Positions 1-64,000 of a DNA stretch of 64,000 bases are shown here, one piece after another (within the stretch, counting starts at the first letter, position 1; the number at the start of each line of letters is the position of its first letter). Location: assembly GCF_025449215.1 (NCBI RefSeq), contig NZ_CP104900.1:1054001-1118000 (forward strand), read 5' to 3'. The notes under the pieces were generated by a model. The model saw only the letters and a program-made list of their open reading frames with translations, did not search any database and had not been told where the DNA came from. This DNA is from Shewanella seohaensis. Lineage in GTDB: Bacteria > Pseudomonadota > Gammaproteobacteria > Enterobacterales > Shewanellaceae. A program made the translations under genes and the position numbers.

Positions 1-552
1 AATGAATACAAAGCCTTGTTTGCAAACGATACCGACAAGCGCACTTTGCAAGATGTGATTAAAGGTGCCGACGTATTCTTAGGTTTATCTGGCCCGAACG
101 TGATTGGCGCTGAAGAAGTGGCCATGATGGCGGATAAACCAGTGATTTTTGCCTGTTCAAACCCAGATCCTGAAATCAAACCAGAGCTTGCCCACGCGAC
201 GCGCAGCGATTTAATCATGGGTACTGGTCGCAGTGATTATCCAAACCAAGTGAACAACGTTCTGTGTTTCCCATTCATTTTCCGTGGTGCCTTGGATGTG
301 CGTGCATCGTGCATTAACGATGAAATGAAAGTGGCTGCTGTACATGCGATTGCTGGCTTAGCCAAAGAAGAAGTCCCAGCGAGCGTGCTTAAGGCTTATC
401 CAAAGGTGAGTTCATTAAGTTTTGGCCCTGAATATGTGCTACCAAAACCTATGGACCCACGTTTATTACCTCGCGTTGCCCGCGCGGTCGCGCAGGCTGC
501 GATTGATTCGGGTGTTGCGGCAATCACTACGCTGCCACACTACGCCGATTAA
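1..552 (+). CDS. maeB: NADP-type malic enzyme, C-terminal part (5' end outside window)
   Basis: This is the C-terminal ~183 residues of a malic enzyme, which decarboxylates malate to pyruvate with reduction of NAD(P). The frame is open from base 1, so the start lies upstream of the window. The visible part is the end of the NAD(P)-binding domain: the segments FLGLSGPNVIG, FACSNPDPEI and TGRSDYPNQVNNVLCFPFIFRGALDV are hallmarks of the bacterial MaeB family. The protein ends shortly after this domain and lacks the C-terminal phosphotransacetylase-like domain of E. coli MaeB, so it is the short form. A terminator follows at once. Family assignment is firm; cofactor preference is inferred from family resemblance only. 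Confidence 0.9.
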   Translation, partial: NEYKALFANDTDKRTLQDVIKGADVFLGLSGPNVIGAEEVAMMADKPVIFACSNPDPEIKPELAHATRSDLIMGTGRSDYPNQVNNVLCFPFIFRGALDVRASCINDEMKVAAVHAIAGLAKEEVPASVLKAYPKVSSLSFGPEYVLPKPMDPRLLPRVARAVAQAAIDSGVAAITTLPHYAD

Positions 553-573
553 GAGCGAGTTCGACTAAAACCC

Positions 574-600
574 AAAAGAGGCTAATTAGCCTCTTTTTTG
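574..600 (+). terminator. Rho-independent terminator after malic enzyme gene
   Basis: A perfect palindrome with 10-12-bp arms (AAAAGAGGCTAA / TTAGCCTCTTTT) is followed by a T-run. It lies about 20 bp after the malic enzyme stop codon and separates that gene from csrD. Confidence 0.9.
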
Positions 601-767
601 TTTTTACTCGGGATAAAAATTCTGCCATGTGAATGCTTTGCGCGGCGTTGAAAAGCAATCCTTGGTTGCCTTTTGGCTTATGCTACTGAATAATCTTGAG
701 TAGCATTTGTTTAACTCGTGTTAAGAGTGCACCGATAATTATAATAATCCTGCAGGATAGCGGCTCG

Positions 768-2678
768 ATGAAATTCACTCGAATGTTAACTACAAAATTA
801 ACCAGTTTTTGGTTAATGTCCTTGGCCGCTATCGCCTTTGTCTTTTTACTCAGCGCCATGATGAGCTTTGTGCAGTTGACCTATAAGTTTCAACAGCAAA
901 AAGTGACTGAGCTGGAATCCCTGCTGATTGAACATTACCAAACTCAGCCCGATTGGGAGTTAGAGTCTTGGTTGCCGCCTATGCTGCTGGCGTACAACGC
1001 CGTCGAATTCCGTTTGACCATGAAGAGCGAAGTGCTCTTCGCCTATCAGGGCAACGTGCAAACGCAAAATGCCATGGTCTATACCCATTTGCTCGATCCC
1101 CAGTCGGGATTGAATATGACCCTCACGCTGCCACAACCCTTCGAGCATTACAGCGTCAGTTGGTATGAACTGCTTATTTTAGGTGTAGGCTTACTGGCGG
1201 TGATTGCACTGGTGCGTTTTGGCCATGTGTGGTTTTCGCAGCAGTTAGATGGGATTGAAGAGCTTGCCCAGCGTAGCCGACTGATTTTGCAAGGCAAACA
1301 CGAGCAAGCACTCGCAACGCCGGGCAATGGTAAACCTAGGCTCATCAACCGAGCCTTAACTAAACTGCTCGAAGAGTTGCAGGACGCCCATAAAGAGCGC
1401 GGCCGTTTCGATAAGTTTATTCGCTCCAACACTTTTTTAGATGCGCAAACCCGTATCGGTAATCGGTTGTTTTTAAACAACCGCCTCGACGCCTTGAGTC
1501 ATGACCAAGGCATGGTGGCCCACGGGGTGATTTATCTGTTGGAGATGGACGACCTCGATTTATTGCAACAGGCCAAAGGTGAGAGCGCAGTTAAAGAGTT
1601 GCTCCATGCGACAGTCAACAGCATTAATTCTATTTTGCAGACCTTACCCAACAGTATCTTTGCACGCCGCTCCCATAATCAATTTGCGATAGTCGTACCC
1701 CATGTGTCTTTGATTGAGGCCGATCAGCTTGCCAGTAAATTACTCAAAGTCTGTTTGAGCCAACCTTTGCCCGACGATGTGGAGAATCAAGATAACTTTT
1801 ATCATTTAGGCTGCGCTTACTTTACCGCCGGGGATAATGTTAATCAGTTGCTCGATGAGGCCGATATGGCATTACGCGCCGCGCAATTACAAGGTAACAG
1901 TAATTGGTTTATGTACGACAAGGGCGCGATTGATGAGGAGTTTGCTAAAGGCTCGGTGCGTTGGCGCAGCTTCCTAGAGAATGCCTTAGTCCAGCGACGT
2001 TTTTATCCCTTTAGTCAGCCAGTGATGGATTCAGACGGCGTTGAGCATCACAAAGAAATCTTTACCCGGGCGCGGGATAATCAGGGCGCGTTAGTGCGGG
2101 CGACGCTCTTCATTCCTATGGCAAACAAATGCGGTTTGATGCCCCAGATTGAGCGGCAGATGATTGAGCGAGTATTAGGTTTGTTGGCGCAGGAGAAACA
2201 TAATAATCAAGTCTATAGTGTGAACCTGAGCCTGGATACCTTAATGAGCCGCGCCTTTACCCAGTGGCTTAAAACCACTCTGCTCGAATATCGTCACCTG
2301 ACGCCGCAACTGATTTTTGAGGTGTCCGAGGATATCGTTATCCAACACCAAGATAAGCTTATGCCTAAGCTGGATATGATCCGTAAGATGGGCGCGCGAC
2401 TGTGTGTCGACCATGTGGGTCAGCAGGTGGTGGGTACTTACTATATTCGCGAGTGCCATTTCGACATGATTAAACTGCATAGGTCGATTGTGCGTCATAT
2501 TCATTTACGTCCAGAAAATCAATTATTTATTCGGAGCCTTATCGGTGGCTTATATCGCACCGAAGTGCAAGTCTGTGCTGAGGGGATTGAAGTGTTTGAA
2601 GAATGGCAAACACTACAAATTCTCGGTGTGGGTATGGCGCAGGGCATGTATTTTAGTGAGCCGATTGAGGTGCAATAG
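768..2678 (+). CDS. csrD: CsrD/MshH-type regulator with degenerate GGDEF and EAL domains
   Basis: A membrane-anchored protein of 636 residues. In E. coli CsrD promotes RNase E decay of the CsrB/CsrC RNAs; in vibrios the orthologue heads the MSHA locus and is called MshH. One membrane helix lies at about residues 8-38 and a second at about 130-155, followed by a HAMP-like linker, a GGDEF-like domain and a C-terminal EAL-like domain. Both catalytic motifs are degenerate: RRSHNQFAIV stands where GGDEF should be and IFTRARD where EAL should be, so it is probably not a cyclase or phosphodiesterase. An upstream TTG at 696 is in frame, but ATG 768 has an AGGAT ribosome-binding site and gives the family length. 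In E. coli csrD lies directly before mreB; here the MSHA operon sits between them. Confidence 0.9.
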   Translation: MKFTRMLTTKLTSFWLMSLAAIAFVFLLSAMMSFVQLTYKFQQQKVTELESLLIEHYQTQPDWELESWLPPMLLAYNAVEFRLTMKSEVLFAYQGNVQTQNAMVYTHLLDPQSGLNMTLTLPQPFEHYSVSWYELLILGVGLLAVIALVRFGHVWFSQQLDGIEELAQRSRLILQGKHEQALATPGNGKPRLINRALTKLLEELQDAHKERGRFDKFIRSNTFLDAQTRIGNRLFLNNRLDALSHDQGMVAHGVIYLLEMDDLDLLQQAKGESAVKELLHATVNSINSILQTLPNSIFARRSHNQFAIVVPHVSLIEADQLASKLLKVCLSQPLPDDVENQDNFYHLGCAYFTAGDNVNQLLDEADMALRAAQLQGNSNWFMYDKGAIDEEFAKGSVRWRSFLENALVQRRFYPFSQPVMDSDGVEHHKEIFTRARDNQGALVRATLFIPMANKCGLMPQIERQMIERVLGLLAQEKHNNQVYSVNLSLDTLMSRAFTQWLKTTLLEYRHLTPQLIFEVSEDIVIQHQDKLMPKLDMIRKMGARLCVDHVGQQVVGTYYIRECHFDMIKLHRSIVRHIHLRPENQLFIRSLIGGLYRTEVQVCAEGIEVFEEWQTLQILGVGMAQGMYFSEPIEVQ

Positions 2679-2916
2679 CGGGGAATTTTTTCCTCTGCGT
2701 ATGTGATCACTGTGGAAGAATAGGGCCGAAATGTCGGATTTCTCTATATAATTCACTGATTAGCGGCTAAACTAGCCTGTGCCAAAATTATGACGCTGGA
2801 TATGATGGGTTTCACATTTTATAGGTGATGCGCTTTATCCTTATTTCAGTTTTGGACGTTTGTTATTCGCGCTCTTATGACTCAAGCTTTAACTTTATCG
2901 GAAGACAGGCATTTTT

Positions 2917-3795
2917 ATGGATAAAGGACTTTTTGCTCGGTTAGCCTTTTGGCGAGCCAAACAGGCTGGCTCGGCGCTCGGTGTTTATGTCTGTGCCGAT
3001 AAGCTGTGGGTCTATGCTCCCGCGACTGAAAGTCTTGCAGAACAATGGGTTTCCTATGAGCTGCAACAGGATCTGTGGCAACAGGCCTTCGCCGAACTTG
3101 CCAATGCCTTTCCCCACGCCTCTTTGCAAATAGTCCTCGGTAGTGGCCGCTATCAGTTGCTCGTGGCCGACAAACCGAATGTCGATAGTGACGAATTATC
3201 CCAAGCTTTACTCTGGTCTATCAAAGACATGGTTAATATCCCTGTGCCGCAAATTCACTTGGATTACTTTGAGTCGCCCCTGCCGAGCAATAAGCTCAGT
3301 GTGGTTGTGGTGGATAAAGAAAAGTTGCGCGCTATGGTGCAGGCCATCAGCGATCAAGGTTTAAGTGTGCTAGGCATTAGCATCGAAGAATTAGCCATGA
3401 CTAACCTGTTTGATGAGGATAATCAGGCGAGATTAGTCGTGAGCCATCATACAGGCCAAGAGTTGTTGCTGACTGTGGTCAAGCAAGGTCAGCTGTATAT
3501 GCAGCGTCGAGTGCGCGGTTTTACCGAGCTGGATAAGGCCGAAGTGGATGAGCTTAACTACGGACTGGCGGATAACTTAAGCCTAGAAATTCAGCGTTCT
3601 ATGGATTACTTTGAAAGCCAATTGCGTCAGCCTCCAGTCGCCTCAATTGAATTATTTGCCGACGGCGCAGTGGATGCTTTGGCTAAGTTGGTATCGGCTA
3701 ACTTTAACCAAGCCGTTAATGTCGTTAATAAGCGTGCCGTGGGCGCGAGCATGGCGGGATTAGCCTTTAGTGAACTTTCACGAGGTGCCGAGTGA
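2917..3795 (+). CDS. mshI: MSHA biogenesis protein MshI (PilM-like)
   Basis: A cytoplasmic actin-like protein of 292 residues, the PilM-type component of the type IV pilus alignment subcomplex. No signal peptide or membrane helix is visible. The start is ATG 2917, within the sequence ATGGATAAAGGAC. It is first in a run of genes that overlap by a few bases, and its stop overlaps the next start by 4 bp. In vibrios a single longer MshI covers the PilM and PilN parts; here they are split into two genes. The assignment rests on position and on weak PilM-like features, and is strengthened by the intact operon order. Confidence 0.85.
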   Translation: MDKGLFARLAFWRAKQAGSALGVYVCADKLWVYAPATESLAEQWVSYELQQDLWQQAFAELANAFPHASLQIVLGSGRYQLLVADKPNVDSDELSQALLWSIKDMVNIPVPQIHLDYFESPLPSNKLSVVVVDKEKLRAMVQAISDQGLSVLGISIEELAMTNLFDEDNQARLVVSHHTGQELLLTVVKQGQLYMQRRVRGFTELDKAEVDELNYGLADNLSLEIQRSMDYFESQLRQPPVASIELFADGAVDALAKLVSANFNQAVNVVNKRAVGASMAGLAFSELSRGAE

Positions 3796-4394
3796 TAAAA
3801 TCGAGAGTCAATCTATATTCTGCGGCATTATTACCCCCAAAGCAGAGCCTAACCTTTTCGAAATTAATGAGTTATACCCTAGGCTTGGTACTGGTCTGCG
3901 CCACACTTGCGGCCTTTAGCTATTGGCAATTGGCCGAGTCTCAGCGGGCGCTAAGCCAAGCCTCGGCGCAAAAACAACAATTCGATCAGCAAAAAGCGGA
4001 ACTGGAAACGCAAATCGCCGCCCGCAAACCCGATGCTGAGTTAGTCGCGCGCGTCGAGCTAGAGTCGCAGCAGCTCGAGTTAAAACAATTATTGATGAAT
4101 GAGCTGGCACTGCGCTCATCCCTCACCAGTCGAGGTTTTGCGCCCGTGCTGAAGGATTTAGCAATGGTGGCCGATGCGAGTGTTTGGCTGAACCATATTG
4201 TGATTAACGAGCAGCACTTTATGTTTGAAGGCTTTGCCGATCATCCGCAGAGCATTCCGCAATGGGTGGGCAAGTTAAAAACAACGAACACCTTAAAAGG
4301 TCAGGCTTTTTCGTCTATGACCATGGATCGCGGTGAGGATAAACCGCTGGCTTTCACGCTGACGAGTGAGACCCCAGAGGAGCAGGCGCGATGA
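3792..4394 (+). CDS. MSHA biogenesis protein, PilN-like (MshI2)
   Basis: A PilN-type inner-membrane protein of 200 residues. A short cytoplasmic N-terminus precedes one membrane helix at about residues 25-48 (LMSYTLGLVLVCATLAAFSYW), then a Q/A/E-rich coiled coil at about 50-100 and a small globular domain. The GTG start at 3792 overlaps the mshI stop, and the 3' end overlaps mshJ. It should bridge the MshI cytoplasmic protein to MshJ in the periplasm. It corresponds to the C-terminal part of longer MshI proteins in vibrios. Confidence 0.8.
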   Translation: MIKSRVNLYSAALLPPKQSLTFSKLMSYTLGLVLVCATLAAFSYWQLAESQRALSQASAQKQQFDQQKAELETQIAARKPDAELVARVELESQQLELKQLLMNELALRSSLTSRGFAPVLKDLAMVADASVWLNHIVINEQHFMFEGFADHPQSIPQWVGKLKTTNTLKGQAFSSMTMDRGEDKPLAFTLTSETPEEQAR

Positions 4395-5041
4395 AAGCCC
4401 GATTTGAACAGTTAGCGCAAAAGTTTGATGTTCTCAGCCAGCGTGAGCGCGGACTTATCGCTCTCGCCGTGTTAGTGCTGGTCGCCATGTCGGCCTATAT
4501 GCCTATCGAGTCGCTGTGGAAACAACAGCATTCGACGGCGCAGCAAGTGAAGGCGTTAGAGCAAGAAAACAAGATTTCGATGCAACAGATTGATTTATAT
4601 CAGCAGCGACTGGCGATGGATCCTAATCAGGACTATCGCCAGCGTTTAAACTTGTTGCAGCAACAGAATCAAGAGATTGATGCTCAGCTTAATGAGCAGA
4701 TGGTGGACATGGTGCCCGCCGATTATATGCCTGAGCTATTAGGTAATCTGCTTGGACAGGTTCAAGGCATTAAATTACTTAAGTTTACCTCGGTTACGCC
4801 CGTGCCACTCCTTGCCGTGGGTGAAGAGAAAAAGCTGAATCTCTACAGCCATGGAATACGCATGAGCTTGGAGGGGGATTATTTTTCTGTGCTGCGCTTT
4901 GTTGAAGCGGTAGAGGCCATGCCCGACAAACTTTACTGGAAACGACTCGACTATAAAGTAGCCGAATACCCTAAGGGGAAAATCGATATTGAGCTTTATA
5001 CCTTGAGTATCAATAAGGACTTTATCAGTGTCGCTAAATAA
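4391..5041 (+). CDS. mshJ: MSHA biogenesis protein MshJ (PilO-like)
   Basis: An inner-membrane alignment protein of 216 residues, PilO-type. It has a membrane helix at about residues 20-38 (RGLIALAVLVLVAMSAYMPI), a Gln-rich coiled coil at about 45-105 and a C-terminal ferredoxin-like globular domain. It should pair with the PilN-like protein to link the cytoplasmic motor to the secretin. It overlaps the upstream gene by 4 bp and mshK by 14 bp, so the genes are translationally coupled. Confidence 0.85.
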   Translation: MKARFEQLAQKFDVLSQRERGLIALAVLVLVAMSAYMPIESLWKQQHSTAQQVKALEQENKISMQQIDLYQQRLAMDPNQDYRQRLNLLQQQNQEIDAQLNEQMVDMVPADYMPELLGNLLGQVQGIKLLKFTSVTPVPLLAVGEEKKLNLYSHGIRMSLEGDYFSVLRFVEAVEAMPDKLYWKRLDYKVAEYPKGKIDIELYTLSINKDFISVAK

Positions 5042-5345
5042 GCCTTATATTTTCATTGCATTATTGGGGTTGTCTGCCCATGTATCGGCCGAAACCTTAA
5101 GGGATCCGACCTTGCCCGGCAAAGGCTACTCGGCCGCCGGCGCCGTGACTCAGAACCAAAACAAAGCCCTAGTGCTTAACAGCATTGTCAGCTCGGGCAA
5201 CACGGCCTATGCCGTGATCAACAATAAGATTGTGTCCGTGGGAGACAGTATTCAAGGGGTCAAAGTGGTGCGTATCACCCCCTCGTCGGTCTCCTTGTCT
5301 GACGGACGGAAATTAGCATTATTTCAAGCAATAATAGAGAGATAG
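5028..5345 (+). CDS. mshK: MSHA biogenesis protein MshK (PilP-like)
   Basis: A small periplasmic protein of 105 residues. It has a signal peptide (IFIALLGLSAHVSAE, cleavage after about residue 21), then a DPTLPGKG motif like the DPFR-type motif of PilP/GspC proteins and a short HR-type domain with VVRITPSSVSLSDGR. PilP-type proteins couple the alignment complex to the secretin MshL, which is the next gene. The GTG start lies inside mshJ (14-bp overlap). Confidence 0.85.
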   Translation: MSLNKPYIFIALLGLSAHVSAETLRDPTLPGKGYSAAGAVTQNQNKALVLNSIVSSGNTAYAVINNKIVSVGDSIQGVKVVRITPSSVSLSDGRKLALFQAIIER

Positions 5346-5359
5346 GGAATAACACTCAG

Positions 5360-7045
5360 ATGACAGCCATTAAATATATTACGCCTCTACTCTCACTTTG
5401 CCTTATGGCCTGCCAAACCACGGATAGACCGCAGCCCGTTGCTTCAAAAGAAGCGCTGGCCACCTCGATGCAAACCGCGAGTCAGCCAACGCCTCCACCA
5501 CCGGCCACTATGCCCGATGCGGTGCAGCGTGAGCTGAACGCCAATGCCATGATGGGTGGGTTAACTCCGCCAATGGAAACAGAGCGTCGTATCGATGTGT
5601 CTGCCCATGATGTGGATGCGAGGGTGTTTTTCCCAAGCCTAGTGCAGGGCACTCCCTTTAGCGTGGCTGTGCACCCCGATGTGCAGGGCACGATTTCATT
5701 GTCACTTAAAGGTGTGACACTGAGTGAAGCCATTCAAGTGGTGGAAGATATTTATGGTTATGAGGTGAGCCGTGAAGGGCGCATCCTGCGCGTGTTCCCT
5801 GCGGGCATGCGGACTGAGACTTTCCCATTAAATTACTTATACATGGAGCGCGATGGTCTATCGCTGACCTCTGTGAGTTCTGGCCGGATCTCCGACAATA
5901 ACAACTCTAATAACAATAACTCCAATAACAACAATTCGAACAACGGCAATTTTGGCAATAACAGCAACAATAACAATTCCAACAACGGTAATTACGGCAA
6001 CAATAACAGCAGCGATAGCACTAACGGCACCTTTATTCGTTCGCGCACTAAGACCGATTTTTGGGGTGAATTGAAAGAAACCTTGAGCGCCATTATTGGT
6101 GACACTGGCGGTGGTCGTCAGGTGGTGGTGACGCCACAGGCGGGATTAGTGACTATTCGTGCCTATCCTAATGAGTTACGTCAGGTACGTGCCTTTTTAA
6201 ATTCCGCCGAGAGCCATCTGCAGCGCCAAGTGATCCTCGAGGCGAAGATCCTCGAAGTCACTTTGTCTGATGGTTATCAGCAAGGTATTCAATGGGATAA
6301 CGTATTAGGCCATGTTGGTAACACTGATATTAATTTCGGCACCTCTGGGGGTGCAGGCTTGAGCGATAAAATCACCGCCTCCCTCGGTGGCGTGACTTCC
6401 TTGAGCATTAAAGGTTCAGATTTCAAGACCATGATTAGCCTGCTCGATACCCAAGGCGATGTGGACGTGCTGTCTAGCCCAAGGGTGACGGCATCGAACA
6501 ACCAAAAAGCGGTGATTAAGGTCGGTACCGACGAGTACTTTGTCACCGACGTGTCATCGACCACAGTGGCGGGCACTACACCTGTAACCACGCCTCAGGT
6601 TGAGTTAACGCCGTTTTTCTCGGGCATCGCGTTGGATGTGACGCCGCAAATCGACAAAGACGGCAATGTGCTGCTCCATGTGCATCCTTCCGTTATTGAT
6701 GTAAAAGAACAAACCAAGGACATTAAGGTCAGCAGCGAATCCTTAGAACTGCCGTTGGCACAGAGCGAGATCCGTGAATCCGATACCGTTATCCGCGCAG
6801 CCTCAGGCGATGTGGTGGTGATCGGTGGTTTGATGAAGAGCGAAAATACCGAAGTGGTTTCTCAAGTACCCCTGCTCGGTGATATTCCGCTCGTCGGCGA
6901 ATTATTTAAAAACCGCAGCAAGCAGAAAAAGAAAACCGAGCTGATTATTATGTTAAAGCCTACCGTAGTAGGTAATGATACTTGGAAAAACGAGTTGGAG
7001 CGTTCTAAGACCTTACTCGACCGTTGGTATCCAGAAAATAAGTAA
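5360..7045 (+). CDS. mshL: MSHA secretin MshL
   Basis: The outer-membrane secretin through which the MSHA pilus passes, 561 residues. The N-terminus is a lipoprotein signal (LLSLCLMACQTT, lipobox LMAC), followed by a secretin N-domain, a long Asn/Ser/Gly stretch at about residues 180-218, and a C-terminal secretin core containing SSPRVTASNNQKAVIKVGTD and VIGGLMKSE, ending with VPLLGDIPLVGELFK. The Asn-rich stretch is encoded by imperfect AAY-type trinucleotide repeats. It sits between mshK and mshM with short spacers. Confidence 0.95.
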   Translation: MTAIKYITPLLSLCLMACQTTDRPQPVASKEALATSMQTASQPTPPPPATMPDAVQRELNANAMMGGLTPPMETERRIDVSAHDVDARVFFPSLVQGTPFSVAVHPDVQGTISLSLKGVTLSEAIQVVEDIYGYEVSREGRILRVFPAGMRTETFPLNYLYMERDGLSLTSVSSGRISDNNNSNNNNSNNNNSNNGNFGNNSNNNNSNNGNYGNNNSSDSTNGTFIRSRTKTDFWGELKETLSAIIGDTGGGRQVVVTPQAGLVTIRAYPNELRQVRAFLNSAESHLQRQVILEAKILEVTLSDGYQQGIQWDNVLGHVGNTDINFGTSGGAGLSDKITASLGGVTSLSIKGSDFKTMISLLDTQGDVDVLSSPRVTASNNQKAVIKVGTDEYFVTDVSSTTVAGTTPVTTPQVELTPFFSGIALDVTPQIDKDGNVLLHVHPSVIDVKEQTKDIKVSSESLELPLAQSEIRESDTVIRAASGDVVVIGGLMKSENTEVVSQVPLLGDIPLVGELFKNRSKQKKKTELIIMLKPTVVGNDTWKNELERSKTLLDRWYPENK

Positions 7046-7051
7046 GCTTCC

Positions 7052-7980
7052 ATGTATTTGAAGCACTTTGGACTCAGTCAAACGCCATTTTCGTTAACAC
7101 CTAATACCGGATTTTTTTCGGGTTATCCCCGCACGTAGAGGCGCTGCAAGTGTTGCAGACCGCCCTACAAACCGGGGAGGGTTTTATCAAAGTCACTGGC
7201 GAAGTGGGCACGGGCAAAACCTTAATCTGCCGTAAGTTGATTAATGAGCTGCCGCAGGGCTTCCATTGTGCATATCTTCCTAATCCTTATCTCACCCCCG
7301 CCGAGCTGCGCTGGGCGGTGGCCAATGAACTTGGATTAAAATACACCAGCGAAATCGATCAGCAGCAACTTACCGGACTTATCCAGCAGCAATTACTCGC
7401 CTTAAGTGCCCATGGTCACGCCATCGTATTAGTGTTGGACGAAGCGCAGGCCTTGCCCGATGAGAGCCTCGAAGCGCTGCGACTGTTTACCAATCTTGAA
7501 ACCGAAAGCCGTAAGCTGCTGCAAGTGGTGCTCTTTGGTCAGCCCGAGTTGGATGAGCGATTAAAGCGTCAAGCCTTTAGACAACTGCGGCAGCGCATCA
7601 CCTTTAGCTACAGTCTGCGGCCGTTAACCTGGGATGAAACCGATGCCTACATTCGTTACCGCTTAGCGGTAGCTGGCTATGCGGGACAAGCCTTATTTGG
7701 CCCTAAACTCACCCGTAAGATCGCCGAGGCATCACGTGGTATTCCAAGATTGATCAATATTTTAGCCCATAAGGCCTTGATGCTCAGTTTCGGCGAAGGC
7801 GCAACTCAGGTACGTATGGCACATATCAAGGGCGCGATACAGGATACCGAAGATGCCAGTCGCGGCTCACAAAGGTGGCCAGCGTATATGGCGATCGCCC
7901 TGATAGCATGTGCAGCGGCAATTGGGGCATTACTGCTCTCTGGCGTTAACCTGCAACAGTTGTGGGGAGGCGCAGCATGA
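7052..7980 (+). CDS. mshM: MSHA AAA+ ATPase MshM (single-base frameshift near the 5' end)
   Basis: An ExeA/GspA-type AAA+ ATPase of about 309 residues when repaired. ATP-binding motifs are visible: Walker A GEVGTGKT (about residues 49-56), Walker B IVLVLDEAQAL, and the sensor-like ASRGIPRLINILAHKAL. A C-terminal membrane helix lies near the end (YMAIALIACAAAIGALLLSGV). Translation from ATG 7052 gives YLKHFGLSQTPFSLTPNTGFF, then hits TAG at 7136. Adding one T in the 7-T run at 7112-7118 gives GFFFGLSPHVEALQ and joins the main frame; one C at 7127-7130 is the alternative. This is probably a read error. The stop overlaps the mshN start (ATGA). Confidence 0.85.
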
Positions 7981-9320
7981 GTGTGATCAACAAGATGCTG
8001 CAGGATCTCGACAAGCGCCAGCAGGGGCATTCCCTTAGCAATGTCGCTGTGCATCAGGCGCAGTATTTAGGGCGCCCCAATCCATCACGCAAATGGTTAG
8101 TAATCAGCTTAGTGTCGCTGCTAGTGGGCGGCTTATCGGTATATGCCTTTCAGGCGAGTTACGGCGTAAAGAGCGTCGCGGATGACAGTGTAAATCCTGT
8201 AGCGAGTGCGCAAACTGAGCCGGATAACGCCAGCCCAAAGACAGATACGAGTCCTCTGGAAACAGAAACGACTAAATCAACAGAAACGACGACACCAACT
8301 GAGACAACTGCCGAGATGGTGCAAGTGAGTCCGCCGTCAACAGCAGCTCCTGCAAAGGAGATCTCTGCGTCAGCAGAATCTGCCCCAAGTGTGGCTCAAT
8401 CTTCCCGTGTCAACGCGGCGGCCGTTGAGCCAATGAGTGAACAGACAACTGTGTCGATTGCGGCAAACACTTCAAGCAATACGCCTAACAAGGCTGCATT
8501 AACCCAAGAGTCGGCGCAAACACAGGCTGAGTCACAACAGGTTGCGGTTAAAGCAAATCAAGCAGACGTTAACGCAAATCAGAGCGAAGTAAAAATAACT
8601 CAAACAGAGACCAAGGCGAGTGAGTCAGTCGCGCCTGCTGCGACTCAGGTTTCGAGTCAAACTTCGCCCCAGGCTTCGAGCCAAACTGCGGCTCAGGCTC
8701 AGTCTGCGGGGCAAATGGCGATTCGAGAAGTGAAGTTATCCCCAAGCCAACTCGCGCAAAAGCAGTTAGTGTTAGCGGCGGATGCCGAAAAGCAGGGGCA
8801 GCTGGTTAAGGCGATGGATTACTACGCTAAAGCACTCAAGCTCGATCCAAGTTTGCATGAGTCGCGCAAACAACTGGCGGCGCTGCATTATGGTCAAGGT
8901 GAGCTGGCGCAAGCAGCCGAAGTGTTGGCGCAGGGACGATTGCTTTATCCGCAAGAGTTTGAATTTGCTTTGCTATTGGCAAGGGTGCAACATGCTATGG
9001 GTGAGACAGATTCGGCTCTTGCTAGCCTTGCTCAAATCCCCGATAGCCATAGCTTGGCGAGGCAAAAGTGGTTAGCGCAAACGGATTTGGCCCAAAAACA
9101 AGGCCAATATCCTTTAGTCGAGCAGGCTTACCGCAAGTTATTGCAGCAGGAGCCACAGCAGGGAAAATGGTGGATGGGATTAGCCTATGCCCTCGATTCA
9201 CAGCAGCAATTCGGCCCCGCCAGTCAGGCCTATCGCACCGCCTTAAGTTATTCAGGCCTGTCGACCCAAGCCACGGCTTTTATTGAACAACGTTTACAAC
9301 AACTAGGAGATAGCCAATGA
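7977..9320 (+). CDS. mshN: MSHA biogenesis protein MshN (TPR protein)
   Basis: A protein of 447 residues with an N-terminal cytoplasmic stretch (SVINKMLQDLDKRQ), one membrane helix at about residues 38-60, a long low-complexity periplasmic linker rich in T, S, A, Q and E (about 65-250), and C-terminal tetratricopeptide repeats. The N-terminal motif INKMLQDLD also occurs in MshN and GspB-type partners of ExeA ATPases, which fits its position after mshM. ATG 7977 is chosen because it overlaps the mshM stop; a longer frame from 7962 exists. The 3' end overlaps mshE by 4 bp. Confidence 0.9.
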   Translation: MSVINKMLQDLDKRQQGHSLSNVAVHQAQYLGRPNPSRKWLVISLVSLLVGGLSVYAFQASYGVKSVADDSVNPVASAQTEPDNASPKTDTSPLETETTKSTETTTPTETTAEMVQVSPPSTAAPAKEISASAESAPSVAQSSRVNAAAVEPMSEQTTVSIAANTSSNTPNKAALTQESAQTQAESQQVAVKANQADVNANQSEVKITQTETKASESVAPAATQVSSQTSPQASSQTAAQAQSAGQMAIREVKLSPSQLAQKQLVLAADAEKQGQLVKAMDYYAKALKLDPSLHESRKQLAALHYGQGELAQAAEVLAQGRLLYPQEFEFALLLARVQHAMGETDSALASLAQIPDSHSLARQKWLAQTDLAQKQGQYPLVEQAYRKLLQQEPQQGKWWMGLAYALDSQQQFGPASQAYRTALSYSGLSTQATAFIEQRLQQLGDSQ

Positions 9321-11077
9321 AACCCAGATTAAAGATGCGTTTGGGCGATCTGTTAGTTCAAGAATCGATTATTACCGAAGAGCAGCTACAACAAGCTTTG
9401 GGAGAGCAGCGCAAGACAGGGCACAAGCTCGGCCGCACCCTGATTGAGCTGCGCTCTATTACCGAAACCCAACTACTGCAATTTTTGTCGCAGCAGCTCA
9501 ATCTGCCGCTGCTGGATATCAGCAAACGCCCCATCCCCGCCGAAGTGGTGAGCCTTATCCCCGAGGTGCAAGCGCGGCGTTTTCGCGCCCTCGCGGTGGA
9601 AGATCGGGGTGATACGGTATTAGTGGCCATGAGCGACCCGGCGGACTTGCAGGCGCTCGACCATTTAGAAATTTTAATCGCACCGAAAAAGCTCAGTGTT
9701 GCGGTCGCCCCCGAGCAGCAATTACTGCAAGCCTTCGATAACCTGTATCGTCGCACCGACCAAATCGCGCAAATCGCCGGTAAGCTCGAAGAGGAATATG
9801 CTGCAGATCAAATGTTTGATCTGGCGAGCCTGACCTCAAGCGATAGCGATAATGAAACCACAGTCGTTAAGCTGCTGCAGTCGATTTTTGAAGACGCGGT
9901 ACAAATGCGTGCCTCGGATATTCATATTGAGCCTGGCGAAAAAGCTCTGCGGATCCGCCAACGTATCGATGGCCAGTTACACGAGACCATTCTAAATGAG
10001 GTCAATATCGCGGCGGCCTTAGTCTTGCGCCTTAAGCTTATGGCTGGGCTAGATATTTCTGAAAAACGTCTGCCGCAGGATGGACGTTTCCATATGGAAA
10101 TTAAGGGCCACAAGATTGACGTGCGTATGTCGACTATGCCGATTTACCACGGCGAATCTGTGGTAATGCGTCTACTCGACCAATCCGCAGGCTTGTTGAC
10201 CTTAAATGAGACAGGGATGCCGCCGCATATTTTGGCGCGTATCCGTAAGCAGATTAAACGTCCCCACGGCATGTTGCTGGTAACAGGGCCTACGGGTAGC
10301 GGTAAAACCACCACCTTGTATGGCATCTTAAGTGAGCTCAATACTGCGGATCGCAAAATTATTACGGTAGAAGATCCGGTCGAATACCAATTGCCAAGGA
10401 TCAACCAAGTTCAAGTTAACCATAAAATTGGACTCGATTTTTCGAACGTGCTGCGCACTACTTTGCGTCAAGACCCGGACATTATCATGGTCGGTGAGAT
10501 GCGTGACCAAGAAACGGTGGAAATTGGTCTTCGGGGCGCACTTACGGGTCACTTTGTGTTGTCTACATTGCACACTAACGATGCGGTGACCAGCGCGCTA
10601 CGTTTGCTTGATATGGGCGCGGCCAGTTACTTAGTTGCGAGTGCGCTAAGGGTGATTATCGCCCAGCGCCTAGTGCGCCGCGTATGCCATAACTGTGGGG
10701 TGGAATATCAACCTACGGCTCAGGAAAAAGCCTGGTTGAATAGTGTGAGTCGTCAGGATTTTTCATCCGCCAAGTTCCGCATTGGTACTGGCTGCCAAAG
10801 CTGTAACGGCAGTGGTTATCGCGGCCGTATCGGTATTTTTGAGATCCTCGAATTGGATGAAAAGATGATCGATGCGATGCGTACTGGTAATCCACAGGAT
10901 TTTGCCCGTGCAGCCCTGCAAAGCCCTAACTTTACCCCGCTCGCCGAGTCGGCACTGCAATATTTGAGCGAAGGTATGACGACCATTGAAGAGGTGGCTA
11001 AGCTTGTTGAGGATGTGAGTGAGTCACAGGTGCCACTCTCGCGGGATATTATCAGTCAGCAAGGCGTTGAGGCGTAA
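9317..11077 (+). CDS. mshE: MSHA pilus extension ATPase MshE
   Basis: The hexameric GspE/PilB-family motor ATPase that polymerises the MSHA pilus, 586 residues. The N-terminal MshEN domain holds the c-di-GMP-binding signature (RLGDLLVQESIITEEQLQQAL at about residues 10-30, followed by the second motif near LGRTLIELRSITETQL). The ATPase part has Walker A GPTGSGKTTT at about 324-333, an Asp box and Walker B, and a tetracysteine zinc site (CHNC near 457 and CQSC near 493). Pilus assembly should therefore respond to c-di-GMP; this is known for V. cholerae MshE and inferred here from the conserved motif. Confidence 0.95.
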   Translation: MKPRLKMRLGDLLVQESIITEEQLQQALGEQRKTGHKLGRTLIELRSITETQLLQFLSQQLNLPLLDISKRPIPAEVVSLIPEVQARRFRALAVEDRGDTVLVAMSDPADLQALDHLEILIAPKKLSVAVAPEQQLLQAFDNLYRRTDQIAQIAGKLEEEYAADQMFDLASLTSSDSDNETTVVKLLQSIFEDAVQMRASDIHIEPGEKALRIRQRIDGQLHETILNEVNIAAALVLRLKLMAGLDISEKRLPQDGRFHMEIKGHKIDVRMSTMPIYHGESVVMRLLDQSAGLLTLNETGMPPHILARIRKQIKRPHGMLLVTGPTGSGKTTTLYGILSELNTADRKIITVEDPVEYQLPRINQVQVNHKIGLDFSNVLRTTLRQDPDIIMVGEMRDQETVEIGLRGALTGHFVLSTLHTNDAVTSALRLLDMGAASYLVASALRVIIAQRLVRRVCHNCGVEYQPTAQEKAWLNSVSRQDFSSAKFRIGTGCQSCNGSGYRGRIGIFEILELDEKMIDAMRTGNPQDFARAALQSPNFTPLAESALQYLSEGMTTIEEVAKLVEDVSESQVPLSRDIISQQGVEA

Positions 11078-11079
11078 TT

Positions 11080-12300
11080 ATGCCGGTTTATCAATACCGT
11101 GGACGCAGTGGACAAGGTCAGGCCGTAACGGGTCAGCTCGATGCTGCCTCCGAGGGGGCGGCGGCCGATATGTTGTTAGCCCGCGGCATTATCCCGTTAG
11201 AAGTCAAAGTCGCTAAAGAAGCTAAGTCCTTTACCTTGGCGCAGTTGTTTAAGCGCAAAGTCGGCTTGGATGAATTACAAATTTTTACCCGGCAAATGTA
11301 CTCGTTAACGCGCTCGGGGATCCCTATCCTGCGCGCCATTGCAGGCTTATCCGAAACCGCCCACTCCCAACGAATGAAAGATGCGCTGAATGATATTTCA
11401 GAGCAGTTAACTGCGGGGCGCCCACTGTCATCGGCCATGAACCAACATCCAGATGTGTTTGATTCTCTGTTTGTTTCTATGGTGCATGTGGGGGAAAACA
11501 CCGGTAAGTTAGAGGACGCTTTTATTCAGCTCTCGGGTTATATCGAGCGTGAGCAGGAAACTCGCCGCCGAATCAAAGCCGCGATGCGTTATCCCATATT
11601 TGTATTGATTGCTATCGCGCTGGCGATGGTGATTTTAAATATCATGGTGATCCCGAAATTCGCCGAGATGTTTGCCCGCTTTGGTGCCGACTTGCCTTGG
11701 GCGACTAAGGTGTTAATCGGCACATCAAACCTGTTTGTAAACTACTGGCCCCTGATGCTGATAATACTGCTCGGAACCGTTATTGGGATCCGCTACTGGC
11801 ACCATACGGAAAAAGGCGAGAAACAATGGGACCAGTGGAAGTTACACATTCCCGCCGTAGGTTCGATTATTGAGCGCTCGACCCTCTCCCGTTATTGCCG
11901 CAGTTTTTCGATGATGTTGAGCGCGGGTGTGCCGATGACGCAGGCGCTCAGTCTGGTGGCCGATGCGGTGGATAATGCGTATATGCACGACAAAATTGTC
12001 GGGATGCGCCGTGGTATTGAGTCTGGCGAATCTATGCTGAGGGTTTCGAACCAGAGTAAATTGTTTACGCCACTGGTGTTGCAAATGGTCGCGGTAGGCG
12101 AAGAAACCGGACAAATTGACCAACTATTAAATGATGCCGCCGATTTTTACGAAGGTGAGGTCGACTACGATCTTAAAAATCTCACTGCTAAGTTAGAACC
12201 GATTCTGATCGGAATAGTGGCTGCGATTGTATTGGTGCTGGCGCTGGGTATTTATCTACCGATGTGGGACATGCTCAACGTAGTCAAAGGCGGGAAATAA
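11080..12300 (+). CDS. mshG: MSHA inner-membrane platform protein MshG (PilC/GspF)
   Basis: A polytopic platform protein of 406 residues that docks the MshE motor. The two GspF repeats are visible, each with the helix-rich signature (FTRQMYSLTRSGIPILRAI and YCRSFSMMLSAGVPMTQAL) and MVHVGENTGKLED / MVAVGEETGQIDQ. Membrane helices lie at about residues 168-190, 220-240 and 370-395. It starts 2 bp after the mshE stop. Confidence 0.95.
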   Translation: MPVYQYRGRSGQGQAVTGQLDAASEGAAADMLLARGIIPLEVKVAKEAKSFTLAQLFKRKVGLDELQIFTRQMYSLTRSGIPILRAIAGLSETAHSQRMKDALNDISEQLTAGRPLSSAMNQHPDVFDSLFVSMVHVGENTGKLEDAFIQLSGYIEREQETRRRIKAAMRYPIFVLIAIALAMVILNIMVIPKFAEMFARFGADLPWATKVLIGTSNLFVNYWPLMLIILLGTVIGIRYWHHTEKGEKQWDQWKLHIPAVGSIIERSTLSRYCRSFSMMLSAGVPMTQALSLVADAVDNAYMHDKIVGMRRGIESGESMLRVSNQSKLFTPLVLQMVAVGEETGQIDQLLNDAADFYEGEVDYDLKNLTAKLEPILIGIVAAIVLVLALGIYLPMWDMLNVVKGGK

Positions 12301-12338
12301 TGCCGAATCGAGAATTTAACTCAATTAGGATCAAATAG

Positions 12339-12833
12339 ATGCAGAGCCAACAGAAGGCCGAAAGCGATCTATTACGTGTGTATGGGCGGCTCGTTAGCCT
12401 GACCTTGATCTTGATTATTCTCGCGGTGATTGGATTTAAATATTTTGCGACTATGCCACAACTTGCCGCCCGCAATGTGGAGTTAGAGCATACGCGCTTC
12501 TTAAACGTGTTGGCTATGGTGCGTTCTCAATGGTTGTCCCTTGGCAAACCGCCGCAAATGCGACTAGATTGGGAAGTGTTTAGCGAACAAAGCACAAATA
12601 ACGAACAAACTTTTGTGATGATGAATGCGCAGGGTTGGCCACAACCTAGCCAGTTGGATGACCAAGCGTGTCAGCGATTGTGGCAACAATTAATGGGGCA
12701 GGAGCAGGGGGACGAATCCCTTATCGGCTCGTATTTTGCTAAGGATAATAGCTGCCGTTACCGCGCGCAAAATGGGGATAGTATCGGCTATCAGCTCAAC
12801 TCTGGCAGGGTCATTTTTTTGACGTTTCCGTAA
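12339..12833 (+). CDS. mshF: MSHA biogenesis protein MshF
   Basis: A 164-residue protein with one N-terminal membrane helix (about residues 17-37, VSLTLILIILAVIGFKYF). The rest is periplasmic, with two cysteines that could pair. It has no prepilin G-F cleavage site. It is identified by its position between mshG and mshB; the family's function is not established. Confidence 0.8.
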   Translation: MQSQQKAESDLLRVYGRLVSLTLILIILAVIGFKYFATMPQLAARNVELEHTRFLNVLAMVRSQWLSLGKPPQMRLDWEVFSEQSTNNEQTFVMMNAQGWPQPSQLDDQACQRLWQQLMGQEQGDESLIGSYFAKDNSCRYRAQNGDSIGYQLNSGRVIFLTFP

Positions 12834-12909
12834 AATATTGTTAAGTAACGGGCTTTTTTAAACTGATTTAGCTGTTAGAATGGACTTTCATCAAGATAGG
12901 GAGAGACGA

Positions 12910-13527
12910 ATGAAGACTAAGCAAGATGGTTTTTCATTGATTGAACTGGTCATAGTGATCGTAATTTTGGGTCTGTTGGCCGCAACCGCGATCCCTCGTT
13001 TTTTAAATGTCACCGATGATGCTGAAGATGCCAGTGTGGACGGAGTCGCGGGTGGTTTATCCACCGCAGTGAGTTTTGTGCGTTCACAATGGGAAGTCGA
13101 TGGTCGCCAAAATAGCAGTGTGATCTTAGACGGTACCTCAGTGTCTCTCGACCCGCGTTTTGGTTATCCAACGGGCACCTCTGGTACCGATGCGACGGCG
13201 ATGACCGATGCAAGCTGCCAGCAGGTATTTAATACTGTGTTGCAAAGTGCACCGCGTAACGTGCTTTATTCGCAAGATGCGCGCAATCAACGTTATACAG
13301 TGCGCGTTATCGATGGTGCGGGCGGAAGCTCAAATGCGATTAATGGCACATCCGTAAGCGGTTTAGATCTATGTGTATATCACCAAGTGGCTTCACTGGT
13401 GCTAAACCAAACCACAGGTGTACCGACGCCAGCGCCAGATTTATCGACTGCGGGTGCAAAAGGGGTGGTGTATAACCCAGGTACGGGCAAAGTATTAAGT
13501 TTCACTCAAACACCATTTACGCCTTAA
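12910..13527 (+). CDS. mshB: MSHA minor pilin MshB
   Basis: A type IV prepilin of 205 residues. A short basic leader ends in DG, followed by the N-methylation site and hydrophobic helix FSLIELVIVIVILGLLAATAIPRF. The C-terminal region has cysteines spaced for a disulfide loop (C-x~60-C). An in-frame start at 12880 exists, but ATG 12910 follows GGGAGAG and gives a normal short leader peptide. It precedes the two major-pilin-like genes. Confidence 0.92.
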   Translation: MKTKQDGFSLIELVIVIVILGLLAATAIPRFLNVTDDAEDASVDGVAGGLSTAVSFVRSQWEVDGRQNSSVILDGTSVSLDPRFGYPTGTSGTDATAMTDASCQQVFNTVLQSAPRNVLYSQDARNQRYTVRVIDGAGGSSNAINGTSVSGLDLCVYHQVASLVLNQTTGVPTPAPDLSTAGAKGVVYNPGTGKVLSFTQTPFTP

Positions 13528-13579
13528 TAGTATTGGCGTGAAGTTCCAGTATTTCGAATTGTTATTACATAGGTAGTTA

Positions 13580-14101
13580 ATGATGAAAAGACAACAAGGT
13601 TTTACCTTAATTGAGTTAGTCGTAGTGATCATTATCTTAGGTATTCTTGCAGTCACAGCGGCGCCTAAGTTTATTAATCTTCAGTCAGATGCGCGTAAAT
13701 CGACAGTTGAGGGTGTGAAAGCGGCCTTACAAGGCGCGAATACATTGATCTACTCGAAAGCAGCTATTCAAGGTTTAGGAAAGGCGACTGGCGAAGATGT
13801 AACAATTGATTCTAGTGTCACTCCTAATGTTAAGGTCACTACAGATTATGGGTATCTCAACAGCGCAACAAGTTCTGCTGCTGTGAAAGCTAACCTTGAA
13901 AAAGCATTGGACATGCAGTTTGATGCCTTAGCTACAGATACTGTGGGCACAGTGAATGACTTTGGCGTGGTCTATAAGAGTGCAACATCTTTCATTATTG
14001 TTCCTAAGGGCAAGAAAGATACGGATGCTTGTCGTTTGGAATATACACCTGCAACGAATACTGCATTACCAGTGTATAACGTTGTAGCTACTGCGTGTTA
14101 A
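13580..14101 (+). CDS. mshA: MshA-type major pilin, copy 1
   Basis: A type IVa prepilin of 173 residues with leader MMKRQQG and mature N-terminus FTLIELVVVIIILGILAVTA, then PKFINLQSDARKSTVEGV. A C-terminal disulfide-loop pair (DACRLEY and VVATAC) closes the globular domain. The first ~50 mature residues are almost identical to the next gene, and the two are divergent afterwards, as expected for a tandem duplication. Codon 2 is also ATG, so either start is possible. Confidence 0.92.
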   Translation: MMKRQQGFTLIELVVVIIILGILAVTAAPKFINLQSDARKSTVEGVKAALQGANTLIYSKAAIQGLGKATGEDVTIDSSVTPNVKVTTDYGYLNSATSSAAVKANLEKALDMQFDALATDTVGTVNDFGVVYKSATSFIIVPKGKKDTDACRLEYTPATNTALPVYNVVATAC

Positions 14102-14115
14102 TGGAGTCTTAGAGA

Positions 14116-14631
14116 ATGAAAAAGCAGAGTGGTTTTACATTAATCGAATTAGTGGTTGTGATTATTATTTTAGGTATTTTAGCTGTTACTGCAGCGCCTA
14201 AATTTATCAATCTACAATCAGATGCACGCGCTTCAACTGTGAAAGGATTGGAGGCTGCGATTAAAGGTGCAGATACCCTCATTAACTCAAAATCGTTAAT
14301 TGCGGGCAATAATACAGTGGCTTCTACGGCAGCAACACCTCCGACAGTAACTGTTGAAACCGGTAAAACAGTTTTGATTAACTACGGCCATGCAACGCCA
14401 GTATGGACAGACTCTCTTGAGAACGCATTAGATATCAATGCTGCCGCTAGTGGAACATCAAGCGAGTGGATTTATCTTGAGGATAGCGCAAGCACGAGTA
14501 TTTACTTTTACCCTCAAGGACAAGTTAGCCCTAAAGCTGCCAATAATCCTGGCACTTGTTATGTTCAGTATGTGAATGGTCTGACTGCATACGGTCCTAT
14601 CACTGTTAATACTGATGTATCTGGCTGTTAG
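14116..14631 (+). CDS. mshA: MshA-type major pilin, copy 2
   Basis: A second type IVa prepilin of 171 residues, only 14 bp after the first, with ribosome-binding site GGAG. The leader is MKKQSG and the mature N-terminus FTLIELVVVIIILGILAVTA matches copy 1, including PKFINLQSDAR. The C-terminal loop cysteines (GTCYVQY and DVSGC) differ in context from copy 1. A strong terminator follows, so the two pilins may end the high-level part of the transcript. Which copy builds the fibre cannot be told from sequence alone. Confidence 0.92.
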   Translation: MKKQSGFTLIELVVVIIILGILAVTAAPKFINLQSDARASTVKGLEAAIKGADTLINSKSLIAGNNTVASTAATPPTVTVETGKTVLINYGHATPVWTDSLENALDINAAASGTSSEWIYLEDSASTSIYFYPQGQVSPKAANNPGTCYVQYVNGLTAYGPITVNTDVSGC

Positions 14632-14646
14632 AAAATGTTCCATTAC

Positions 14647-14672
14647 AAGGCCTGCCTAGCAGGCCTTTTTTT
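14647..14672 (+). terminator. Rho-independent terminator inside the MSHA locus
   Basis: A 9-bp perfect stem (AAGGCCTGC / GCAGGCCTT) with a 3-nt loop is followed by seven T residues. It lies 15 bp after the second pilin stop codon and separates the pilin genes from mshCDOPQ. Confidence 0.92.
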
Positions 14673-14776
14673 AGGTCAGCAATCAATCGGAGTGTTGGCT
14701 GTAATAAAATGAATTTGCTAATTATTTCTTTTGTTTAGGCGAAATATTTGCCTTACGAATCAAGTTGGCAGAAACT

Positions 14777-14910
14777 GAACCTAGAACCTAGAACCTAGAA
14801 CCTAGAACCTAGAACCTAGAACCTAGAACCTAGAACCTAGAACCTAGAACCTAGAACCTAGAACCTAGAACCTAGAACCTAGAACCTAGAACCTAGAACC
14901 TAGAACCTAG
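14777..14910 (+). repeat. Array of 19 perfect 7-bp repeats (GAACCTA)
   Basis: Nineteen uninterrupted copies of GAACCTA plus one extra G, with no mismatch. Every junction creates the tetranucleotide CTAG, which is usually rare in enterobacterial and related genomes. The array lies between the pilin terminator and mshC and ends 19 bp before the mshC start codon, where no clear ribosome-binding site is seen. It is a simple-sequence tract that can change length by slippage; a 7-bp unit outside a reading frame would alter spacing, not frame. Confidence 0.97.
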
Positions 14911-14929
14911 CATCACGGCAAAGCGGACA

Positions 14930-15418
14930 ATGCGTAGATTTTCCAGCGGCAGACAGTTTGGGTTTACCTTAGTCGAACTCGTGACCACTATTATCCTGAT
15001 TGGGATACTATCGGTGACGGTATTGCCGCGCTTATTTAGCCAGTCATCCTATAGCGCCTTTAGTCTGCGCAATGAATTTATGGCCGAGCTGCGCCAGGTT
15101 CAGCAAAAAGCCTTGAATAATACCGATAGATGTTACCGCGTTGTCGTGTCGGCGACGGGTTACCAAGTGAGTCAGTTTGCCAGTCGGGATAGCACTGGTT
15201 GTACGGGCTCGCCATTGTCTCCTAACCCTTTATCCAGCCAAGCTTTTCAAGGTGGCTCGCAGTTAGTGCTTATCAGTAACAATGCCAAGAGCTTTTACCT
15301 TGATTTTGATATCAATGGTCGAGCATCGCTTGCGTGTAATGGGCCATGTATCAATGTGATTGCCAATGATACTGTGGCGATTAATATCTCCAGCGAGGGC
15401 TATATTTATGCGAATTAA
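14930..15418 (+). CDS. mshC: MSHA minor pilin MshC
   Basis: A GspH/FimT-like pseudopilin of 162 residues: leader ending RQFG, then FTLVELVTTIILIGILSVTV. The C-terminal part has a cysteine-containing loop (SLACNGPC). The ATG at 14930 has only a weak upstream purine stretch (GCGGAC), and the 7-bp array ends 19 bp before it. Its stop overlaps mshD by 11 bp. Confidence 0.9.
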   Translation: MRRFSSGRQFGFTLVELVTTIILIGILSVTVLPRLFSQSSYSAFSLRNEFMAELRQVQQKALNNTDRCYRVVVSATGYQVSQFASRDSTGCTGSPLSPNPLSSQAFQGGSQLVLISNNAKSFYLDFDINGRASLACNGPCINVIANDTVAINISSEGYIYAN

Positions 15419-15959
15419 TCCTCGGCTGTTTTCGATAAGCACATCAGTAAAAGCATCCTCAAAAGCTAAACAACAGGGGTTTACCTTAATCGAATTAGTG
15501 GTGGGCATGTTAGTCATTGCCATTGCTATCGTGATGCTCAGTAGCATGTTATTTCCGCAGGCGGATCGCGCCGTTAAGACCTTGCATCGAGTCAAGAGTG
15601 CCGAACTTGCCCACTCGGTGATGAATGAGATTTGGGGTAAGCGTTATGATCAAAATACCAATGCCAATGGCGGTGTGCCTGCTTGCGGGAGTCCATTAGG
15701 CAGTAGTTGCTCGACCGTATTAGGGCCTGAGGCTGGCGAAGGGCGTAACGATTTTAACGATGTGGATGACTATCACGGCTTAACTCAAAATGCCACTATG
15801 CTCAATTCCAGTCAAACTTATGCGCAGGCGTACCCGAACTATCAATTAAGTGTCTCTGTCGCCTATGGTTCTGCACCCAATACCAAGTTAGTGACCATTA
15901 ATGTGACTACCCCAGATAACGAAGTGATCACTTACAATCTGGTGAGGAGCAATTACTAA
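15408..15959 (+). CDS. mshD: MSHA minor pilin MshD
   Basis: A GspI/PilV-like minor pilin of 183 residues: a longer basic leader ending KQQG, then FTLIELVVGMLVIAIAIVML and the motif AELAHSVMNEI. The frame is open further upstream, but ATG 15408 overlaps the end of mshC in the way usual for this operon. It overlaps mshO by one base. Confidence 0.9.
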   Translation: MRINPRLFSISTSVKASSKAKQQGFTLIELVVGMLVIAIAIVMLSSMLFPQADRAVKTLHRVKSAELAHSVMNEIWGKRYDQNTNANGGVPACGSPLGSSCSTVLGPEAGEGRNDFNDVDDYHGLTQNATMLNSSQTYAQAYPNYQLSVSVAYGSAPNTKLVTINVTTPDNEVITYNLVRSNY

Positions 15960-16807
15960 TGGTCGCGTTATCCGCAAAGCGCATGGCGCGCTCCCTACGG
16001 GGTTTTACCTTAGTCGAAATGGTCACTGTGATCCTTATCTTAGGGATTCTGGTGGTGGGCGTGAGTAGCTTTATTATTTTCGGTACGCGGATTTTTGTGG
16101 AGTCGAGTTCGGTTGATCAAGTGCTAAGCCAGAGTCGTTTCGCTGTCGAGCGTATGACCCGTGAGCTGCGCAGCGCCGTGCCTAACAGTGTGCGGCTCAA
16201 TGGTAATGGCTTGACCTATCAGTGCGTTGAGTTTGTCCCCATTGAGGCGAGTACCACCTATTTAGCTATGCCGATTGTGCCGAGTGCTGCAGCCCTAACG
16301 GGGACTGTGATTGTAGATAATGTGACCAGCAAGATTGTGGCTAACCAGTATGTGTGGCTTTATCCCTTAACCGACCGTGATGTCTATGACAGCACTAAGC
16401 TAAAACGCGCGCAGATTAACAGCATTAGCAGCGCCGCAAACCAAGTAACCTTAACCTTTACTGCCAATGTGAGATTTGCCGAAGCATCACCGCGGCAGCG
16501 AGTTTATTTTGGTTCGAGCCCTGTGAGTTATTGTTTTGAAAAATCACCATCCAGCAATGAGTTAACCCTAAAGCGTTATACTGGTTATGGGTTGAATGTC
16601 AGCCAACCCACGCCTAGCAGCATGAGCGCAGGAGTGTTAATGGCGCAGAATGTGGCCAATGCATTGAACGACAGTGCCGATTTACCGCTGATATTAACGC
16701 CATCGAGTTTAGTCAATAATGCTATGGTGCATTTACAACCGCGATTTAATGTCAACGGCGAGACATTTCAATATCGACATCAAGTGCAGGTGATTAATGT
16801 CCCCTAA
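15959..16807 (+). CDS. mshO: MSHA minor pilin MshO
   Basis: A PilW/GspJ-like minor pilin of 282 residues: leader ending LRG, then FTLVEMVTVILILGILVVGV, followed by the family motif SQSRFAVERMTRELRSA. It is translationally coupled to mshD (TAATG) and overlaps mshP by 11 bp. Confidence 0.9.
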   Translation: MVALSAKRMARSLRGFTLVEMVTVILILGILVVGVSSFIIFGTRIFVESSSVDQVLSQSRFAVERMTRELRSAVPNSVRLNGNGLTYQCVEFVPIEASTTYLAMPIVPSAAALTGTVIVDNVTSKIVANQYVWLYPLTDRDVYDSTKLKRAQINSISSAANQVTLTFTANVRFAEASPRQRVYFGSSPVSYCFEKSPSSNELTLKRYTGYGLNVSQPTPSSMSAGVLMAQNVANALNDSADLPLILTPSSLVNNAMVHLQPRFNVNGETFQYRHQVQVINVP

Positions 16808-17255
16808 CTTATTTAGCCTATCGCGCCCAGCATATCGTCAGTGTGCGGCTCGCCGCCAAGGTGGCAGCGCTTTAATCATCGGTATTTTTGTCATTACCGT
16901 GATGTTTTTATTGGCCGCCGCCTTAATCAATATAGTGGAAGATGCCGATACCGGATTAACTCAAGAAGTGTGGGGAACTCGCGCCTTAGCGGCGGCGAAC
17001 AGCGGTGCCGATGCGGCGCTGGCGCAATTATTCCCATTAAATGCCCCCGTTAATGCGACGGCGACATGTACCAGTGTTGCAAGCTCTTGGACGCCACCCA
17101 ATGTGGTGGGGTTTCATGCCTGTAGCGTGAGTTTAAGTTGTGCATCCTATTCCGTCGGTACTGTCACTCAGTTTCGGATAAATAGCAAAGCGGTATGTGA
17201 GAGTGGGGATACCCGCGTGAGCCGTCAAGTCGAGGTAGAAGCCCGTGGCAATTAA
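16797..17255 (+). CDS. mshP: MSHA biogenesis protein MshP (PilX-like)
   Basis: A 152-residue minor pilin-like protein. The basic leader ends in RRQGG and is followed by SALIIGIFVITVMFLLAAAL, then the PilX-type motif ALAAANSGADAALAQL. The C-terminal half has cysteines for one or two disulfides. It overlaps mshO and mshQ. Confidence 0.88.
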   Translation: MSPNLFSLSRPAYRQCAARRQGGSALIIGIFVITVMFLLAAALINIVEDADTGLTQEVWGTRALAAANSGADAALAQLFPLNAPVNATATCTSVASSWTPPNVVGFHACSVSLSCASYSVGTVTQFRINSKAVCESGDTRVSRQVEVEARGN

Positions 17256-20200
17256 CTGGTTATATCGAATTGTGCTCTCTAGCGCGCTGTTAGCTGTGTC
17301 AGGCGCAACCTATGCGTTTGATAATATCGACCAGAGCGTCATTTTTCCTAATGTTGCGCAGGGGCATCATGGGGATAACTCGAATGTGTGCCACCAGATC
17401 TCCTCTCCACAGCTTAAGATCAATAACAGCGGCATAATCAATGGTACGGGTGGCGACAGGCTGGATTATTGCTCTGTGAATTCTGGCAGCCTTCCTAATA
17501 CCACCTGTGATGATGGTGCGGGCGGTACTCGTCGATGTACTGTCGATGGAAGTGATATTCGCGGATTAAAGTTAACTGGGTCTAATGTTTTCCAATGGAG
17601 TAATGGTTACGGCGGTAGCATAGGTTATTGTACTAATGGTCAGCAGCTTACCTTAGGTACGGGGTACTATAATCAGTACTCTAATGTTTCCCTCTACTCT
17701 GCTTGTACTCTGACGTTATCGCCAAATTACAATGAGTACCGATTTGACTCTATTGCAGTCGGTGGTGGCGCTACCTTGGTACTGCCCGAAGGGGACTATT
17801 GGATCAATAGTTTTACCTTAAATCAAAATGCCAAGGTAGTTTTGCAGGGCAATGTGCGCATTTTCGTTCGGCAGGAATTTAACATTAATGGTGCCGCTTT
17901 CAACGAAGCGAATAACGCCAATGCGTTGATTATTGGCTACGATAATGTGCATTTAACTGGTTCATCGCTCGTTAATGCGTTGGTGTATAGTGATGACACG
18001 CTCACCCTAGATAATAGTTCCGTCATTAATGGTCGAGTGACGAGTCGCTACTTAGTGATCAACTCGAATGGTCAAATCAATGAAGGAGCGCCACCGCTTC
18101 AGTGTTTTAACGATAATTTCTCCCAGAGTGCCTTAAGTAACGACTGGGTAGTATCCCGTAGTAGTGGTACTTTTACTCCTGCCATTGTCAGTGGTCGTAT
18201 GCGCTTAACCGAGGCTAAATCCAATCAATCCACGGCCTCGACCTATCAAAGATTATTCCCCGCAGCCAATAACTTAGTCGAGATCCAATTTGACCACTAT
18301 GCCTATGGTGGCAATGGTGCTGACGGTATCGCGTTGGTGTTATCAGATGCTGCTATCACCCCCAGCCCGGCGCCTTTGGTGGGCCTTTAGGTTATGGATT
18401 TAAACCCGGTATCAATGGTTTTGCTGGCGGTTGGTTAGGTGTCGGGATCGATGAATTTGGTAACTTCTCCGGCGAAGGCGGTAGTTACAATATTGGCCAG
18501 CGCCGCCAGTCGGTTGCAGTACGTGGTTCTGGTGCTGGCACCTCGGGATACCGCTATTTGCGGGGCACCTGTAATAACGGTACCAGCAATACCAGTGGCA
18601 ACTGTTTATCACCCACGGTCGATGGCAACAATGTCTCGCCTGCGCACCGCTATAAAATCACTATCGACTCGCAGGTATCTGGTCAGTCGATGGTGAAGAT
18701 TGAGCGTAATACGGGGTCGGGATTTGTCACCTTAATCCCTGCTTTTAATGCTATCGCGCAAACGGGGCAAGCGGCGACGCCGAGTGATTTCTTGCTGTCG
18801 CTTACTGGGTCAACCGGTGGCTCGAATAACAACCATGAAATTGATAACGTTCAAATTTGTGCCTTGAGGTCTAATCCAATTGGCGCGCAAATCGATCATT
18901 TTGAGTTTGACCATACGGGGCAGGGATTAACCTGTAACCCAGAAACTGTGACGATTCGAGCCTGTGCCAACGCCAGTTGTAGTCAGCTTTTTACCGATCC
19001 TTTAGCGGCGACCTTGTTACCCGAATCCGCCTCCGAAGGCATATGGATTGGCGGCAATCAGGTGAGCTTTAGCAATGGCAGCACTCAGTTGCAGCTAAGA
19101 CGTAACACCCCTGGCGTTGTGACCTTGGGGGTGAAAGGTTCGAGCCCGACAACCAAACCTTTAAGTAAAACCCTATGCCGTATCGGGAATGGGGGCCTGA
19201 GTGAAAACAACTGTTCACTTACCTTCGCCGACAGTGGTTTTGTCTTCGATGTGCCCGATAAGCGTGCGAATCGTCCCGAGCAAGTGTTAGTTAAAGCGGT
19301 GAAAAAGTCCGATGTGACTCAGCAGTGTGTTCCAAGCTTTCAGAGCCAGACCAAGACATTGAATTTCTGGAGCAGTTATCACACTCCGAGTGCGCCTATC
19401 TCGCCAAAAGCCGTCACCATCAACAATACGGCCATTGGCACTTCAAGCGCCTCGCCTACGGCGCTGAATCTGGTGTTTGATACTAACGGACAGGCAAGTA
19501 TTTCAGTGAATTACCCCGATGCGGGTAAGTTACAACTCGATGCCCAATATATCGGCAGTGGCAACGAGCAAGGCCTGGTGATGACAGGCTCGGATCAATT
19601 TGTTAGTGTGCCAGCGGGGTTGTGCGTCAAACACGTGGACGCCAGCGCCAGTTGCCCAAGTGCGGATATGAGCTGTAATGCCTACCGTAAAGCGGGGCAG
19701 AATTTTGGTATGACGGTCCAAGCTATGGCTTGGGAAGACGACCGCGATACGGACTTTTGCTTGGGCAACTTACCTACGCCTAACTTTAGTGACCAAGCCA
19801 TGACGCTAACCAGTAAGGTCGTGGCGCCAAGTATTGCTAGCGGCGGCCATGATGGCGCATTAGGCGTGGCATCCTATAGTCATGCTATCCAAGCCAATAA
19901 CCTTAATAGCATCACCAACCAGACGATTAGCGAAGTGGGGGTATTCCAAATCGCGGCGCAGGCGAGTCCTAATTATCTCGGGGTGGCCAGCAGCTTAAAT
20001 ATTCCAATTGGCTATTCGGCCAATATTGGCCGCTTTGTGCCCGACAGATTTTTAGTGGGCGATATTTCTGTCGTGCCTGCCTGTGGCAGTTTTAGCTATA
20101 TGGATCAACCCTTTCCTATGTCGATGAGCCTCACAGCCTTAAATATCGGCGGCGATAGAACATACAACTATTTCCCGCCATTTTCCCTCGCGACCGCCAA

Positions 20201-20978
20201 ATTGGTGGGGGAGAACAATAACAATGGTATCGACTTACAGAGTCGCTTAAGTTCCTTACACATTAAGGCTGATAGTTGGGATCAAGGTGTGGCGACGGTC
20301 GATGGCACTTACCGAGCTTATTTAAACCGAGTGACTCCGAATGTGACGACGAATCTCTATCAAGATGGTCCCTTCGAGCTGCTCGATATTGGTGTGCAGT
20401 TGATGGATAACGATCCTCGGCCTAATGGACTTTTCAGCTATGTGGCATCGCCTGATATGAATGCAGCAACCACGGGTAATTGCACTAACTGTAATGCCAA
20501 GAAAATCTCCACACAGATCCTGCGCCACGGCAGGGTGGTGATGGACAATACCTATGGTCCAGAAACTGAAATCCTTAGGATGCCGACCCGAGCCGAATAT
20601 TGGAATGGGACTAATTGGGTATTAAATGGCGATGATAGCTGCACTATTGCTACCTATGGCCTTGGGTCGCAGGTGGATAATGCAGGGCTGGGTTATCACT
20701 TTGATCCGGATTTGACCACAGGGCAGAGCATTAATCGCTCCGGCGCTACATCCGCATTCCAAGCGGGGCAATTTGATTTGCTGTGGCGAGCACTCACCTC
20801 AAGTGGCAATTTATATCGCGGCCAAGTGACCGCGCCTTTAGATGTACCGACTTGGTTAGAATGGTATTGGAACTGGAATGGGGTATCTCCAACTAGCTTA
20901 TCCGATCCCCGTGCGAGTGCATTTTTTGGTCGTTACCGTGGTCATGACAGAATCATCTACTGGCGAGAGGTCAATTAA
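17245..20978 (+). CDS. mshQ: MSHA biogenesis protein MshQ, large exported protein (single-base frameshift)
   Basis: A very large secreted protein of about 1244 residues when repaired, the likely pilus-tip or surface adhesin-like component of the MSHA system. It has a signal peptide (residues ~1-22, ending SGATYA), an N-terminal polymer-forming/bactofilin-like beta segment, a lectin-like region, and a long C-terminal part with many cysteine pairs (the DUF6701-type region of MshQ). The GTG start at 17245 overlaps mshP by 11 bp. The frame ends at TAG 18390; adding one C to the 5-C run at 18359-18363 restores PQPGAFGGPLGYGF and joins the second part, so a base-calling error is likely. The tip role is inference. 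Confidence 0.85.
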
Positions 20979-22367
<1,389 letters not shown>

Positions 22368-22411
22368 TCTAACTTCGGTATGGGGCGGTTAATCACCGCC
22401 TTAGCTTTCTT

Positions 22412-23488
22412 ATGAAGCCTATTTTTGTTCGTGGTATTTCGAACCAGTTCCGTTTAACACTGGCAATTATCCTGTCGGTGATTTTGCTCGCCGCAAATCA
22501 CCGTCTCGAGCCTGCCCGTGAATCCCTTTCATCTGCCTTAAGTCCTATCCAATACCTTGCGAGTGTGCCCAGTGCGATCCTCGATTGGTCATCGGAGAGT
22601 TTTGCTACCCGTAATATGCTGGCATTGCAAAATAAAGAGTTGTTAAGGCAGCAATTATTAATGAGTGAGCGTCTGCAGCGTTTCGAGCATCTGCGTCAGG
22701 AAAACGAGCGTTTACGCGCCCTGTTGGGGTCGCCTGCCTATCAGGATTCCCGCAAGATGGTGGCCGAAGTGATGGAGGTCGCCAGCGATCCTTCCCATCA
22801 TTATGTTGTACTTAATCACGGCTCGCGAAGTGGGGTATTTGTCGGTCAACCCGTTGTTGATGCTCAGGGCGTCGTCGGCCAGGTTGTACAGGTCAGTGAG
22901 ATGACCAGCCGTGTGCTCTTGCTCTCCGATGTGTCCCACGGTTTACCCGTGCGAATTACCCGTAACGATGTGCGCTTAGTGGCTAACGGTACTGGTGAGC
23001 TCGATGAGATTGAACTGCGCCATGTGGCCAAGAGTACCGATATTCGCGTTGGCGATTTATTAGTGACCTCAGGTCTTGGTAATCGTTTCCCTGAAGGTTA
23101 TCCGGTGGCGAGGGTCATGGAAGTCTTAACCGAAGATGGTCAGAGCTATGCGCGTGTCACGGCTCAGCCGTTAGCGGCGCTCGATAGGATTCGTTATCTG
23201 CTGTTGATTTGGCCATCCCCAGATTCTGGCGTGACTTTACCGAACCAACTCTCTGTACCCGCGGCAGATCATCCTGCGGAAGAAGCTAAGCCCGATGCCG
23301 GCACTGGCAGTGCTAATCCTCAAGGCGCGGCTGCTAATGCGAGCGTGCCTAATACCTCAGCACCTAATACCACTGCACCTAATACCACTGCTCCTAATAC
23401 GACAGTGCCTAATACTGGTGCGACGCCAAGCAATGCTAATGGTGCATCGAATGCTGCCACCACTCAACCGCCAGCCGAGGTGCACTAA
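22412..23488 (+). CDS. mreC: Rod-shape protein MreC
   Basis: A bitopic elongasome protein of 358 residues. It has a membrane helix at about residues 10-30 (FRLTLAIILSVILLAANH), a coiled coil at about 65-105 and a beta-rich periplasmic core to about residue 275. The C-terminal tail is disordered and holds five pentapeptide units of the PNT[ST][AV] type (DNA repeat at 23348-23422). The stop overlaps the mreD start by one base. Confidence 0.95.
   Translation: MKPIFVRGISNQFRLTLAIILSVILLAANHRLEPARESLSSALSPIQYLASVPSAILDWSSESFATRNMLALQNKELLRQQLLMSERLQRFEHLRQENERLRALLGSPAYQDSRKMVAEVMEVASDPSHHYVVLNHGSRSGVFVGQPVVDAQGVVGQVVQVSEMTSRVLLLSDVSHGLPVRITRNDVRLVANGTGELDEIELRHVAKSTDIRVGDLLVTSGLGNRFPEGYPVARVMEVLTEDGQSYARVTAQPLAALDRIRYLLLIWPSPDSGVTLPNQLSVPAADHPAEEAKPDAGTGSANPQGAAANASVPNTSAPNTTAPNTTAPNTTVPNTGATPSNANGASNAATTQPPAEVH
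23348..23422 (+). repeat. Five 15-bp repeats in the mreC tail
   Basis: Five imperfect copies of a 15-bp unit starting CCTAATAC encode the PNT-rich end of MreC. Because the unit is a multiple of three, length changes would keep frame. Confidence 0.9.
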
Positions 23489-23976
23489 TGAGTTTACAAG
23501 CTGCTAATGGCAGACTCGTGGTATGGCTGACCCTCTTTGTCGGGCTCTTGAGTCAGATTATGCCGCTGCCTTCGATTGTCGATGCCTGGCGTCCCGATTG
23601 GCTATTGATGGTCTTAATTTATTGGTCAATTGCGCTGCCCCACAGATATAACATTCTCACGGCCTGGCTGATGGGATTAGCCCTCGATATTCTACTCGGC
23701 GCCACCTTAGGCGTGCGCTCGCTCGCCATGTCGCTGGTGATTTATATTGCGATTTTGCATTGCCAGCGTTTACGTAACTTCCCTAAGTGGCAACAGTCGC
23801 TGGTGGTGATGGTGCTGATCGTCATCTATCACCTGATCATCTACTGGGTCGAGTTTGTGATGGATGGTGCTAAGTTCCATACGGATCTGTTCTTACCCGC
23901 ACTATCGGGGCTGGCATTTTGGCCATGGATTTTTTGGATTTTGCGTCGAATTCGACGTCATTATAAGGTTCGTTAG
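23488..23976 (+). CDS. mreD: Rod-shape protein MreD
   Basis: A small polytopic membrane protein of 162 residues with about five helices. The family motif [18 protein letters not shown] is visible at about residues 32-50. It is coupled to mreC and is followed 2 bp later by maf. Confidence 0.93.
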
Positions 23977-23978
23977 CC

Positions 23979-24563
23979 GTGAATTTAGTTTTAGCCTCAA
24001 CCTCGCCGCGCCGTAAAGAGTTATTGACCCACATAGGTTTAGGCCGCGCCGAGTTTAGCTTTACCCAAGTGGCACCGGATATCGACGAAACCCCGAGGAC
24101 AGGTGAGTTACCACGCGACTATGTTCAGCGCCTCGCGGCCGAAAAAGCCCAGGCAGGGCTTGCATTATGCTCAGGCATGTCACAGCCAGCTGTATTAGGT
24201 TCTGATACTATCGTCGTGCTTGAAAACGAAATATTAGGTAAGCCTGTAGATGAGGCCGATGCCAAGCGGGTACTGCGCGCACTTTCGGGTAAGGCGCACA
24301 CTGTGATGACAGCTGTCGCCTTAGCTATGACTGACCAAACCTCTGTACGTTTAGTCGAAACATTAGTGCGTTTTTGCGTGCTGACGGACGCCGACATCGA
24401 TGCCTACGTTGCCTCACAGGAGCCAATGGATAAGGCGGGCAGCTATGGGATCCAAGGTTTGGGCGGTTGTTTTGTCGAATCCATTGAGGGGAGTTACTCC
24501 TGCGTCGTGGGCCTGCCCTTAGTGGAAACCCGCGAGCTGTTATCCGAGGCGGGCATAGGCTAA
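23979..24563 (+). CDS. maf: Maf-type nucleotide pyrophosphatase (YhdE)
   Basis: A dTTP/UTP pyrophosphatase of 194 residues that removes non-canonical nucleotides. Conserved Maf motifs are [12 protein letters not shown] at the N-terminus, [18 protein letters not shown] in the middle and [10 protein letters not shown] near the end. A GTG start is used 2 bp after mreD. The order mreD-maf-rng matches E. coli. Confidence 0.93.
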
Positions 24564-24698
24564 TCCATGGATTAAGCGACTCGTTAACGGGCGCAATATG
24601 AGGCCTTAGTTGAGTATCCGCTAGACAAACTTCTGTGATATAGGTTTTCAGGCTTAACACATACTGAGATTAATTTAATTTCCCTAATGGGGTGAGTC

Positions 24699-26207
24699 GT
24701 GAATACCGGTCGCTTAAATCCGAATAAAGTTCAGCGCAAGATGGGTTCAGAATTACTGATTAACGTAACCCCATCTGAGGCACGTGTAGCTCTGGTTGAG
24801 CATGGCGTGCTGCAAGAAGTCCATATCGAGAGGCGCATGAAGCGCGGTCTAGTGGGCAATATTTACAAGGGCAAAATCAGCCGTGTGTTGCCCGGCATGC
24901 AAGCCGCCTTTGTGGATATTGGCTTAGATAAAGCCGCATTTTTACATGCCTCCGACATAGTGCCGCACACCGAATGCGTGGCCGATGTGGAAAAAGGCCA
25001 TTTTGTAGTCCGTGATATCGCCGAGTTGGTTCGCCAAGGGCAAGATATTATGGTGCAGGTGGTAAAAGATCCGCTCGGCACTAAAGGTGCGCGCCTGACC
25101 ACAGATATCACCCTGCCTTCCCGTTATCTGGTATTTATGCCCGGCTCAAGCCATGTTGGGGTGTCCCAGCGGATTGAGCAGGAAGAAGAGCGCAGTCGTC
25201 TTAAGAAAATCACTCTGCCTTTCGTCGATGAAGACGGCGGCTTTATTATCCGCACCGCCGCCGAAGGCGTAGGTGAAGATGAACTTGCTCAGGATGCGGC
25301 CTTCCTGCGTCGGGTATGGTCTAAGGTCTCCGAGCGTCGTCAGCGCCGTGGCGTGGCACTCTTGTATCAAGACCTCGCCTTGCCGGTGCGGATTGTGCGC
25401 GACTTTGTCGGAACCGAGCTCGATAGAATTCAAGTCGATTCGCGCCGCACTTTTGCCGAGCTGCAAGCCTTCGCCCAAGAGTTTATGCCGGAAATCGCCG
25501 ACAAGATTGAGCACTACTCAGGGCCGGCACCAATTTTCGATCTCTACGATGTGGAGAATGAAATCCAGCGCGCCCTGGGTCGCAAGGTCGAACTCAAATC
25601 GGGTGGCTATCTGATTATCGATCAGACCGAGGCCATGACCACGGTCGATATCAACACTGGTGCCTTTGTCGGCCACCGTAATCTTGAAGAAACCATCTTC
25701 AACACTAACCTCGAAGCGACCCAAGCGATTGCGCGGCAACTGCGGCTACGTAATCTCGGCGGCATCATCATTATCGACTTTATCGATATGCTGAGTGACG
25801 AGCATAAAACGCGGGTACTCAATAGCTTAAATAGCGCGCTCGCTAAAGACAGAGTCAAGACGAATGTCAGTGGCTTCTCGGGTCTGGGGTTAGTCGAAAT
25901 GACCCGTAAGCGCACCCGAGAAAGCTTGGAGCATGTGCTGTGCGGTGAATGCCCTGCCTGTCAGAGCACGGGTAGCATGAAGACGGTTGAAACGGTTTCC
26001 TACGAAATCTTCCGCGAAATCATCCGCTTGAATCGAGCCTATGACGCCGATGAGTTTTTGCTTTACTGCTCGCCCGCTGTGTATAACAGCTTAAGTGGCG
26101 ATGAAAGTCATCTGGTCGCTGAGCTTGAGGTCTACATAGGTAAACGCATTCGCCTGCAAAATGAGCCCATGTATTCCCAGCATAAATACGACGTGGTGAT
26201 GATGTAG
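24699..26207 (+). CDS. rng: Ribonuclease G
   Basis: An endoribonuclease (RNase E/G family) that matures the 16S rRNA 5' end. It has an S1 domain (RGLVGNIYKGKISRVLPGMQAAFVDIGLDKAAFLHASD), the catalytic aspartates in TTVDINTGAF and IIDFIDML, and the zinc-link CGECPAC. The GTG at 24699 has a strong GGGGTGAG ribosome-binding site and gives 502 residues; ATG 24741 would give 488, close to the E. coli length, so the true start is open. The stop overlaps the yhdP start. Confidence 0.95.
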   Translation: MNTGRLNPNKVQRKMGSELLINVTPSEARVALVEHGVLQEVHIERRMKRGLVGNIYKGKISRVLPGMQAAFVDIGLDKAAFLHASDIVPHTECVADVEKGHFVVRDIAELVRQGQDIMVQVVKDPLGTKGARLTTDITLPSRYLVFMPGSSHVGVSQRIEQEEERSRLKKITLPFVDEDGGFIIRTAAEGVGEDELAQDAAFLRRVWSKVSERRQRRGVALLYQDLALPVRIVRDFVGTELDRIQVDSRRTFAELQAFAQEFMPEIADKIEHYSGPAPIFDLYDVENEIQRALGRKVELKSGGYLIIDQTEAMTTVDINTGAFVGHRNLEETIFNTNLEATQAIARQLRLRNLGGIIIIDFIDMLSDEHKTRVLNSLNSALAKDRVKTNVSGFSGLGLVEMTRKRTRESLEHVLCGECPACQSTGSMKTVETVSYEIFREIIRLNRAYDADEFLLYCSPAVYNSLSGDESHLVAELEVYIGKRIRLQNEPMYSQHKYDVVMM

Positions 26208-29200
26208 TGGCAACGCTTTTTACTGCGAAAAAACTAAGCCGTTTTTGCTGGCAATTACTGGCGCTGATCTTAGTCTTGTTTGCCCTGACGGTAAGCTTGA
26301 TCCGCGGCTTATTGCCCCAAGTCGACGGTGTGCGTCAGCAGTTAGTTGAGTATGTAAAAAGCGAATATCAAATTGATGTGCAAGTCGGTGAGTTATCCGC
26401 CCAGTGGCAAGCCTTTGGCCCGGCCGTGACGGTTGATAATCTGGTGATCCCGCCGCAGGAAAAACTCCCCGTCACTGTGCTGGTCAAGAACGTTCAAATT
26501 AAATTGGATTTTTGGCAATCGCTACTGACGACCAGCCCACGCATCGAAGATGTGAATTTCGATGGTGTTCATATTGCCCTCGATATCGACAAATTATCGG
26601 GTAATAAGGCGCAGGGCGCGGCCAATCAAACTTCGCAAACCGATTGGTTATATAAATTACTCCTAAAGCAGCTTGAACGTTTCTCGCTGACGGATGCCTC
26701 GGTGCAGCTGTTGAGCTTGCAGCATGAATATCGACCCATCCACATTCGCCACCTTAATTGGCGTAATAGTGGTGAGCGCCACCGCGGCGCGGGGGAAATT
26801 TACCTCGATAATAATGCCATGGTAAATGAGTCGCTGGGTTTGCAACTCGATCTTCAGGGGACGCAACTGCGCCTGATACGTTGAAGGGGCAAATCTATCT
26901 TGCGGCCCAGTCCTTAGATTTGGGCGAATGGGCATCGCGTCAACCTAATCCCTATGATCCAAGCAAGAAGTTACCCTTAGAAGGGGTGGTCAATCTCAAG
27001 GCGTGGTTTGATTTTGCCCATCGTAGCATCAGCGCGGGCTTAGTGCAGTTTGAACCTAGTTGGCTGCAATGGTCGATGGAAGGTGAGCCGCAAAAGTTTG
27101 AAATCCAGTCCGGCAGCATTAGCTGGCTACCTAAGGAAACAGGCTGGGAGATCCGCAGTGCGGATTTGGATTTTGTGACCAATGGCGAGCATTGGCCTGA
27201 CCTTAAGCTTGCGGCCAAGCAGCAAGACGATGCTTTTTATGCCTATGTGAGTCGCTTGGATTTACCGACCCTATTCCCACTCTTGCCATTATTTCCGGGC
27301 GTCGATTTAGCCGTCCTTAAGCAATGGTTTCAGCTGGCACCCGAAGGCAGTATTGGGCCGATTCGCCTCTATCAAAGCGCCAAGCAACCCTTGCTGGCCA
27401 GTACGTATATCAAGCAATTGCGTTGGCAGAAAGCCGAAGGCATACCTAACACCAATCCTCTAGATTTAGCATTGCAATGGCAGAATGACAGCTTAGTGTT
27501 TTCGCTGCCTGAACAGACCTATACCCTCGATTTTGGCGATCAATTTTCAGCCCCTCTAGTGCTGCATGGCGCGGCGTTAACGGGCGCCTTCGATACCCAA
27601 AGGGCCACCTTATCCGTGCCTGAGGTTCAGCTCGAAAACGAGGATATTGGTGTTTCCGCCGCCCTAAAACTGGATTTTAGCGCCGAAGCCAGCATGTCAC
27701 TCGCCGCTAATGTGGCCGTTAAAAATGCCGCCAATGCGGACAGATACTTCCCCGTCAAAGCCATGGGCGAGGCGTTGGTGGAGTATTTGGATGGCGCTAT
27801 CAAGGCAGGCCAGAGCCAAAATGCGCAGGTATTATGGCAGGGCGCCTTAGCGCATTTTCCCTTTGAGGATAATAGCGGGGTCTTCCAAGCGGCCTTTACC
27901 TTAGATAACGCCGAGTATCAATTTCAACCCGATTGGCCAGCGGTGACTGAGCTTTCTCTCGATGCCTTATTTGAAAATGCCCGTATGGATATCTGGGTTA
28001 ACCAAGGCAAATTGATGAATGTGGTGGCCGATGGTGCCCATGTGTTTATCCCCGAATTAGGCGAGCATTCGCTGTTAAAAATTCAGGCCGATCTTGCGAC
28101 CAATGGTAGCGCCGCCACCCAAGTGTTGCAGGCATCACCGCTCGCCGATACTGTGGGCAAGACCTTAAGCGTTGTGCAAGTGCAGGGCGCGGTGACGGGG
28201 AATTTAGATATCAGCATTCCCTTGTACGAGGGTGAGGCCGAGGATATCCGTGGGCAAATTGCCTTTGAAAATACGCCCGTATTTATTGCCCAGCCCGGGT
28301 TACAGCTCAAGGCTGTGACGGGCACAGTGCAGTTTGCGAATGAGATTGTTGAAGGCAAAGGCATTAAATCCCGCTTATTTGAGCAGCCCTTCGAGTTCAG
28401 TTTTGCCACTAAACCCGAAGGCAAAGACTTTGCGCTCAATGTAGATATGAAGAGCCGTTGGGATCTCAGCCGATTACCACAAGAGCTGCAAAATCCCTTG
28501 AGTGAATTTTACCAAGGTAAAGTCGCTTGGGGTGGCAACTTGAATATGGTGTTCGACGATCAAGGCTATCAAATTCAGGCCAATGTCGGCTCCGATCTCG
28601 TCGGCGCGACTCTGACATTGCCAGGTGCCTTTGCCAAACCCGAAGATGAGCCTAGACCCTTAATGGCGGTGTTTTCTGGCGATCAGCAAACGGCGACGCT
28701 AAGCGTAAAACTGGATAAACAGGCCGAATTTATCGGTGGCTTCGAGGCCGAAAAGGGCACTCAATTCAGCTATTTTGACTTGTTATTGGGCCGACTCTTC
28801 GATGCGGCCGAGGTGCCCAATACCGAGCTTGGGCATATCAAGATTGATGTGACCAGCGGCAAGCTTGCCAATTGGCTGCCGGTAATTAATGCCTTTGTCG
28901 GCACAGACAACAAGCCTCCCCGCGCAGGCATTTTAGTCGAAGAGGCGAGCCACTCCGCCTTGTTTCCTTCGGTGGTTGGGATAGACGCCAATATCGGCAA
29001 GTTTGATTTATTAGGACAAGGGCTGACCGAGCTCAGATTAAATGCTAAGCCGAACGAACATGGTTGGCGCTTCGATGCTAAGGCCAGCGAGTTTGAAGGC
29101 TGGGTCGATTTTTATCCCAACTGGATGACCCAAGGATTAAAAGTCACCGCTAGTAAGTTTTATTTCTCCCCGAAGTAAAACCCGAGGGGGAAGGCGATTT

Positions 29201-30458
29201 CGCCGCGGACGAGGTGCTGACCAATTTACCGCCGGTTGCCGTGAATGTGGAAGATTTTCGTTTCTTCGATAAACCCTTTGGCAAGCTGGTGCTGCAGGCG
29301 AGCCCACAAGCTTCGGGCTATCGAATTCAAACCCTGTCATTGACGACGCCTGAAGTGTCTTTACAGGGTAACGGCATTTGGCAGCAGCAGAATGGTCAAA
29401 ACCAGACAGAATTAACGGTGAGTTTAAACGCCAGCCAGTTTAATTATTTGAGTCAGCAATTGGGCATAGACCCGGGTGTGAATGAGGCGCCTTTGAAGGT
29501 GAATGCCGAGCTAGCTTGGCAGGGGGCGCCCTATGCGTTTTCCCTCGATACCTTAAACGGCAAGGTGAAGTTTGAGCTGGGTAAGGGGCACTTATCCCAA
29601 GTGAGCGATAAGGGCGCGCGGATTTTCTCCCTGTTCAGCCTCGACTCCTTGGTGCGTAAGTTATCCTTAGATTTCAGTGATGTGTTCGGCCAGGGCATGT
29701 ACTTCAATTCCTTTAGCGGTAATCTTCAAATTGATAATGGTGTGGTTAAAACCACGGATACCGAAATGGATGCAATTGCGGGCAATATGAAGGTGCGCGG
29801 CTATACGGATCTGACCAGCGAAAGCTTAAACTACGATATCCGATTTGTGCCGCAATTGGCGTCGAGTGTGCCGACCGTGGTGCTGCTCAGTACCAGTGCG
29901 TGGACGTTGGGGCTTGGTGCATTTGCACTGACCAAAGTGCTCGAACCTGTGATTGAGGTGATTTCGGAAATCCGCTTCCGAGTGACAGGTACTATGTCCG
30001 ACCCTGTGGTGGAAGAACTCGAACGTAAGAGCAAAGAGATTGAGATCCCCGAGTCGATTCTGCCTATGGTGGGAGGCGAATTGCCAGTGCCTACCGAGGG
30101 CGCTGAGCCTAAGGCTGATGCGGTGCCCATCAAGAATAGCGCTCCAACTAAAACAGAGGCTACACCGCCCGTCGAGCCTGAAAAAAACAATGAGCAGCCT
30201 GCGCCAGATGCTGATAAACCTAAAGTGGAACCAGTAAAAGCGGTTGAGGAAGAAGCATCGCCGCAAGCGCCGATTCTCCCCAAGGTCGAACCTGCAGAGC
30301 CGCCCAAAGCCGAACCCGAACAGCCTAAGCCTTTGAGCACTAAGGTAGTATTTTCGATAAACACAATTCAAGGAGATAGTCATGCGCATCAGCCTGTTGC
30401 AATGTCAGAGCAGTCGCGACGTCAGCGCGAATCTGTTGTTTATCGAATCGCAGCTTGA
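26207..30458 (+). CDS. yhdP: YhdP, AsmA-like inter-membrane lipid transport protein (two frameshifts)
   Basis: A very large envelope protein, about 1417 residues when repaired, anchored by one N-terminal helix (about residues 10-35) with a long beta-rich periplasmic groove. YhdP, with TamB and YdbH, moves phospholipids to the outer membrane in E. coli. Two single-base gaps split it: near 26877-26883 (repair gives LIRLKGQIYLAAQSL) and near 29162-29170 (repair gives KFYFLPEVKPEGEG). The C-terminus is a P/E/K-rich tail and runs 77 bp into the next gene; a further indel near 30355 would end it earlier (CGATAA). The GTG start overlaps the rng stop. Confidence 0.9.
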
Positions 30459-31230
30459 GGAATTAACCCGTCAGCGTCTGCAATGGGATAAAGATGCCCC
30501 TCATTTAGTGGTGCTGCCAGAATGCAGCCTGCTGTTTGGTGGCCATGAGAGTCAGCAACTCGCCTATGCCGGCGACAGTCATCTTAGCCCGTTAAAATCG
30601 GCCTTAAGTGCCTTAGCCGCCCGTTACTACGTGTATATGGTGGCGGGAACCATCCCTGCGCTGGCGGAGGATGGGCGCGTCTACAGCCGTTGTTATCTGT
30701 TTGATGATAAAGGTGATACCTTAGGGCAATACGATAAACTGCATCTGTTTGACGTGGATGTGGCCGACGGCACTAAGCAATACCGCGAGAGTGAAACCTT
30801 CTGCCCCGGCAATCATATCAGCGTCATCGACACCCCGTTTGGCAAAATTGGCTTGACCATCTGTTATGATTTACGCTTTCCGGATTTATTCAGGGCGCTG
30901 CGCCTCGCGGGAGCCGAGATTATTACCGTGCCTTCGGCCTTTACTAAGGTCACGGGAGAAGCCCATTGGCAGGTGTTATTACAGGCCAGAGCCATTGAAA
31001 CCCAATGCTTTATTTTAGCCGCCGCCCAATGGGGCGCCCATAACGAAGGCAGTCGCGAGACCTGGGGGCAGAGCACGGTAATAGGTCCTTGGGGCGAGGT
31101 GATTGCCGAGCAGAAAACCGGTACAGGTTGGGTGCATGCCGATATCGATGTGGCCGAGGTGCACAGCATCCGCAGTAAAATGCCCGTGGCGCAACATAAT
31201 CGCTTTACTGCACCGAACCTTAAACCTTGA
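30382..31230 (+). CDS. Nitrilase-family amidohydrolase (Nit1/YbeM-like)
   Basis: A carbon-nitrogen hydrolase of 282 residues. The catalytic triad is complete: Glu47 in VVLPECSL, Lys119 in YDKLHLF and Cys161 in LTICYDLRFPD. The closest described functions are deaminated-glutathione amidase or omega-amidase, which belong to metabolite repair; the exact substrate cannot be told. A good ribosome-binding site (AAGGAGA) precedes ATG 30382, inside the yhdP tail. The stop codon falls in a 16-bp repeat. Confidence 0.88.
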   Translation: MRISLLQCQSSRDVSANLLFIESQLEELTRQRLQWDKDAPHLVVLPECSLLFGGHESQQLAYAGDSHLSPLKSALSALAARYYVYMVAGTIPALAEDGRVYSRCYLFDDKGDTLGQYDKLHLFDVDVADGTKQYRESETFCPGNHISVIDTPFGKIGLTICYDLRFPDLFRALRLAGAEIITVPSAFTKVTGEAHWQVLLQARAIETQCFILAAAQWGAHNEGSRETWGQSTVIGPWGEVIAEQKTGTGWVHADIDVAEVHSIRSKMPVAQHNRFTAPNLKP

Positions 31231-31272
31231 ACAGATTAAGCCTTCAACAGATTAAGCCTTCAACAGATTTAG
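31225..31272 (+). repeat. Three 16-bp direct repeats after the amidase gene
   Basis: Three near-identical units CCTT(G/C)AACAGATTAAG, head to tail. The first copy contains the stop codon of the amidase. They are probably a slippage-derived spacer; no ribosome-binding site or hairpin was seen. Confidence 0.85.
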
Positions 31273-31355
31273 ATGAAATAGACTCACAGCGAATTTAAGT
31301 TATTTTAAAAATGAGTGAGTTGCCAATTTTAGCCAAGCTTTCAGAGAGAACCGCG

Positions 31356-32803
31356 ATGCCTTTTTTAGCACAAGTAGAGCAAAGTTTATTAAAGGGTGGC
31401 TTAGCCCTCGATGGGTTACAGAGTTATTTAAACACCATACATCAACATAAAGTCGATTTTTCCGATCTCTATTTCCAAGGTAGTCGCCACGAATCTTGGG
31501 TGCTCGAAGATGGCATTATTAAAGATGGTAGCTTCCATATCGAACGCGGCGTCGGTGTGCGTGCCATCAGCGGCGAGAAAACCGGTTTTGCCTATGCCGA
31601 TGATATTACGCCAGCGGCTTTAAGCGCTGCGGCCGAGGCGGCGCGTGGTATTGCTGGGGCGGGTGAGCAGGCCAAGGTGCAGGCTTTCAAACGTCGACAA
31701 GCCTTGGCGCTGTACGATAGTCTCGACCCTATCGCCGCCATGGAAGAAGTGAAAAAATCAATCTACTGAAAGAGGCCGATGCCTATATTCGTAGCCTCGA
31801 CAGCCGCATTATCCAAGTGGTCATTAGCCTAGCGGGTGTGCACGAAGAAATTCTGGTTGCCGCCAGTGACGGTACTTTGGCCGCCGATATTCGCCCGCTA
31901 GTACGCTTTAATTGCAGCGTTATTTTAGAAGAAAATGGCAAGCGTGAACGTGGCAGCGCCGGTGGCGGTGGTCGTCACGATTACAGCGTGTTTATGGTGA
32001 CGGATGAAACCGGTTTACCTATGTGCTTTGCCTTCGCCCGTGAAGCGGTTCGTCAGGCGCAAGTCAACCTCAATGCCATCGATGCGCCAGCCGGAGAGAT
32101 GCCTGTGGTGCTCGGTAATGGTTGGCCGGGCGTGTTATTGCACGAGGCCGTGGGTCATGGCCTAGAAGGTGACTTTAACCGCAAGGGCAGCAGCGCCTTT
32201 AGTGGCATGGTCGGCGAACAAGTAGCTTCGAAACTGGTGACTGTGGTGGACGATGGCACGCTTGCGAATCGCCGTGGTTCACTGAGCATCGACGATGAAG
32301 GCGTACAAACCCAGAGAACCGTGTTAATCGAAGACGGTATTCTTAAAGGCTACATACAAGATAAATTAAATGCTCGCCTGATGGGCGTGGCGCCGACGGG
32401 GAATGGCCGCCGTGAATCCTATGCGCATCTGCCTATGCCTCGCATGACCAACACTTATATGACGGCGGGCGAGTCTGATCCGAGCGAGATCATCAAGTCG
32501 GTGAAGAAGGGCATTTATGCGCCTAACTTTGGCGGCGGTCAGGTGGATATCACCTCGGGCAAGTTCGTGTTCTCCGCTTCTGAAGCCTATCTGATTGAAA
32601 ATGGTGAAGTGACTCAAGCGATTAAGGGCGCTACCCTGATTGGTAATGGCCCAGAGGCCATGAGTCAGATCTCCATGGTGGGTAACGACATGGCCCTAGA
32701 TAAGGGCGTTGGTGTGTGTGGTAAGGATGGTCAAAGCGTACCTGTGGGTGTCGGTCAACCGACCCTCAAACTTGACCGTTTAACCGTTGGAGGTACGGCA
32801 TAA
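31356..32803 (+). CDS. tldD: TldD metalloprotease subunit (single-base frameshift)
   Basis: One half of the TldD/TldE (PmbA) metalloprotease, about 482 residues when repaired, as in E. coli (481). The zinc motif HExxxH is present as [14 protein letters not shown]. The frame stops at 31769; adding one A to the 6-A run at 31752-31757 restores [22 protein letters not shown] 31356, with AGAGAGAA upstream, fits the family length better than the in-frame ATG at 31311. Its partner pmbA lies at 43465. Confidence 0.93.
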
Positions 32804-32888
32804 CCCGCTTGTTTACTGTCTAGGCAGCACTTAAGGCGGTGGGTTCTAGCCGCCTTCCATGATGGATGTTATCATTCGCAAAGGAAAT

Positions 32889-32904
32889 TAGAGTAACTAC
32901 TCTA
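32889..32904. promoter_or_regulatory. Inverted repeat just upstream of the TolC-like gene
   Basis: Two perfect 7-bp arms TAGAGTA and TACTCTA are separated by AC. The repeat ends 9 bp before the start codon, directly before the ribosome-binding site (AGAGGTG). It could be an operator for an unlinked regulator or an mRNA hairpin; no regulator gene is adjacent. Confidence 0.5.
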
Positions 32905-32913
32905 GAGGTGTTA

Positions 32914-34335
32914 ATGAAACTATCACGTTTGGCATGGCTGTGTTTATTGCCTTTGCCCTCGCTATTGCCGTTAGCGGCCAATGCCCAGCCTAGTAGCTTT
33001 ACTGAGGCTTGGCAGCAAGTGCTTAAGGTGAGCGATAAACTCCAGGCCCAATCCCAAGAGGTGAATCGCGCCAAGGGCGAGCAAGAGGCTGGCGAGAGTT
33101 TAAATCTGCCGTCCCTCAGCCTGAATGGCAGTTATACCCACCTCGAAAAACCAATTGAATTAGATTTAAGGGATCTTAATCCCTTAGCTTCGCTTGACCC
33201 TGCGACCTTGCCACCCGCACTCGGCGGCGCCTTGGCGAGTATTCCGGGTTCATTATTTGTCACGCCCTTTACCGAGCAAGATATTTTCCGCGCCAGCTTA
33301 CAGGCGATGTGGCCGATTTATACCGGCGGCCAGATCACCGCGGCGCAAGGTATTCATGCCGCCATGGTGGCCGAGAAGCAACAGGAATTACAGTTAGCGA
33401 CCCGCGACTTATTCACTCAGTTGGTTGACCGTTATTATGCCGTCGATGTGACTCAATCCCTCGTCAGCACCCAAACCGAGCTGGTGGTCTCCTTAACTAA
33501 GCATGTTGACCACGCGCTAGCGCTGGAGCGCGAAGGGCAAATTGCTAAGGTCGAGCGCCTGAATGCTCAAGTGGCCTTAGATAACGCTAAGGTCAATTTA
33601 GGCAGCGCCCGTCGTCAACATGAAATGGCCGTGATCGCCCTATCGCGCATGTTGCAGCAGAGCGATGTCAGCACTAACTCACCCCTATTTGTGTTGCCGC
33701 AGGCACCTTCATTGGGGGATTTGACCCAAGTGACCCTGAGCCAACATCCCGCACTTAAACTGCTCGAGGCTAAAGAAGCGCAGGCGAATGGCTTGGTTTC
33801 CTTAGAGAAAGGCAAATATCACCCGACTGTGTTCCTCTTTGGTAATTACACCTTATACGAAGATGACAGCTTATTTTCTAAGGTGGAGCCGGACTGGATG
33901 GTGGGGGTCGGCGTAAAAGTGCCCTTGCTAAGCCGTGATGGTCGCAGTGGTAAAGTGGAAGCGGCTAAGAGTGCCTTGCTGCAAGCCCGTTACACTAAGG
34001 CGCAGACCCGACAGGACTTAAGTTTGCTGCTCGACCAAAGTTATCGCCAGTTATTGCAGGCCGAGGAAGAGGTCAAGGCACTGAATACCTCACTCGAACT
34101 GGCGAGTGAAAACCTGCGTTTAAGGGAAATCGCCTTTAACCAAGGGCTGTCCACTTCTATCGACAGGGTCGATGCCGAATTAAAACTGAGCGCCGTTAAA
34201 ACTCAGCAGCTTGGCGCCAGTTATCGCTATGTGCAAGCCTATGCCAGATTAATGGCCATCAGTGGTCAATTAGATGAATTTATCGGTCGCAGTGCCACAG
34301 GCGCTCAATCGCAGGAGATTATCAATGCGCGCTAA
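32914..34335 (+). CDS. TolC-family outer-membrane efflux protein
   Basis: A 473-residue outer-membrane factor. It has a signal peptide (residues 1-23, ending ANA), then two repeated coiled-coil halves with short beta-barrel strands, the usual TolC architecture. The ATG at 32914 is chosen because of AGAGGTG upstream; an in-frame start at 32866 would bury the signal peptide. It overlaps the HlyD-like gene by 11 bp and should form a channel with it. Confidence 0.88.
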   Translation: MKLSRLAWLCLLPLPSLLPLAANAQPSSFTEAWQQVLKVSDKLQAQSQEVNRAKGEQEAGESLNLPSLSLNGSYTHLEKPIELDLRDLNPLASLDPATLPPALGGALASIPGSLFVTPFTEQDIFRASLQAMWPIYTGGQITAAQGIHAAMVAEKQQELQLATRDLFTQLVDRYYAVDVTQSLVSTQTELVVSLTKHVDHALALEREGQIAKVERLNAQVALDNAKVNLGSARRQHEMAVIALSRMLQQSDVSTNSPLFVLPQAPSLGDLTQVTLSQHPALKLLEAKEAQANGLVSLEKGKYHPTVFLFGNYTLYEDDSLFSKVEPDWMVGVGVKVPLLSRDGRSGKVEAAKSALLQARYTKAQTRQDLSLLLDQSYRQLLQAEEEVKALNTSLELASENLRLREIAFNQGLSTSIDRVDAELKLSAVKTQQLGASYRYVQAYARLMAISGQLDEFIGRSATGAQSQEIINAR

Positions 34336-35299
34336 CAGAATCCTTGCCCTAACGGCGTTGGTCGCATTAGGCCTTATCTTAGCCTATGGACTCAAACTGG
34401 CTTACAGCCCAGCGCCGAGCCTGTTACAGGGGCAAATCGAAGCCCGTGAATATAACGTATCATCCAAAGTGCCAGGGCGTGTCGAGCAGGTCCTTGTGCG
34501 CCGTGGCGATAGCGTCAGCGAAGGCGATTTGTTATTTGCCATTCATAGTCCAGAGCTCGATGCCAAGTTGATGCAGGCTGAAGGCGGCCGAGATGCGGCC
34601 AAAGCCCTGCAACAGGAGGCGAATAACGGCGCCCGCACCCAAGAGGTAATGGCGGCTAAAGAGCAATGGCTCAAGGCGCAAGCGGCGGCAACGCTGGCGA
34701 AAACCACCTATACCCGAGTGGAAAATCTCTTCAACGAAGGGGTTGCCGCAAGACAAAAACGCGATGAAGCCTTTACTCAGTGGCAAGCGGCCAAGTACAC
34801 AGAGCAAGCTGCCTTAGCCATGTATCAAATGGCCGAAGAAGGTGCGCGGGTCGAAACCAAAGCCGCTGCAGCGGGTAATGCTCGTATGGCCGAGGGCGCG
34901 GTGAAAGAAGTCAGTGCCATTATGGCCGATAGCCAAATGCGTGCGCCTAAGTCTGGGGAAATTAGCGAAGTATTGTTGCAAGCGGGAGAGTTAGCACCGA
35001 GCGGCTTCCCAGTGGTCAGCCTTGTCGACATGCAGGACGCTTGGGCGGTATTCCAAGTGCGTGAGGACCAACTCAAACGCTTTAAAAAGGGCGACAAACT
35101 GCCATTAACTATTCCTGCGCTGGATAAAACCGTGGAGTTTACCGTTACCCATATTAGTGTGATGGGCGACTTTGCGACTTGGCGTTCAACCGAAAGTGGC
35201 CACGATTTCGATATGCGCACCTTCGAGGTAGAGCTGCGCCCAATTGCGCCGATCCCCGATCTGCGTGTCGGTATGTCTGTTTTGCTCAGTGCTGAGTAA
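34325..35299 (+). CDS. HlyD-family membrane fusion (periplasmic adaptor) protein
   Basis: A 324-residue adaptor with an N-terminal anchor helix (about residues 4-24, ILALTALVALGLILAYGLKLAY), a lipoyl half-motif (IEAREYNVSSKVPGRVEQVLVRRGDSVSEGDLLF), a coiled-coil hairpin at about 80-200 and a beta-barrel domain (DSQMRAPKSGEISEVLLQAGELA). It should link the downstream permeases to the TolC-like protein. It resembles E. coli YhiI. The true start lies inside the upstream gene (11-bp overlap). Confidence 0.9.
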   Translation: MRANRILALTALVALGLILAYGLKLAYSPAPSLLQGQIEAREYNVSSKVPGRVEQVLVRRGDSVSEGDLLFAIHSPELDAKLMQAEGGRDAAKALQQEANNGARTQEVMAAKEQWLKAQAAATLAKTTYTRVENLFNEGVAARQKRDEAFTQWQAAKYTEQAALAMYQMAEEGARVETKAAAAGNARMAEGAVKEVSAIMADSQMRAPKSGEISEVLLQAGELAPSGFPVVSLVDMQDAWAVFQVREDQLKRFKKGDKLPLTIPALDKTVEFTVTHISVMGDFATWRSTESGHDFDMRTFEVELRPIAPIPDLRVGMSVLLSAE

Positions 35300-35304
35300 C
35301 GACA

Positions 35305-36612
35305 GTGGCCAAGTCACCGAGCGAGCAAACGCATGTGAGCGAGCCTAAGCCGTTGAATGGGGCTCAGAATGCGGCGCATCCTGTCTCTTCTGGCTTGCTG
35401 GCGCAGTTAGTGGCACTCGTGCGCCGCGAGCTTAGGGCGCTATGGCGCGATCCTTGGCAACTGGCCCTGATCAGTTACATCCCGCTGCTGGGCATCTTAT
35501 GTCTCTGGTGGTTATTTAGTGCTGGATTACCTCGGCAATTACCCGTGGCGATTGTTGACCAAGACCACAGCCAGCTGAGCCGAATGTTGACCCGTCAACT
35601 CAAAGCCAACCCTGTCACCGAGCCGCGAAGTTTTACCGATCTCCCTTCGGCTGTTGCGGCTATGCAGCAGGCGCAGGTCTATGCCGTGGTGGTGTTTCCC
35701 CATGATATGAAAAAGGATTTACTCACCGGTCATAAACCAACAATCGATGTGCGTTACAACAGCCAGTTTTTACTGGTGGGTAAGCTGTTGTCGAGTCAAA
35801 TTCAGTTGAGTCTAGGCGATGGGTTGTTGCAGGTCGCAGGCCTTAAGCAGCTGATGACGGGTACGCCAAAATCCCAAGTGGCGGTGAACTTAAGCCCAGT
35901 GAAAAGCCAAACGACCGCACTGTTTAACCGTAACAATAACTACATAGGTTTTTTAGTGCCGCCGGTATTGGTCGCACTGTGGCAGTTGTTATCTATGTTG
36001 GTGATGGCCAACAGCTTAAATCGCGAGTTGCACCTTAATGCCGCGCAGTCAGAGGAGGGGATCTCCAATCGATTGACTGAGCATTTTTGGCCTAAGGTGT
36101 TAGCTAAAATCCTGTTGTTTACCCCGATATTGATGCTCCAAGGTGGGTTTATCCTCGCTTGGTTATATCTGTATTTGGCTTTGCCTTTTGCGGGTAGTTT
36201 AGCGCTGCTGCTGTTTGCTCAGTTGTTCATGCTGCTGGCGGTGTGGAGCCTTGTGTTGTTTATCTTTGTGCTGATGCGTGATAGCGCGCGGGTCATCAGT
36301 TTTTGTACTGCGCTGTTTGCGCCAGCCTTTGCCTTTATGGGGATCACTTTCCCCACCCATGAAATGCCGCAATTGGCACAGTGGTGGCGACTCATCATGC
36401 CATCGAGCCATTATATTGAGTCCCATGTGAGCGTGGTGAGTTATGGCGCGGCGTGGCCGACGGTGGCGCAGCAATTGAGTAGTTATTGGGGTTTTATCGG
36501 TTTATTGCCGCTGATTTATCTCTTGGCTCACAAATTACTGCCGATGACGGTAAAAGCTCAGGCTGAAGCGGCGGAACACCACGTGGCGCCTCTGCCTGCG
36601 AAGGGGCAATAA
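35305..36612 (+). CDS. ABC-2 type transporter permease (first of two)
   Basis: A 435-residue permease of the ABC-2 class: a helix near residue 50, a large periplasmic domain (about 75-210, with VAIVDQDHSQLSRML) and a cluster of about five helices from 215 to the end. It resembles the permeases of YhhJ/RbbA-type exporters. The GTG start is 5 bp after the HlyD gene. No ATP-binding protein gene is found anywhere in the operon. Confidence 0.88.
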   Translation: MAKSPSEQTHVSEPKPLNGAQNAAHPVSSGLLAQLVALVRRELRALWRDPWQLALISYIPLLGILCLWWLFSAGLPRQLPVAIVDQDHSQLSRMLTRQLKANPVTEPRSFTDLPSAVAAMQQAQVYAVVVFPHDMKKDLLTGHKPTIDVRYNSQFLLVGKLLSSQIQLSLGDGLLQVAGLKQLMTGTPKSQVAVNLSPVKSQTTALFNRNNNYIGFLVPPVLVALWQLLSMLVMANSLNRELHLNAAQSEEGISNRLTEHFWPKVLAKILLFTPILMLQGGFILAWLYLYLALPFAGSLALLLFAQLFMLLAVWSLVLFIFVLMRDSARVISFCTALFAPAFAFMGITFPTHEMPQLAQWWRLIMPSSHYIESHVSVVSYGAAWPTVAQQLSSYWGFIGLLPLIYLLAHKLLPMTVKAQAEAAEHHVAPLPAKGQ

Positions 36613-36613
36613 C

Positions 36614-37765
36614 ATGAATTTATGGCAGTTAGTGCTGACAGAATTAAAGGCGATTGTGAGCGACAAGGCAATTGCCGTGACCCTATTCGGCGGTGTGCTG
36701 TTTTATTCGGTGCTCTACCCTTTGCCTTACTTGCACCAAGTCCCAACAGAACAACAGCTTATCGTGGTGGATTTAGATCATTCCTCCCTGAGCCGTCAAC
36801 TTATTCGCCATGCGGATGCCAGCGCTAAAATCCAAGTGATAGGCCAAGTGGGCTCCATTACCGAGGCGAAGCGTTTTATCGAAACCGGCAAAGCCCATGG
36901 TTTATTGGTGATCCCCGAAGGATTTCGCCGCGACTTGCTGCTGGGCAAGGGCGTGACCTTAAGTTACGGCGGCGATGCCAGTTACTTCTTGATTTATTCG
37001 GCGGTGGCCGAGGGACTTGTCAGCGCGGGAATGGATGCGGGTAAGCAAGTGCAATTAATTGGAATGCTCGCGCAGGGGAAAAATCCAAAAGAAGCCGAGC
37101 AGAACCTAAACTCGCTGCATTTAAACAGCGTGCCCGCCTTTAACCCTAGCCTAGGTTATACCCCCTACGTGGTGCCTGGACTCTTCTTACTTATCCTGCA
37201 TCAAACCTTGTTGATTGGAACCGGGATCCTCGGTGCGGGGCAGTGGCGCAGCCGCAGCTATTGGCAGCAGGTGTCGCCGCTGCAATTAGTCTGCGGTCGT
37301 ATTCTCGCCTTTATGTTGATTTATATGGTGTTTACCAGCTTTTATGTAGGGTATTGCTACCACTGGTATAAGGTGAGTATTCAGGCGAGTCTTGGTTTAG
37401 TAGCGCTATGGTTGCTGCCATTTTTATTGGCGACGGCGGCGGCTGGGGTTGCGATGAGCACGCTGTTTAGCCGCCGTGACCTACCGACTCAAGTATTGCT
37501 GTTGATTTCTATGCCGATTCTGTTTGTCTCCGGCTTTGTCTGGCCGATTGCCTTAATCCCTGAGCCTTTGGTGCTGGGCTCGCAGATAATCCCTGCGGTG
37601 CCCGCTATTATGGGGATGTTGGAGTTGAACCAAATGGGCGCAAGCTGGGCGAGTGTGCTGCCAAAATGGTTACAGCTTTGGGGCTTGTTTGTGCTGTTTT
37701 TTGGTCTTGCGGTTTTTGGGATCAAACGTCGTGCGCGGGCATTGGCTGAACCCAGTACATCTTAG
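36614..37765 (+). CDS. ABC-2 type transporter permease (second of two)
   Basis: A 383-residue ABC-2 permease with the same layout: an N-terminal helix, a periplasmic domain with VVDLDHSSLSRQLIRHADAS, and C-terminal helices. It starts 1 bp after the first permease and ends the operon. The paired permeases may form a heterodimer that uses an ATPase encoded elsewhere. Confidence 0.88.
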   Translation: MNLWQLVLTELKAIVSDKAIAVTLFGGVLFYSVLYPLPYLHQVPTEQQLIVVDLDHSSLSRQLIRHADASAKIQVIGQVGSITEAKRFIETGKAHGLLVIPEGFRRDLLLGKGVTLSYGGDASYFLIYSAVAEGLVSAGMDAGKQVQLIGMLAQGKNPKEAEQNLNSLHLNSVPAFNPSLGYTPYVVPGLFLLILHQTLLIGTGILGAGQWRSRSYWQQVSPLQLVCGRILAFMLIYMVFTSFYVGYCYHWYKVSIQASLGLVALWLLPFLLATAAAGVAMSTLFSRRDLPTQVLLLISMPILFVSGFVWPIALIPEPLVLGSQIIPAVPAIMGMLELNQMGASWASVLPKWLQLWGLFVLFFGLAVFGIKRRARALAEPSTS

Positions 37766-37824
37766 GCGGCGCTGTTATTCGTACCGACAGAATACTGATT
37801 TTTATGTTTGTATTAAATTTGTTA

Positions 37825-37852
37825 TTGGATATTAGGCAGATATAGATATAAT
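37825..37852 (+). promoter_or_regulatory. Possible sigma70 promoter of the small lipoprotein gene
   Basis: A perfect -10 element (TATAAT at 37847-37852) lies 16 bp after a weak -35-like TTGGAT. It is about 80 bp upstream of the lipoprotein start. Confidence 0.45.
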
Positions 37853-37933
37853 CGTCCGGCAAAAAATTAAACAGGGGCCGTTTAATTTCGAAGCAGTTGC
37901 TTCATTTTTTTATCGCATCAAAAGGAAGATGAA

Positions 37934-38335
37934 ATGCGTAAAATTACTTTACTCTCTTTGGCCATGGGTACTTGTTTGTTGGCCGCCTGCGCCGCTAAAC
38001 CTCCCATAGTTGCACAAGAAAAAACCGTTGAAGTCGATGGTATCAACCTCGTTTTTGGCGGTAGCTACGATACTGAACGCAAAAATATTTCACTGTCGGT
38101 GAATGGCGACTCAGTGATGAAAGGCACTTTCCCACCGTACACACCAACCCAAAACCTCAGTGGTAAATACAAGGGTTACACCATCTCTAGCCAATGTTAT
38201 TTCGGCTCAGTGCTGAGTAGCCAAGGTGGCGCATTTGGTGCGATTGCTGGGGTGATCCAATCGACAAAATCCAGCTCTGGCGATAAATGCGACATGCTGG
38301 TTAACGGTAAAATCGTCGAAAGCCTGTACTTCTAA
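37934..38335 (+). CDS. Small putative lipoprotein of unknown function
   Basis: A 133-residue protein with a lipoprotein signal (KITLLSLAMGTCLLAAC, lipobox LAAC at residue ~19). The mature part is short and beta-rich, with two cysteines that may pair (SSQCYFGS and GDKCDML). The ribosome-binding site AAGGAAG precedes the start. No function is recognised. Confidence 0.8.
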   Translation: MRKITLLSLAMGTCLLAACAAKPPIVAQEKTVEVDGINLVFGGSYDTERKNISLSVNGDSVMKGTFPPYTPTQNLSGKYKGYTISSQCYFGSVLSSQGGAFGAIAGVIQSTKSSSGDKCDMLVNGKIVESLYF

Positions 38336-38609
38336 GCATCCCACATATCGCTACATGGCCCCTGTATCTTTTATATGTCCCATGGTCATCATAATGACCA
38401 TGCCGGGGTAAGTCACTTTGCTAAAAGTCTCCAAGCAATAAGTCCTCATTGCGTGCCACTAGGGTTGAGTTTATTCGCGCTGTTCGCCTCAACACGCGGG
38501 GCTTTTTACATATCTTTGCTCCCTTTACCGTACAGACGACACAGATAGGCAACTTAATGCCCTTATTGGGTTGTCTTCGACTCTGTTTTGGGGGAGAATG
38601 CGCGCCGCA

Positions 38610-38650
38610 AAAATAACCGGGGTATTCAGTATCCCGGTTATTTTCTTTTT
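38610..38650 (+). terminator. Strong rho-independent terminator in the puuP leader region
   Basis: A 12-bp stem (AAAATAACCGGG / CCCGGTTATTTT) with an 11-nt loop is followed by CTTTTT. It lies 275 bp after the lipoprotein stop and 179 bp before the puuP start, so it may end the upstream transcript or act as an attenuator for puuP. Confidence 0.85.
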
Positions 38651-38678
38651 GTGTGTATAGGTTTTAAACCAATTGAGG

Positions 38679-38767
38679 CCGGTAAACATCCGGAAATGAT
38701 ATGAGGTTCGTTTGAACCTACTTTACTGAGGACAATTCAATGGGGCTGTTGTTTACCGGATGTTCGG
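38679..38767 (+). promoter_or_regulatory. Long-range inverted repeat enclosing a hairpin, upstream of puuP
   Basis: CCGGTAAAC (38679-38687) is complementary to GTTTACCGG (38751-38759), and the adjacent ATCCGG can also pair with CCGGAT of the right arm, so two alternative pairings exist. The hairpin AGGTTC/GAACCT lies in the loop. It ends about 50 nt before the ribosome-binding site and is suggestive of a leader switch. Confidence 0.5.
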
Positions 38768-38828
38768 TAGTTGCCGTAAATCAATCTGTTGCGTTTGCAA
38801 TTCCACCTGCTGCAAAAGGAGGTTGGAT

Positions 38829-40159
38829 ATGAGCCAACAAAATCCTGGCTTAAAGCAAAGCCTTAGTCTGTGGCAAGTGGTTGTGATGGGATTAGCCTAT
38901 CTCACGCCAATGGCCGTGTTTGACACCTTTGGCATTGTCTCCGAGATCACCTCAGGCCATGTGGCCACCTCTTACCTGCTCGCGTTAGCGGGGATCCTGT
39001 TTACCGCCTTTAGCTACGGTCACTTAGTGCGTAAATATCCCTATGCGGGCTCGGCCTATACCTATGCGCAAAAACCTTTAGCCCGAATGTCGGCTTTATG
39101 GTGGGCTGGTCATCGCTGCTCGATTATATGTTTATGCCGATGATCAATATGTTGCTGGCAAAGATTTACCTCACGGCCATGTTCCCTAACGTCGAGCCGT
39201 GGATTTTTATCTTTGGTTTAGTCGCTGTGATGACGGTATTAAACCTGAGGGGCATAGATTTAGTGGCGAATTTTAATGGCGTTATCGTATTCGCCCAGAT
39301 AGCCATTATCTTAGTGTTTATCGGTCTAATGGCCCACAGTTTGTCCCTTGGCGAAGGTGAAGGTGTGATTGCCAGTGTGCGTCCATTCTATTCCGAAGAG
39401 ATAACCCTTGCGCCGCTGTTTACTGGCGCGACTATTCTGTGTTTCTCCTTCTTAGGTTTCGATGGCTTAAGCTCTTTGAGTGAAGAAACCAAGGACGCTA
39501 AGCGAGTCATCCCTCGCGCTATCGTGCTAACTGCTTTGATTGGCGGGGTGATTTTTGTCAGCGTGTCCTATTTCTTGCAGCTGTTTTTCCCAGATATTTC
39601 TCGCTTCCAGCAGTTAGATGCTGTGCTGCCTGAGATTGCCCTGTATGTGGGCGGTAATTTATTCCAGTCAGTGGTGCTGGTGGCAACCACCATTGCGGTG
39701 TTGGCCTCGGGCATGGCCGCCCATGCGGGGGTGGCACGTATTCTCTACGTGATGGGTCGCGACAATATGCTGCCCAATAAAGGCTTTGGCTATATTCACC
39801 CCAAATGGCGCACGCCGGCATTTAACGTGATTTTGGTGGGGTTACTGGCGCTTTCGGCGGTGTCCTTCGATCTCGAAATGGCATTGGCGCTGGTCAACTT
39901 CGGGGCGCTGGTGGCTTTTACCTTTGTGAACTTGTCGGTAATAGTGCAGTTTTATATCAAAGAGAAACGTAACCAATCCTTGAAAGACCACTTTCAGTAC
40001 TTCGTCTTACCCTTGTGCGGTGCGGCGACGATTGGCGTGCTGTGGCTTAACCTTGAACCTCAGTCCCTAGAGCTTGGCTTGATTTGGGCAGCAGTTGGGG
40101 TCTTGTACTTGGCACTGCGAAGCCTGCGTTTACGCAAGGCGGTAGAGTTACAGAATTAA
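38829..40159 (+). CDS. puuP: PuuP-like putrescine/amino-acid permease (single-base frameshift)
   Basis: An APC-superfamily permease of about 443 residues when repaired, very similar along its length to E. coli PuuP, the putrescine importer: [64 protein letters not shown]. About 12 membrane helices are expected. Translation from ATG 38829 ends at 39143; adding one G to CGG at 39091-39093 gives [16 protein letters not shown]. The ribosome-binding site AAAGGAGG is excellent. Substrate assignment is by similarity only. Confidence 0.88.
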
Positions 40160-40181
40160 CCAATAGATTGAGCTAGAAAGT

Positions 40182-40207
40182 AAAAGACCCGCAGTTGCGG
40201 GTCTTTT
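40182..40207. terminator. Bidirectional terminator between puuP and the Ig-like gene
   Basis: Twelve-bp perfect arms (AAAAGACCCGCA / TGCGGGTCTTTT) with a 2-nt spacer, A-rich on one side and T-rich on the other, between convergent genes. Confidence 0.92.
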
Positions 40208-40212
40208 AGTTT

Positions 40213-42731
40213 TTACAGTGTCGGCACTGTAAAGCTGAGGGAGGTCTTAACTTGCTTGGGCGTAGTGGTCACGACACTGATTTGACTCCCCGCAGAGGCG
40301 GTGAAACTGAGTGGTGTGCCTAAGCCATTCTTGCCAGTGAGAGTGTTAGCGACCTCAATGATATCTGGCGTACCGTTACAATCAACGCAGAGCTCGATTT
40401 GAGTCTTAGCAGGCATAATTTGTTTAGCATTGTCATGTACAAACACCACAAACTCAGACTCGCTACCTGCGGCAACGGGTTTAATATCATTAACGCTTGC
40501 GAGTAACACGCCATCCTGCTGCACACTGATATAAGCTTGCGAACCAGACATGCTTAGCACCAATGCCTTACGAATGTAGATTTTATTCGCTTGACCAGTG
40601 CCACAGAGGCTGCCTTCACATTGAGGGCCGTTAAACTTGCCATCGGCGGCAAGGTAAGTCCCACTGTTTTGAGTATTTAAATATTTTTCGCCTGAATTCC
40701 AGATACCATCTTCATTATCATCCCTGAAGGCATCTCCTAAATCACTGAAGCCTTTAGGCAGATAGGTTTCGATATCCATCCCGTTGCCAGTACATTTTGT
40801 GGCAATGCCCGCACGATTTAAACAAGCCAAATCTGTCACTGGCGCGCCATTGATATCTTTGCTGATATCTGCATCATCAAAGATGTTATTGCCATTGGTA
40901 TCGAAGAAGGTCTCGTGACCTAAGGCATACGCAAGAATAGTACTACGGTGGTCGGTGAGGCGTGCGTTTTTAGACGTCCAAATAACACTACAAGCACCAT
41001 CTAGTGTTAAGCATGAAGATGTAATACCACCGCCTTCAGTCGTAAAGTTAACCGTAGTATTGTCGGGCGCTGGGTTACCAAAGCTGTCCGACAGTCTGGC
41101 AGTAATAGTCGCGGTTTCACCGTCATAATCGCCCGCTTCGGGGTTAAATATCGTCGTCGAAAGACTAAAGCCAAGTTGCTGTGGCAGGCCGGTATTAACC
41201 GTTAATTGCTCAGATTGGCTAGTGATTACTTCCTTGGTATCGGCATCCACTGCGCTGGCGACCACGCGAACTGGGGTCGGCACAGTGCCTGAGAGCACAC
41301 GTACACTCGCAATGCCTTGCGAGTTTGTCAGGCTCTCAGCGCTGGCGCTGCCATTGGCAAAACTTAAACCGCCGACCACAGTATCTAAACTAAAACTAAC
41401 CTTTTGCTGTGCTGCTGGCTGGCCATTGGCGCTGGTGACTTTAAAGCTCACCAGTGATGATTCGCTCGACCCAGTTCCGCCCGCGCCTTTAATGCGAATT
41501 TGGTTGGGCTCGGCCGCTTCAAAGCTCAGACTGGCTAAGGTTTGACGTTGAAGCGTAAAGGGAAGTTCGCCGTCAGCGTTTGATTACCCACGACTGTGGT
41601 CGCGACGATTTGATCGTTACGTTCGCTATTCCCACTGCAACTGGTGTCTTGGAAGGTCGAGCTGGCATTGCCCGATAGCGTCGTGACAGGCGAGTCTAAG
41701 CTCGCATTATTGCTGGCAGTACAGTCAGAGCTGAAACTGATGGATGACGGCGTCTGTACGCGAGTGACAGTGCCATCGCTGGCCTCTAACACTAAGCTTG
41801 CAGTCACGCCAAAGCTGCCGCCTGCGCTGATTTTATAGCTGCCATCGGCCTGCGCCGTTAACGTACTGGCCAGTTTTCCTTCTGTAAAACTGCTGCCATT
41901 AAAGGAGCCTAATTTTAAGGTGCCGGCTTCGTTAACCGCATCTTTGCTGAGTACTTCATATAAGCTGCTGCTTTGTAGCGATTGCCCTTGATACTCCACT
42001 GTTACCGTTAAGGCGTTGGCGCCTAATTCGGTGGCGCTCGGAGTATAACTGACCTGAGCAATACCTTGCTCATCGGTTAGCGTGCTGGTGGGGGTTAAGG
42101 TCGCTGACCCCGCACTGAAGCTGACCTTAGCATCGGCAATGCCTTTACTCTCGGCATCGAGGAAAATGGCTTGCAGTTGTACGGCTTCATCAACTTTAAA
42201 GCGAGTCACTACATTCGCGCCGCTTTGAATACTGGCGCTGAGTTTTGGGGCGATGGATGCGCCAGTGCCGTCGATAGTGCCTGTAAATTCAAAGTTGCGA
42301 GTCGCCGATAGCGCTGTGCTGGAATCACTTGGGGTGGTGGTTGCCGTAATCGTTCCTGCATTGATAAGCAAATCTGGATTACTCACAATAACAACGGCTT
42401 CACCATTGCTATCCGTGAGTTTGCTTTCCGGTGTTAGCGCCCCAAGGTCGGTCGTAAAGTTAACTCTCTGGTTACTGACTTTTGCAGAACCTTTGTTTAA
42501 CTTGGCGACAGCACAAAAACCTGCGTCTTTAGGGAAACTTTGAAGTGAGGTAAAACTGCCGCATTGACTACCCGATAAGGTTTTAAAGTCGATAGACAGT
42601 TTGTAAATACCGTCGCTGGCATCTGTGCCACCGTTGTCTTCGTCAGAGGGGCCGTTACAGCCCCAAAGTCCAAATAAACCAATAGAAAGCAAAGTAAGAT
42701 TGCAAAACGTGTTGCTAAATCGCATAAGCAA
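40213..42731 (-). CDS. Ig-like-domain surface lipoprotein (single-base frameshift)
   Basis: A secreted protein of about 839 residues when repaired. The N-terminus has a lipoprotein signal (LLSIGLFGLWGC). Successive bacterial Ig-like (Big1/invasin-type) repeats follow, each with a pattern such as ATVSNQRVNFTTDLGALTP or VSFSLDTVVGGLSF and a GxAxVxV strand. Near the middle of the second part is a calcium-loop-like insert (DTNGNNIFDDADI and DDNEDGIWNSGEK). The two frames meet near 41557-41562; adding one base there gives NFPFTLQRQTLASLSF. It is likely an adhesin or matrix protein, unproven. Confidence 0.8.
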
Positions 42732-42755
42732 ACATCCTTGTTGGTGCTGAGTTAA

Positions 42756-43289
42756 TTAGTCTTGGATTTCGCTGCGTAGGTATTTAAACAGCTCTTTTGA
42801 TGATTTGGACTCAGGGCCTTTTGCCAACTCTTTTGTGGCTTGGCGCACTAAGGTACGCAGCTTCTGTCTGTCCAACTGTGGGTAATGTTCCACTAAGGTT
42901 TGAATTTCGCTGTCGCCTTGGCTCAGTAAACGCTCGCGCATTTTCTCGAATATTTGCAGCTTAGCTGTCTCGTTGCTGTTTTTGTTCAGCACGACAGCGA
43001 GCGCCGCTTTAATCGGCTCAATATCGACGTGACGCATCAACTTACCGATATATTGCATATGGCGGCGATAGGCTTCGGTCTTCGGCTTAATCTTATGGGC
43101 TTGCTGGATGCTGTCGTACAAGTGCTCGTCCAGCTCGATTTTATCTAGCTGGGTCTTGCTGAGCGACACCAATTCCATACCGACTTTTTGAGCAGCTTCG
43201 CAGTCACGCTTGTCCTCGGTTTTGCTGACATACTCTTCGTCACTGTCATAGGGTTGTTTAAAATGCTCTGAATCACCAACAATCTTCAT
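42756..43289 (-). CDS. yjgA: YjgA/DarP, ribosome-associated assembly factor
   Basis: A highly charged, helical protein of 177 residues, matching the YjgA (DarP) family, which binds the late 50S ribosomal subunit precursor. Visible family segments are ELVSLSKTQLDKIELDE, RRHMQYIGKLMRHVD and LVEHYPQLDRQKLRTLVRQA. It is divergent from pmbA, as in E. coli, where yjgA and pmbA are also neighbours. Confidence 0.92.
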   Translation of the reverse strand: MKIVGDSEHFKQPYDSDEEYVSKTEDKRDCEAAQKVGMELVSLSKTQLDKIELDEHLYDSIQQAHKIKPKTEAYRRHMQYIGKLMRHVDIEPIKAALAVVLNKNSNETAKLQIFEKMRERLLSQGDSEIQTLVEHYPQLDRQKLRTLVRQATKELAKGPESKSSKELFKYLRSEIQD

Positions 43290-43464
43290 ATAGATAAAAC
43301 CTCAGTTAAATAACGGCCTAATAATAACATCTCCCGCCAAAAATCGCCTAACGAAAGCGCGTGCGCCATGGCTGAGATTGACGAAATAAGCGCGCAATAA
43401 ATAATGAGAATGGCATGGGTGTTTGTTATGCTAACGCCATTGCCGACAACGAAAGAGTAGCTTT

Positions 43465-44808
43465 GTGTCTTTGAACAGAATCGATAGTGAATTGACCGCG
43501 CTGAAAGATGCGGTTGCCGTGGCCCTCGAATATGCCAATAAATTAGGGACAAATGCCGCCGAAGTGGCGATCAGTAAACAACAGGGATTATCGGTTTCAA
43601 CCCGCTTAAAAGAAGTGGAAACGGTTGAATTTAATAAAGATGGCGCCCTAGGAATTACGGTTTATCGCGATGGTTGCAAGGGCAGTTCATCGACTTCCGA
43701 TCTCAGCCCCGAAGCCATTGCCCTGGCGGTGAAAGCGGCGGACGATATCGCCCGTTACACCTCTGCCGACCCCTTTAGCGGTTTAGCCGACAAAGCCTTA
43801 ATGGCGACAGAGATCCGCGATCTTAAGCTCTATTATCCTGAAGAGATTTCTCCCGACGAATTAGCCCAATTGGCGATTCGAGCCGAAACTGCGGCGCTCG
43901 ATGCCGATCCGCGCATCAATAACTCTGACGGCGCCAGCGCAAACGCCCACACTTCGGTCAAGGTTTACGGCAATAGCCACGGCTTTTTAAATGGTTATTG
44001 CAGCTCGCGCTACAGCTTAAGTTGCAGCGTGATCGGTGAAGACTCAGATGGCAGCATGCAGCGGGATTACGATTACACTATCGCCCGTAAATTCAGTGAG
44101 ATGCTATCTCCTGAATCCGTTGGCTTGAAAACCGCACAAAAGACAGTGAGCCGTTTAGGCGCACGTAAAATTGCGACTTCGCGTTTACCTATTCTGCTTT
44201 CGCCTGAAATCGCCACAGGGCTTATCGGCCATTTAGTCGGCGCGATCAGCGGTGGTAGCTTATACCGTAAATCCAGCTTCCTGTTGGATGCGATTCACAC
44301 CCAAATCTTCCCCGATTGGTTCAACATTGAAGAACAGCCGCATCTGCTGGGCGCGCTTGCCAGTGCCAACTACGATAGCGAAGGTGTAGCGACGCAAGAT
44401 AGACGCATCATCGACCGGGGTATGTTAGAAAGCTATCTGCTGACTAGCTATTCGGCGCGCAAACTAGGCTTAACCAACACAGGCCATGCGGGCGGCATCT
44501 ACAACTGGACGCTGGCGCACACCGGCCAAAGTTTCGATGAGCTAGTCAAAGGCATGGGCACTGGCCTGATTGTCACTGAAGTGATGGGCCAAGGCGTGAA
44601 TATGGTGACGGGGGATTATTCCCGCGGCGCCGCTGGTTTTTACGTCGAAAATGGCGAAGTGCAGTTCCCCGTCGAAGAGATCACTATCGCGGGCAACTTG
44701 AAGGATATGTTCCGTGGGATTCAGGCGGTCAGTAAAGACTTCGATTTACGTTCGTCTATCCGCACCGGCGGGATCTTATTATCCGAGATGAAGGTCGCGG
44801 GTAACTGA
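43465..44808 (+). CDS. pmbA: PmbA/TldE metalloprotease subunit
   Basis: The second half of the TldD/TldE complex, 447 residues and intact. Family segments include [35 protein letters not shown] and [27 protein letters not shown]. Unlike TldD it has no HExxxH motif, as expected for this subunit. A GTG start at 43465 follows GAAAGAG. The intergenic space to yjgA (175 bp) should hold divergent promoters. Confidence 0.95.
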
Positions 44809-44871
44809 TTGAGTTGACCCAATTGAGTCATTCAGTCTAACGGTTCAGCGTTAACGGAATGAGCTTTAAAC

Positions 44872-44905
44872 AAAAGGGCAAATGCGTTCGCATTTGCCCT
44901 TTTTG
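44872..44905. terminator. Terminator between convergent pmbA and TonB receptor genes
   Basis: A 15-bp perfect stem (arms begin AAAAGGGCAAATGCG) with a TT spacer in a TTCG loop, followed by T residues. It is long enough to work in both directions. Confidence 0.93.
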
Positions 44906-44957
44906 ATTTAACTGACCCGCCCTAAATTGCATCACCACTTGTTAGCGGCGGTAGTCA

Positions 44958-47084
44958 TTAGAATTTGTAGCTGGCACCTAATTCAAATGAGCGACCCGAG
45001 CCTGCGACTTGGCTAAAGCCACCACTGCTATCGGCCTTAAATTCGGCAAGGTTGACACCACCCAGTGGTAGTTCGTAGTAAGTATCAAACAGGTTGTTGA
45101 TCGCAAAGGTTAAACTCAGCTCTTGCCACTTGATGCTGCTGCTTAAATTTAACAGCGAATAACTGTCGGTCTCATTTTCTAAACGGCGCTCATCGACCTT
45201 ATCCTTAGTCGCTACCCATTGCCATGACAGGCGGTTTTCCCAATCACCCAGTTGATGGCTAAGGGCTAACTCGGTTTGTAGCGGTTTGATTTGATAAAGC
45301 GGCTCGTTACCCTCATCGCGCTCGCCACGGGTGATATTCAGCTTGCCCTGCATCTGCCATTTACCGCTGTCGGTATCGGCTAATAGGTAGTTCGCACTCA
45401 ACTTAGCGCCATATAGATGGGCATCTTCGTTGGTGAATTTAAGGATATTGCGTTTACCGTTGGCAAGGCCGCTACGGTTAAAGCTACCAATCACCTCGGC
45501 ATCAATATAATCGGCGACTGCGCTATACCAAGCCGTGGTTGAGAATTGCCATTCATCGCCCGCAAACTTGTAGGCCGCGCTCAGGGTGTGCGCGGTTTCA
45601 GGCTTAAGATCGGGATTGCCCACATAACCGTTACCGTCGCCATACCAGCCGATCATTGTCGTTGCCATCACGCCACGGCCCCAGCTGTAACGCTCATACA
45701 GGTTTGGCGCGCGGTTTTTACGGGCTAAGCCAAATTCCAATTGTTGCTTGGCCGACAATTGATAGCGTGCCAGCAATGTCGCATCGATAAGGTTGTCGTC
45801 ACGGCTTCTATCCATAGCATTAAAGGCTTTTGCCGCTTCGGCATCCATATTCGGCATGCCCATCATGGGCATATTGCTGTAGGCCTGCACTTCGCCCGTA
45901 TCTGTGGTGACATATTCATAACGCACCCCAGCAGACAACCACCAGAGTGGCGTGAGGTTTTGCTGCCATTCGCCATAAACTGCGGCGCGGCGGCGTTCAC
46001 CGTCGTTGATGTTGATATAGTCATTGGGTGCCATCATAGTGCCGGGCACGGCTGGCCAAGTATCATCGAGTTGATAGTTATAATATTCCTGCCCAACGAG
46101 TAGTGTGCTGTTATCGCCCATAGGTAAGCGCCAATGCAGTTGATAGCTGTAATCGCTACCCTCTGTATTCATTGGCATCTTGCCGGTTTTTTCTGGGGTG
46201 AAGAAGCCCATTTCATGCTTCACACTGTGCCAGTTTAACTGGGCGCTAAATTCGCCGTCGTTGTCTAAATCCCGCAGATAACGGACTAGGGCGCCATAAC
46301 TCTTGTTATCCGTCATATCCATGTATTGGTTCGGGAAACCTTGGAACGGGATCGTCTGGTGCGTTAGCTTAATCGCCAGTTGTTGTGTGTCATCGCGCCA
46401 TGCCGCTGTTAACGCATGGTTTTGGGCGCGATAGAGGGTATCGAGCACTTTATCGCCGTGACCATCGTGGTAGCTATTGGCATCTTCATAGGCGCCTTGA
46501 TAGCTGAAACTTAAGTCCTTACTGGCGATTCCAGCCTTAGCACCGAGTAAGAAGGCATCGCTGGTGCTGCGGTATCCCGATGAAATCTCGCCGCTTTCGA
46601 AGCTGAGGTTGTCGCTGTCGTTAAACTTTGGATTAAGGCTATTAACCTTAATCACGCCGGCGATATTGTCGCCGCCCGCACTGACAGGGGACACGCCCGC
46701 GACCACTTCTACCGAGCTGATTTGATTAGCGGAAACGTAGGAAAGTGGTGGGTTCATTTGGTTGGCACAGGAGGCGGTGATATCCGCGCCATCGACTAAT
46801 ACTTTAATGCGATCGCCCATCATGCCATTAAGCACGGGCAAGGCGGAAACGCCGCCCGCTTCGGAGAAATCGACGCCTTGGTCTTTTAGCAAGGCATCGG
46901 CCGCGCCTAAGGCATTACGGCCAATACTCTGCTCGCCATGGACTTGAATACGTTCAATTTGCGTCTGATTTGTCTCGTTGGCCATGGCGTGTGAGGTAAC
47001 CGAAGCGCCTAATGCTAAGGTCAGCGCGCTGGCGATTGCGGAGCATTTAAAGCCGTGGGGGATAGTTGAAGCGTTTGCAGCCAT
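44958..47084 (-). CDS. TonB-dependent receptor, OprC-like (probable copper)
   Basis: A TonB-dependent outer-membrane receptor of 708 residues with a signal peptide ending SHAMA, a plug domain (IQVHGEQSIGRNALGAADALL, VLVDGADITASC, VEVVAGVSPVSAGGDNIAG) and a 22-strand barrel ending in SFELGASYKF. The plug has CANQM (C106, M110) and the barrel has HEM (H290, M292): this CxxxM plus HxM pair is the copper site described for Pseudomonas OprC. A Met-rich loop (SNMPMMGMPNM) is also visible. ATG at 47084 is preferred because of GGAAG upstream; 47099 is an alternative. Confidence 0.85.
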   Translation of the reverse strand: MAANASTIPHGFKCSAIASALTLALGASVTSHAMANETNQTQIERIQVHGEQSIGRNALGAADALLKDQGVDFSEAGGVSALPVLNGMMGDRIKVLVDGADITASCANQMNPPLSYVSANQISSVEVVAGVSPVSAGGDNIAGVIKVNSLNPKFNDSDNLSFESGEISSGYRSTSDAFLLGAKAGIASKDLSFSYQGAYEDANSYHDGHGDKVLDTLYRAQNHALTAAWRDDTQQLAIKLTHQTIPFQGFPNQYMDMTDNKSYGALVRYLRDLDNDGEFSAQLNWHSVKHEMGFFTPEKTGKMPMNTEGSDYSYQLHWRLPMGDNSTLLVGQEYYNYQLDDTWPAVPGTMMAPNDYININDGERRRAAVYGEWQQNLTPLWWLSAGVRYEYVTTDTGEVQAYSNMPMMGMPNMDAEAAKAFNAMDRSRDDNLIDATLLARYQLSAKQQLEFGLARKNRAPNLYERYSWGRGVMATTMIGWYGDGNGYVGNPDLKPETAHTLSAAYKFAGDEWQFSTTAWYSAVADYIDAEVIGSFNRSGLANGKRNILKFTNEDAHLYGAKLSANYLLADTDSGKWQMQGKLNITRGERDEGNEPLYQIKPLQTELALSHQLGDWENRLSWQWVATKDKVDERRLENETDSYSLLNLSSSIKWQELSLTFAINNLFDTYYELPLGGVNLAEFKADSSGGFSQVAGSGRSFELGASYKF

Positions 47085-47279
47085 CGTTTTGTCTTCCATT
47101 CACTCGGATAAATTGCGCTGCATTATAAAGATCATCACAGTGTGACAGGTGCGGCATATTGTCGCAGAGCTTATAAAGACAAAGCTGAAATAGCTGCCTG
47201 AAGTGCTCGCTAGCACCGAGATGAAGATAAGCTAGCGCCAAGTGTGGATAACAGCAGCGCGATTTAACACGCCCTTGGA

Positions 47280-48124
47280 TTAACCGAAGTGATTGAAGTA
47301 GATACGCTGGGTTTCTCCTTCGGCGTCCATGGCGGCGAGTGCCTTGGCAAACTCATAGGCCTTTGAATCTTCGGCCAGTCTGTTGGGGCTGTTATCTGCG
47401 CTGACGGGGAGGTCTGCTCGGTAATTGGGGTTATGTTGCCCGCGAAAATGGCGGCTTTTTTCGAAAAGCCCAGATACATGGCCTGAGGCTGCTGGCAGCA
47501 ATTCGGGTGCAGCTTAAATTGGCCCATGTCCCGCTGTTTAAGGTAGTAGCTGATGGTGGCCTGATCGTAGATAAAAAAATCCCCTTGGCTGGCAAGCAGG
47601 TAATCTAAGGCCTTAGGCACATCGAGTTCGGGCGGTTTACGTACCGACATGGTCTCGGGTAGGCCGTTAAAGTCGTAGCTGCCGGGGGCGATTAACAGTG
47701 TCATCCCACTCTGGGACAACTGCTCTAACGAACGTATATCGGCGGCTCCCGCACGGCTTATGCCGATGGCGCGCTCCGACAGGCCATTAGGAATAAAAAA
47801 GGCAAATTGAGCGCGCTCTTCACTAAAACTCAGGCCTGGGTAAAAGTCGATATTACCGAGTTTGAGATCCCGCAAAATCCGCATCTTAGGCGCGCGTGTG
47901 ATCCGTAATTTGCAACCAATTCGCTCGGCGGCGGCTTGATAGATATCGTGGTAAAACCCTTGGTTATTAGGTTCGTGTTGGATAAAAGGAAGGCGCTCAC
48001 TGGTGCGATACCCCATGGTAATGATGCACTCAGAGCTTGAAAACGCCTGCGCTAAGCTGGGGAAGAGGCTGACTAATAGGAAAACGAGGCTAAGTAAGGG
48101 CCGATAAATAACTGCAAATTGCAA
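47280..48124 (-). CDS. Periplasmic solute-binding-like protein (single-base frameshift)
   Basis: A class-3 extracellular solute-binding protein fold of about 281 residues when repaired, with a signal peptide ending SLAQA. Segments SERLPFIQHEPNNQGFYHDIYQAAAERIGCKL and GNIDFYPGLSFSEERAQFAFF are typical of this family, here without a transporter next to it. The frame breaks at the 6-base A run on the coding strand (47456-47461); one more A gives FSKKSRHFRGQHNPN and the natural end at 47280. The ligand is unknown; the TonB receptor downstream is on the same strand. Confidence 0.75.
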
Positions 48125-48378
48125 AATGATCTCCTTATCCCGTGATTACAAAGGGTAATCTCATCGCAAAGTCGCGATCAAAAGTAACGAACAAGATTGA
48201 GGCTTGTTAGTCTAATGTATTATTTTTATTGAATTAATCTATCATACTTTTTGATAATAAAAAGCGTGATTCTTTGCGCTGCTGCACAAACTCTGTACAT
48301 CCTGTCATATTGCGCTATAGTGTCGCCGCAGACTGAGTGAGGTGTATTTGGTCTGTAAATATTAACTGAGGAGTTCCT

Positions 48379-48606
48379 ATGGCAAAGCTTAAAGAGACTA
48401 GCGTGCTCGAACATGAAAATGGTCGCGGCACTATTACCGACAACGCACTCAAGGCAGTGGTGACTAGCTCACTGTTTAGAATGCGAACCGAAAAGCCGAA
48501 AAAGGGCAAAGGGTCTTACAACCGTAAAGCAGCAAACCGAAAGGGGTATCAGCACAGGGGCGATACCCCTTTCGACTTTATGGGAGTTTGCCTTGCTGGA
48601 GCCTAG
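48379..48606 (+). CDS. arfA: Alternative ribosome-rescue factor A (ArfA)
   Basis: A 75-residue protein matching ArfA, which binds ribosomes stalled on mRNA without a stop codon and recruits RF2. The signature TSSLFRMRTEKPKKGKGSYNRK (residues ~29-50) is diagnostic. The C-terminal part after about residue 54 is encoded by a strong hairpin (48540-48572). In E. coli such a hairpin lets RNase III or termination truncate the mRNA, so the full-length protein is tagged by tmRNA and only the truncated form is active when tmRNA fails. The same logic is inferred here. Confidence 0.92.
   Translation: MAKLKETSVLEHENGRGTITDNALKAVVTSSLFRMRTEKPKKGKGSYNRKAANRKGYQHRGDTPFDFMGVCLAGA
48540..48572 (+). promoter_or_regulatory. 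Hairpin inside arfA coding sequence
   Basis: Perfect 11-bp arms AAAGGGGTATC / GATACCCCTTT with an 11-nt loop. No long T-run follows, so RNase III cleavage is more likely than termination. It falls after the functional KGKGSY region. Confidence 0.88.
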
Positions 48607-48921
48607 TGTAGATCCCTTAACTTTGCTCGCGCTGATTTGTTTATCCCTTATCTCTGCTCAATTTCTCTTTGATGCTTACCCTGTAAACCTCGTAAAGCGC
48701 CATTCTTGAGCTTATCCCTCGACTTATTAGCTGTGCCATTTGCTGCCGATATCTTTCAATGCCTATCACTAGGTCGGTAACGATTGCCCATAAAAAAGCG
48801 AGCCCCTTGACTATTAGTATTAATATCAGGGGCTCGCTATTGATGCTTTTAATCCGGCTAATCGAATGCCGAGGACAAGCGCTTAGAGCGAATGCCTAAG
48901 CCTAGTGTTTAAGTCGAGTGC
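48607..48921. other. Intergenic region between arfA and rimO (convergent)
   Basis: About 315 bp with no gene seen. It holds the terminator of rimO at 48792-48838. Confidence 0.7.
48792..48838 (-). terminator. Terminator of rimO
   Basis: On the minus strand AGCGAGCCCCTGA pairs with AAGGGGCTCGCT across a 14-nt loop and is followed by six T residues. It lies about 80 bp after the rimO stop. Confidence 0.88.
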
Positions 48922-50352
48922 TTAAGCCTCGATATCATCTTCTGCGTCTGCGTCGACTAACTCGGCCCACAGATCGTGCTCGTCCGAGTGAGTGATCACA
49001 GCACGAACTAACATGCCGGGTTCGAGTTCGGTTTCACCGTTGATAAAGACCATGCCGTCGATTTCTGGAGCATCGGCGAAGCTGCGGCCAATCGCACCTT
49101 CTTCGTCAACGTCATCGATCAGAATATCCATAGTGCGGCCAACGAAACGGGCTAAACGCTCGGCGCTGATCTCGGCTTGGACTTCCATAAATCTGTGGTA
49201 TCTGTCTTCTTTCACGTCTTCGCTGATAAGTTCAGCGATGGTGTTGGCTACAGCGCCTTCCACTTCTGAGTACTTGAAGCAGCCAACGCGGTCGAGGCGC
49301 GCTTCACGCAGGAAGTCGAGTAGCATTTCGAAATCTTCTTCGGTTTCGCCAGGGAAGCCCACGATGAAGGTTGAGCGGATCACCAAGTCTGGGCAGATTT
49401 CGCGCCAGCGTTGGATGGCTTCTAACTGACGGTCAACACGGCCTGGACGCTTCATCATCTTCAGGATGCGTGGGCTGGCGTGCTGCATTGGAATATCTAG
49501 GTATGGCAGGATTAAACCTTCGGCCATCAAGGGGATGAGATCGTCTACCCATGGGTATGGGTAGATGTAGTGTAAACGTACCCAAGCGCCCATCTTGCCC
49601 AGTTGGCGAGCAAGGCTAGTGATGTCTTGCTTCACTGGCATACCGTTCCAGAAATCGGTGCGGCCGCCCTTGTCTTTACCGTAGGCAGAGGTGTCTTGGC
49701 TTACGACTAAAATTTCTTGCACGCCCGATTCAACTAAGCGCTTGGCTTCATCTAATACGCTACCCGCTGGGCGGCTGTCTAAATCGCCACGCAGTGCTGG
49801 GATGATGCAGAAAGTACAACGGTTATCACAACCTTCTGAAATCTTTAAATAAGCATAATGCTTAGGCGTTAACTTAACCCCAGTTTGTGGGATTAATGAG
49901 GTAAATGGGTTGTGCTCTGGTTTTGGCACGTACTTGTGTACATGCTTTAACACGGCTTCGTAGCTGTGTGGACCCGTGATTTCGAGCACGTCTGGGTGCA
50001 CTTCACGGATTTGGTTTTCCTTGGCGCCTAAACAGCCGGTCACGATCACTTTGCCGTTTTCTTCTAGGGCTTCGCGCACCGCATCTAAGGATTCTTCAAC
50101 CGCCGCATCGATAAAACCACAGGTGTTGACGATTACCAGATCGGCATTGTCGTAGCTGTTGGTGACTTCATAGCCGTCGATGCGTAATTGGGTCAGAATG
50201 CGCTCTGAGTCCACTAGGTTTTTTGGGCAACCCAAAGACACGAAACCGATGCGATTCCCGGTAGCAGTAGAATCAGCACTCGCTGCTTCTAATGTCTTGG
50301 CTGGGGTCTCAAGCGTGGTTGTTTGCTTAGGATTAAAAGTTTCAACTGTCAT
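48922..50352 (-). CDS. rimO: Ribosomal protein S12 methylthiotransferase RimO
   Basis: A radical-SAM enzyme of 476 residues that methylthiolates Asp88 of ribosomal protein S12. The UPF0004 domain carries three cluster ligands (C42, C78, C107), the radical-SAM motif is CDNRCTFC (C175, C179, C182), and a C-terminal TRAM domain follows. The frame is open to 50559, but ATG 50352 gives the family length and a normal N-terminus; the upstream 69 codons have no family match. It is transcribed away from the SIMPL-domain gene. Confidence 0.95.
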
Positions 50353-50786
50353 GGTGTCTCGCTGATGCTGATAAAAGAGCGCCGTAAAAAGAGCGCGGAT
50401 TATACCTGAAGTGATTAAAAGGTACAGTGTCTTTGGGTGAAAAGTGTACAGCCAAGAGTGCGTTTCTACCAGTTGCGGCGCGGCAGAGTCCGTAGCTCTG
50501 TTATCCCGCCGCATTTCATCTTGAGTGAATGGCTTTACGGTTTGAATGGCGCAGTGCACTGCCGCTCGGCGCCGATTTAAAAAATTTTCAAAAAAATTAA
50601 CCCTTTTTATTTTTGCCTGCGTTTATAGGGGTAGTTTGCATGATGCGTGGCTATCGCAACGGACGATAATTGGTGCTGTTACATATTGGTACTTACACCT
50701 TGGGATAGGGAGTCGTACTTTTAGCCGATAGCCGCCGCGTCAGAACCACGGCAGTCTCGCCTTAAATGATTTAGTTGGAGTTAACA
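50353..50786. other. Divergent intergenic region between rimO and the SIMPL gene
   Basis: About 434 bp. A credible coding frame is not seen: the upstream extension of rimO is not conserved-looking. It should hold divergent promoters, but no pair could be chosen. Confidence 0.55.
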
Positions 50787-51497
50787 ATGAAGCATTCTCT
50801 TTTAGCTGTATTAGTGGCTGGTGGTCTTTTTTCAGGTGTATTTACCGCGAAGGCGATGGCCGCCGACGTAGATTTTCCCCATATCGAAACCATGGGCGTG
50901 AGCCAAATTCAGGTTGAGCCGGATATGGCCGAGCTTAATGTCGAAGTAGCCGTTACCGAGAAAGAGGCTAAGGCTGCCAAGGATAATTCGGATGCCGCAG
51001 TGGCGAAATTTATCGCCCGTTTAACCGCCGCGGGCATTACCAAGGAGCAAATCCAAAGCGCTAACTTAAATCTGCAACCGCAATATGTGTATGCCCAGGA
51101 TAAGGCGCCAGAGCTGAGTGGTTATACCGCGAGTCGCCAAATCACAGTTACCATTAGTGATTTAGCCCGCTTAAATACTATTTTGGACTCCGCCTTAGAG
51201 GAGGGGATTAACAGGGTTAACAATATCGCCCTTAAGTCGAGCAAAGAGGCCGAGTATGTGGCCAAGGCGCGCCAAGCGGCGATTGTCGATGCCAAACAAA
51301 AAGCCGAAAGCTTAGCCAAGGGATTTGGGGAGAACTTAGGTAAGGTGTGGCAAATTCGTTATTACGATCAACGCCCTGTGCAGCCCGTAATGTTACGTAT
51401 GAATGCTAAGGCCGATGCCATGGGCGCTGCTGAAAGCTATCAATATGGCCAAGTGACTATCGAAGATAGAGTCGAAGTGGTTTATAAACTCAAATAA
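50787..51497 (+). CDS. SIMPL-domain (YggE/DUF541) periplasmic protein
   Basis: A 236-residue exported protein with a signal peptide (ending AMA) and one SIMPL domain: MGVSQIQVEPDMAELNVEVAV, TAAGITKEQIQSANLNLQPQY and a C-terminal YGQVTIEDRVEVVYKLK. The family includes E. coli YggE, linked to oxidative stress tolerance, but the biochemical role is not established. ATG 50787 has TTGGAG upstream. Confidence 0.88.
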   Translation: MKHSLLAVLVAGGLFSGVFTAKAMAADVDFPHIETMGVSQIQVEPDMAELNVEVAVTEKEAKAAKDNSDAAVAKFIARLTAAGITKEQIQSANLNLQPQYVYAQDKAPELSGYTASRQITVTISDLARLNTILDSALEEGINRVNNIALKSSKEAEYVAKARQAAIVDAKQKAESLAKGFGENLGKVWQIRYYDQRPVQPVMLRMNAKADAMGAAESYQYGQVTIEDRVEVVYKLK

Positions 51498-51529
51498 AAC
51501 CGCGATGTGAGTATGACTCTCTATCACTC

Positions 51530-51559
51530 TGGGCTGCTTAACTGAGCAGCCCATTTTTA
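51530..51559 (+). terminator. Terminator after the SIMPL gene
   Basis: A 9-bp stem TGGGCTGCT / AGCAGCCCA with a 6-nt loop, followed by TTTTTAT. It lies about 30 bp after the stop. Confidence 0.88.
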
Positions 51560-51766
51560 TATGCTTGGCCGTAAAGGCATATCCCACTCAGCGAACCGAA
51601 TTGAAGAAAACTCCTACCCATCTTTTATCCTAGTGCACTGTTTTATTGAATAAAATGGATTCTCGCGTCTTGCACTCGACTCTAGGGCGGAATTGCGTGT
51701 ATCGGTTCTTAGCCAACTGATATATCATGCGCCACCCTTAATTGCCTATGGCTCCTGTTTGCCGCT

Positions 51767-52558
51767 ATGTCTTCTAATGCGCTTTATACCGATCTCTCCG
51801 GTTATTACGATCTCATGTGCTCCGATATCAACTATCAACAACAGAGTGCGAGCATCCATCGATTGCATCAGTTCTTAGGCAATAATGGCAAGCAACACCT
51901 CGATTTAGCCTGTGGCACTGGCCCACATGTGCGGCATTTTATCGATCTAGGTTATCAGTGTCGTGGCCTAGATATTAATCAGCCGATGCTCGATATGGCC
52001 ATGCGTCGCTGCCCTGAGGCCCTGTTTAATCTACAGGATATGACCGCCTTTTATCTTGAGCAGCCAGTTGATTTAATTACCTGTTTTTTATATTCCATTC
52101 ATTACAGTGCGGGCATTGAGCGCCTTAAGAGTTGTATTGCCAGCGTGCACCGCGCCCTGAATGACGGCGGGATATTTTGTTTTAACTCGGTTGATAAGCA
52201 CCGCATCGATAACCGCTTATCGATTAAGCATTTTGCCGAGTTTGAGGGGCACCATTTTGCCTTTGAATCTGGCTGGCATTACAGTGGTCAAGGCGAAAAC
52301 CAGTCATTAAACCTGAGTATTGCAAAGCGTCACCAGCCTTTTACTCAACTCACTGATTTCGAAGGCGATACCGATACATCTGCGCATCAGACTGAATTAT
52401 GGCAAGACCAACATACTATGGTCGCGACCAGTTTCGCGGAGCTGCAAGCCTTACTCGCGCCATATTTTGAAGTACATATCTTTGAACACGATTATGAAAA
52501 AATCGTCCCATGGGATTTAAGCTCAGGTAATGCGCTGTTTGTCTGTGTGAAGATTTAA
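51767..52558 (+). CDS. Class I SAM-dependent methyltransferase
   Basis: A 263-residue methyltransferase with a clear SAM-binding motif I (HLDLACGTGPHVRHFIDLG, about residues 44-62), motif II GLDINQPMLDMA and a motif-III-like VDLITCFLYSIHY. The C-terminal half is less typical. The substrate is unknown. It stands alone, next to the hairpin-rich repeats. Confidence 0.85.
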   Translation: MSSNALYTDLSGYYDLMCSDINYQQQSASIHRLHQFLGNNGKQHLDLACGTGPHVRHFIDLGYQCRGLDINQPMLDMAMRRCPEALFNLQDMTAFYLEQPVDLITCFLYSIHYSAGIERLKSCIASVHRALNDGGIFCFNSVDKHRIDNRLSIKHFAEFEGHHFAFESGWHYSGQGENQSLNLSIAKRHQPFTQLTDFEGDTDTSAHQTELWQDQHTMVATSFAELQALLAPYFEVHIFEHDYEKIVPWDLSSGNALFVCVKI

Positions 52559-52668
52559 CCTTGGGTTGAAGGTGTGACAACTGGGCGGTTAGCTTTGACT
52601 GCTCTGATTTACACCCATATCCCATCTTTGCCTGTCACAATTTTCCTGTGAGTAACTGTTTATCATTG

Positions 52669-52870
52669 CGGCCTTACGGCCGAGGTGAATCAAAGTCGTG
52701 GGGCTTCACCCCACACCCGACCAAGGAGGACTGCTCGTCCTATCCTCCTTGGATTCTCCAAGACGCCCCTAACGGAGTTGAAAACCCCTTGTGCTCATTG
52801 CCAAATTTGCTATCGCTTCCGAAGGATGCGTCCTTGCACCTGCGAAAGCTAGCTTGCCATCCATGGCAAG
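52669..52870. repeat. Hairpin-rich intergenic element
   Basis: Four perfect inverted repeats occur in 200 bp: CGGCC/GGCCG (52669-52682), GTGGGG/CCCCAC (52698-52714), CCAAGGAGGA/TCCTCCTTGG (52721-52752) and CTTGCCAT/ATGGCAAG (52853-52870). This pattern looks like an interspersed intergenic element or a structured RNA; identical copies elsewhere could not be tested. No protein is supported. Confidence 0.7.
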
Positions 52871-52871
52871 A

Positions 52872-53089
52872 CTCACGCAATTTGTCTATTCGCCCTGCGG
52901 CAACTCCGAGGGGATGGTGAACTCCTGTCGCTTCTGTGTTGGCTGTTAATCCCGAAAGAGTTATGCCTGTTCTATCTTTTCTCACGCGATTTTCTTCAAC
53001 GTCCTTCAGCAACTTCGCAGGGGAGGGGGAACTTCTGTTGCCTTGGTGTTAGCTGTTAGTCCTAAAAATTTGTGCTCGTCCCATCTTTC
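52872..53089. repeat. Diverged tandem duplication of about 109 bp
   Basis: Copy A (52872-52980) and copy B (52981-53089) align end to end. Both begin CTCACGC and share matching blocks such as GCAACT(C/T)CG, GTGTT(G/A)GCTGTTA and CTATCTTT/CCATCTTT. They have many substitutions but no large gap. Confidence 0.75.
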
Positions 53090-53455
53090 GATTTGGCGTA
53101 AATAGACTCAAAATGTAAATCGATAAATGTCCATCAAAGTACAACAGCGGTAATGGTATTAATGAGTTAAACGGTTTGTCTTACCCAAAACCTGATTCGG
53201 ACAGTGGCCTTTGAGGTCATATGCGTAGGAGGGTAAGACGTCAATTTGGATCTCATTAGGGCGCAACAGACGCCGGATATATGTCGCAAGACCGCCAACC
53301 ATTAACGACCGATACCCCGTTGTGAAAGGTGAATTATTGATTAGCACAAATTAGTTTGAACAAAATAGGACATTGGCCTTGCTAAACCCGAGGTGACCAT
53401 ATATGTCCTTTTTTCAATTCTTAAATCATCGTTAGTGCCTTTAAGGCTTTTGGAT
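53090..53455. other. Gene-free region between repeats and the TerB/HNH cassette
   Basis: About 365 bp with no gene seen. A 62-codon minus-strand frame at 53159-53347 has no recognisable protein features. Confidence 0.55.
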
Positions 53456-54217
53456 TCAGGTATATGCATTAATCATTTTGAACATATCTTCTTGGCTGCC
53501 TTCTATTTTTAAATTTAAAATTTCATCTAGACGCTGAAGTTGTCTTGTTCGATTCACAGAGAATAAATCTAATTTATCAAGTAGATACATAATCAGTGCC
53601 GTTAGCACGGCAGTAATAACAGACGACATAATAATTGACCAAGGTTCACCCAAACCTAAACTATTAAGCCAGGTCTCTATTCCAATGCTGGCGAAAATAG
53701 TCAACGAACTTGCAACTAGTTTTAATACTGCATCACCCTTTTCAGCGAAACTTTTATTCTTATCCACCAAAATCGGAGCAATCTGAAGAAGAATCTTAAA
53801 TCCTTCTTTTACCATCCTGGCAACCTGTTTAAATATCCCAACAAAACAATTCAAAATACCTTCAAGCAGCATTGCTAAAAAGTTTCTGAAGAAATTTAAT
53901 AATCCATCTTTTAGTAGCACTTCGACTTGCTGTAGGATATAAGTTTTCATTCGATCCAATCTGATTTTCAGTGCAGACTTAAAGCTGTTACTTTTTACAC
54001 CTTTCTCTATACCATTAAGAAAGCAATCCCTAAGTTCGTAAAACAACGGCTTCATTATGAAGACTATCACATCACCAATCGACTGTTCTGCCGCAGCATC
54101 TTTTGCATCTTTGACAAGAGTTTTCTGAACTTTTTTGTCGCTTGTAATATTTTTTATTACTTTTGAATTTGTGGCGGAATCTAGTTTTTTTTGTGTTTCG
54201 GCCATTTTGCTAACCAT
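53456..54217 (-). CDS. Membrane protein of unknown function (third gene of TerB/HNH cassette)
   Basis: A 253-residue protein not recognised as a known family. The first ~60 residues are charged and Lys-rich. Amphipathic helices at about 95-160 (LLNFFRNFLAMLLEGILNCFVGIFKQVARM, GFKILLQIAPILV) precede one or two membrane helices at about 168-215 (LVASSLTIFASIGIETWL, SIIMSSVITAVLTALIMYLLDKL). The 5' end overlaps the HNH-like gene by 37 bp, so it is co-transcribed. The codon use and base composition are AT-rich compared with the housekeeping genes around it. A pore or membrane effector is one guess. Confidence 0.7.
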   Translation of the reverse strand: MVSKMAETQKKLDSATNSKVIKNITSDKKVQKTLVKDAKDAAAEQSIGDVIVFIMKPLFYELRDCFLNGIEKGVKSNSFKSALKIRLDRMKTYILQQVEVLLKDGLLNFFRNFLAMLLEGILNCFVGIFKQVARMVKEGFKILLQIAPILVDKNKSFAEKGDAVLKLVASSLTIFASIGIETWLNSLGLGEPWSIIMSSVITAVLTALIMYLLDKLDLFSVNRTRQLQRLDEILNLKIEGSQEDMFKMINAYT

Positions 54218-55125
54218 TTTTTTCGCGTTTCAATATCTTTCTCTGAAAGGTTTTTCCTCCTTCCTTGTTTATCTATAACATATCCTTGATTAATTTCTTG
54301 TTCGAGTTCTGTGCTGGACTTGTCAAACTTCCCAGTTTTTGCTCCCCTGTTATTTTGCATGCTGGTTACTAAGAGATTATCTTCGTCATTTAAAATATCT
54401 TTTATATCAGTTACATTCAGCGCTTTATTACTTTTAAGTTGATTGCAGACCTCTGCGCAGGAAATGATATGTTCAACTTCACCTGTTTGTGTGGATTCCC
54501 CTGCACTTTTTGCATGCTTCTTTGATTGATACACCGTAGACCCATCATATCCATCTGTCGCCCGCGGGTTGCCATTAAAATGAATCTCTTTGACCTTATT
54601 CATCTTCGTACCATCACGCATATTAATGGTCTGGTTTCCGCGCGTCATATCTCCATTGCTATAACTTGACTGTTCACCAAATCGCTTTATGTTCTCACGC
54701 TCATTTAACGACTCAGTGTAACTATCCAGTGCAATGCTTTTCGAGGCGGATTCATAAGTAAATGATTTACACTCATTGTATAATCGTGATGCTGTAATAC
54801 CGTGTGTTGTGCCAATTTTAAATGCTCTCATAGTGCCATCAAACAGGCTTAAAAATACCGGCTCAAGAATGTTATCAATAGCGCTGCCTGAGCTAACAGC
54901 TTCAATTAAACTGATAGCTTCTTTCCTAGTTACATCAAGTTTAAATTCTTTAATACGTGTCGCATAAACTGCATTAACATCATTTTTTGCGATGAAAGTT
55001 AAGTCAACAATTTCATCAGAGTATTTCTGCAGTACTTCACCAGTCGCTAGTGGTTTAAGCCTCTGTGTACTTTGAAAGTTCTTTATTCTTTCTAATCTTA
55101 ACTTGTGCTCTTTAGCTGAACTCAT
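54181..55125 (-). CDS. HNH-like nuclease candidate (second gene of TerB/HNH cassette)
   Basis: A 314-residue protein not recognised as a named family. The C-terminal third has an HNH-like pattern: EVEHIISCAEV (E218-H219), then DEDNLLVTSMQNNRGAKTGKF with N250, N259 and K263. The N-terminal half is helical and of unknown role. ATG 55125 is chosen over an in-frame 55146 because AGGAGG lies directly upstream of it. Nuclease function is inferred from the motif alone and a metal-binding final His is not obvious. Confidence 0.65.
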   Translation of the reverse strand: MSSAKEHKLRLERIKNFQSTQRLKPLATGEVLQKYSDEIVDLTFIAKNDVNAVYATRIKEFKLDVTRKEAISLIEAVSSGSAIDNILEPVFLSLFDGTMRAFKIGTTHGITASRLYNECKSFTYESASKSIALDSYTESLNERENIKRFGEQSSYSNGDMTRGNQTINMRDGTKMNKVKEIHFNGNPRATDGYDGSTVYQSKKHAKSAGESTQTGEVEHIISCAEVCNQLKSNKALNVTDIKDILNDEDNLLVTSMQNNRGAKTGKFDKSSTELEQEINQGYVIDKQGRRKNLSEKDIETRKKWLAKWPKHKKN

Positions 55126-55135
55126 TTCGGGCCTC

Positions 55136-55768
55136 CTATGCCACAAGGCTATTCCATCTCTCTAGAAACTCTTTTTCGTCTTGAGTTACACTCCCATCTG
55201 CATGAGCTACAAGTTCAACTACTGTACTGAATATTCTTAAATAATGTTCTGTATCAAGCTCATACTTTCTAATCATTGCCCACACAGTGCTTAAATTTGG
55301 AGGCGAATTTTTCATATCCATAATTTGTTTTTTTGTTGATTCTGAAAGCATTTCGCTTGTACCGATTCCAGAGACAAGATAATCCAACTCATCAATTTCA
55401 GTATCACAAATGTGACCGTCCGCATAAGCACAACAGATACCCAGCGCAAATGCGGTCAGGATAAACTGCTCTCTTTTGGCTATATCTGCCATCATTTCTG
55501 CAAGCTGTACTTGTAGCTTCTCCATTTCAATGGCTTGTTCAGCTTTTGCTATTTGGTAGTTTTCATTTCGAGCTTCGTCATCCTTGTTTGCTAATACCGC
55601 TCCCGCTGCTGCTCCAGCAACACCGGCACCAGCAGCCAAAGCACCTGCGCCACTTAACGAACCTAATAATGTAGCCGCGCCTAAAACAGAACCTCCACCG
55701 GTAAAAGGGGCGGCAGCTATTGCTCCAACACCAATTGCTGCACCCGCAAAAATTTTCCAGTAACTCAT
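55136..55768 (-). CDS. TerB-like protein with Gly/Ala-rich N-terminus (first gene of cassette)
   Basis: A 210-residue protein. Residues 1-60 are a Gly/Ala-rich hydrophobic region (about two membrane-like helices), 65-100 are a coiled coil, and 100-210 are a TerB-like helical domain with the paired acidic motifs YADGHICDTEIDEL and AHADGSVTQDEKEFL. TerB domains occur in tellurite-resistance and phage-defence-associated operons. The ribosome-binding site AAGGGA precedes the start. It is the promoter-proximal gene of the cassette. Confidence 0.75.
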   Translation of the reverse strand: MSYWKIFAGAAIGVGAIAAAPFTGGGSVLGAATLLGSLSGAGALAAGAGVAGAAAGAVLANKDDEARNENYQIAKAEQAIEMEKLQVQLAEMMADIAKREQFILTAFALGICCAYADGHICDTEIDELDYLVSGIGTSEMLSESTKKQIMDMKNSPPNLSTVWAMIRKYELDTEHYLRIFSTVVELVAHADGSVTQDEKEFLERWNSLVA

Positions 55769-55966
55769 ATCGTTGTTCCCTTACAAAATGAAGATGATGG
55801 TCAGTAAATTTAAGACCATTAACAGTTTTAAAACACTATAGTAGTCAAATTATGGCGTATTGATCTTTCGTGAGTGTTTTTAGTGGCATTCTTAGTTGCT
55901 ATGGTTTATTAAAAAAAACAGATAATTACACTCGATTATACCTAATAAAATGTTAACTCATCTTCG

Positions 55967-56122
55967 ATGGCAACGGCTACAAAAAACTTTATCAAAGGAA
56001 GTTATCAAATTGATCCAATTAACGATCTAATCCCAGTCTGCTCAAACTGTCACTCTATTATCCATCAAGGAAAAGAGCCATTAAGTATCGAGGAGTTAAA
56101 AGCATTGGAGACTAGAAATTAG
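55967..56122 (+). pseudogene. Remnant of an HNH endonuclease (C-terminal end only)
   Basis: A 51-codon frame encodes YQIDPINDLIPVCSNCHSIIHQ followed by GKEPLSIEELKALE. This is the usual C-terminal end of McrA-like HNH endonucleases (DLIPVCxNCHxxIH). The rest of the nuclease domain, including the HHI segment, is missing upstream, so this is a fragment. It lies beside the TerB/HNH cassette on the other strand. Confidence 0.8.
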
Positions 56123-56204
56123 AACGATTTAACGAGCCACTCATTGTTAAATTTGCAAGGTGTTTGCTTGTAAAAAGGCATACAGATTACTGAAGAGTTG
56201 GTTG

Positions 56205-56306
56205 AATTAAGCATTGGCATGTAAGTGACCGTTGACGGCATGGATGCCGTCGTCGAGCCCTCATGGACGAGTTCACGGCGTGTCACTGGAATGACAGTGC
56301 TTAATT
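56205..56306. repeat. Imperfect palindromic element of about 100 bp
   Basis: The ends AATTAAGCA and TGCTTAATT are exact inverted repeats, and inner segments also pair (AGTGAC with GTCACT; GACGGCAT with ATGCCGTC as a local palindrome). It resembles small interspersed palindromic elements of bacteria; copy number was not tested. Confidence 0.65.
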
Positions 56307-56345
56307 ATCAGCGTTGTATTGGTTAAGTGTTTAAATGACTCAAAC

Positions 56346-56370
56346 AAAAAGGCGCCTAAGCGCCTTTTCT
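56346..56370. terminator. Terminator after purC (minus strand), possibly bidirectional
   Basis: AAAAGGCGC / GCGCCTTTT arms with a 4-nt loop and A/T runs on both sides lie about 50 bp beyond the purC stop. Confidence 0.85.
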
Positions 56371-56415
56371 ACATTTAGAGGTTAAGGAAAAACACCCTAC
56401 CTCATCGAAATCTGA

Positions 56416-57518
56416 TTAAACAATCAGATCATACTCTTCACGCAGGATCTTAATAATATCTGCCTTAGGATTGGCTGGCAGCGGAATCGCCGCGCCAGTC
56501 ACCTTCTCGGCGATGCCGGTGTAAGTGCGTGACACATCCATCATCGCCTCTAATGGCAGGGCGTTATCGCGGGCGAGGGCTTCGCGTTCTGGCATTCTGT
56601 CTTTGTTGAGCAGAATGTCCGGATCGGGGAAGTGGTTCAGCAGGAACTGACGGAAGCCTTCCTTAGAGTTTTCAAGGATTTTACCATCGCGGTAGGCGGC
56701 GCCGTCCCAAATGCGAGATGAATCGGGGTGCCCACTTCATCCATATAGATCAGTTTTGAGTTGCCGTTTTTATCGGTCACATAACCAAACTCGAACTTGG
56801 TATCCACAAATACTTGGTCAAGGTCGGCCAGTGCCTTTGAGATCACCTTAAAGCCATCTTTTAACAGCTTCTCGTACAGGTCGATATCTTCTACCTTTTC
56901 AAAACCAAAGGCTTGGTAGTTGGCTTCGATATCGCTGCGGCTGATGTTAACGTCATCCTGCGCGGGCACACCGGGGATCCCAGTTAAAATACCTTTGGTG
57001 GAAGGGGTGATCAGCAAATCTGGCAGCTTTTGATCTTTCTCTAAGCCTTCTGGCAGTGTGATACCGCAGAATACGCGCTCGCCCTTAGAGTAGGCGCGCC
57101 ACATTGAGCCAGTAATATATTGGCGGCAAATGGCTTCGACTTTAATCGGACGGGCTTTTTGGACTATCCAAACGAAGGGATGCGGAATATCTAAAATGTG
57201 GCTGTCAGCTAAACCATTTTCGGCAAATAACTTAAACCAATGATTAGAAATGGCATTTAATGCCGCGCCTTTACCTGGGATGCCTTTTAATCCGCCTTCA
57301 CCGTGGAAGATGCAGTCGAAGGCGGAGATGCGATCGCTAATCACCATAATGGCAAGCGGCGTATCTTCGGGCACATTGTAGCCCTTGGTTTTGATTAAAC
57401 GGCGGCTGTCGGCGTCGGTTAGCCAGTAAACGCTACGTACCTTGCCGCTATGGACTGGGCTGTCGGTGCGGATGGGTAAATCGTTGTTTACGGCTAATAC
57501 GGAATCAGCAAGACTCAT
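56416..57518 (-). CDS. purC: SAICAR synthetase PurC (single-base frameshift)
   Basis: The purine biosynthesis enzyme that joins CAIR and aspartate, about 367 residues when repaired, the long form seen in Shewanella and relatives. Segments include [44 protein letters not shown] and DTKFEFGYV. The main frame ends at 56637 with a wrong C-terminus; adding one base to the GGGG run at 56725-56728 gives [18 protein letters not shown] and an end at TAA 56416. Because purC is needed for purine synthesis, this is probably an error in the sequence. Confidence 0.93.
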
Positions 57519-58220
57519 GACGAGTATTCCTTTGGATAGAGAGTGTAGGGACGAGTTTTTTATTCGTTGCGGTGTGCTTAAGCCGTAAATGCTTTGCCAC
57601 CTTTTTATTATTGACCAACAGCTTATCGCTAAGTGCGCACAAGAGATTGGTGAGGTTAAAACGTAAAGCGAATAGGATGTTTTCGGGCGATAGGCAGGAG
57701 AGAGAAGGTCGGGATAAGGGGTAAAAATAGCACGCAGAGCAAGGTTGGTGCCAGAGAGAATCTGGTCTGTTCAAGCGGGGAAACCCCGTGCCATTTTGCT
57801 CGAAAAGGCTAACCATTAATCCGAGAGAACCTTGTTAGACAGCCGCGAAAAGTGGCGCCATTTTACCTTTATTCGCAAAATTTTCCACGGCTATTTATGC
57901 ACATCTGTGCGGCGTGTCGGGGTAAATTGGGTAGGGGAGCAATGCGGCGGCTGAAAATACTTTCCATGAAATCCGAGCAGAGGAATCGCGAAGCTTGAGT
58001 TTATAGTGTGACTCGCTAAGCCTTAGAATGGTATTAATCCCAATATAGGCATGCAGTTAGCTCTGTAAATCGGGTTAGCATAGGCGGTCTGAATAAAGGT
58101 CGTGGCTAAGCACGATATACAGCGTGGCCTTTGCGTTAACGCCCATTTTTTGTGAATTGAAAAACACAGTTTGCCCATCAGCCCTTAGCATAAGGCAGAG
58201 GGCACACATAGAGGTAGTCA
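57519..58220. other. Divergent intergenic region between purC and the pentapeptide gene
   Basis: About 700 bp with no credible gene. A minus-strand frame at 57505-57816 has no family features. A GGGGTTTCCCC hairpin lies near 57776-57786 in the purC leader. No PurR-type GCAAACGTTTGC box was found. Confidence 0.55.
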
Positions 58221-58847
58221 ATGACAGATGTAAAAACGCCGATGATGGCGCGCGCCGCTGCTGAGGGGCGATATTTTTTCTCGCAGCAATTTATCGCCTT
58301 GGCCGAAAGCCAAACCCAGTGGCAGGAGTTGGAGTTTGAAGAGTGCGAGTTCCACGATTGCCAGTTTAGCGATAGCACATTCCATAACTGTAAGTTTATC
58401 GATTGCCGTTTTGTGGGCTGTAACTTGAGCCTGCTCAAGGTGCCCTTAAGCCAATTTAACGGTGTGAGTTTTGAAGAATGTAAGTTGGTCGGCATAGATT
58501 GGACCCGCGCCGCTTGGCCGAGATTATCCTTTGCGGCGCCTTTTAGCTTTAGAACCTGTATTTTAAACGATTGCTCTTTTATGGGGCTTCAGCTCGATGA
58601 AATGGTGCTCGAGGGCTGTAAGGCACAGGATGTGGATTTCCGTGAGGGCAAGTTTAATCGCGCCAACTTTAGTTACAGCGATTTTCGCCACAGCTTATTC
58701 GGCCGCACCGAGTTGATGGAGGCGGATTTCTCCGAGGCGACCGATTACGATATCGATATTTTTAACAATAAAATTAAGGGCGCTAAGTTTAGTCGCGACG
58801 AAGCGATTCGCCTATTAAATGGCTTAGAGATCACCTTGGTTGACTAA
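58221..58847 (+). CDS. Pentapeptide-repeat protein
   Basis: A 208-residue protein made mostly of pentapeptide repeats of the A(D/N)LxX type in the variants EFEECEFHDCQFSDSTFHNCKFIDC and KFNRANFSYSDFRHSLFG, giving a right-handed quadrilateral beta-helix. The size is close to Qnr proteins (~215 residues), but the loop and C-terminal sequences do not match Qnr, so quinolone resistance is not supported. Function unknown. Confidence 0.85.
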   Translation: MTDVKTPMMARAAAEGRYFFSQQFIALAESQTQWQELEFEECEFHDCQFSDSTFHNCKFIDCRFVGCNLSLLKVPLSQFNGVSFEECKLVGIDWTRAAWPRLSFAAPFSFRTCILNDCSFMGLQLDEMVLEGCKAQDVDFREGKFNRANFSYSDFRHSLFGRTELMEADFSEATDYDIDIFNNKIKGAKFSRDEAIRLLNGLEITLVD

Positions 58848-59344
58848 CTCCCTTAGGCATTAGCCTTGCTTATGCCTGACTCCCTTTCAACGATTCCCCT
58901 GTGACGACTGGGCGAAACGCTTATCTCATACTCTGCGCACGCGGCCATCCTAAATATGGGAGCGGCTTTTGAGGGTTTTTGAGAACTTTTTAACTTATCA
59001 AAGCCGCGAGTCTGTGCGCTGGCTTAGTACTGGCTAAGTACAGGTTTAGGCAAAACAGGCTTATTGATCTTATTCACGATTTTTTAGAACAATTTTAACT
59101 TTTAGTTGCCGCAGATCACACTCAACTTTGCCATGTGGTTTACCACAATATCCGCCTCTCCCTTTCGGGATAACAATCACCCTGAAACAGCAAAATGCCG
59201 ACGCGACGTAACACTAGGTCTGTTGGCACTAATAACTAAAAACCTGTGAGCGAATTTAGTCTTTAAACCGCAGTGGTAAGCCAAAGCCTAAGTTTGCGTG
59301 TGCCAAGTGGCGCATTAGGGTGGATGAGTGTGATGGAGGTAACC
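58848..59344. other. Intergenic region upstream of psrA
   Basis: About 500 bp with no gene. It contains a palindrome at 59134-59147 and a CRP half-site-like AGATCACA near 59113-59120, suitable for anaerobic control, but no complete consensus was found. Confidence 0.5.
59134..59147. promoter_or_regulatory. Palindrome TGTGGT-TT-ACCACA upstream of psrA
   Basis: Two perfect 6-bp arms with a TT spacer lie 198 bp before the psrA start. The half-site resembles CRP/FNR-type TGTG, but the spacing is wrong for either. Confidence 0.35.
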
Positions 59345-61627
59345 ATGATTGAGCTTAATAGGCGAACCTTTTTAAAGGGCGCAGGGGCCAGCGGTGCAAC
59401 ATGTGCATTGGCTAGCCTGTTGCCGGGCAGCTTAGCGGCATTAGAGAGCAAGCAGCTAAAGGGAATGGGCAAAGACATTGCCAGTATCTGTGAGATGTGT
59501 TCGACTCGCTGCCCGATTTCGGCGCGGGTGATTGAGGGCAAAAACGTCTTTATCAGTGGCAATAAGGCGGCTAAATCCTTTGGTGGTAAAGTCTGTGCCC
59601 GGGGCGGCGCTGGCCATAGTTTGCTTTACGATCCACAGCGTATCGTGAAGCCGCTCAAACGGGTGGGTGAGCGCGGCGAGGGTAAGTGGGCCGAGATCTC
59701 TTGGGATGAAGCCTATCAACTGATTGCCGATAATCTTAATAAAATCAAACAAGCTTATGGCCCTGAAGCCGTGGCGTTTTCCTCTAAGTCCGGTTCGCAA
59801 GAAAAACACTTATTCCATCTCGCCACCGCCTTTGGTAGCCCGAATACCTTTACCCATGCCTCAACTTGCCCCGGTGGTTACGAAATTGCCGCTAAGGCCA
59901 TGTTTGGTACTAAGGTGAAGCGCGATTTAAGCAACTCCAAATACATCATTAACTTCGGCCATAACCTGTACGAAGGCATCAACATGTCCGAAACCCGCGG
60001 CATGATGGCGGCGCAAATGGATAAAGGCGCCAAGCTGGTGGTGTTCGAGCCAAGATTCTCCATCGTCGCCGACAAAGCCGATGAATGGTATGCGATCCGT
60101 CCCGGTACCGATGTGGCGGTGGCTTTAGCCTTATGCCATGTATTGATAGAAGATAATCTCTACGACAAGGCCTTTATCGAGCGTTATGTGGAAGGGTTTG
60201 ATGCCTTCGCCGCCGAAGTGAAAGCCTACACCCCTGAGTGGGCCGAAACCATTTCCGATGTGCCCGCCAAAGATATTCGCCGTATCGCCCACGAATATGC
60301 GGCCAAGGCACCCCATGCTGTGGTGGATTTTGGTCACAGAGCCACCTTTACCACCGAAGAGTTTGAAATGCGCCGGGCCTTGTACGCTGCCAATATTTTG
60401 ATTGGTAATATCGAGCGCAAGGGCGGTATCTACCTAGGTCAAAAGCCTGGCGACTATAACAAGCTGGCGGGAGAAAGCGTGGCGCCCGTATTAGGTAAGC
60501 CCGGCGTAAAAGATATGCCAAAGCCTGCGGCGAAACGTATCGACCAAGTGGAAGAGCAGTACGCCATGATGTGGTCATCGGGCGGGATTTATCAAACGAT
60601 TCTCGATGCGACCTTAAGCGCGGTGCCTTATCAGTTACATGGCTGGGTGATGTCCCGTACCAACCCAATGCAAACCATGACCGACAGGGCGCGTGTGGTT
60701 GAAGCCTTGAAAAAGCTCGACTTTGTTGCGGTTTGCGATGTGTATATCAGTGAAACCGCCGCCTATGCCGACGTGATTTTACCCGAGTCGACTTACCTTG
60801 AGCGCGATGAAGAAATCGCCGATAAGTCGGGTAAAAATCCCGCCTACTATGTGCGCCAACGGGTGGTGGAAACCTTGGGTGACACTAAGCCTTCATGGCA
60901 AATCTTTAAGGACATTGGCCATAAGCTCGGGCTAAGTGAATTTTACCCCTGGGATAATATGGAAACCCTGCAACTGCTGCAGGTGAATCGCGATACCGCA
61001 CTGCTGCGCCGCATCAAGGATGAAGGTTTTGTTAGCTTCGGTAAGCCCATCATGCTGCGCGAACCTAAGATGGTGGCCGAGTTTACTAAGGCTTACGCCA
61101 ATGCCAAACCCGTGGATGAAGACGGTACCTACGGCAGTTTACTCAGCTTTAAAACCCCAAGCGGCAAGATTGAATTGACCTCCGCCAAGGTCGAAGCCAT
61201 GGCGCCAGGACGCGGTGTCATTAAATTCCGCGAAGTGCATTTGAAGAAAGCCGACGAGCTGTACTTTATCCAAGGCAAGGTCGCCGTGCATACCAATGGC
61301 GCGACTCACAATATCCCTATGCTGGCTAACCTGATGTCGGATAACGCCATTTGGGTGCATCCCGTCACGGCGGGCAAGTTAGGGATCAGCAATGGCGACC
61401 CGATTCGGTTAACCAGCAGCGTGGGTAGCGAAGAAGGCCACGCCTTAGTCACCCCGGGCATTCGCCCCGATACCGTGTTTGCCTATATGGGCTTTGGCTC
61501 TAAAAACAAAGAGTTGGTTAGAGCGACTGGTAAAGGTATCCACTGCGGAAACTTACTGCCCCATCAAACAGCCCCTGTGTGTGGCATGAATATTCATACG
61601 ACAGGCGTCACGCTGGCAAAACGCTAA
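59345..61627 (+). CDS. psrA: Polysulfide/thiosulfate reductase catalytic subunit PsrA/PhsA
   Basis: A molybdopterin oxidoreductase of 760 residues, exported by the Tat system (RRTFLKGA at residues 6-13). The [4Fe-4S] site is C49, C52, C56, C84, and the molybdenum ligand is Cys175 in THASTCPGGY. The C-terminal dinucleotide-binding domain is intact. In S. oneidensis a homologous psrA is needed for anaerobic sulfur and thiosulfate respiration (established for that species). ATG 59345 with GGAGGT upstream is chosen over the earlier frame at 59273. It should work with psrB and psrC in one complex. Confidence 0.92.
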   Translation: MIELNRRTFLKGAGASGATCALASLLPGSLAALESKQLKGMGKDIASICEMCSTRCPISARVIEGKNVFISGNKAAKSFGGKVCARGGAGHSLLYDPQRIVKPLKRVGERGEGKWAEISWDEAYQLIADNLNKIKQAYGPEAVAFSSKSGSQEKHLFHLATAFGSPNTFTHASTCPGGYEIAAKAMFGTKVKRDLSNSKYIINFGHNLYEGINMSETRGMMAAQMDKGAKLVVFEPRFSIVADKADEWYAIRPGTDVAVALALCHVLIEDNLYDKAFIERYVEGFDAFAAEVKAYTPEWAETISDVPAKDIRRIAHEYAAKAPHAVVDFGHRATFTTEEFEMRRALYAANILIGNIERKGGIYLGQKPGDYNKLAGESVAPVLGKPGVKDMPKPAAKRIDQVEEQYAMMWSSGGIYQTILDATLSAVPYQLHGWVMSRTNPMQTMTDRARVVEALKKLDFVAVCDVYISETAAYADVILPESTYLERDEEIADKSGKNPAYYVRQRVVETLGDTKPSWQIFKDIGHKLGLSEFYPWDNMETLQLLQVNRDTALLRRIKDEGFVSFGKPIMLREPKMVAEFTKAYANAKPVDEDGTYGSLLSFKTPSGKIELTSAKVEAMAPGRGVIKFREVHLKKADELYFIQGKVAVHTNGATHNIPMLANLMSDNAIWVHPVTAGKLGISNGDPIRLTSSVGSEEGHALVTPGIRPDTVFAYMGFGSKNKELVRATGKGIHCGNLLPHQTAPVCGMNIHTTGVTLAKR

Positions 61628-61639
61628 TTGGAGGCTCAA

Positions 61640-62242
61640 ATGACGAAAAGATATGTGATGGTGCACGATGAGAACAAGTGCATCGGCTGCCAAGCCTGTA
61701 ACGTGGCCTGCCGCAGTGAAAACGGTGTCCCCGAGGGCGTGACTCGCTTACAAGTGCGCGTAGAGGGCCCCTTCGGCGAGATGCCACACCTGCACTTTAA
61801 GTACCACAGGGTATCGTGCCAGCAGTGTGAAGATGCGCCTTGTGTGAAGGTATGCCCAACGGGCGCGGCCTATGTGGGCGAGGATGGGATTGTCTCCATC
61901 CATGGCGATAAGTGTGTGGGTTGTATGTACTGCGTGGCGGCGTGTCCCTACAAGGTACGTTTTATGAACCCAGAAACCAAAGTGGCTGACAAGTGTAACT
62001 TCTGTAAGGACACGCGTTTGGCCCGTGGTGAAGAGCCTGCCTGTGTGACTGTGTGTCCGACCGATGCTTTAGTCTTTGGCGATGCCAACGATCCACTGAG
62101 TGAGGTGGCTATGCTACTCAACACTAAGATCACTTACCAAGATAAGACCCATTTAGGCACTCAGCCTAGGGTATATCGCGTTCCTACCAAAAGAGGGGGA
62201 TTTGATTATGAACAATACTTGGGGCGATATGGCGCAATATGA
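61640..62242 (+). CDS. psrB: Iron-sulfur electron transfer subunit PsrB
   Basis: A 200-residue four-cluster ferredoxin of the DmsB/PsrB type. Cysteine motifs are CIGCQACNVAC, CQQCEDAPCVKVCPTGA, CVGCMYCVAACPY and the C-terminal CNFCKDTRLARGEEPACVTVCPTDA. It carries electrons from PsrC to PsrA. The ribosome-binding site GGAGG precedes ATG 61640. The 3' end overlaps psrC by 35 bp. Confidence 0.93.
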   Translation: MTKRYVMVHDENKCIGCQACNVACRSENGVPEGVTRLQVRVEGPFGEMPHLHFKYHRVSCQQCEDAPCVKVCPTGAAYVGEDGIVSIHGDKCVGCMYCVAACPYKVRFMNPETKVADKCNFCKDTRLARGEEPACVTVCPTDALVFGDANDPLSEVAMLLNTKITYQDKTHLGTQPRVYRVPTKRGGFDYEQYLGRYGAI

Positions 62243-63151
62243 TCCCGTCACTTGGCATTGGATCATCGCCGTGTATCTGTTTATGGCGGGTTTATCCGCC
62301 GGAAGTTTGCTGATTGGCATTGGCCTGCGTTGGTTTAATAAGGAGCAAGCGCAGGGGGAGACGAGTATTCTCAAGGCCGCGGCGATTATTGGTCCAGTGG
62401 CCATTTGTCTAGGCTTGGCATGTTTAGTGTTTGATTTAACGAAGCCTTTCCACTTCTGGCTGATTTTAATCAACTATAACTTCCAGTCCGTAATGGCGAT
62501 TGGGGTGTTAGCACTACTGGCTTACTCCCCTTGGCATTTGCCTACGCGATTCTTGTGTTGCGTGATGAACTGCCAAAGTGGGGCTTAGGTTTCCTCGTGC
62601 CTATCGCTAAGCTGCTGATGCCCTTTAGAAAGTTGATTGAAGTACTGCTGTTTATCCTCGCCATTGGCGTGGGGGCTTACACTGGCTTCTTAATTTCGGC
62701 TATGAATGCCTATCCGATGTTGAACACTGCGGTATTGCCAGCGCTGTTTTTAGTCTCTGGTTTATCGGCGGGCGCGGCGGCTAATGCGGTGCTGGCGCTG
62801 GTGATGTTCAAGACCGATAGCCACGACAAGACCTTAGCCAAAATGCATGGCTTAGAGCTGCCAGTGATGGCAATCGAAATCATGTTCCTGTTTATGTTGT
62901 TCTGCGCCTTGTACTTTAAGGGCGGAGCGGCGGCTGCGGCGCTGGCATCACTCACCTCTGGCGTGTGGGCGAGCGTATTTTGGATTGGCGTGGTCGGGAT
63001 TGGTTTTGGTATTCCGCTGTTGTTTATGCTGCTTCCCACCGCGACTCGCCACACTAAGGGCGCGATGATCATGGTGGCCTGCGCCAGCTTAACCGGCGTG
63101 TTAGCACTGAGACACTTTATTGTGTATGCGGGACAAAGCTATCTAAGTTAG
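62208..63151 (+). CDS. psrC: NrfD-family quinol dehydrogenase membrane subunit PsrC (single-base frameshift)
   Basis: A polytopic membrane protein of about 314 residues when repaired, with eight or so helices, taking electrons from menaquinol. Conserved segments include VTWHWIIAVYLFMAGLSAGSLLIG and LPALFLVSGLSAGAAAN. The first frame ends at 62588 after an out-of-frame tail; adding one C to CCCC at 62527-62530 gives LLAYSPLAFAYAILVLRDELP. The ribosome-binding site GAGGGGG precedes ATG 62208, inside psrB. Confidence 0.9.
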
Positions 63152-63202
63152 AGTGCTGGTTAACGGCAATATCGATGGGATACATCACTTATCCCTGCAA
63201 GC

Positions 63203-63230
63203 AAAAAGCACCGATTAACGGTGCTTTTTT
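63203..63230. terminator. Terminator between psrC and the TauE/SafE gene
   Basis: An 11-bp stem AAAAAGCACCG / CGGTGCTTTTT with a 5-nt loop. It can serve both convergent genes. Confidence 0.9.
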
Positions 63231-63251
63231 ATGGCTGCGATTAGCAGGATT

Positions 63252-63287
63252 TTATTGCGGTAATTATTGCGGTAATTATTGCGGCAA
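63252..63287. repeat. Three 12-bp repeats covering the TauE/SafE stop codon
   Basis: Three units of TTATTGCGG(T/C)AA head to tail. On the minus strand each unit reads TTG/TTA-CCG-CAA-TAA, so every copy adds an in-frame stop after Pro-Gln. Confidence 0.9.
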
Positions 63288-64000
63288 TAGCTCAATCACA
63301 GATTTCACCGTAAGCACTAAGGCACTGATAGCGCAGAGGGCTAAGGTTGCCATCTTGGTCTTATGTTTATCCACATTCCCCACCAGTTTGCCCGCCACTA
63401 AATAGCCTAAAAACACTGAGGGCAGCAGCATGAGTGATAACCACAAATGCTTGATTTCGAGTAGGCCCGTCACCCCAAGAATGACCAGGGCTATGGTCGA
63501 GCTGAAGATAAAGAAGGCCGACAGTGCGGCGCGAAATTTGGAGGCATCCTTACCCGCCAACAAAATCGCCATCGGTGGGCCACCAATGGCGGCAATATTA
63601 CCAAAGATCCCCGAGACTACGCCCGCGCCAAACAGGGTTGCCTTATTCACGGGAAGAGTCAATTTATACAGGCTCAGCACCACGGCGACTGCCACAATGC
63701 CAGCAATCGCCAGACCAAGAATCGGCTGCGGCGCAAACAGCAGCAGGCTGGCACCGATAAAACCTCCGGGCACTCGACCGATAAGCGCGTATTGCAAGCC
63801 ATTGAATTCTAAATGGCCGCGTTCACGCAGTAGGGTGAGTAGGGCGATGGAAAAACCCATCACAATCACAGGTGCGGGCACTAATTCGGGGTCGACAATA
63901 TACAGCAACGGGCTCGCCACCACGGCAAGACCAAAGCCAATCAGACTCTGGGTGAGGGCACCTAAAAACACAATCACAGACGCAATGGCGAGCGTTTGTG
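63276..64000 (-). CDS. TauE/SafE-family membrane transporter (5' end outside window)
   Basis: A polytopic transporter of which 241 residues are visible; the frame stays open to the window edge, so a few N-terminal residues are missing. Family features are two repeats of helices with GALTQSLIGFGLAVVASPLL and VVSGIFGNIAAIGGPPMAILL. The family exports sulfonates, sulfite or related anions. Proximity to psrABC makes a sulfur-anion substrate plausible, but they are convergent and not one operon. The C-terminus lies in a 12-bp repeat. Confidence 0.88.
   Translation of the reverse strand, partial: QTLAIASVIVFLGALTQSLIGFGLAVVASPLLYIVDPELVPAPVIVMGFSIALLTLLRERGHLEFNGLQYALIGRVPGGFIGASLLLFAPQPILGLAIAGIVAVAVVLSLYKLTLPVNKATLFGAGVVSGIFGNIAAIGGPPMAILLAGKDASKFRAALSAFFIFSSTIALVILGVTGLLEIKHLWLSLMLLPSVFLGYLVAGKLVGNVDKHKTKMATLALCAISALVLTVKSVIELLPQ

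Follow-up and report, generated by a model that had tools for sequence, protein, structure and literature searches.

A conserved gene pair in Shewanella seohaensis pairs a TerB-like hairpin protein with an HNH nuclease that bears a membrane domain and is related to the candidate system PDC-M40

Between purC and a methyltransferase open reading frame (ORF) of Shewanella seohaensis lies a small cassette, which raises the question of how many genes it holds and whether they could serve together in defence against phages. The window, the whole stretch of DNA analysed, comprises 64,000 nucleotides (contig NZ_CP104900.1, positions 1,054,001 to 1,118,000), and positions are given within it unless prefixed by a locus. 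The original prediction described an operon of three genes, encoding a TerB-like protein, an HNH-like protein and a membrane protein. Three overlapping, AT-rich ORFs are indeed found on the minus strand (Table 1), with a GC content of 0.34-0.45, compared with about 0.46-0.54 in the flanks (500-base windows). The repeats and nuclease remnant placed beside them were also recovered. Repeat-like intergenic sequence at 52657-53088, which lies downstream of gene B together with the methyltransferase ORF, recurs in pieces at the corresponding sites of three relatives (G015, G002 and G006), while a plus-strand frame at 55949-56122 resembles, by its motif, the tail of an HNH protein and is possibly older cargo of the same site.

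Table 1. Coordinates of the cassette and of the cargo at the corresponding site in relatives
Feature	Position	Strand	Length	Content
Gene A (ORF 1)	55136..55768	-	210 aa	Gly/Ala-rich membrane hairpin, coiled coil, TerB/DUF533-like domain
Gene B part one, ORF	54181..55146	-	321 aa	Helical N-terminus, HNH nuclease domain
Gene B part one, from ATG 55125	54181..55125	-	314 aa	Start as in P0001
Gene B part two	53456..54217	-	253 aa	C-terminal membrane domain, in another frame in the assembly
Frame-change stretch of gene B	54185..54223	-		Contains two A tracts
Gene A stop (TAG) overlapping AGGAGG ahead of the gene B ATG	55132..55138	-		Read from the sequence
Cargo of G015	L111:12482-14041			TIGR04141 gene
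Cargo of G002	L115:10564-11952			Exo_endo_phos_3 gene and 157-aa gene
Cargo of G006	L116:11655-13729			SIR2-like gene and GmrSD_N gene

The cassette holds two genes, contrary to the count of three, because the HNH-like and membrane ORFs encode a single protein, designated gene B, whose reading frame is split. Of the 52 proteins listed by a search with the HNH ORF, among them the window's own, 44 are single chains of 530-562 aa whose second half corresponds to the window's membrane ORF, as seen in the 20 that were aligned first. The nearest homologue, P0002, is intact and 95% identical. The remaining eight proteins are shorter (the window's own P0001, P0014, P0032 and P0048-P0052), and P0014 and P0057, both on contigs 16,439 long, are apparently the two halves of another homologue. 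Additionally, the PADLOC profile PDC-M40B (PDLC04630) spans both ORFs in order: its positions 95-213 align with the HNH ORF (E 0.0013) and its positions 223-457 with the membrane ORF (E 2.2e-7). The single-chain homologues and this profile together rule out three separate genes. At the other junction, the stop codon of ORF 1, designated gene A, overlaps an AGGAGG ahead of the gene B start codon, the arrangement expected of a coupled A-B pair.

Comparison with other genomes indicates that the split in gene B is probably an indel of the assembly, since purC next door is also broken and many frame changes separate the window from the syntenic genome G015. The frame of purC (56419-57518) changes near 56.72-56.73 kb, leaving an ORF open for only 293 aa, whereas 31 of the 33 other genomes in which purC was matched have an open frame of 369-451 aa. 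In these 31 the match to the window's ORF ends at residue 266-269, and the remainder of the window's purC is found in another frame; the two other genomes are G023, itself split, and G093, which is distant. G015 is about 93-95% identical to the window over long matches. Among its genes of at least 150 aa, 9 of 44 were flagged as frame-changed in the window, seven of them clearly and one of those twice, with purC among them; for the flagged genes at 40.2-42.7 and 47.3-48.1 kb the matches overlap, and other causes may apply. The reverse comparison flagged 3 of 49 and no clean frame change: in two of these genes stop codons fall within the match to G015, and the third is once more the 47-48 kb gene. 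The window's assembly seems, by this sequence comparison, to carry many indels. Six further genes that are intact in G015 are frame-changed in the window, at 17245-20975, 21319-22364, 26207-30455, 31299-32800, 38760-40156 and 62202-63148. As G015 lacks the cassette in that stretch, gene B lies outside this count.

A break that is real in the strain, leaving either a decaying pseudogene or two working halves, is quite improbable. The two ORFs of gene B overlap by 37 nt, the second opens with an ATG and the homologue represented by P0014 and P0057 appears broken too, all of which would fit a real split, but the asymmetry of the two comparisons with G015, the broken purC and the intact P0002 argue against it. 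If the break were real, the window copy would be dead or would make two separate halves. Programmed frameshifting by slippage at the A tracts was also considered and is not supported, as the tracts are not conserved in the related loci L017-L020. Frame breaks of this kind in an assembly can thus mimic a three-gene operon.

The nuclease-like motif proposed for the middle protein is strongly supported. Across all 44 of the diverse relatives compared, three residues, H219, N250 and N259 in P0002 numbering, are strictly conserved, and position 218 is always D or E. The domain is predicted to adopt a beta-beta-alpha fold, and the best structural matches of its model are His-Me-finger nucleases, including Vibrio endonuclease I and Cas9 HNH domains, while Foldseek with the models of gene A and gene B returned no match at E 0.001 or better and a sequence search of gene B against solved structures gave nothing useful. 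Searches of Pfam, NCBIfam, PHROGs and PADLOC yielded no convincing match to a non-nuclease family. Among named families the domain resembles GmrSD_C/HNH_4 of the His-Me-finger group, as a search with the gene B family profile also picks up stand-alone GmrSD_C proteins, by way of the HNH region. Pfam GmrSD_C (PF07510) did not match the window's HNH ORF, its best score among the gene B relatives scanned was 14.3 bits (cut-off 23), and the stand-alone GmrSD_C proteins tested lack a membrane domain, unlike gene B. That the C-terminal part of gene B is a membrane domain is borne out by hydropathy: all 33 relatives examined have at least two stretches there with a Kyte-Doolittle value of 1.2 or higher, and 31 of these 33 have one that reaches at least 1.6.

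Gene A begins with a Gly/Ala-rich hydrophobic hairpin, followed by a helix and a TerB/DUF533-like domain. The TerB-like assignment has narrow, borderline support in Pfam, where gene A scores 29.7 bits against DUF533 (PF04391, cut-off 29.6) and 21.6 bits against TerB (PF05099, under the cut-off of 24.4), and a gene A profile matches the solved TerB structure 2jxu at E 0.0047. The likeness to the TerB/DUF533 family lies in the C-terminal half, whereas fusion to a glycine-rich hairpin and pairing with a nuclease set gene A apart. A PFTGG motif occurs in all 53 sequences of an alignment of chosen close relatives (A3; 52 of 94 search hits and the window). Among the ten listed upstream partners of gene B that resemble gene A, it occurs in only two (L017 and L019), so that the hairpin rather than PFTGG is the common feature. 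In the structure model the hairpin (residues 1-67) has pLDDT under 50. Gene A also shows a weak likeness to PADLOC LeoBC, confined to the end of that profile (E 0.0019; E 1.3e-5 for gene A of L017), and no match to PADLOC PDC-M09A.

As to the statement that no described system was recognised, a candidate system in PADLOC, PDC-M40, contains a related nuclease-membrane protein, but with other partners. PDC-M40 consists of a SUKH protein (A), an HNH-membrane protein (B) and a coiled-coil protein (C), and its B component is homologous to gene B: bridging members join the two in one alignment with the same H-N-N residues, although gene B of locus L020 had no PADLOC match. None of the three window proteins matched the A component (PDLC04629) or the C component (PDLC04631-04634) at E 10, and the window's partner of B is instead the hairpin-TerB protein, unlike those of PDC-M40. 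The two genes form a conserved pair, the nuclease being fused to a membrane domain, and the cassette is a TerB-partnered relative of PDC-M40 that lacks two of the three components of that system, itself no more than a candidate. A literature search, with preprints and most subscription papers outside its scope, found neither the name PDC-M40 nor any report of the cassette.

The pairing recurs in other genomes, with the nuclease gene and a TerB-type gene standing together. A gene A profile (E 1e-10) found matches in 4 of 394 order-level genomes, the window's own included, and gene B lies directly downstream of gene A in all four. The PDC-M40B profile (E 0.001) found 27 of the 394 genomes, not including the window's own, and none of 14 control genomes. 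A set of 44 B proteins, the window's left out, was assembled from protein searches, plasmid records (regions read in 7 of 17) and the genome scan, with the PDC-M40B genomes taken without the weakest (G221) and L090 omitted since its B gene is cut by a contig end; these represent 43 distinct B genes, as L017 and L079 are one locus. A DNA search found no copies in E. coli genomes. A phage origin was considered and rejected, with no match in phage records and none by pattern scan in IMG/VR. The E. coli plasmid that carries a related B gene at L023 has the cut end of an annotated mcr-1 in its flank (L023:1-118).

Around these genes the partners change. Ten loci (L017, L018, L019, L020, L021, L022, L025, L059, L060 and L024) have a type-A gene directly upstream of B, that of L024 scoring 70.6 bits to type A; the pairs of Vibrio renipiscarius at L017 and Buttiauxella agrestis at L019 are among the intact ones. 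In 14 loci the second gene upstream comes from a single cluster of proteins 128-134 aa long; the member tested is a Pfam TerB protein (26.7 bits, cut-off 24.4), and a coiled-coil gene separates this upstream gene from B. In ten loci the gene after B falls into a cluster whose tested member carries CxxCxxCC, and the glycine-rich partner in one of this group, L066, matches PDC-M09A at 1.5e-19. At L066:3984-6963 and similar loci, the PDC-M09A-like glycine-rich protein and B are accompanied by a CxxCxxCC protein of 93 aa that overlaps the end of B. The gene that follows B in L023, L057, L058 and L089 groups with PDC-M40C (two of the four tested), and L026, L061 and L063 fit none of these classes. 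Because the clusters are single-linkage, coiled coils may join unlike proteins and some of the loci were retrieved with PDC-M40B itself, the proportions are not a census. Two further features were observed: locus L061 (genome G354) holds two B genes about 9 kb apart, and Ion_trans channel genes directly follow B at L060:8662-9738, L078:5451-6287 and L075:8358-9146, two by Pfam and that of L075 by cluster.

SUKH proteins are immunity proteins of nuclease toxins, and L057 additionally has a SUKH (SMI1/KNR4) gene beside B. Gene B could accordingly be a nuclease toxin, directed at its own cell or at other bacteria and neutralised by the product of the upstream gene, with phages not the point, and the small upstream partner and the coupled genes would also suit such a toxin. 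This is unlikely, given that SUKH was identified in that one locus only, that the upstream partners are of several unrelated kinds, some of them TerB and coiled-coil proteins over three genes, that no secretion-type domain was matched in B in Pfam, NCBIfam, PHROGs or PADLOC, and that the sites and neighbours resemble defence cargo.

The part of the original prediction that assigned the cassette to phage defence or conflict finds support by association only. WYL-type regulators, assigned by cluster, stand two or three genes upstream of B in 9 of 43 loci, a raw count; of those tested, five of five matched PADLOC WYL and four of four matched Pfam WYL or WCX. A role of WYL domains in regulating defence systems has been described, as have their fusions with other domains, HNH and TerB included (PMC4012209). 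Defence- or ter-like genes lie near B in four of the seven plasmid regions read, and three show none among the genes listed: a Sau3AI enzyme in Paraclostridium, type III-B CRISPR genes in Paenibacillus, a DUF262 gene in Raoultella and TerY-P-like genes in Cronobacter. The purC-methyltransferase site holds other cargo in all three relatives examined and looks like a small cargo hotspot. G015 carries a TIGR04141/DUF6119 gene there and G002 an Exo_endo_phos_3 gene with a 157-aa gene, none of which matched PADLOC, while in G006 a weakly SIR2-like gene (21.5 bits, short of the 24.5 cut-off) is accompanied by a GmrSD_N gene with PADLOC matches to NsnA (1.6e-37) and PD-T4-2_A (6.3e-24). PD-T4-2 has been shown to protect against T4 (PMC9519451).

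The Cronobacter copy, which stands beside TerD, VWA, TerY-C, PP2C and kinase genes, also bears on a role in Ter-type stress response, in which TerB would sense metal or oxidative stress and gene B would process host DNA or change the membrane, with no part in defence. Such Ter modules have been described as metal-sensing switches with a link to DNA processing (PMC11090510), and the TerB/DUF533 similarity of gene A, with its match to 2jxu, is consistent with this. Such a role is nevertheless decidedly unlikely: genes of this kind occur in only one of the seven plasmid regions, no ter operon genes adjoin the pair among the listed window ORFs, and the same B occurs in listed loci with partners that include no TerB gene.

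The reading preferred here, with slightly better than even confidence, is that of a two-gene anti-phage (or anti-plasmid) module composed of a membrane-tethered HNH effector and a TerB-type sensor. It draws on the gene pairing, the HNH residues and predicted fold, the membrane character by hydropathy, the exchange of partners and the defence-like cargo site; the DNA substrate, the role of gene A as regulator, the trigger and the defence purpose are what we infer. Gene A would be an inner-membrane protein that inserts its glycine-rich hairpin into the membrane and carries, on a coiled-coil stalk, a TerB-like domain in the cytosol as sensor or switch, and gene B would be a GmrSD_C/HNH_4-type HNH nuclease kept at the membrane by its own C-terminal domain. 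At rest, gene A would hold gene B silent or unclustered. A membrane disturbance during phage DNA entry or replication would alter gene A, whereupon gene B would nick or cut DNA near the membrane, its target being either the incoming DNA or, in abortive infection, that of the host. The nearest worked-out analogue of this mechanism is Zorya II, another case of an HNH enzyme working at the membrane, in which ZorAB recruits the HNH nickase ZorE to the membrane upon infection (PMC11890865). The window's nuclease differs in bearing a membrane domain of its own, so that its tether would be covalent, and the PADLOC profiles of ZorA, ZorB and ZorE matched none of the window's three proteins at E 10.

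More broadly, and tentatively, at somewhat less than even confidence, these loci may belong to a widespread, undescribed immune class in which one effector, the HNH nuclease with its own membrane domain, cuts entering DNA at the membrane under swapped sensors. The sensors, as part of the same tentative proposal, would be the glycine hairpin with TerB in the window, stand-alone TerB with coiled-coil proteins, PDC-M09A-like glycine-rich proteins with CxxCxxCC proteins, and SUKH with a coiled coil in PDC-M40. If this is true, the PADLOC candidates PDC-M40 and PDC-M09 and the unlisted cassettes would form one modular family with a membrane-tethered nuclease, the cutter would be stationed where phage DNA enters, and TerB domains would gain a testable role as sensors.
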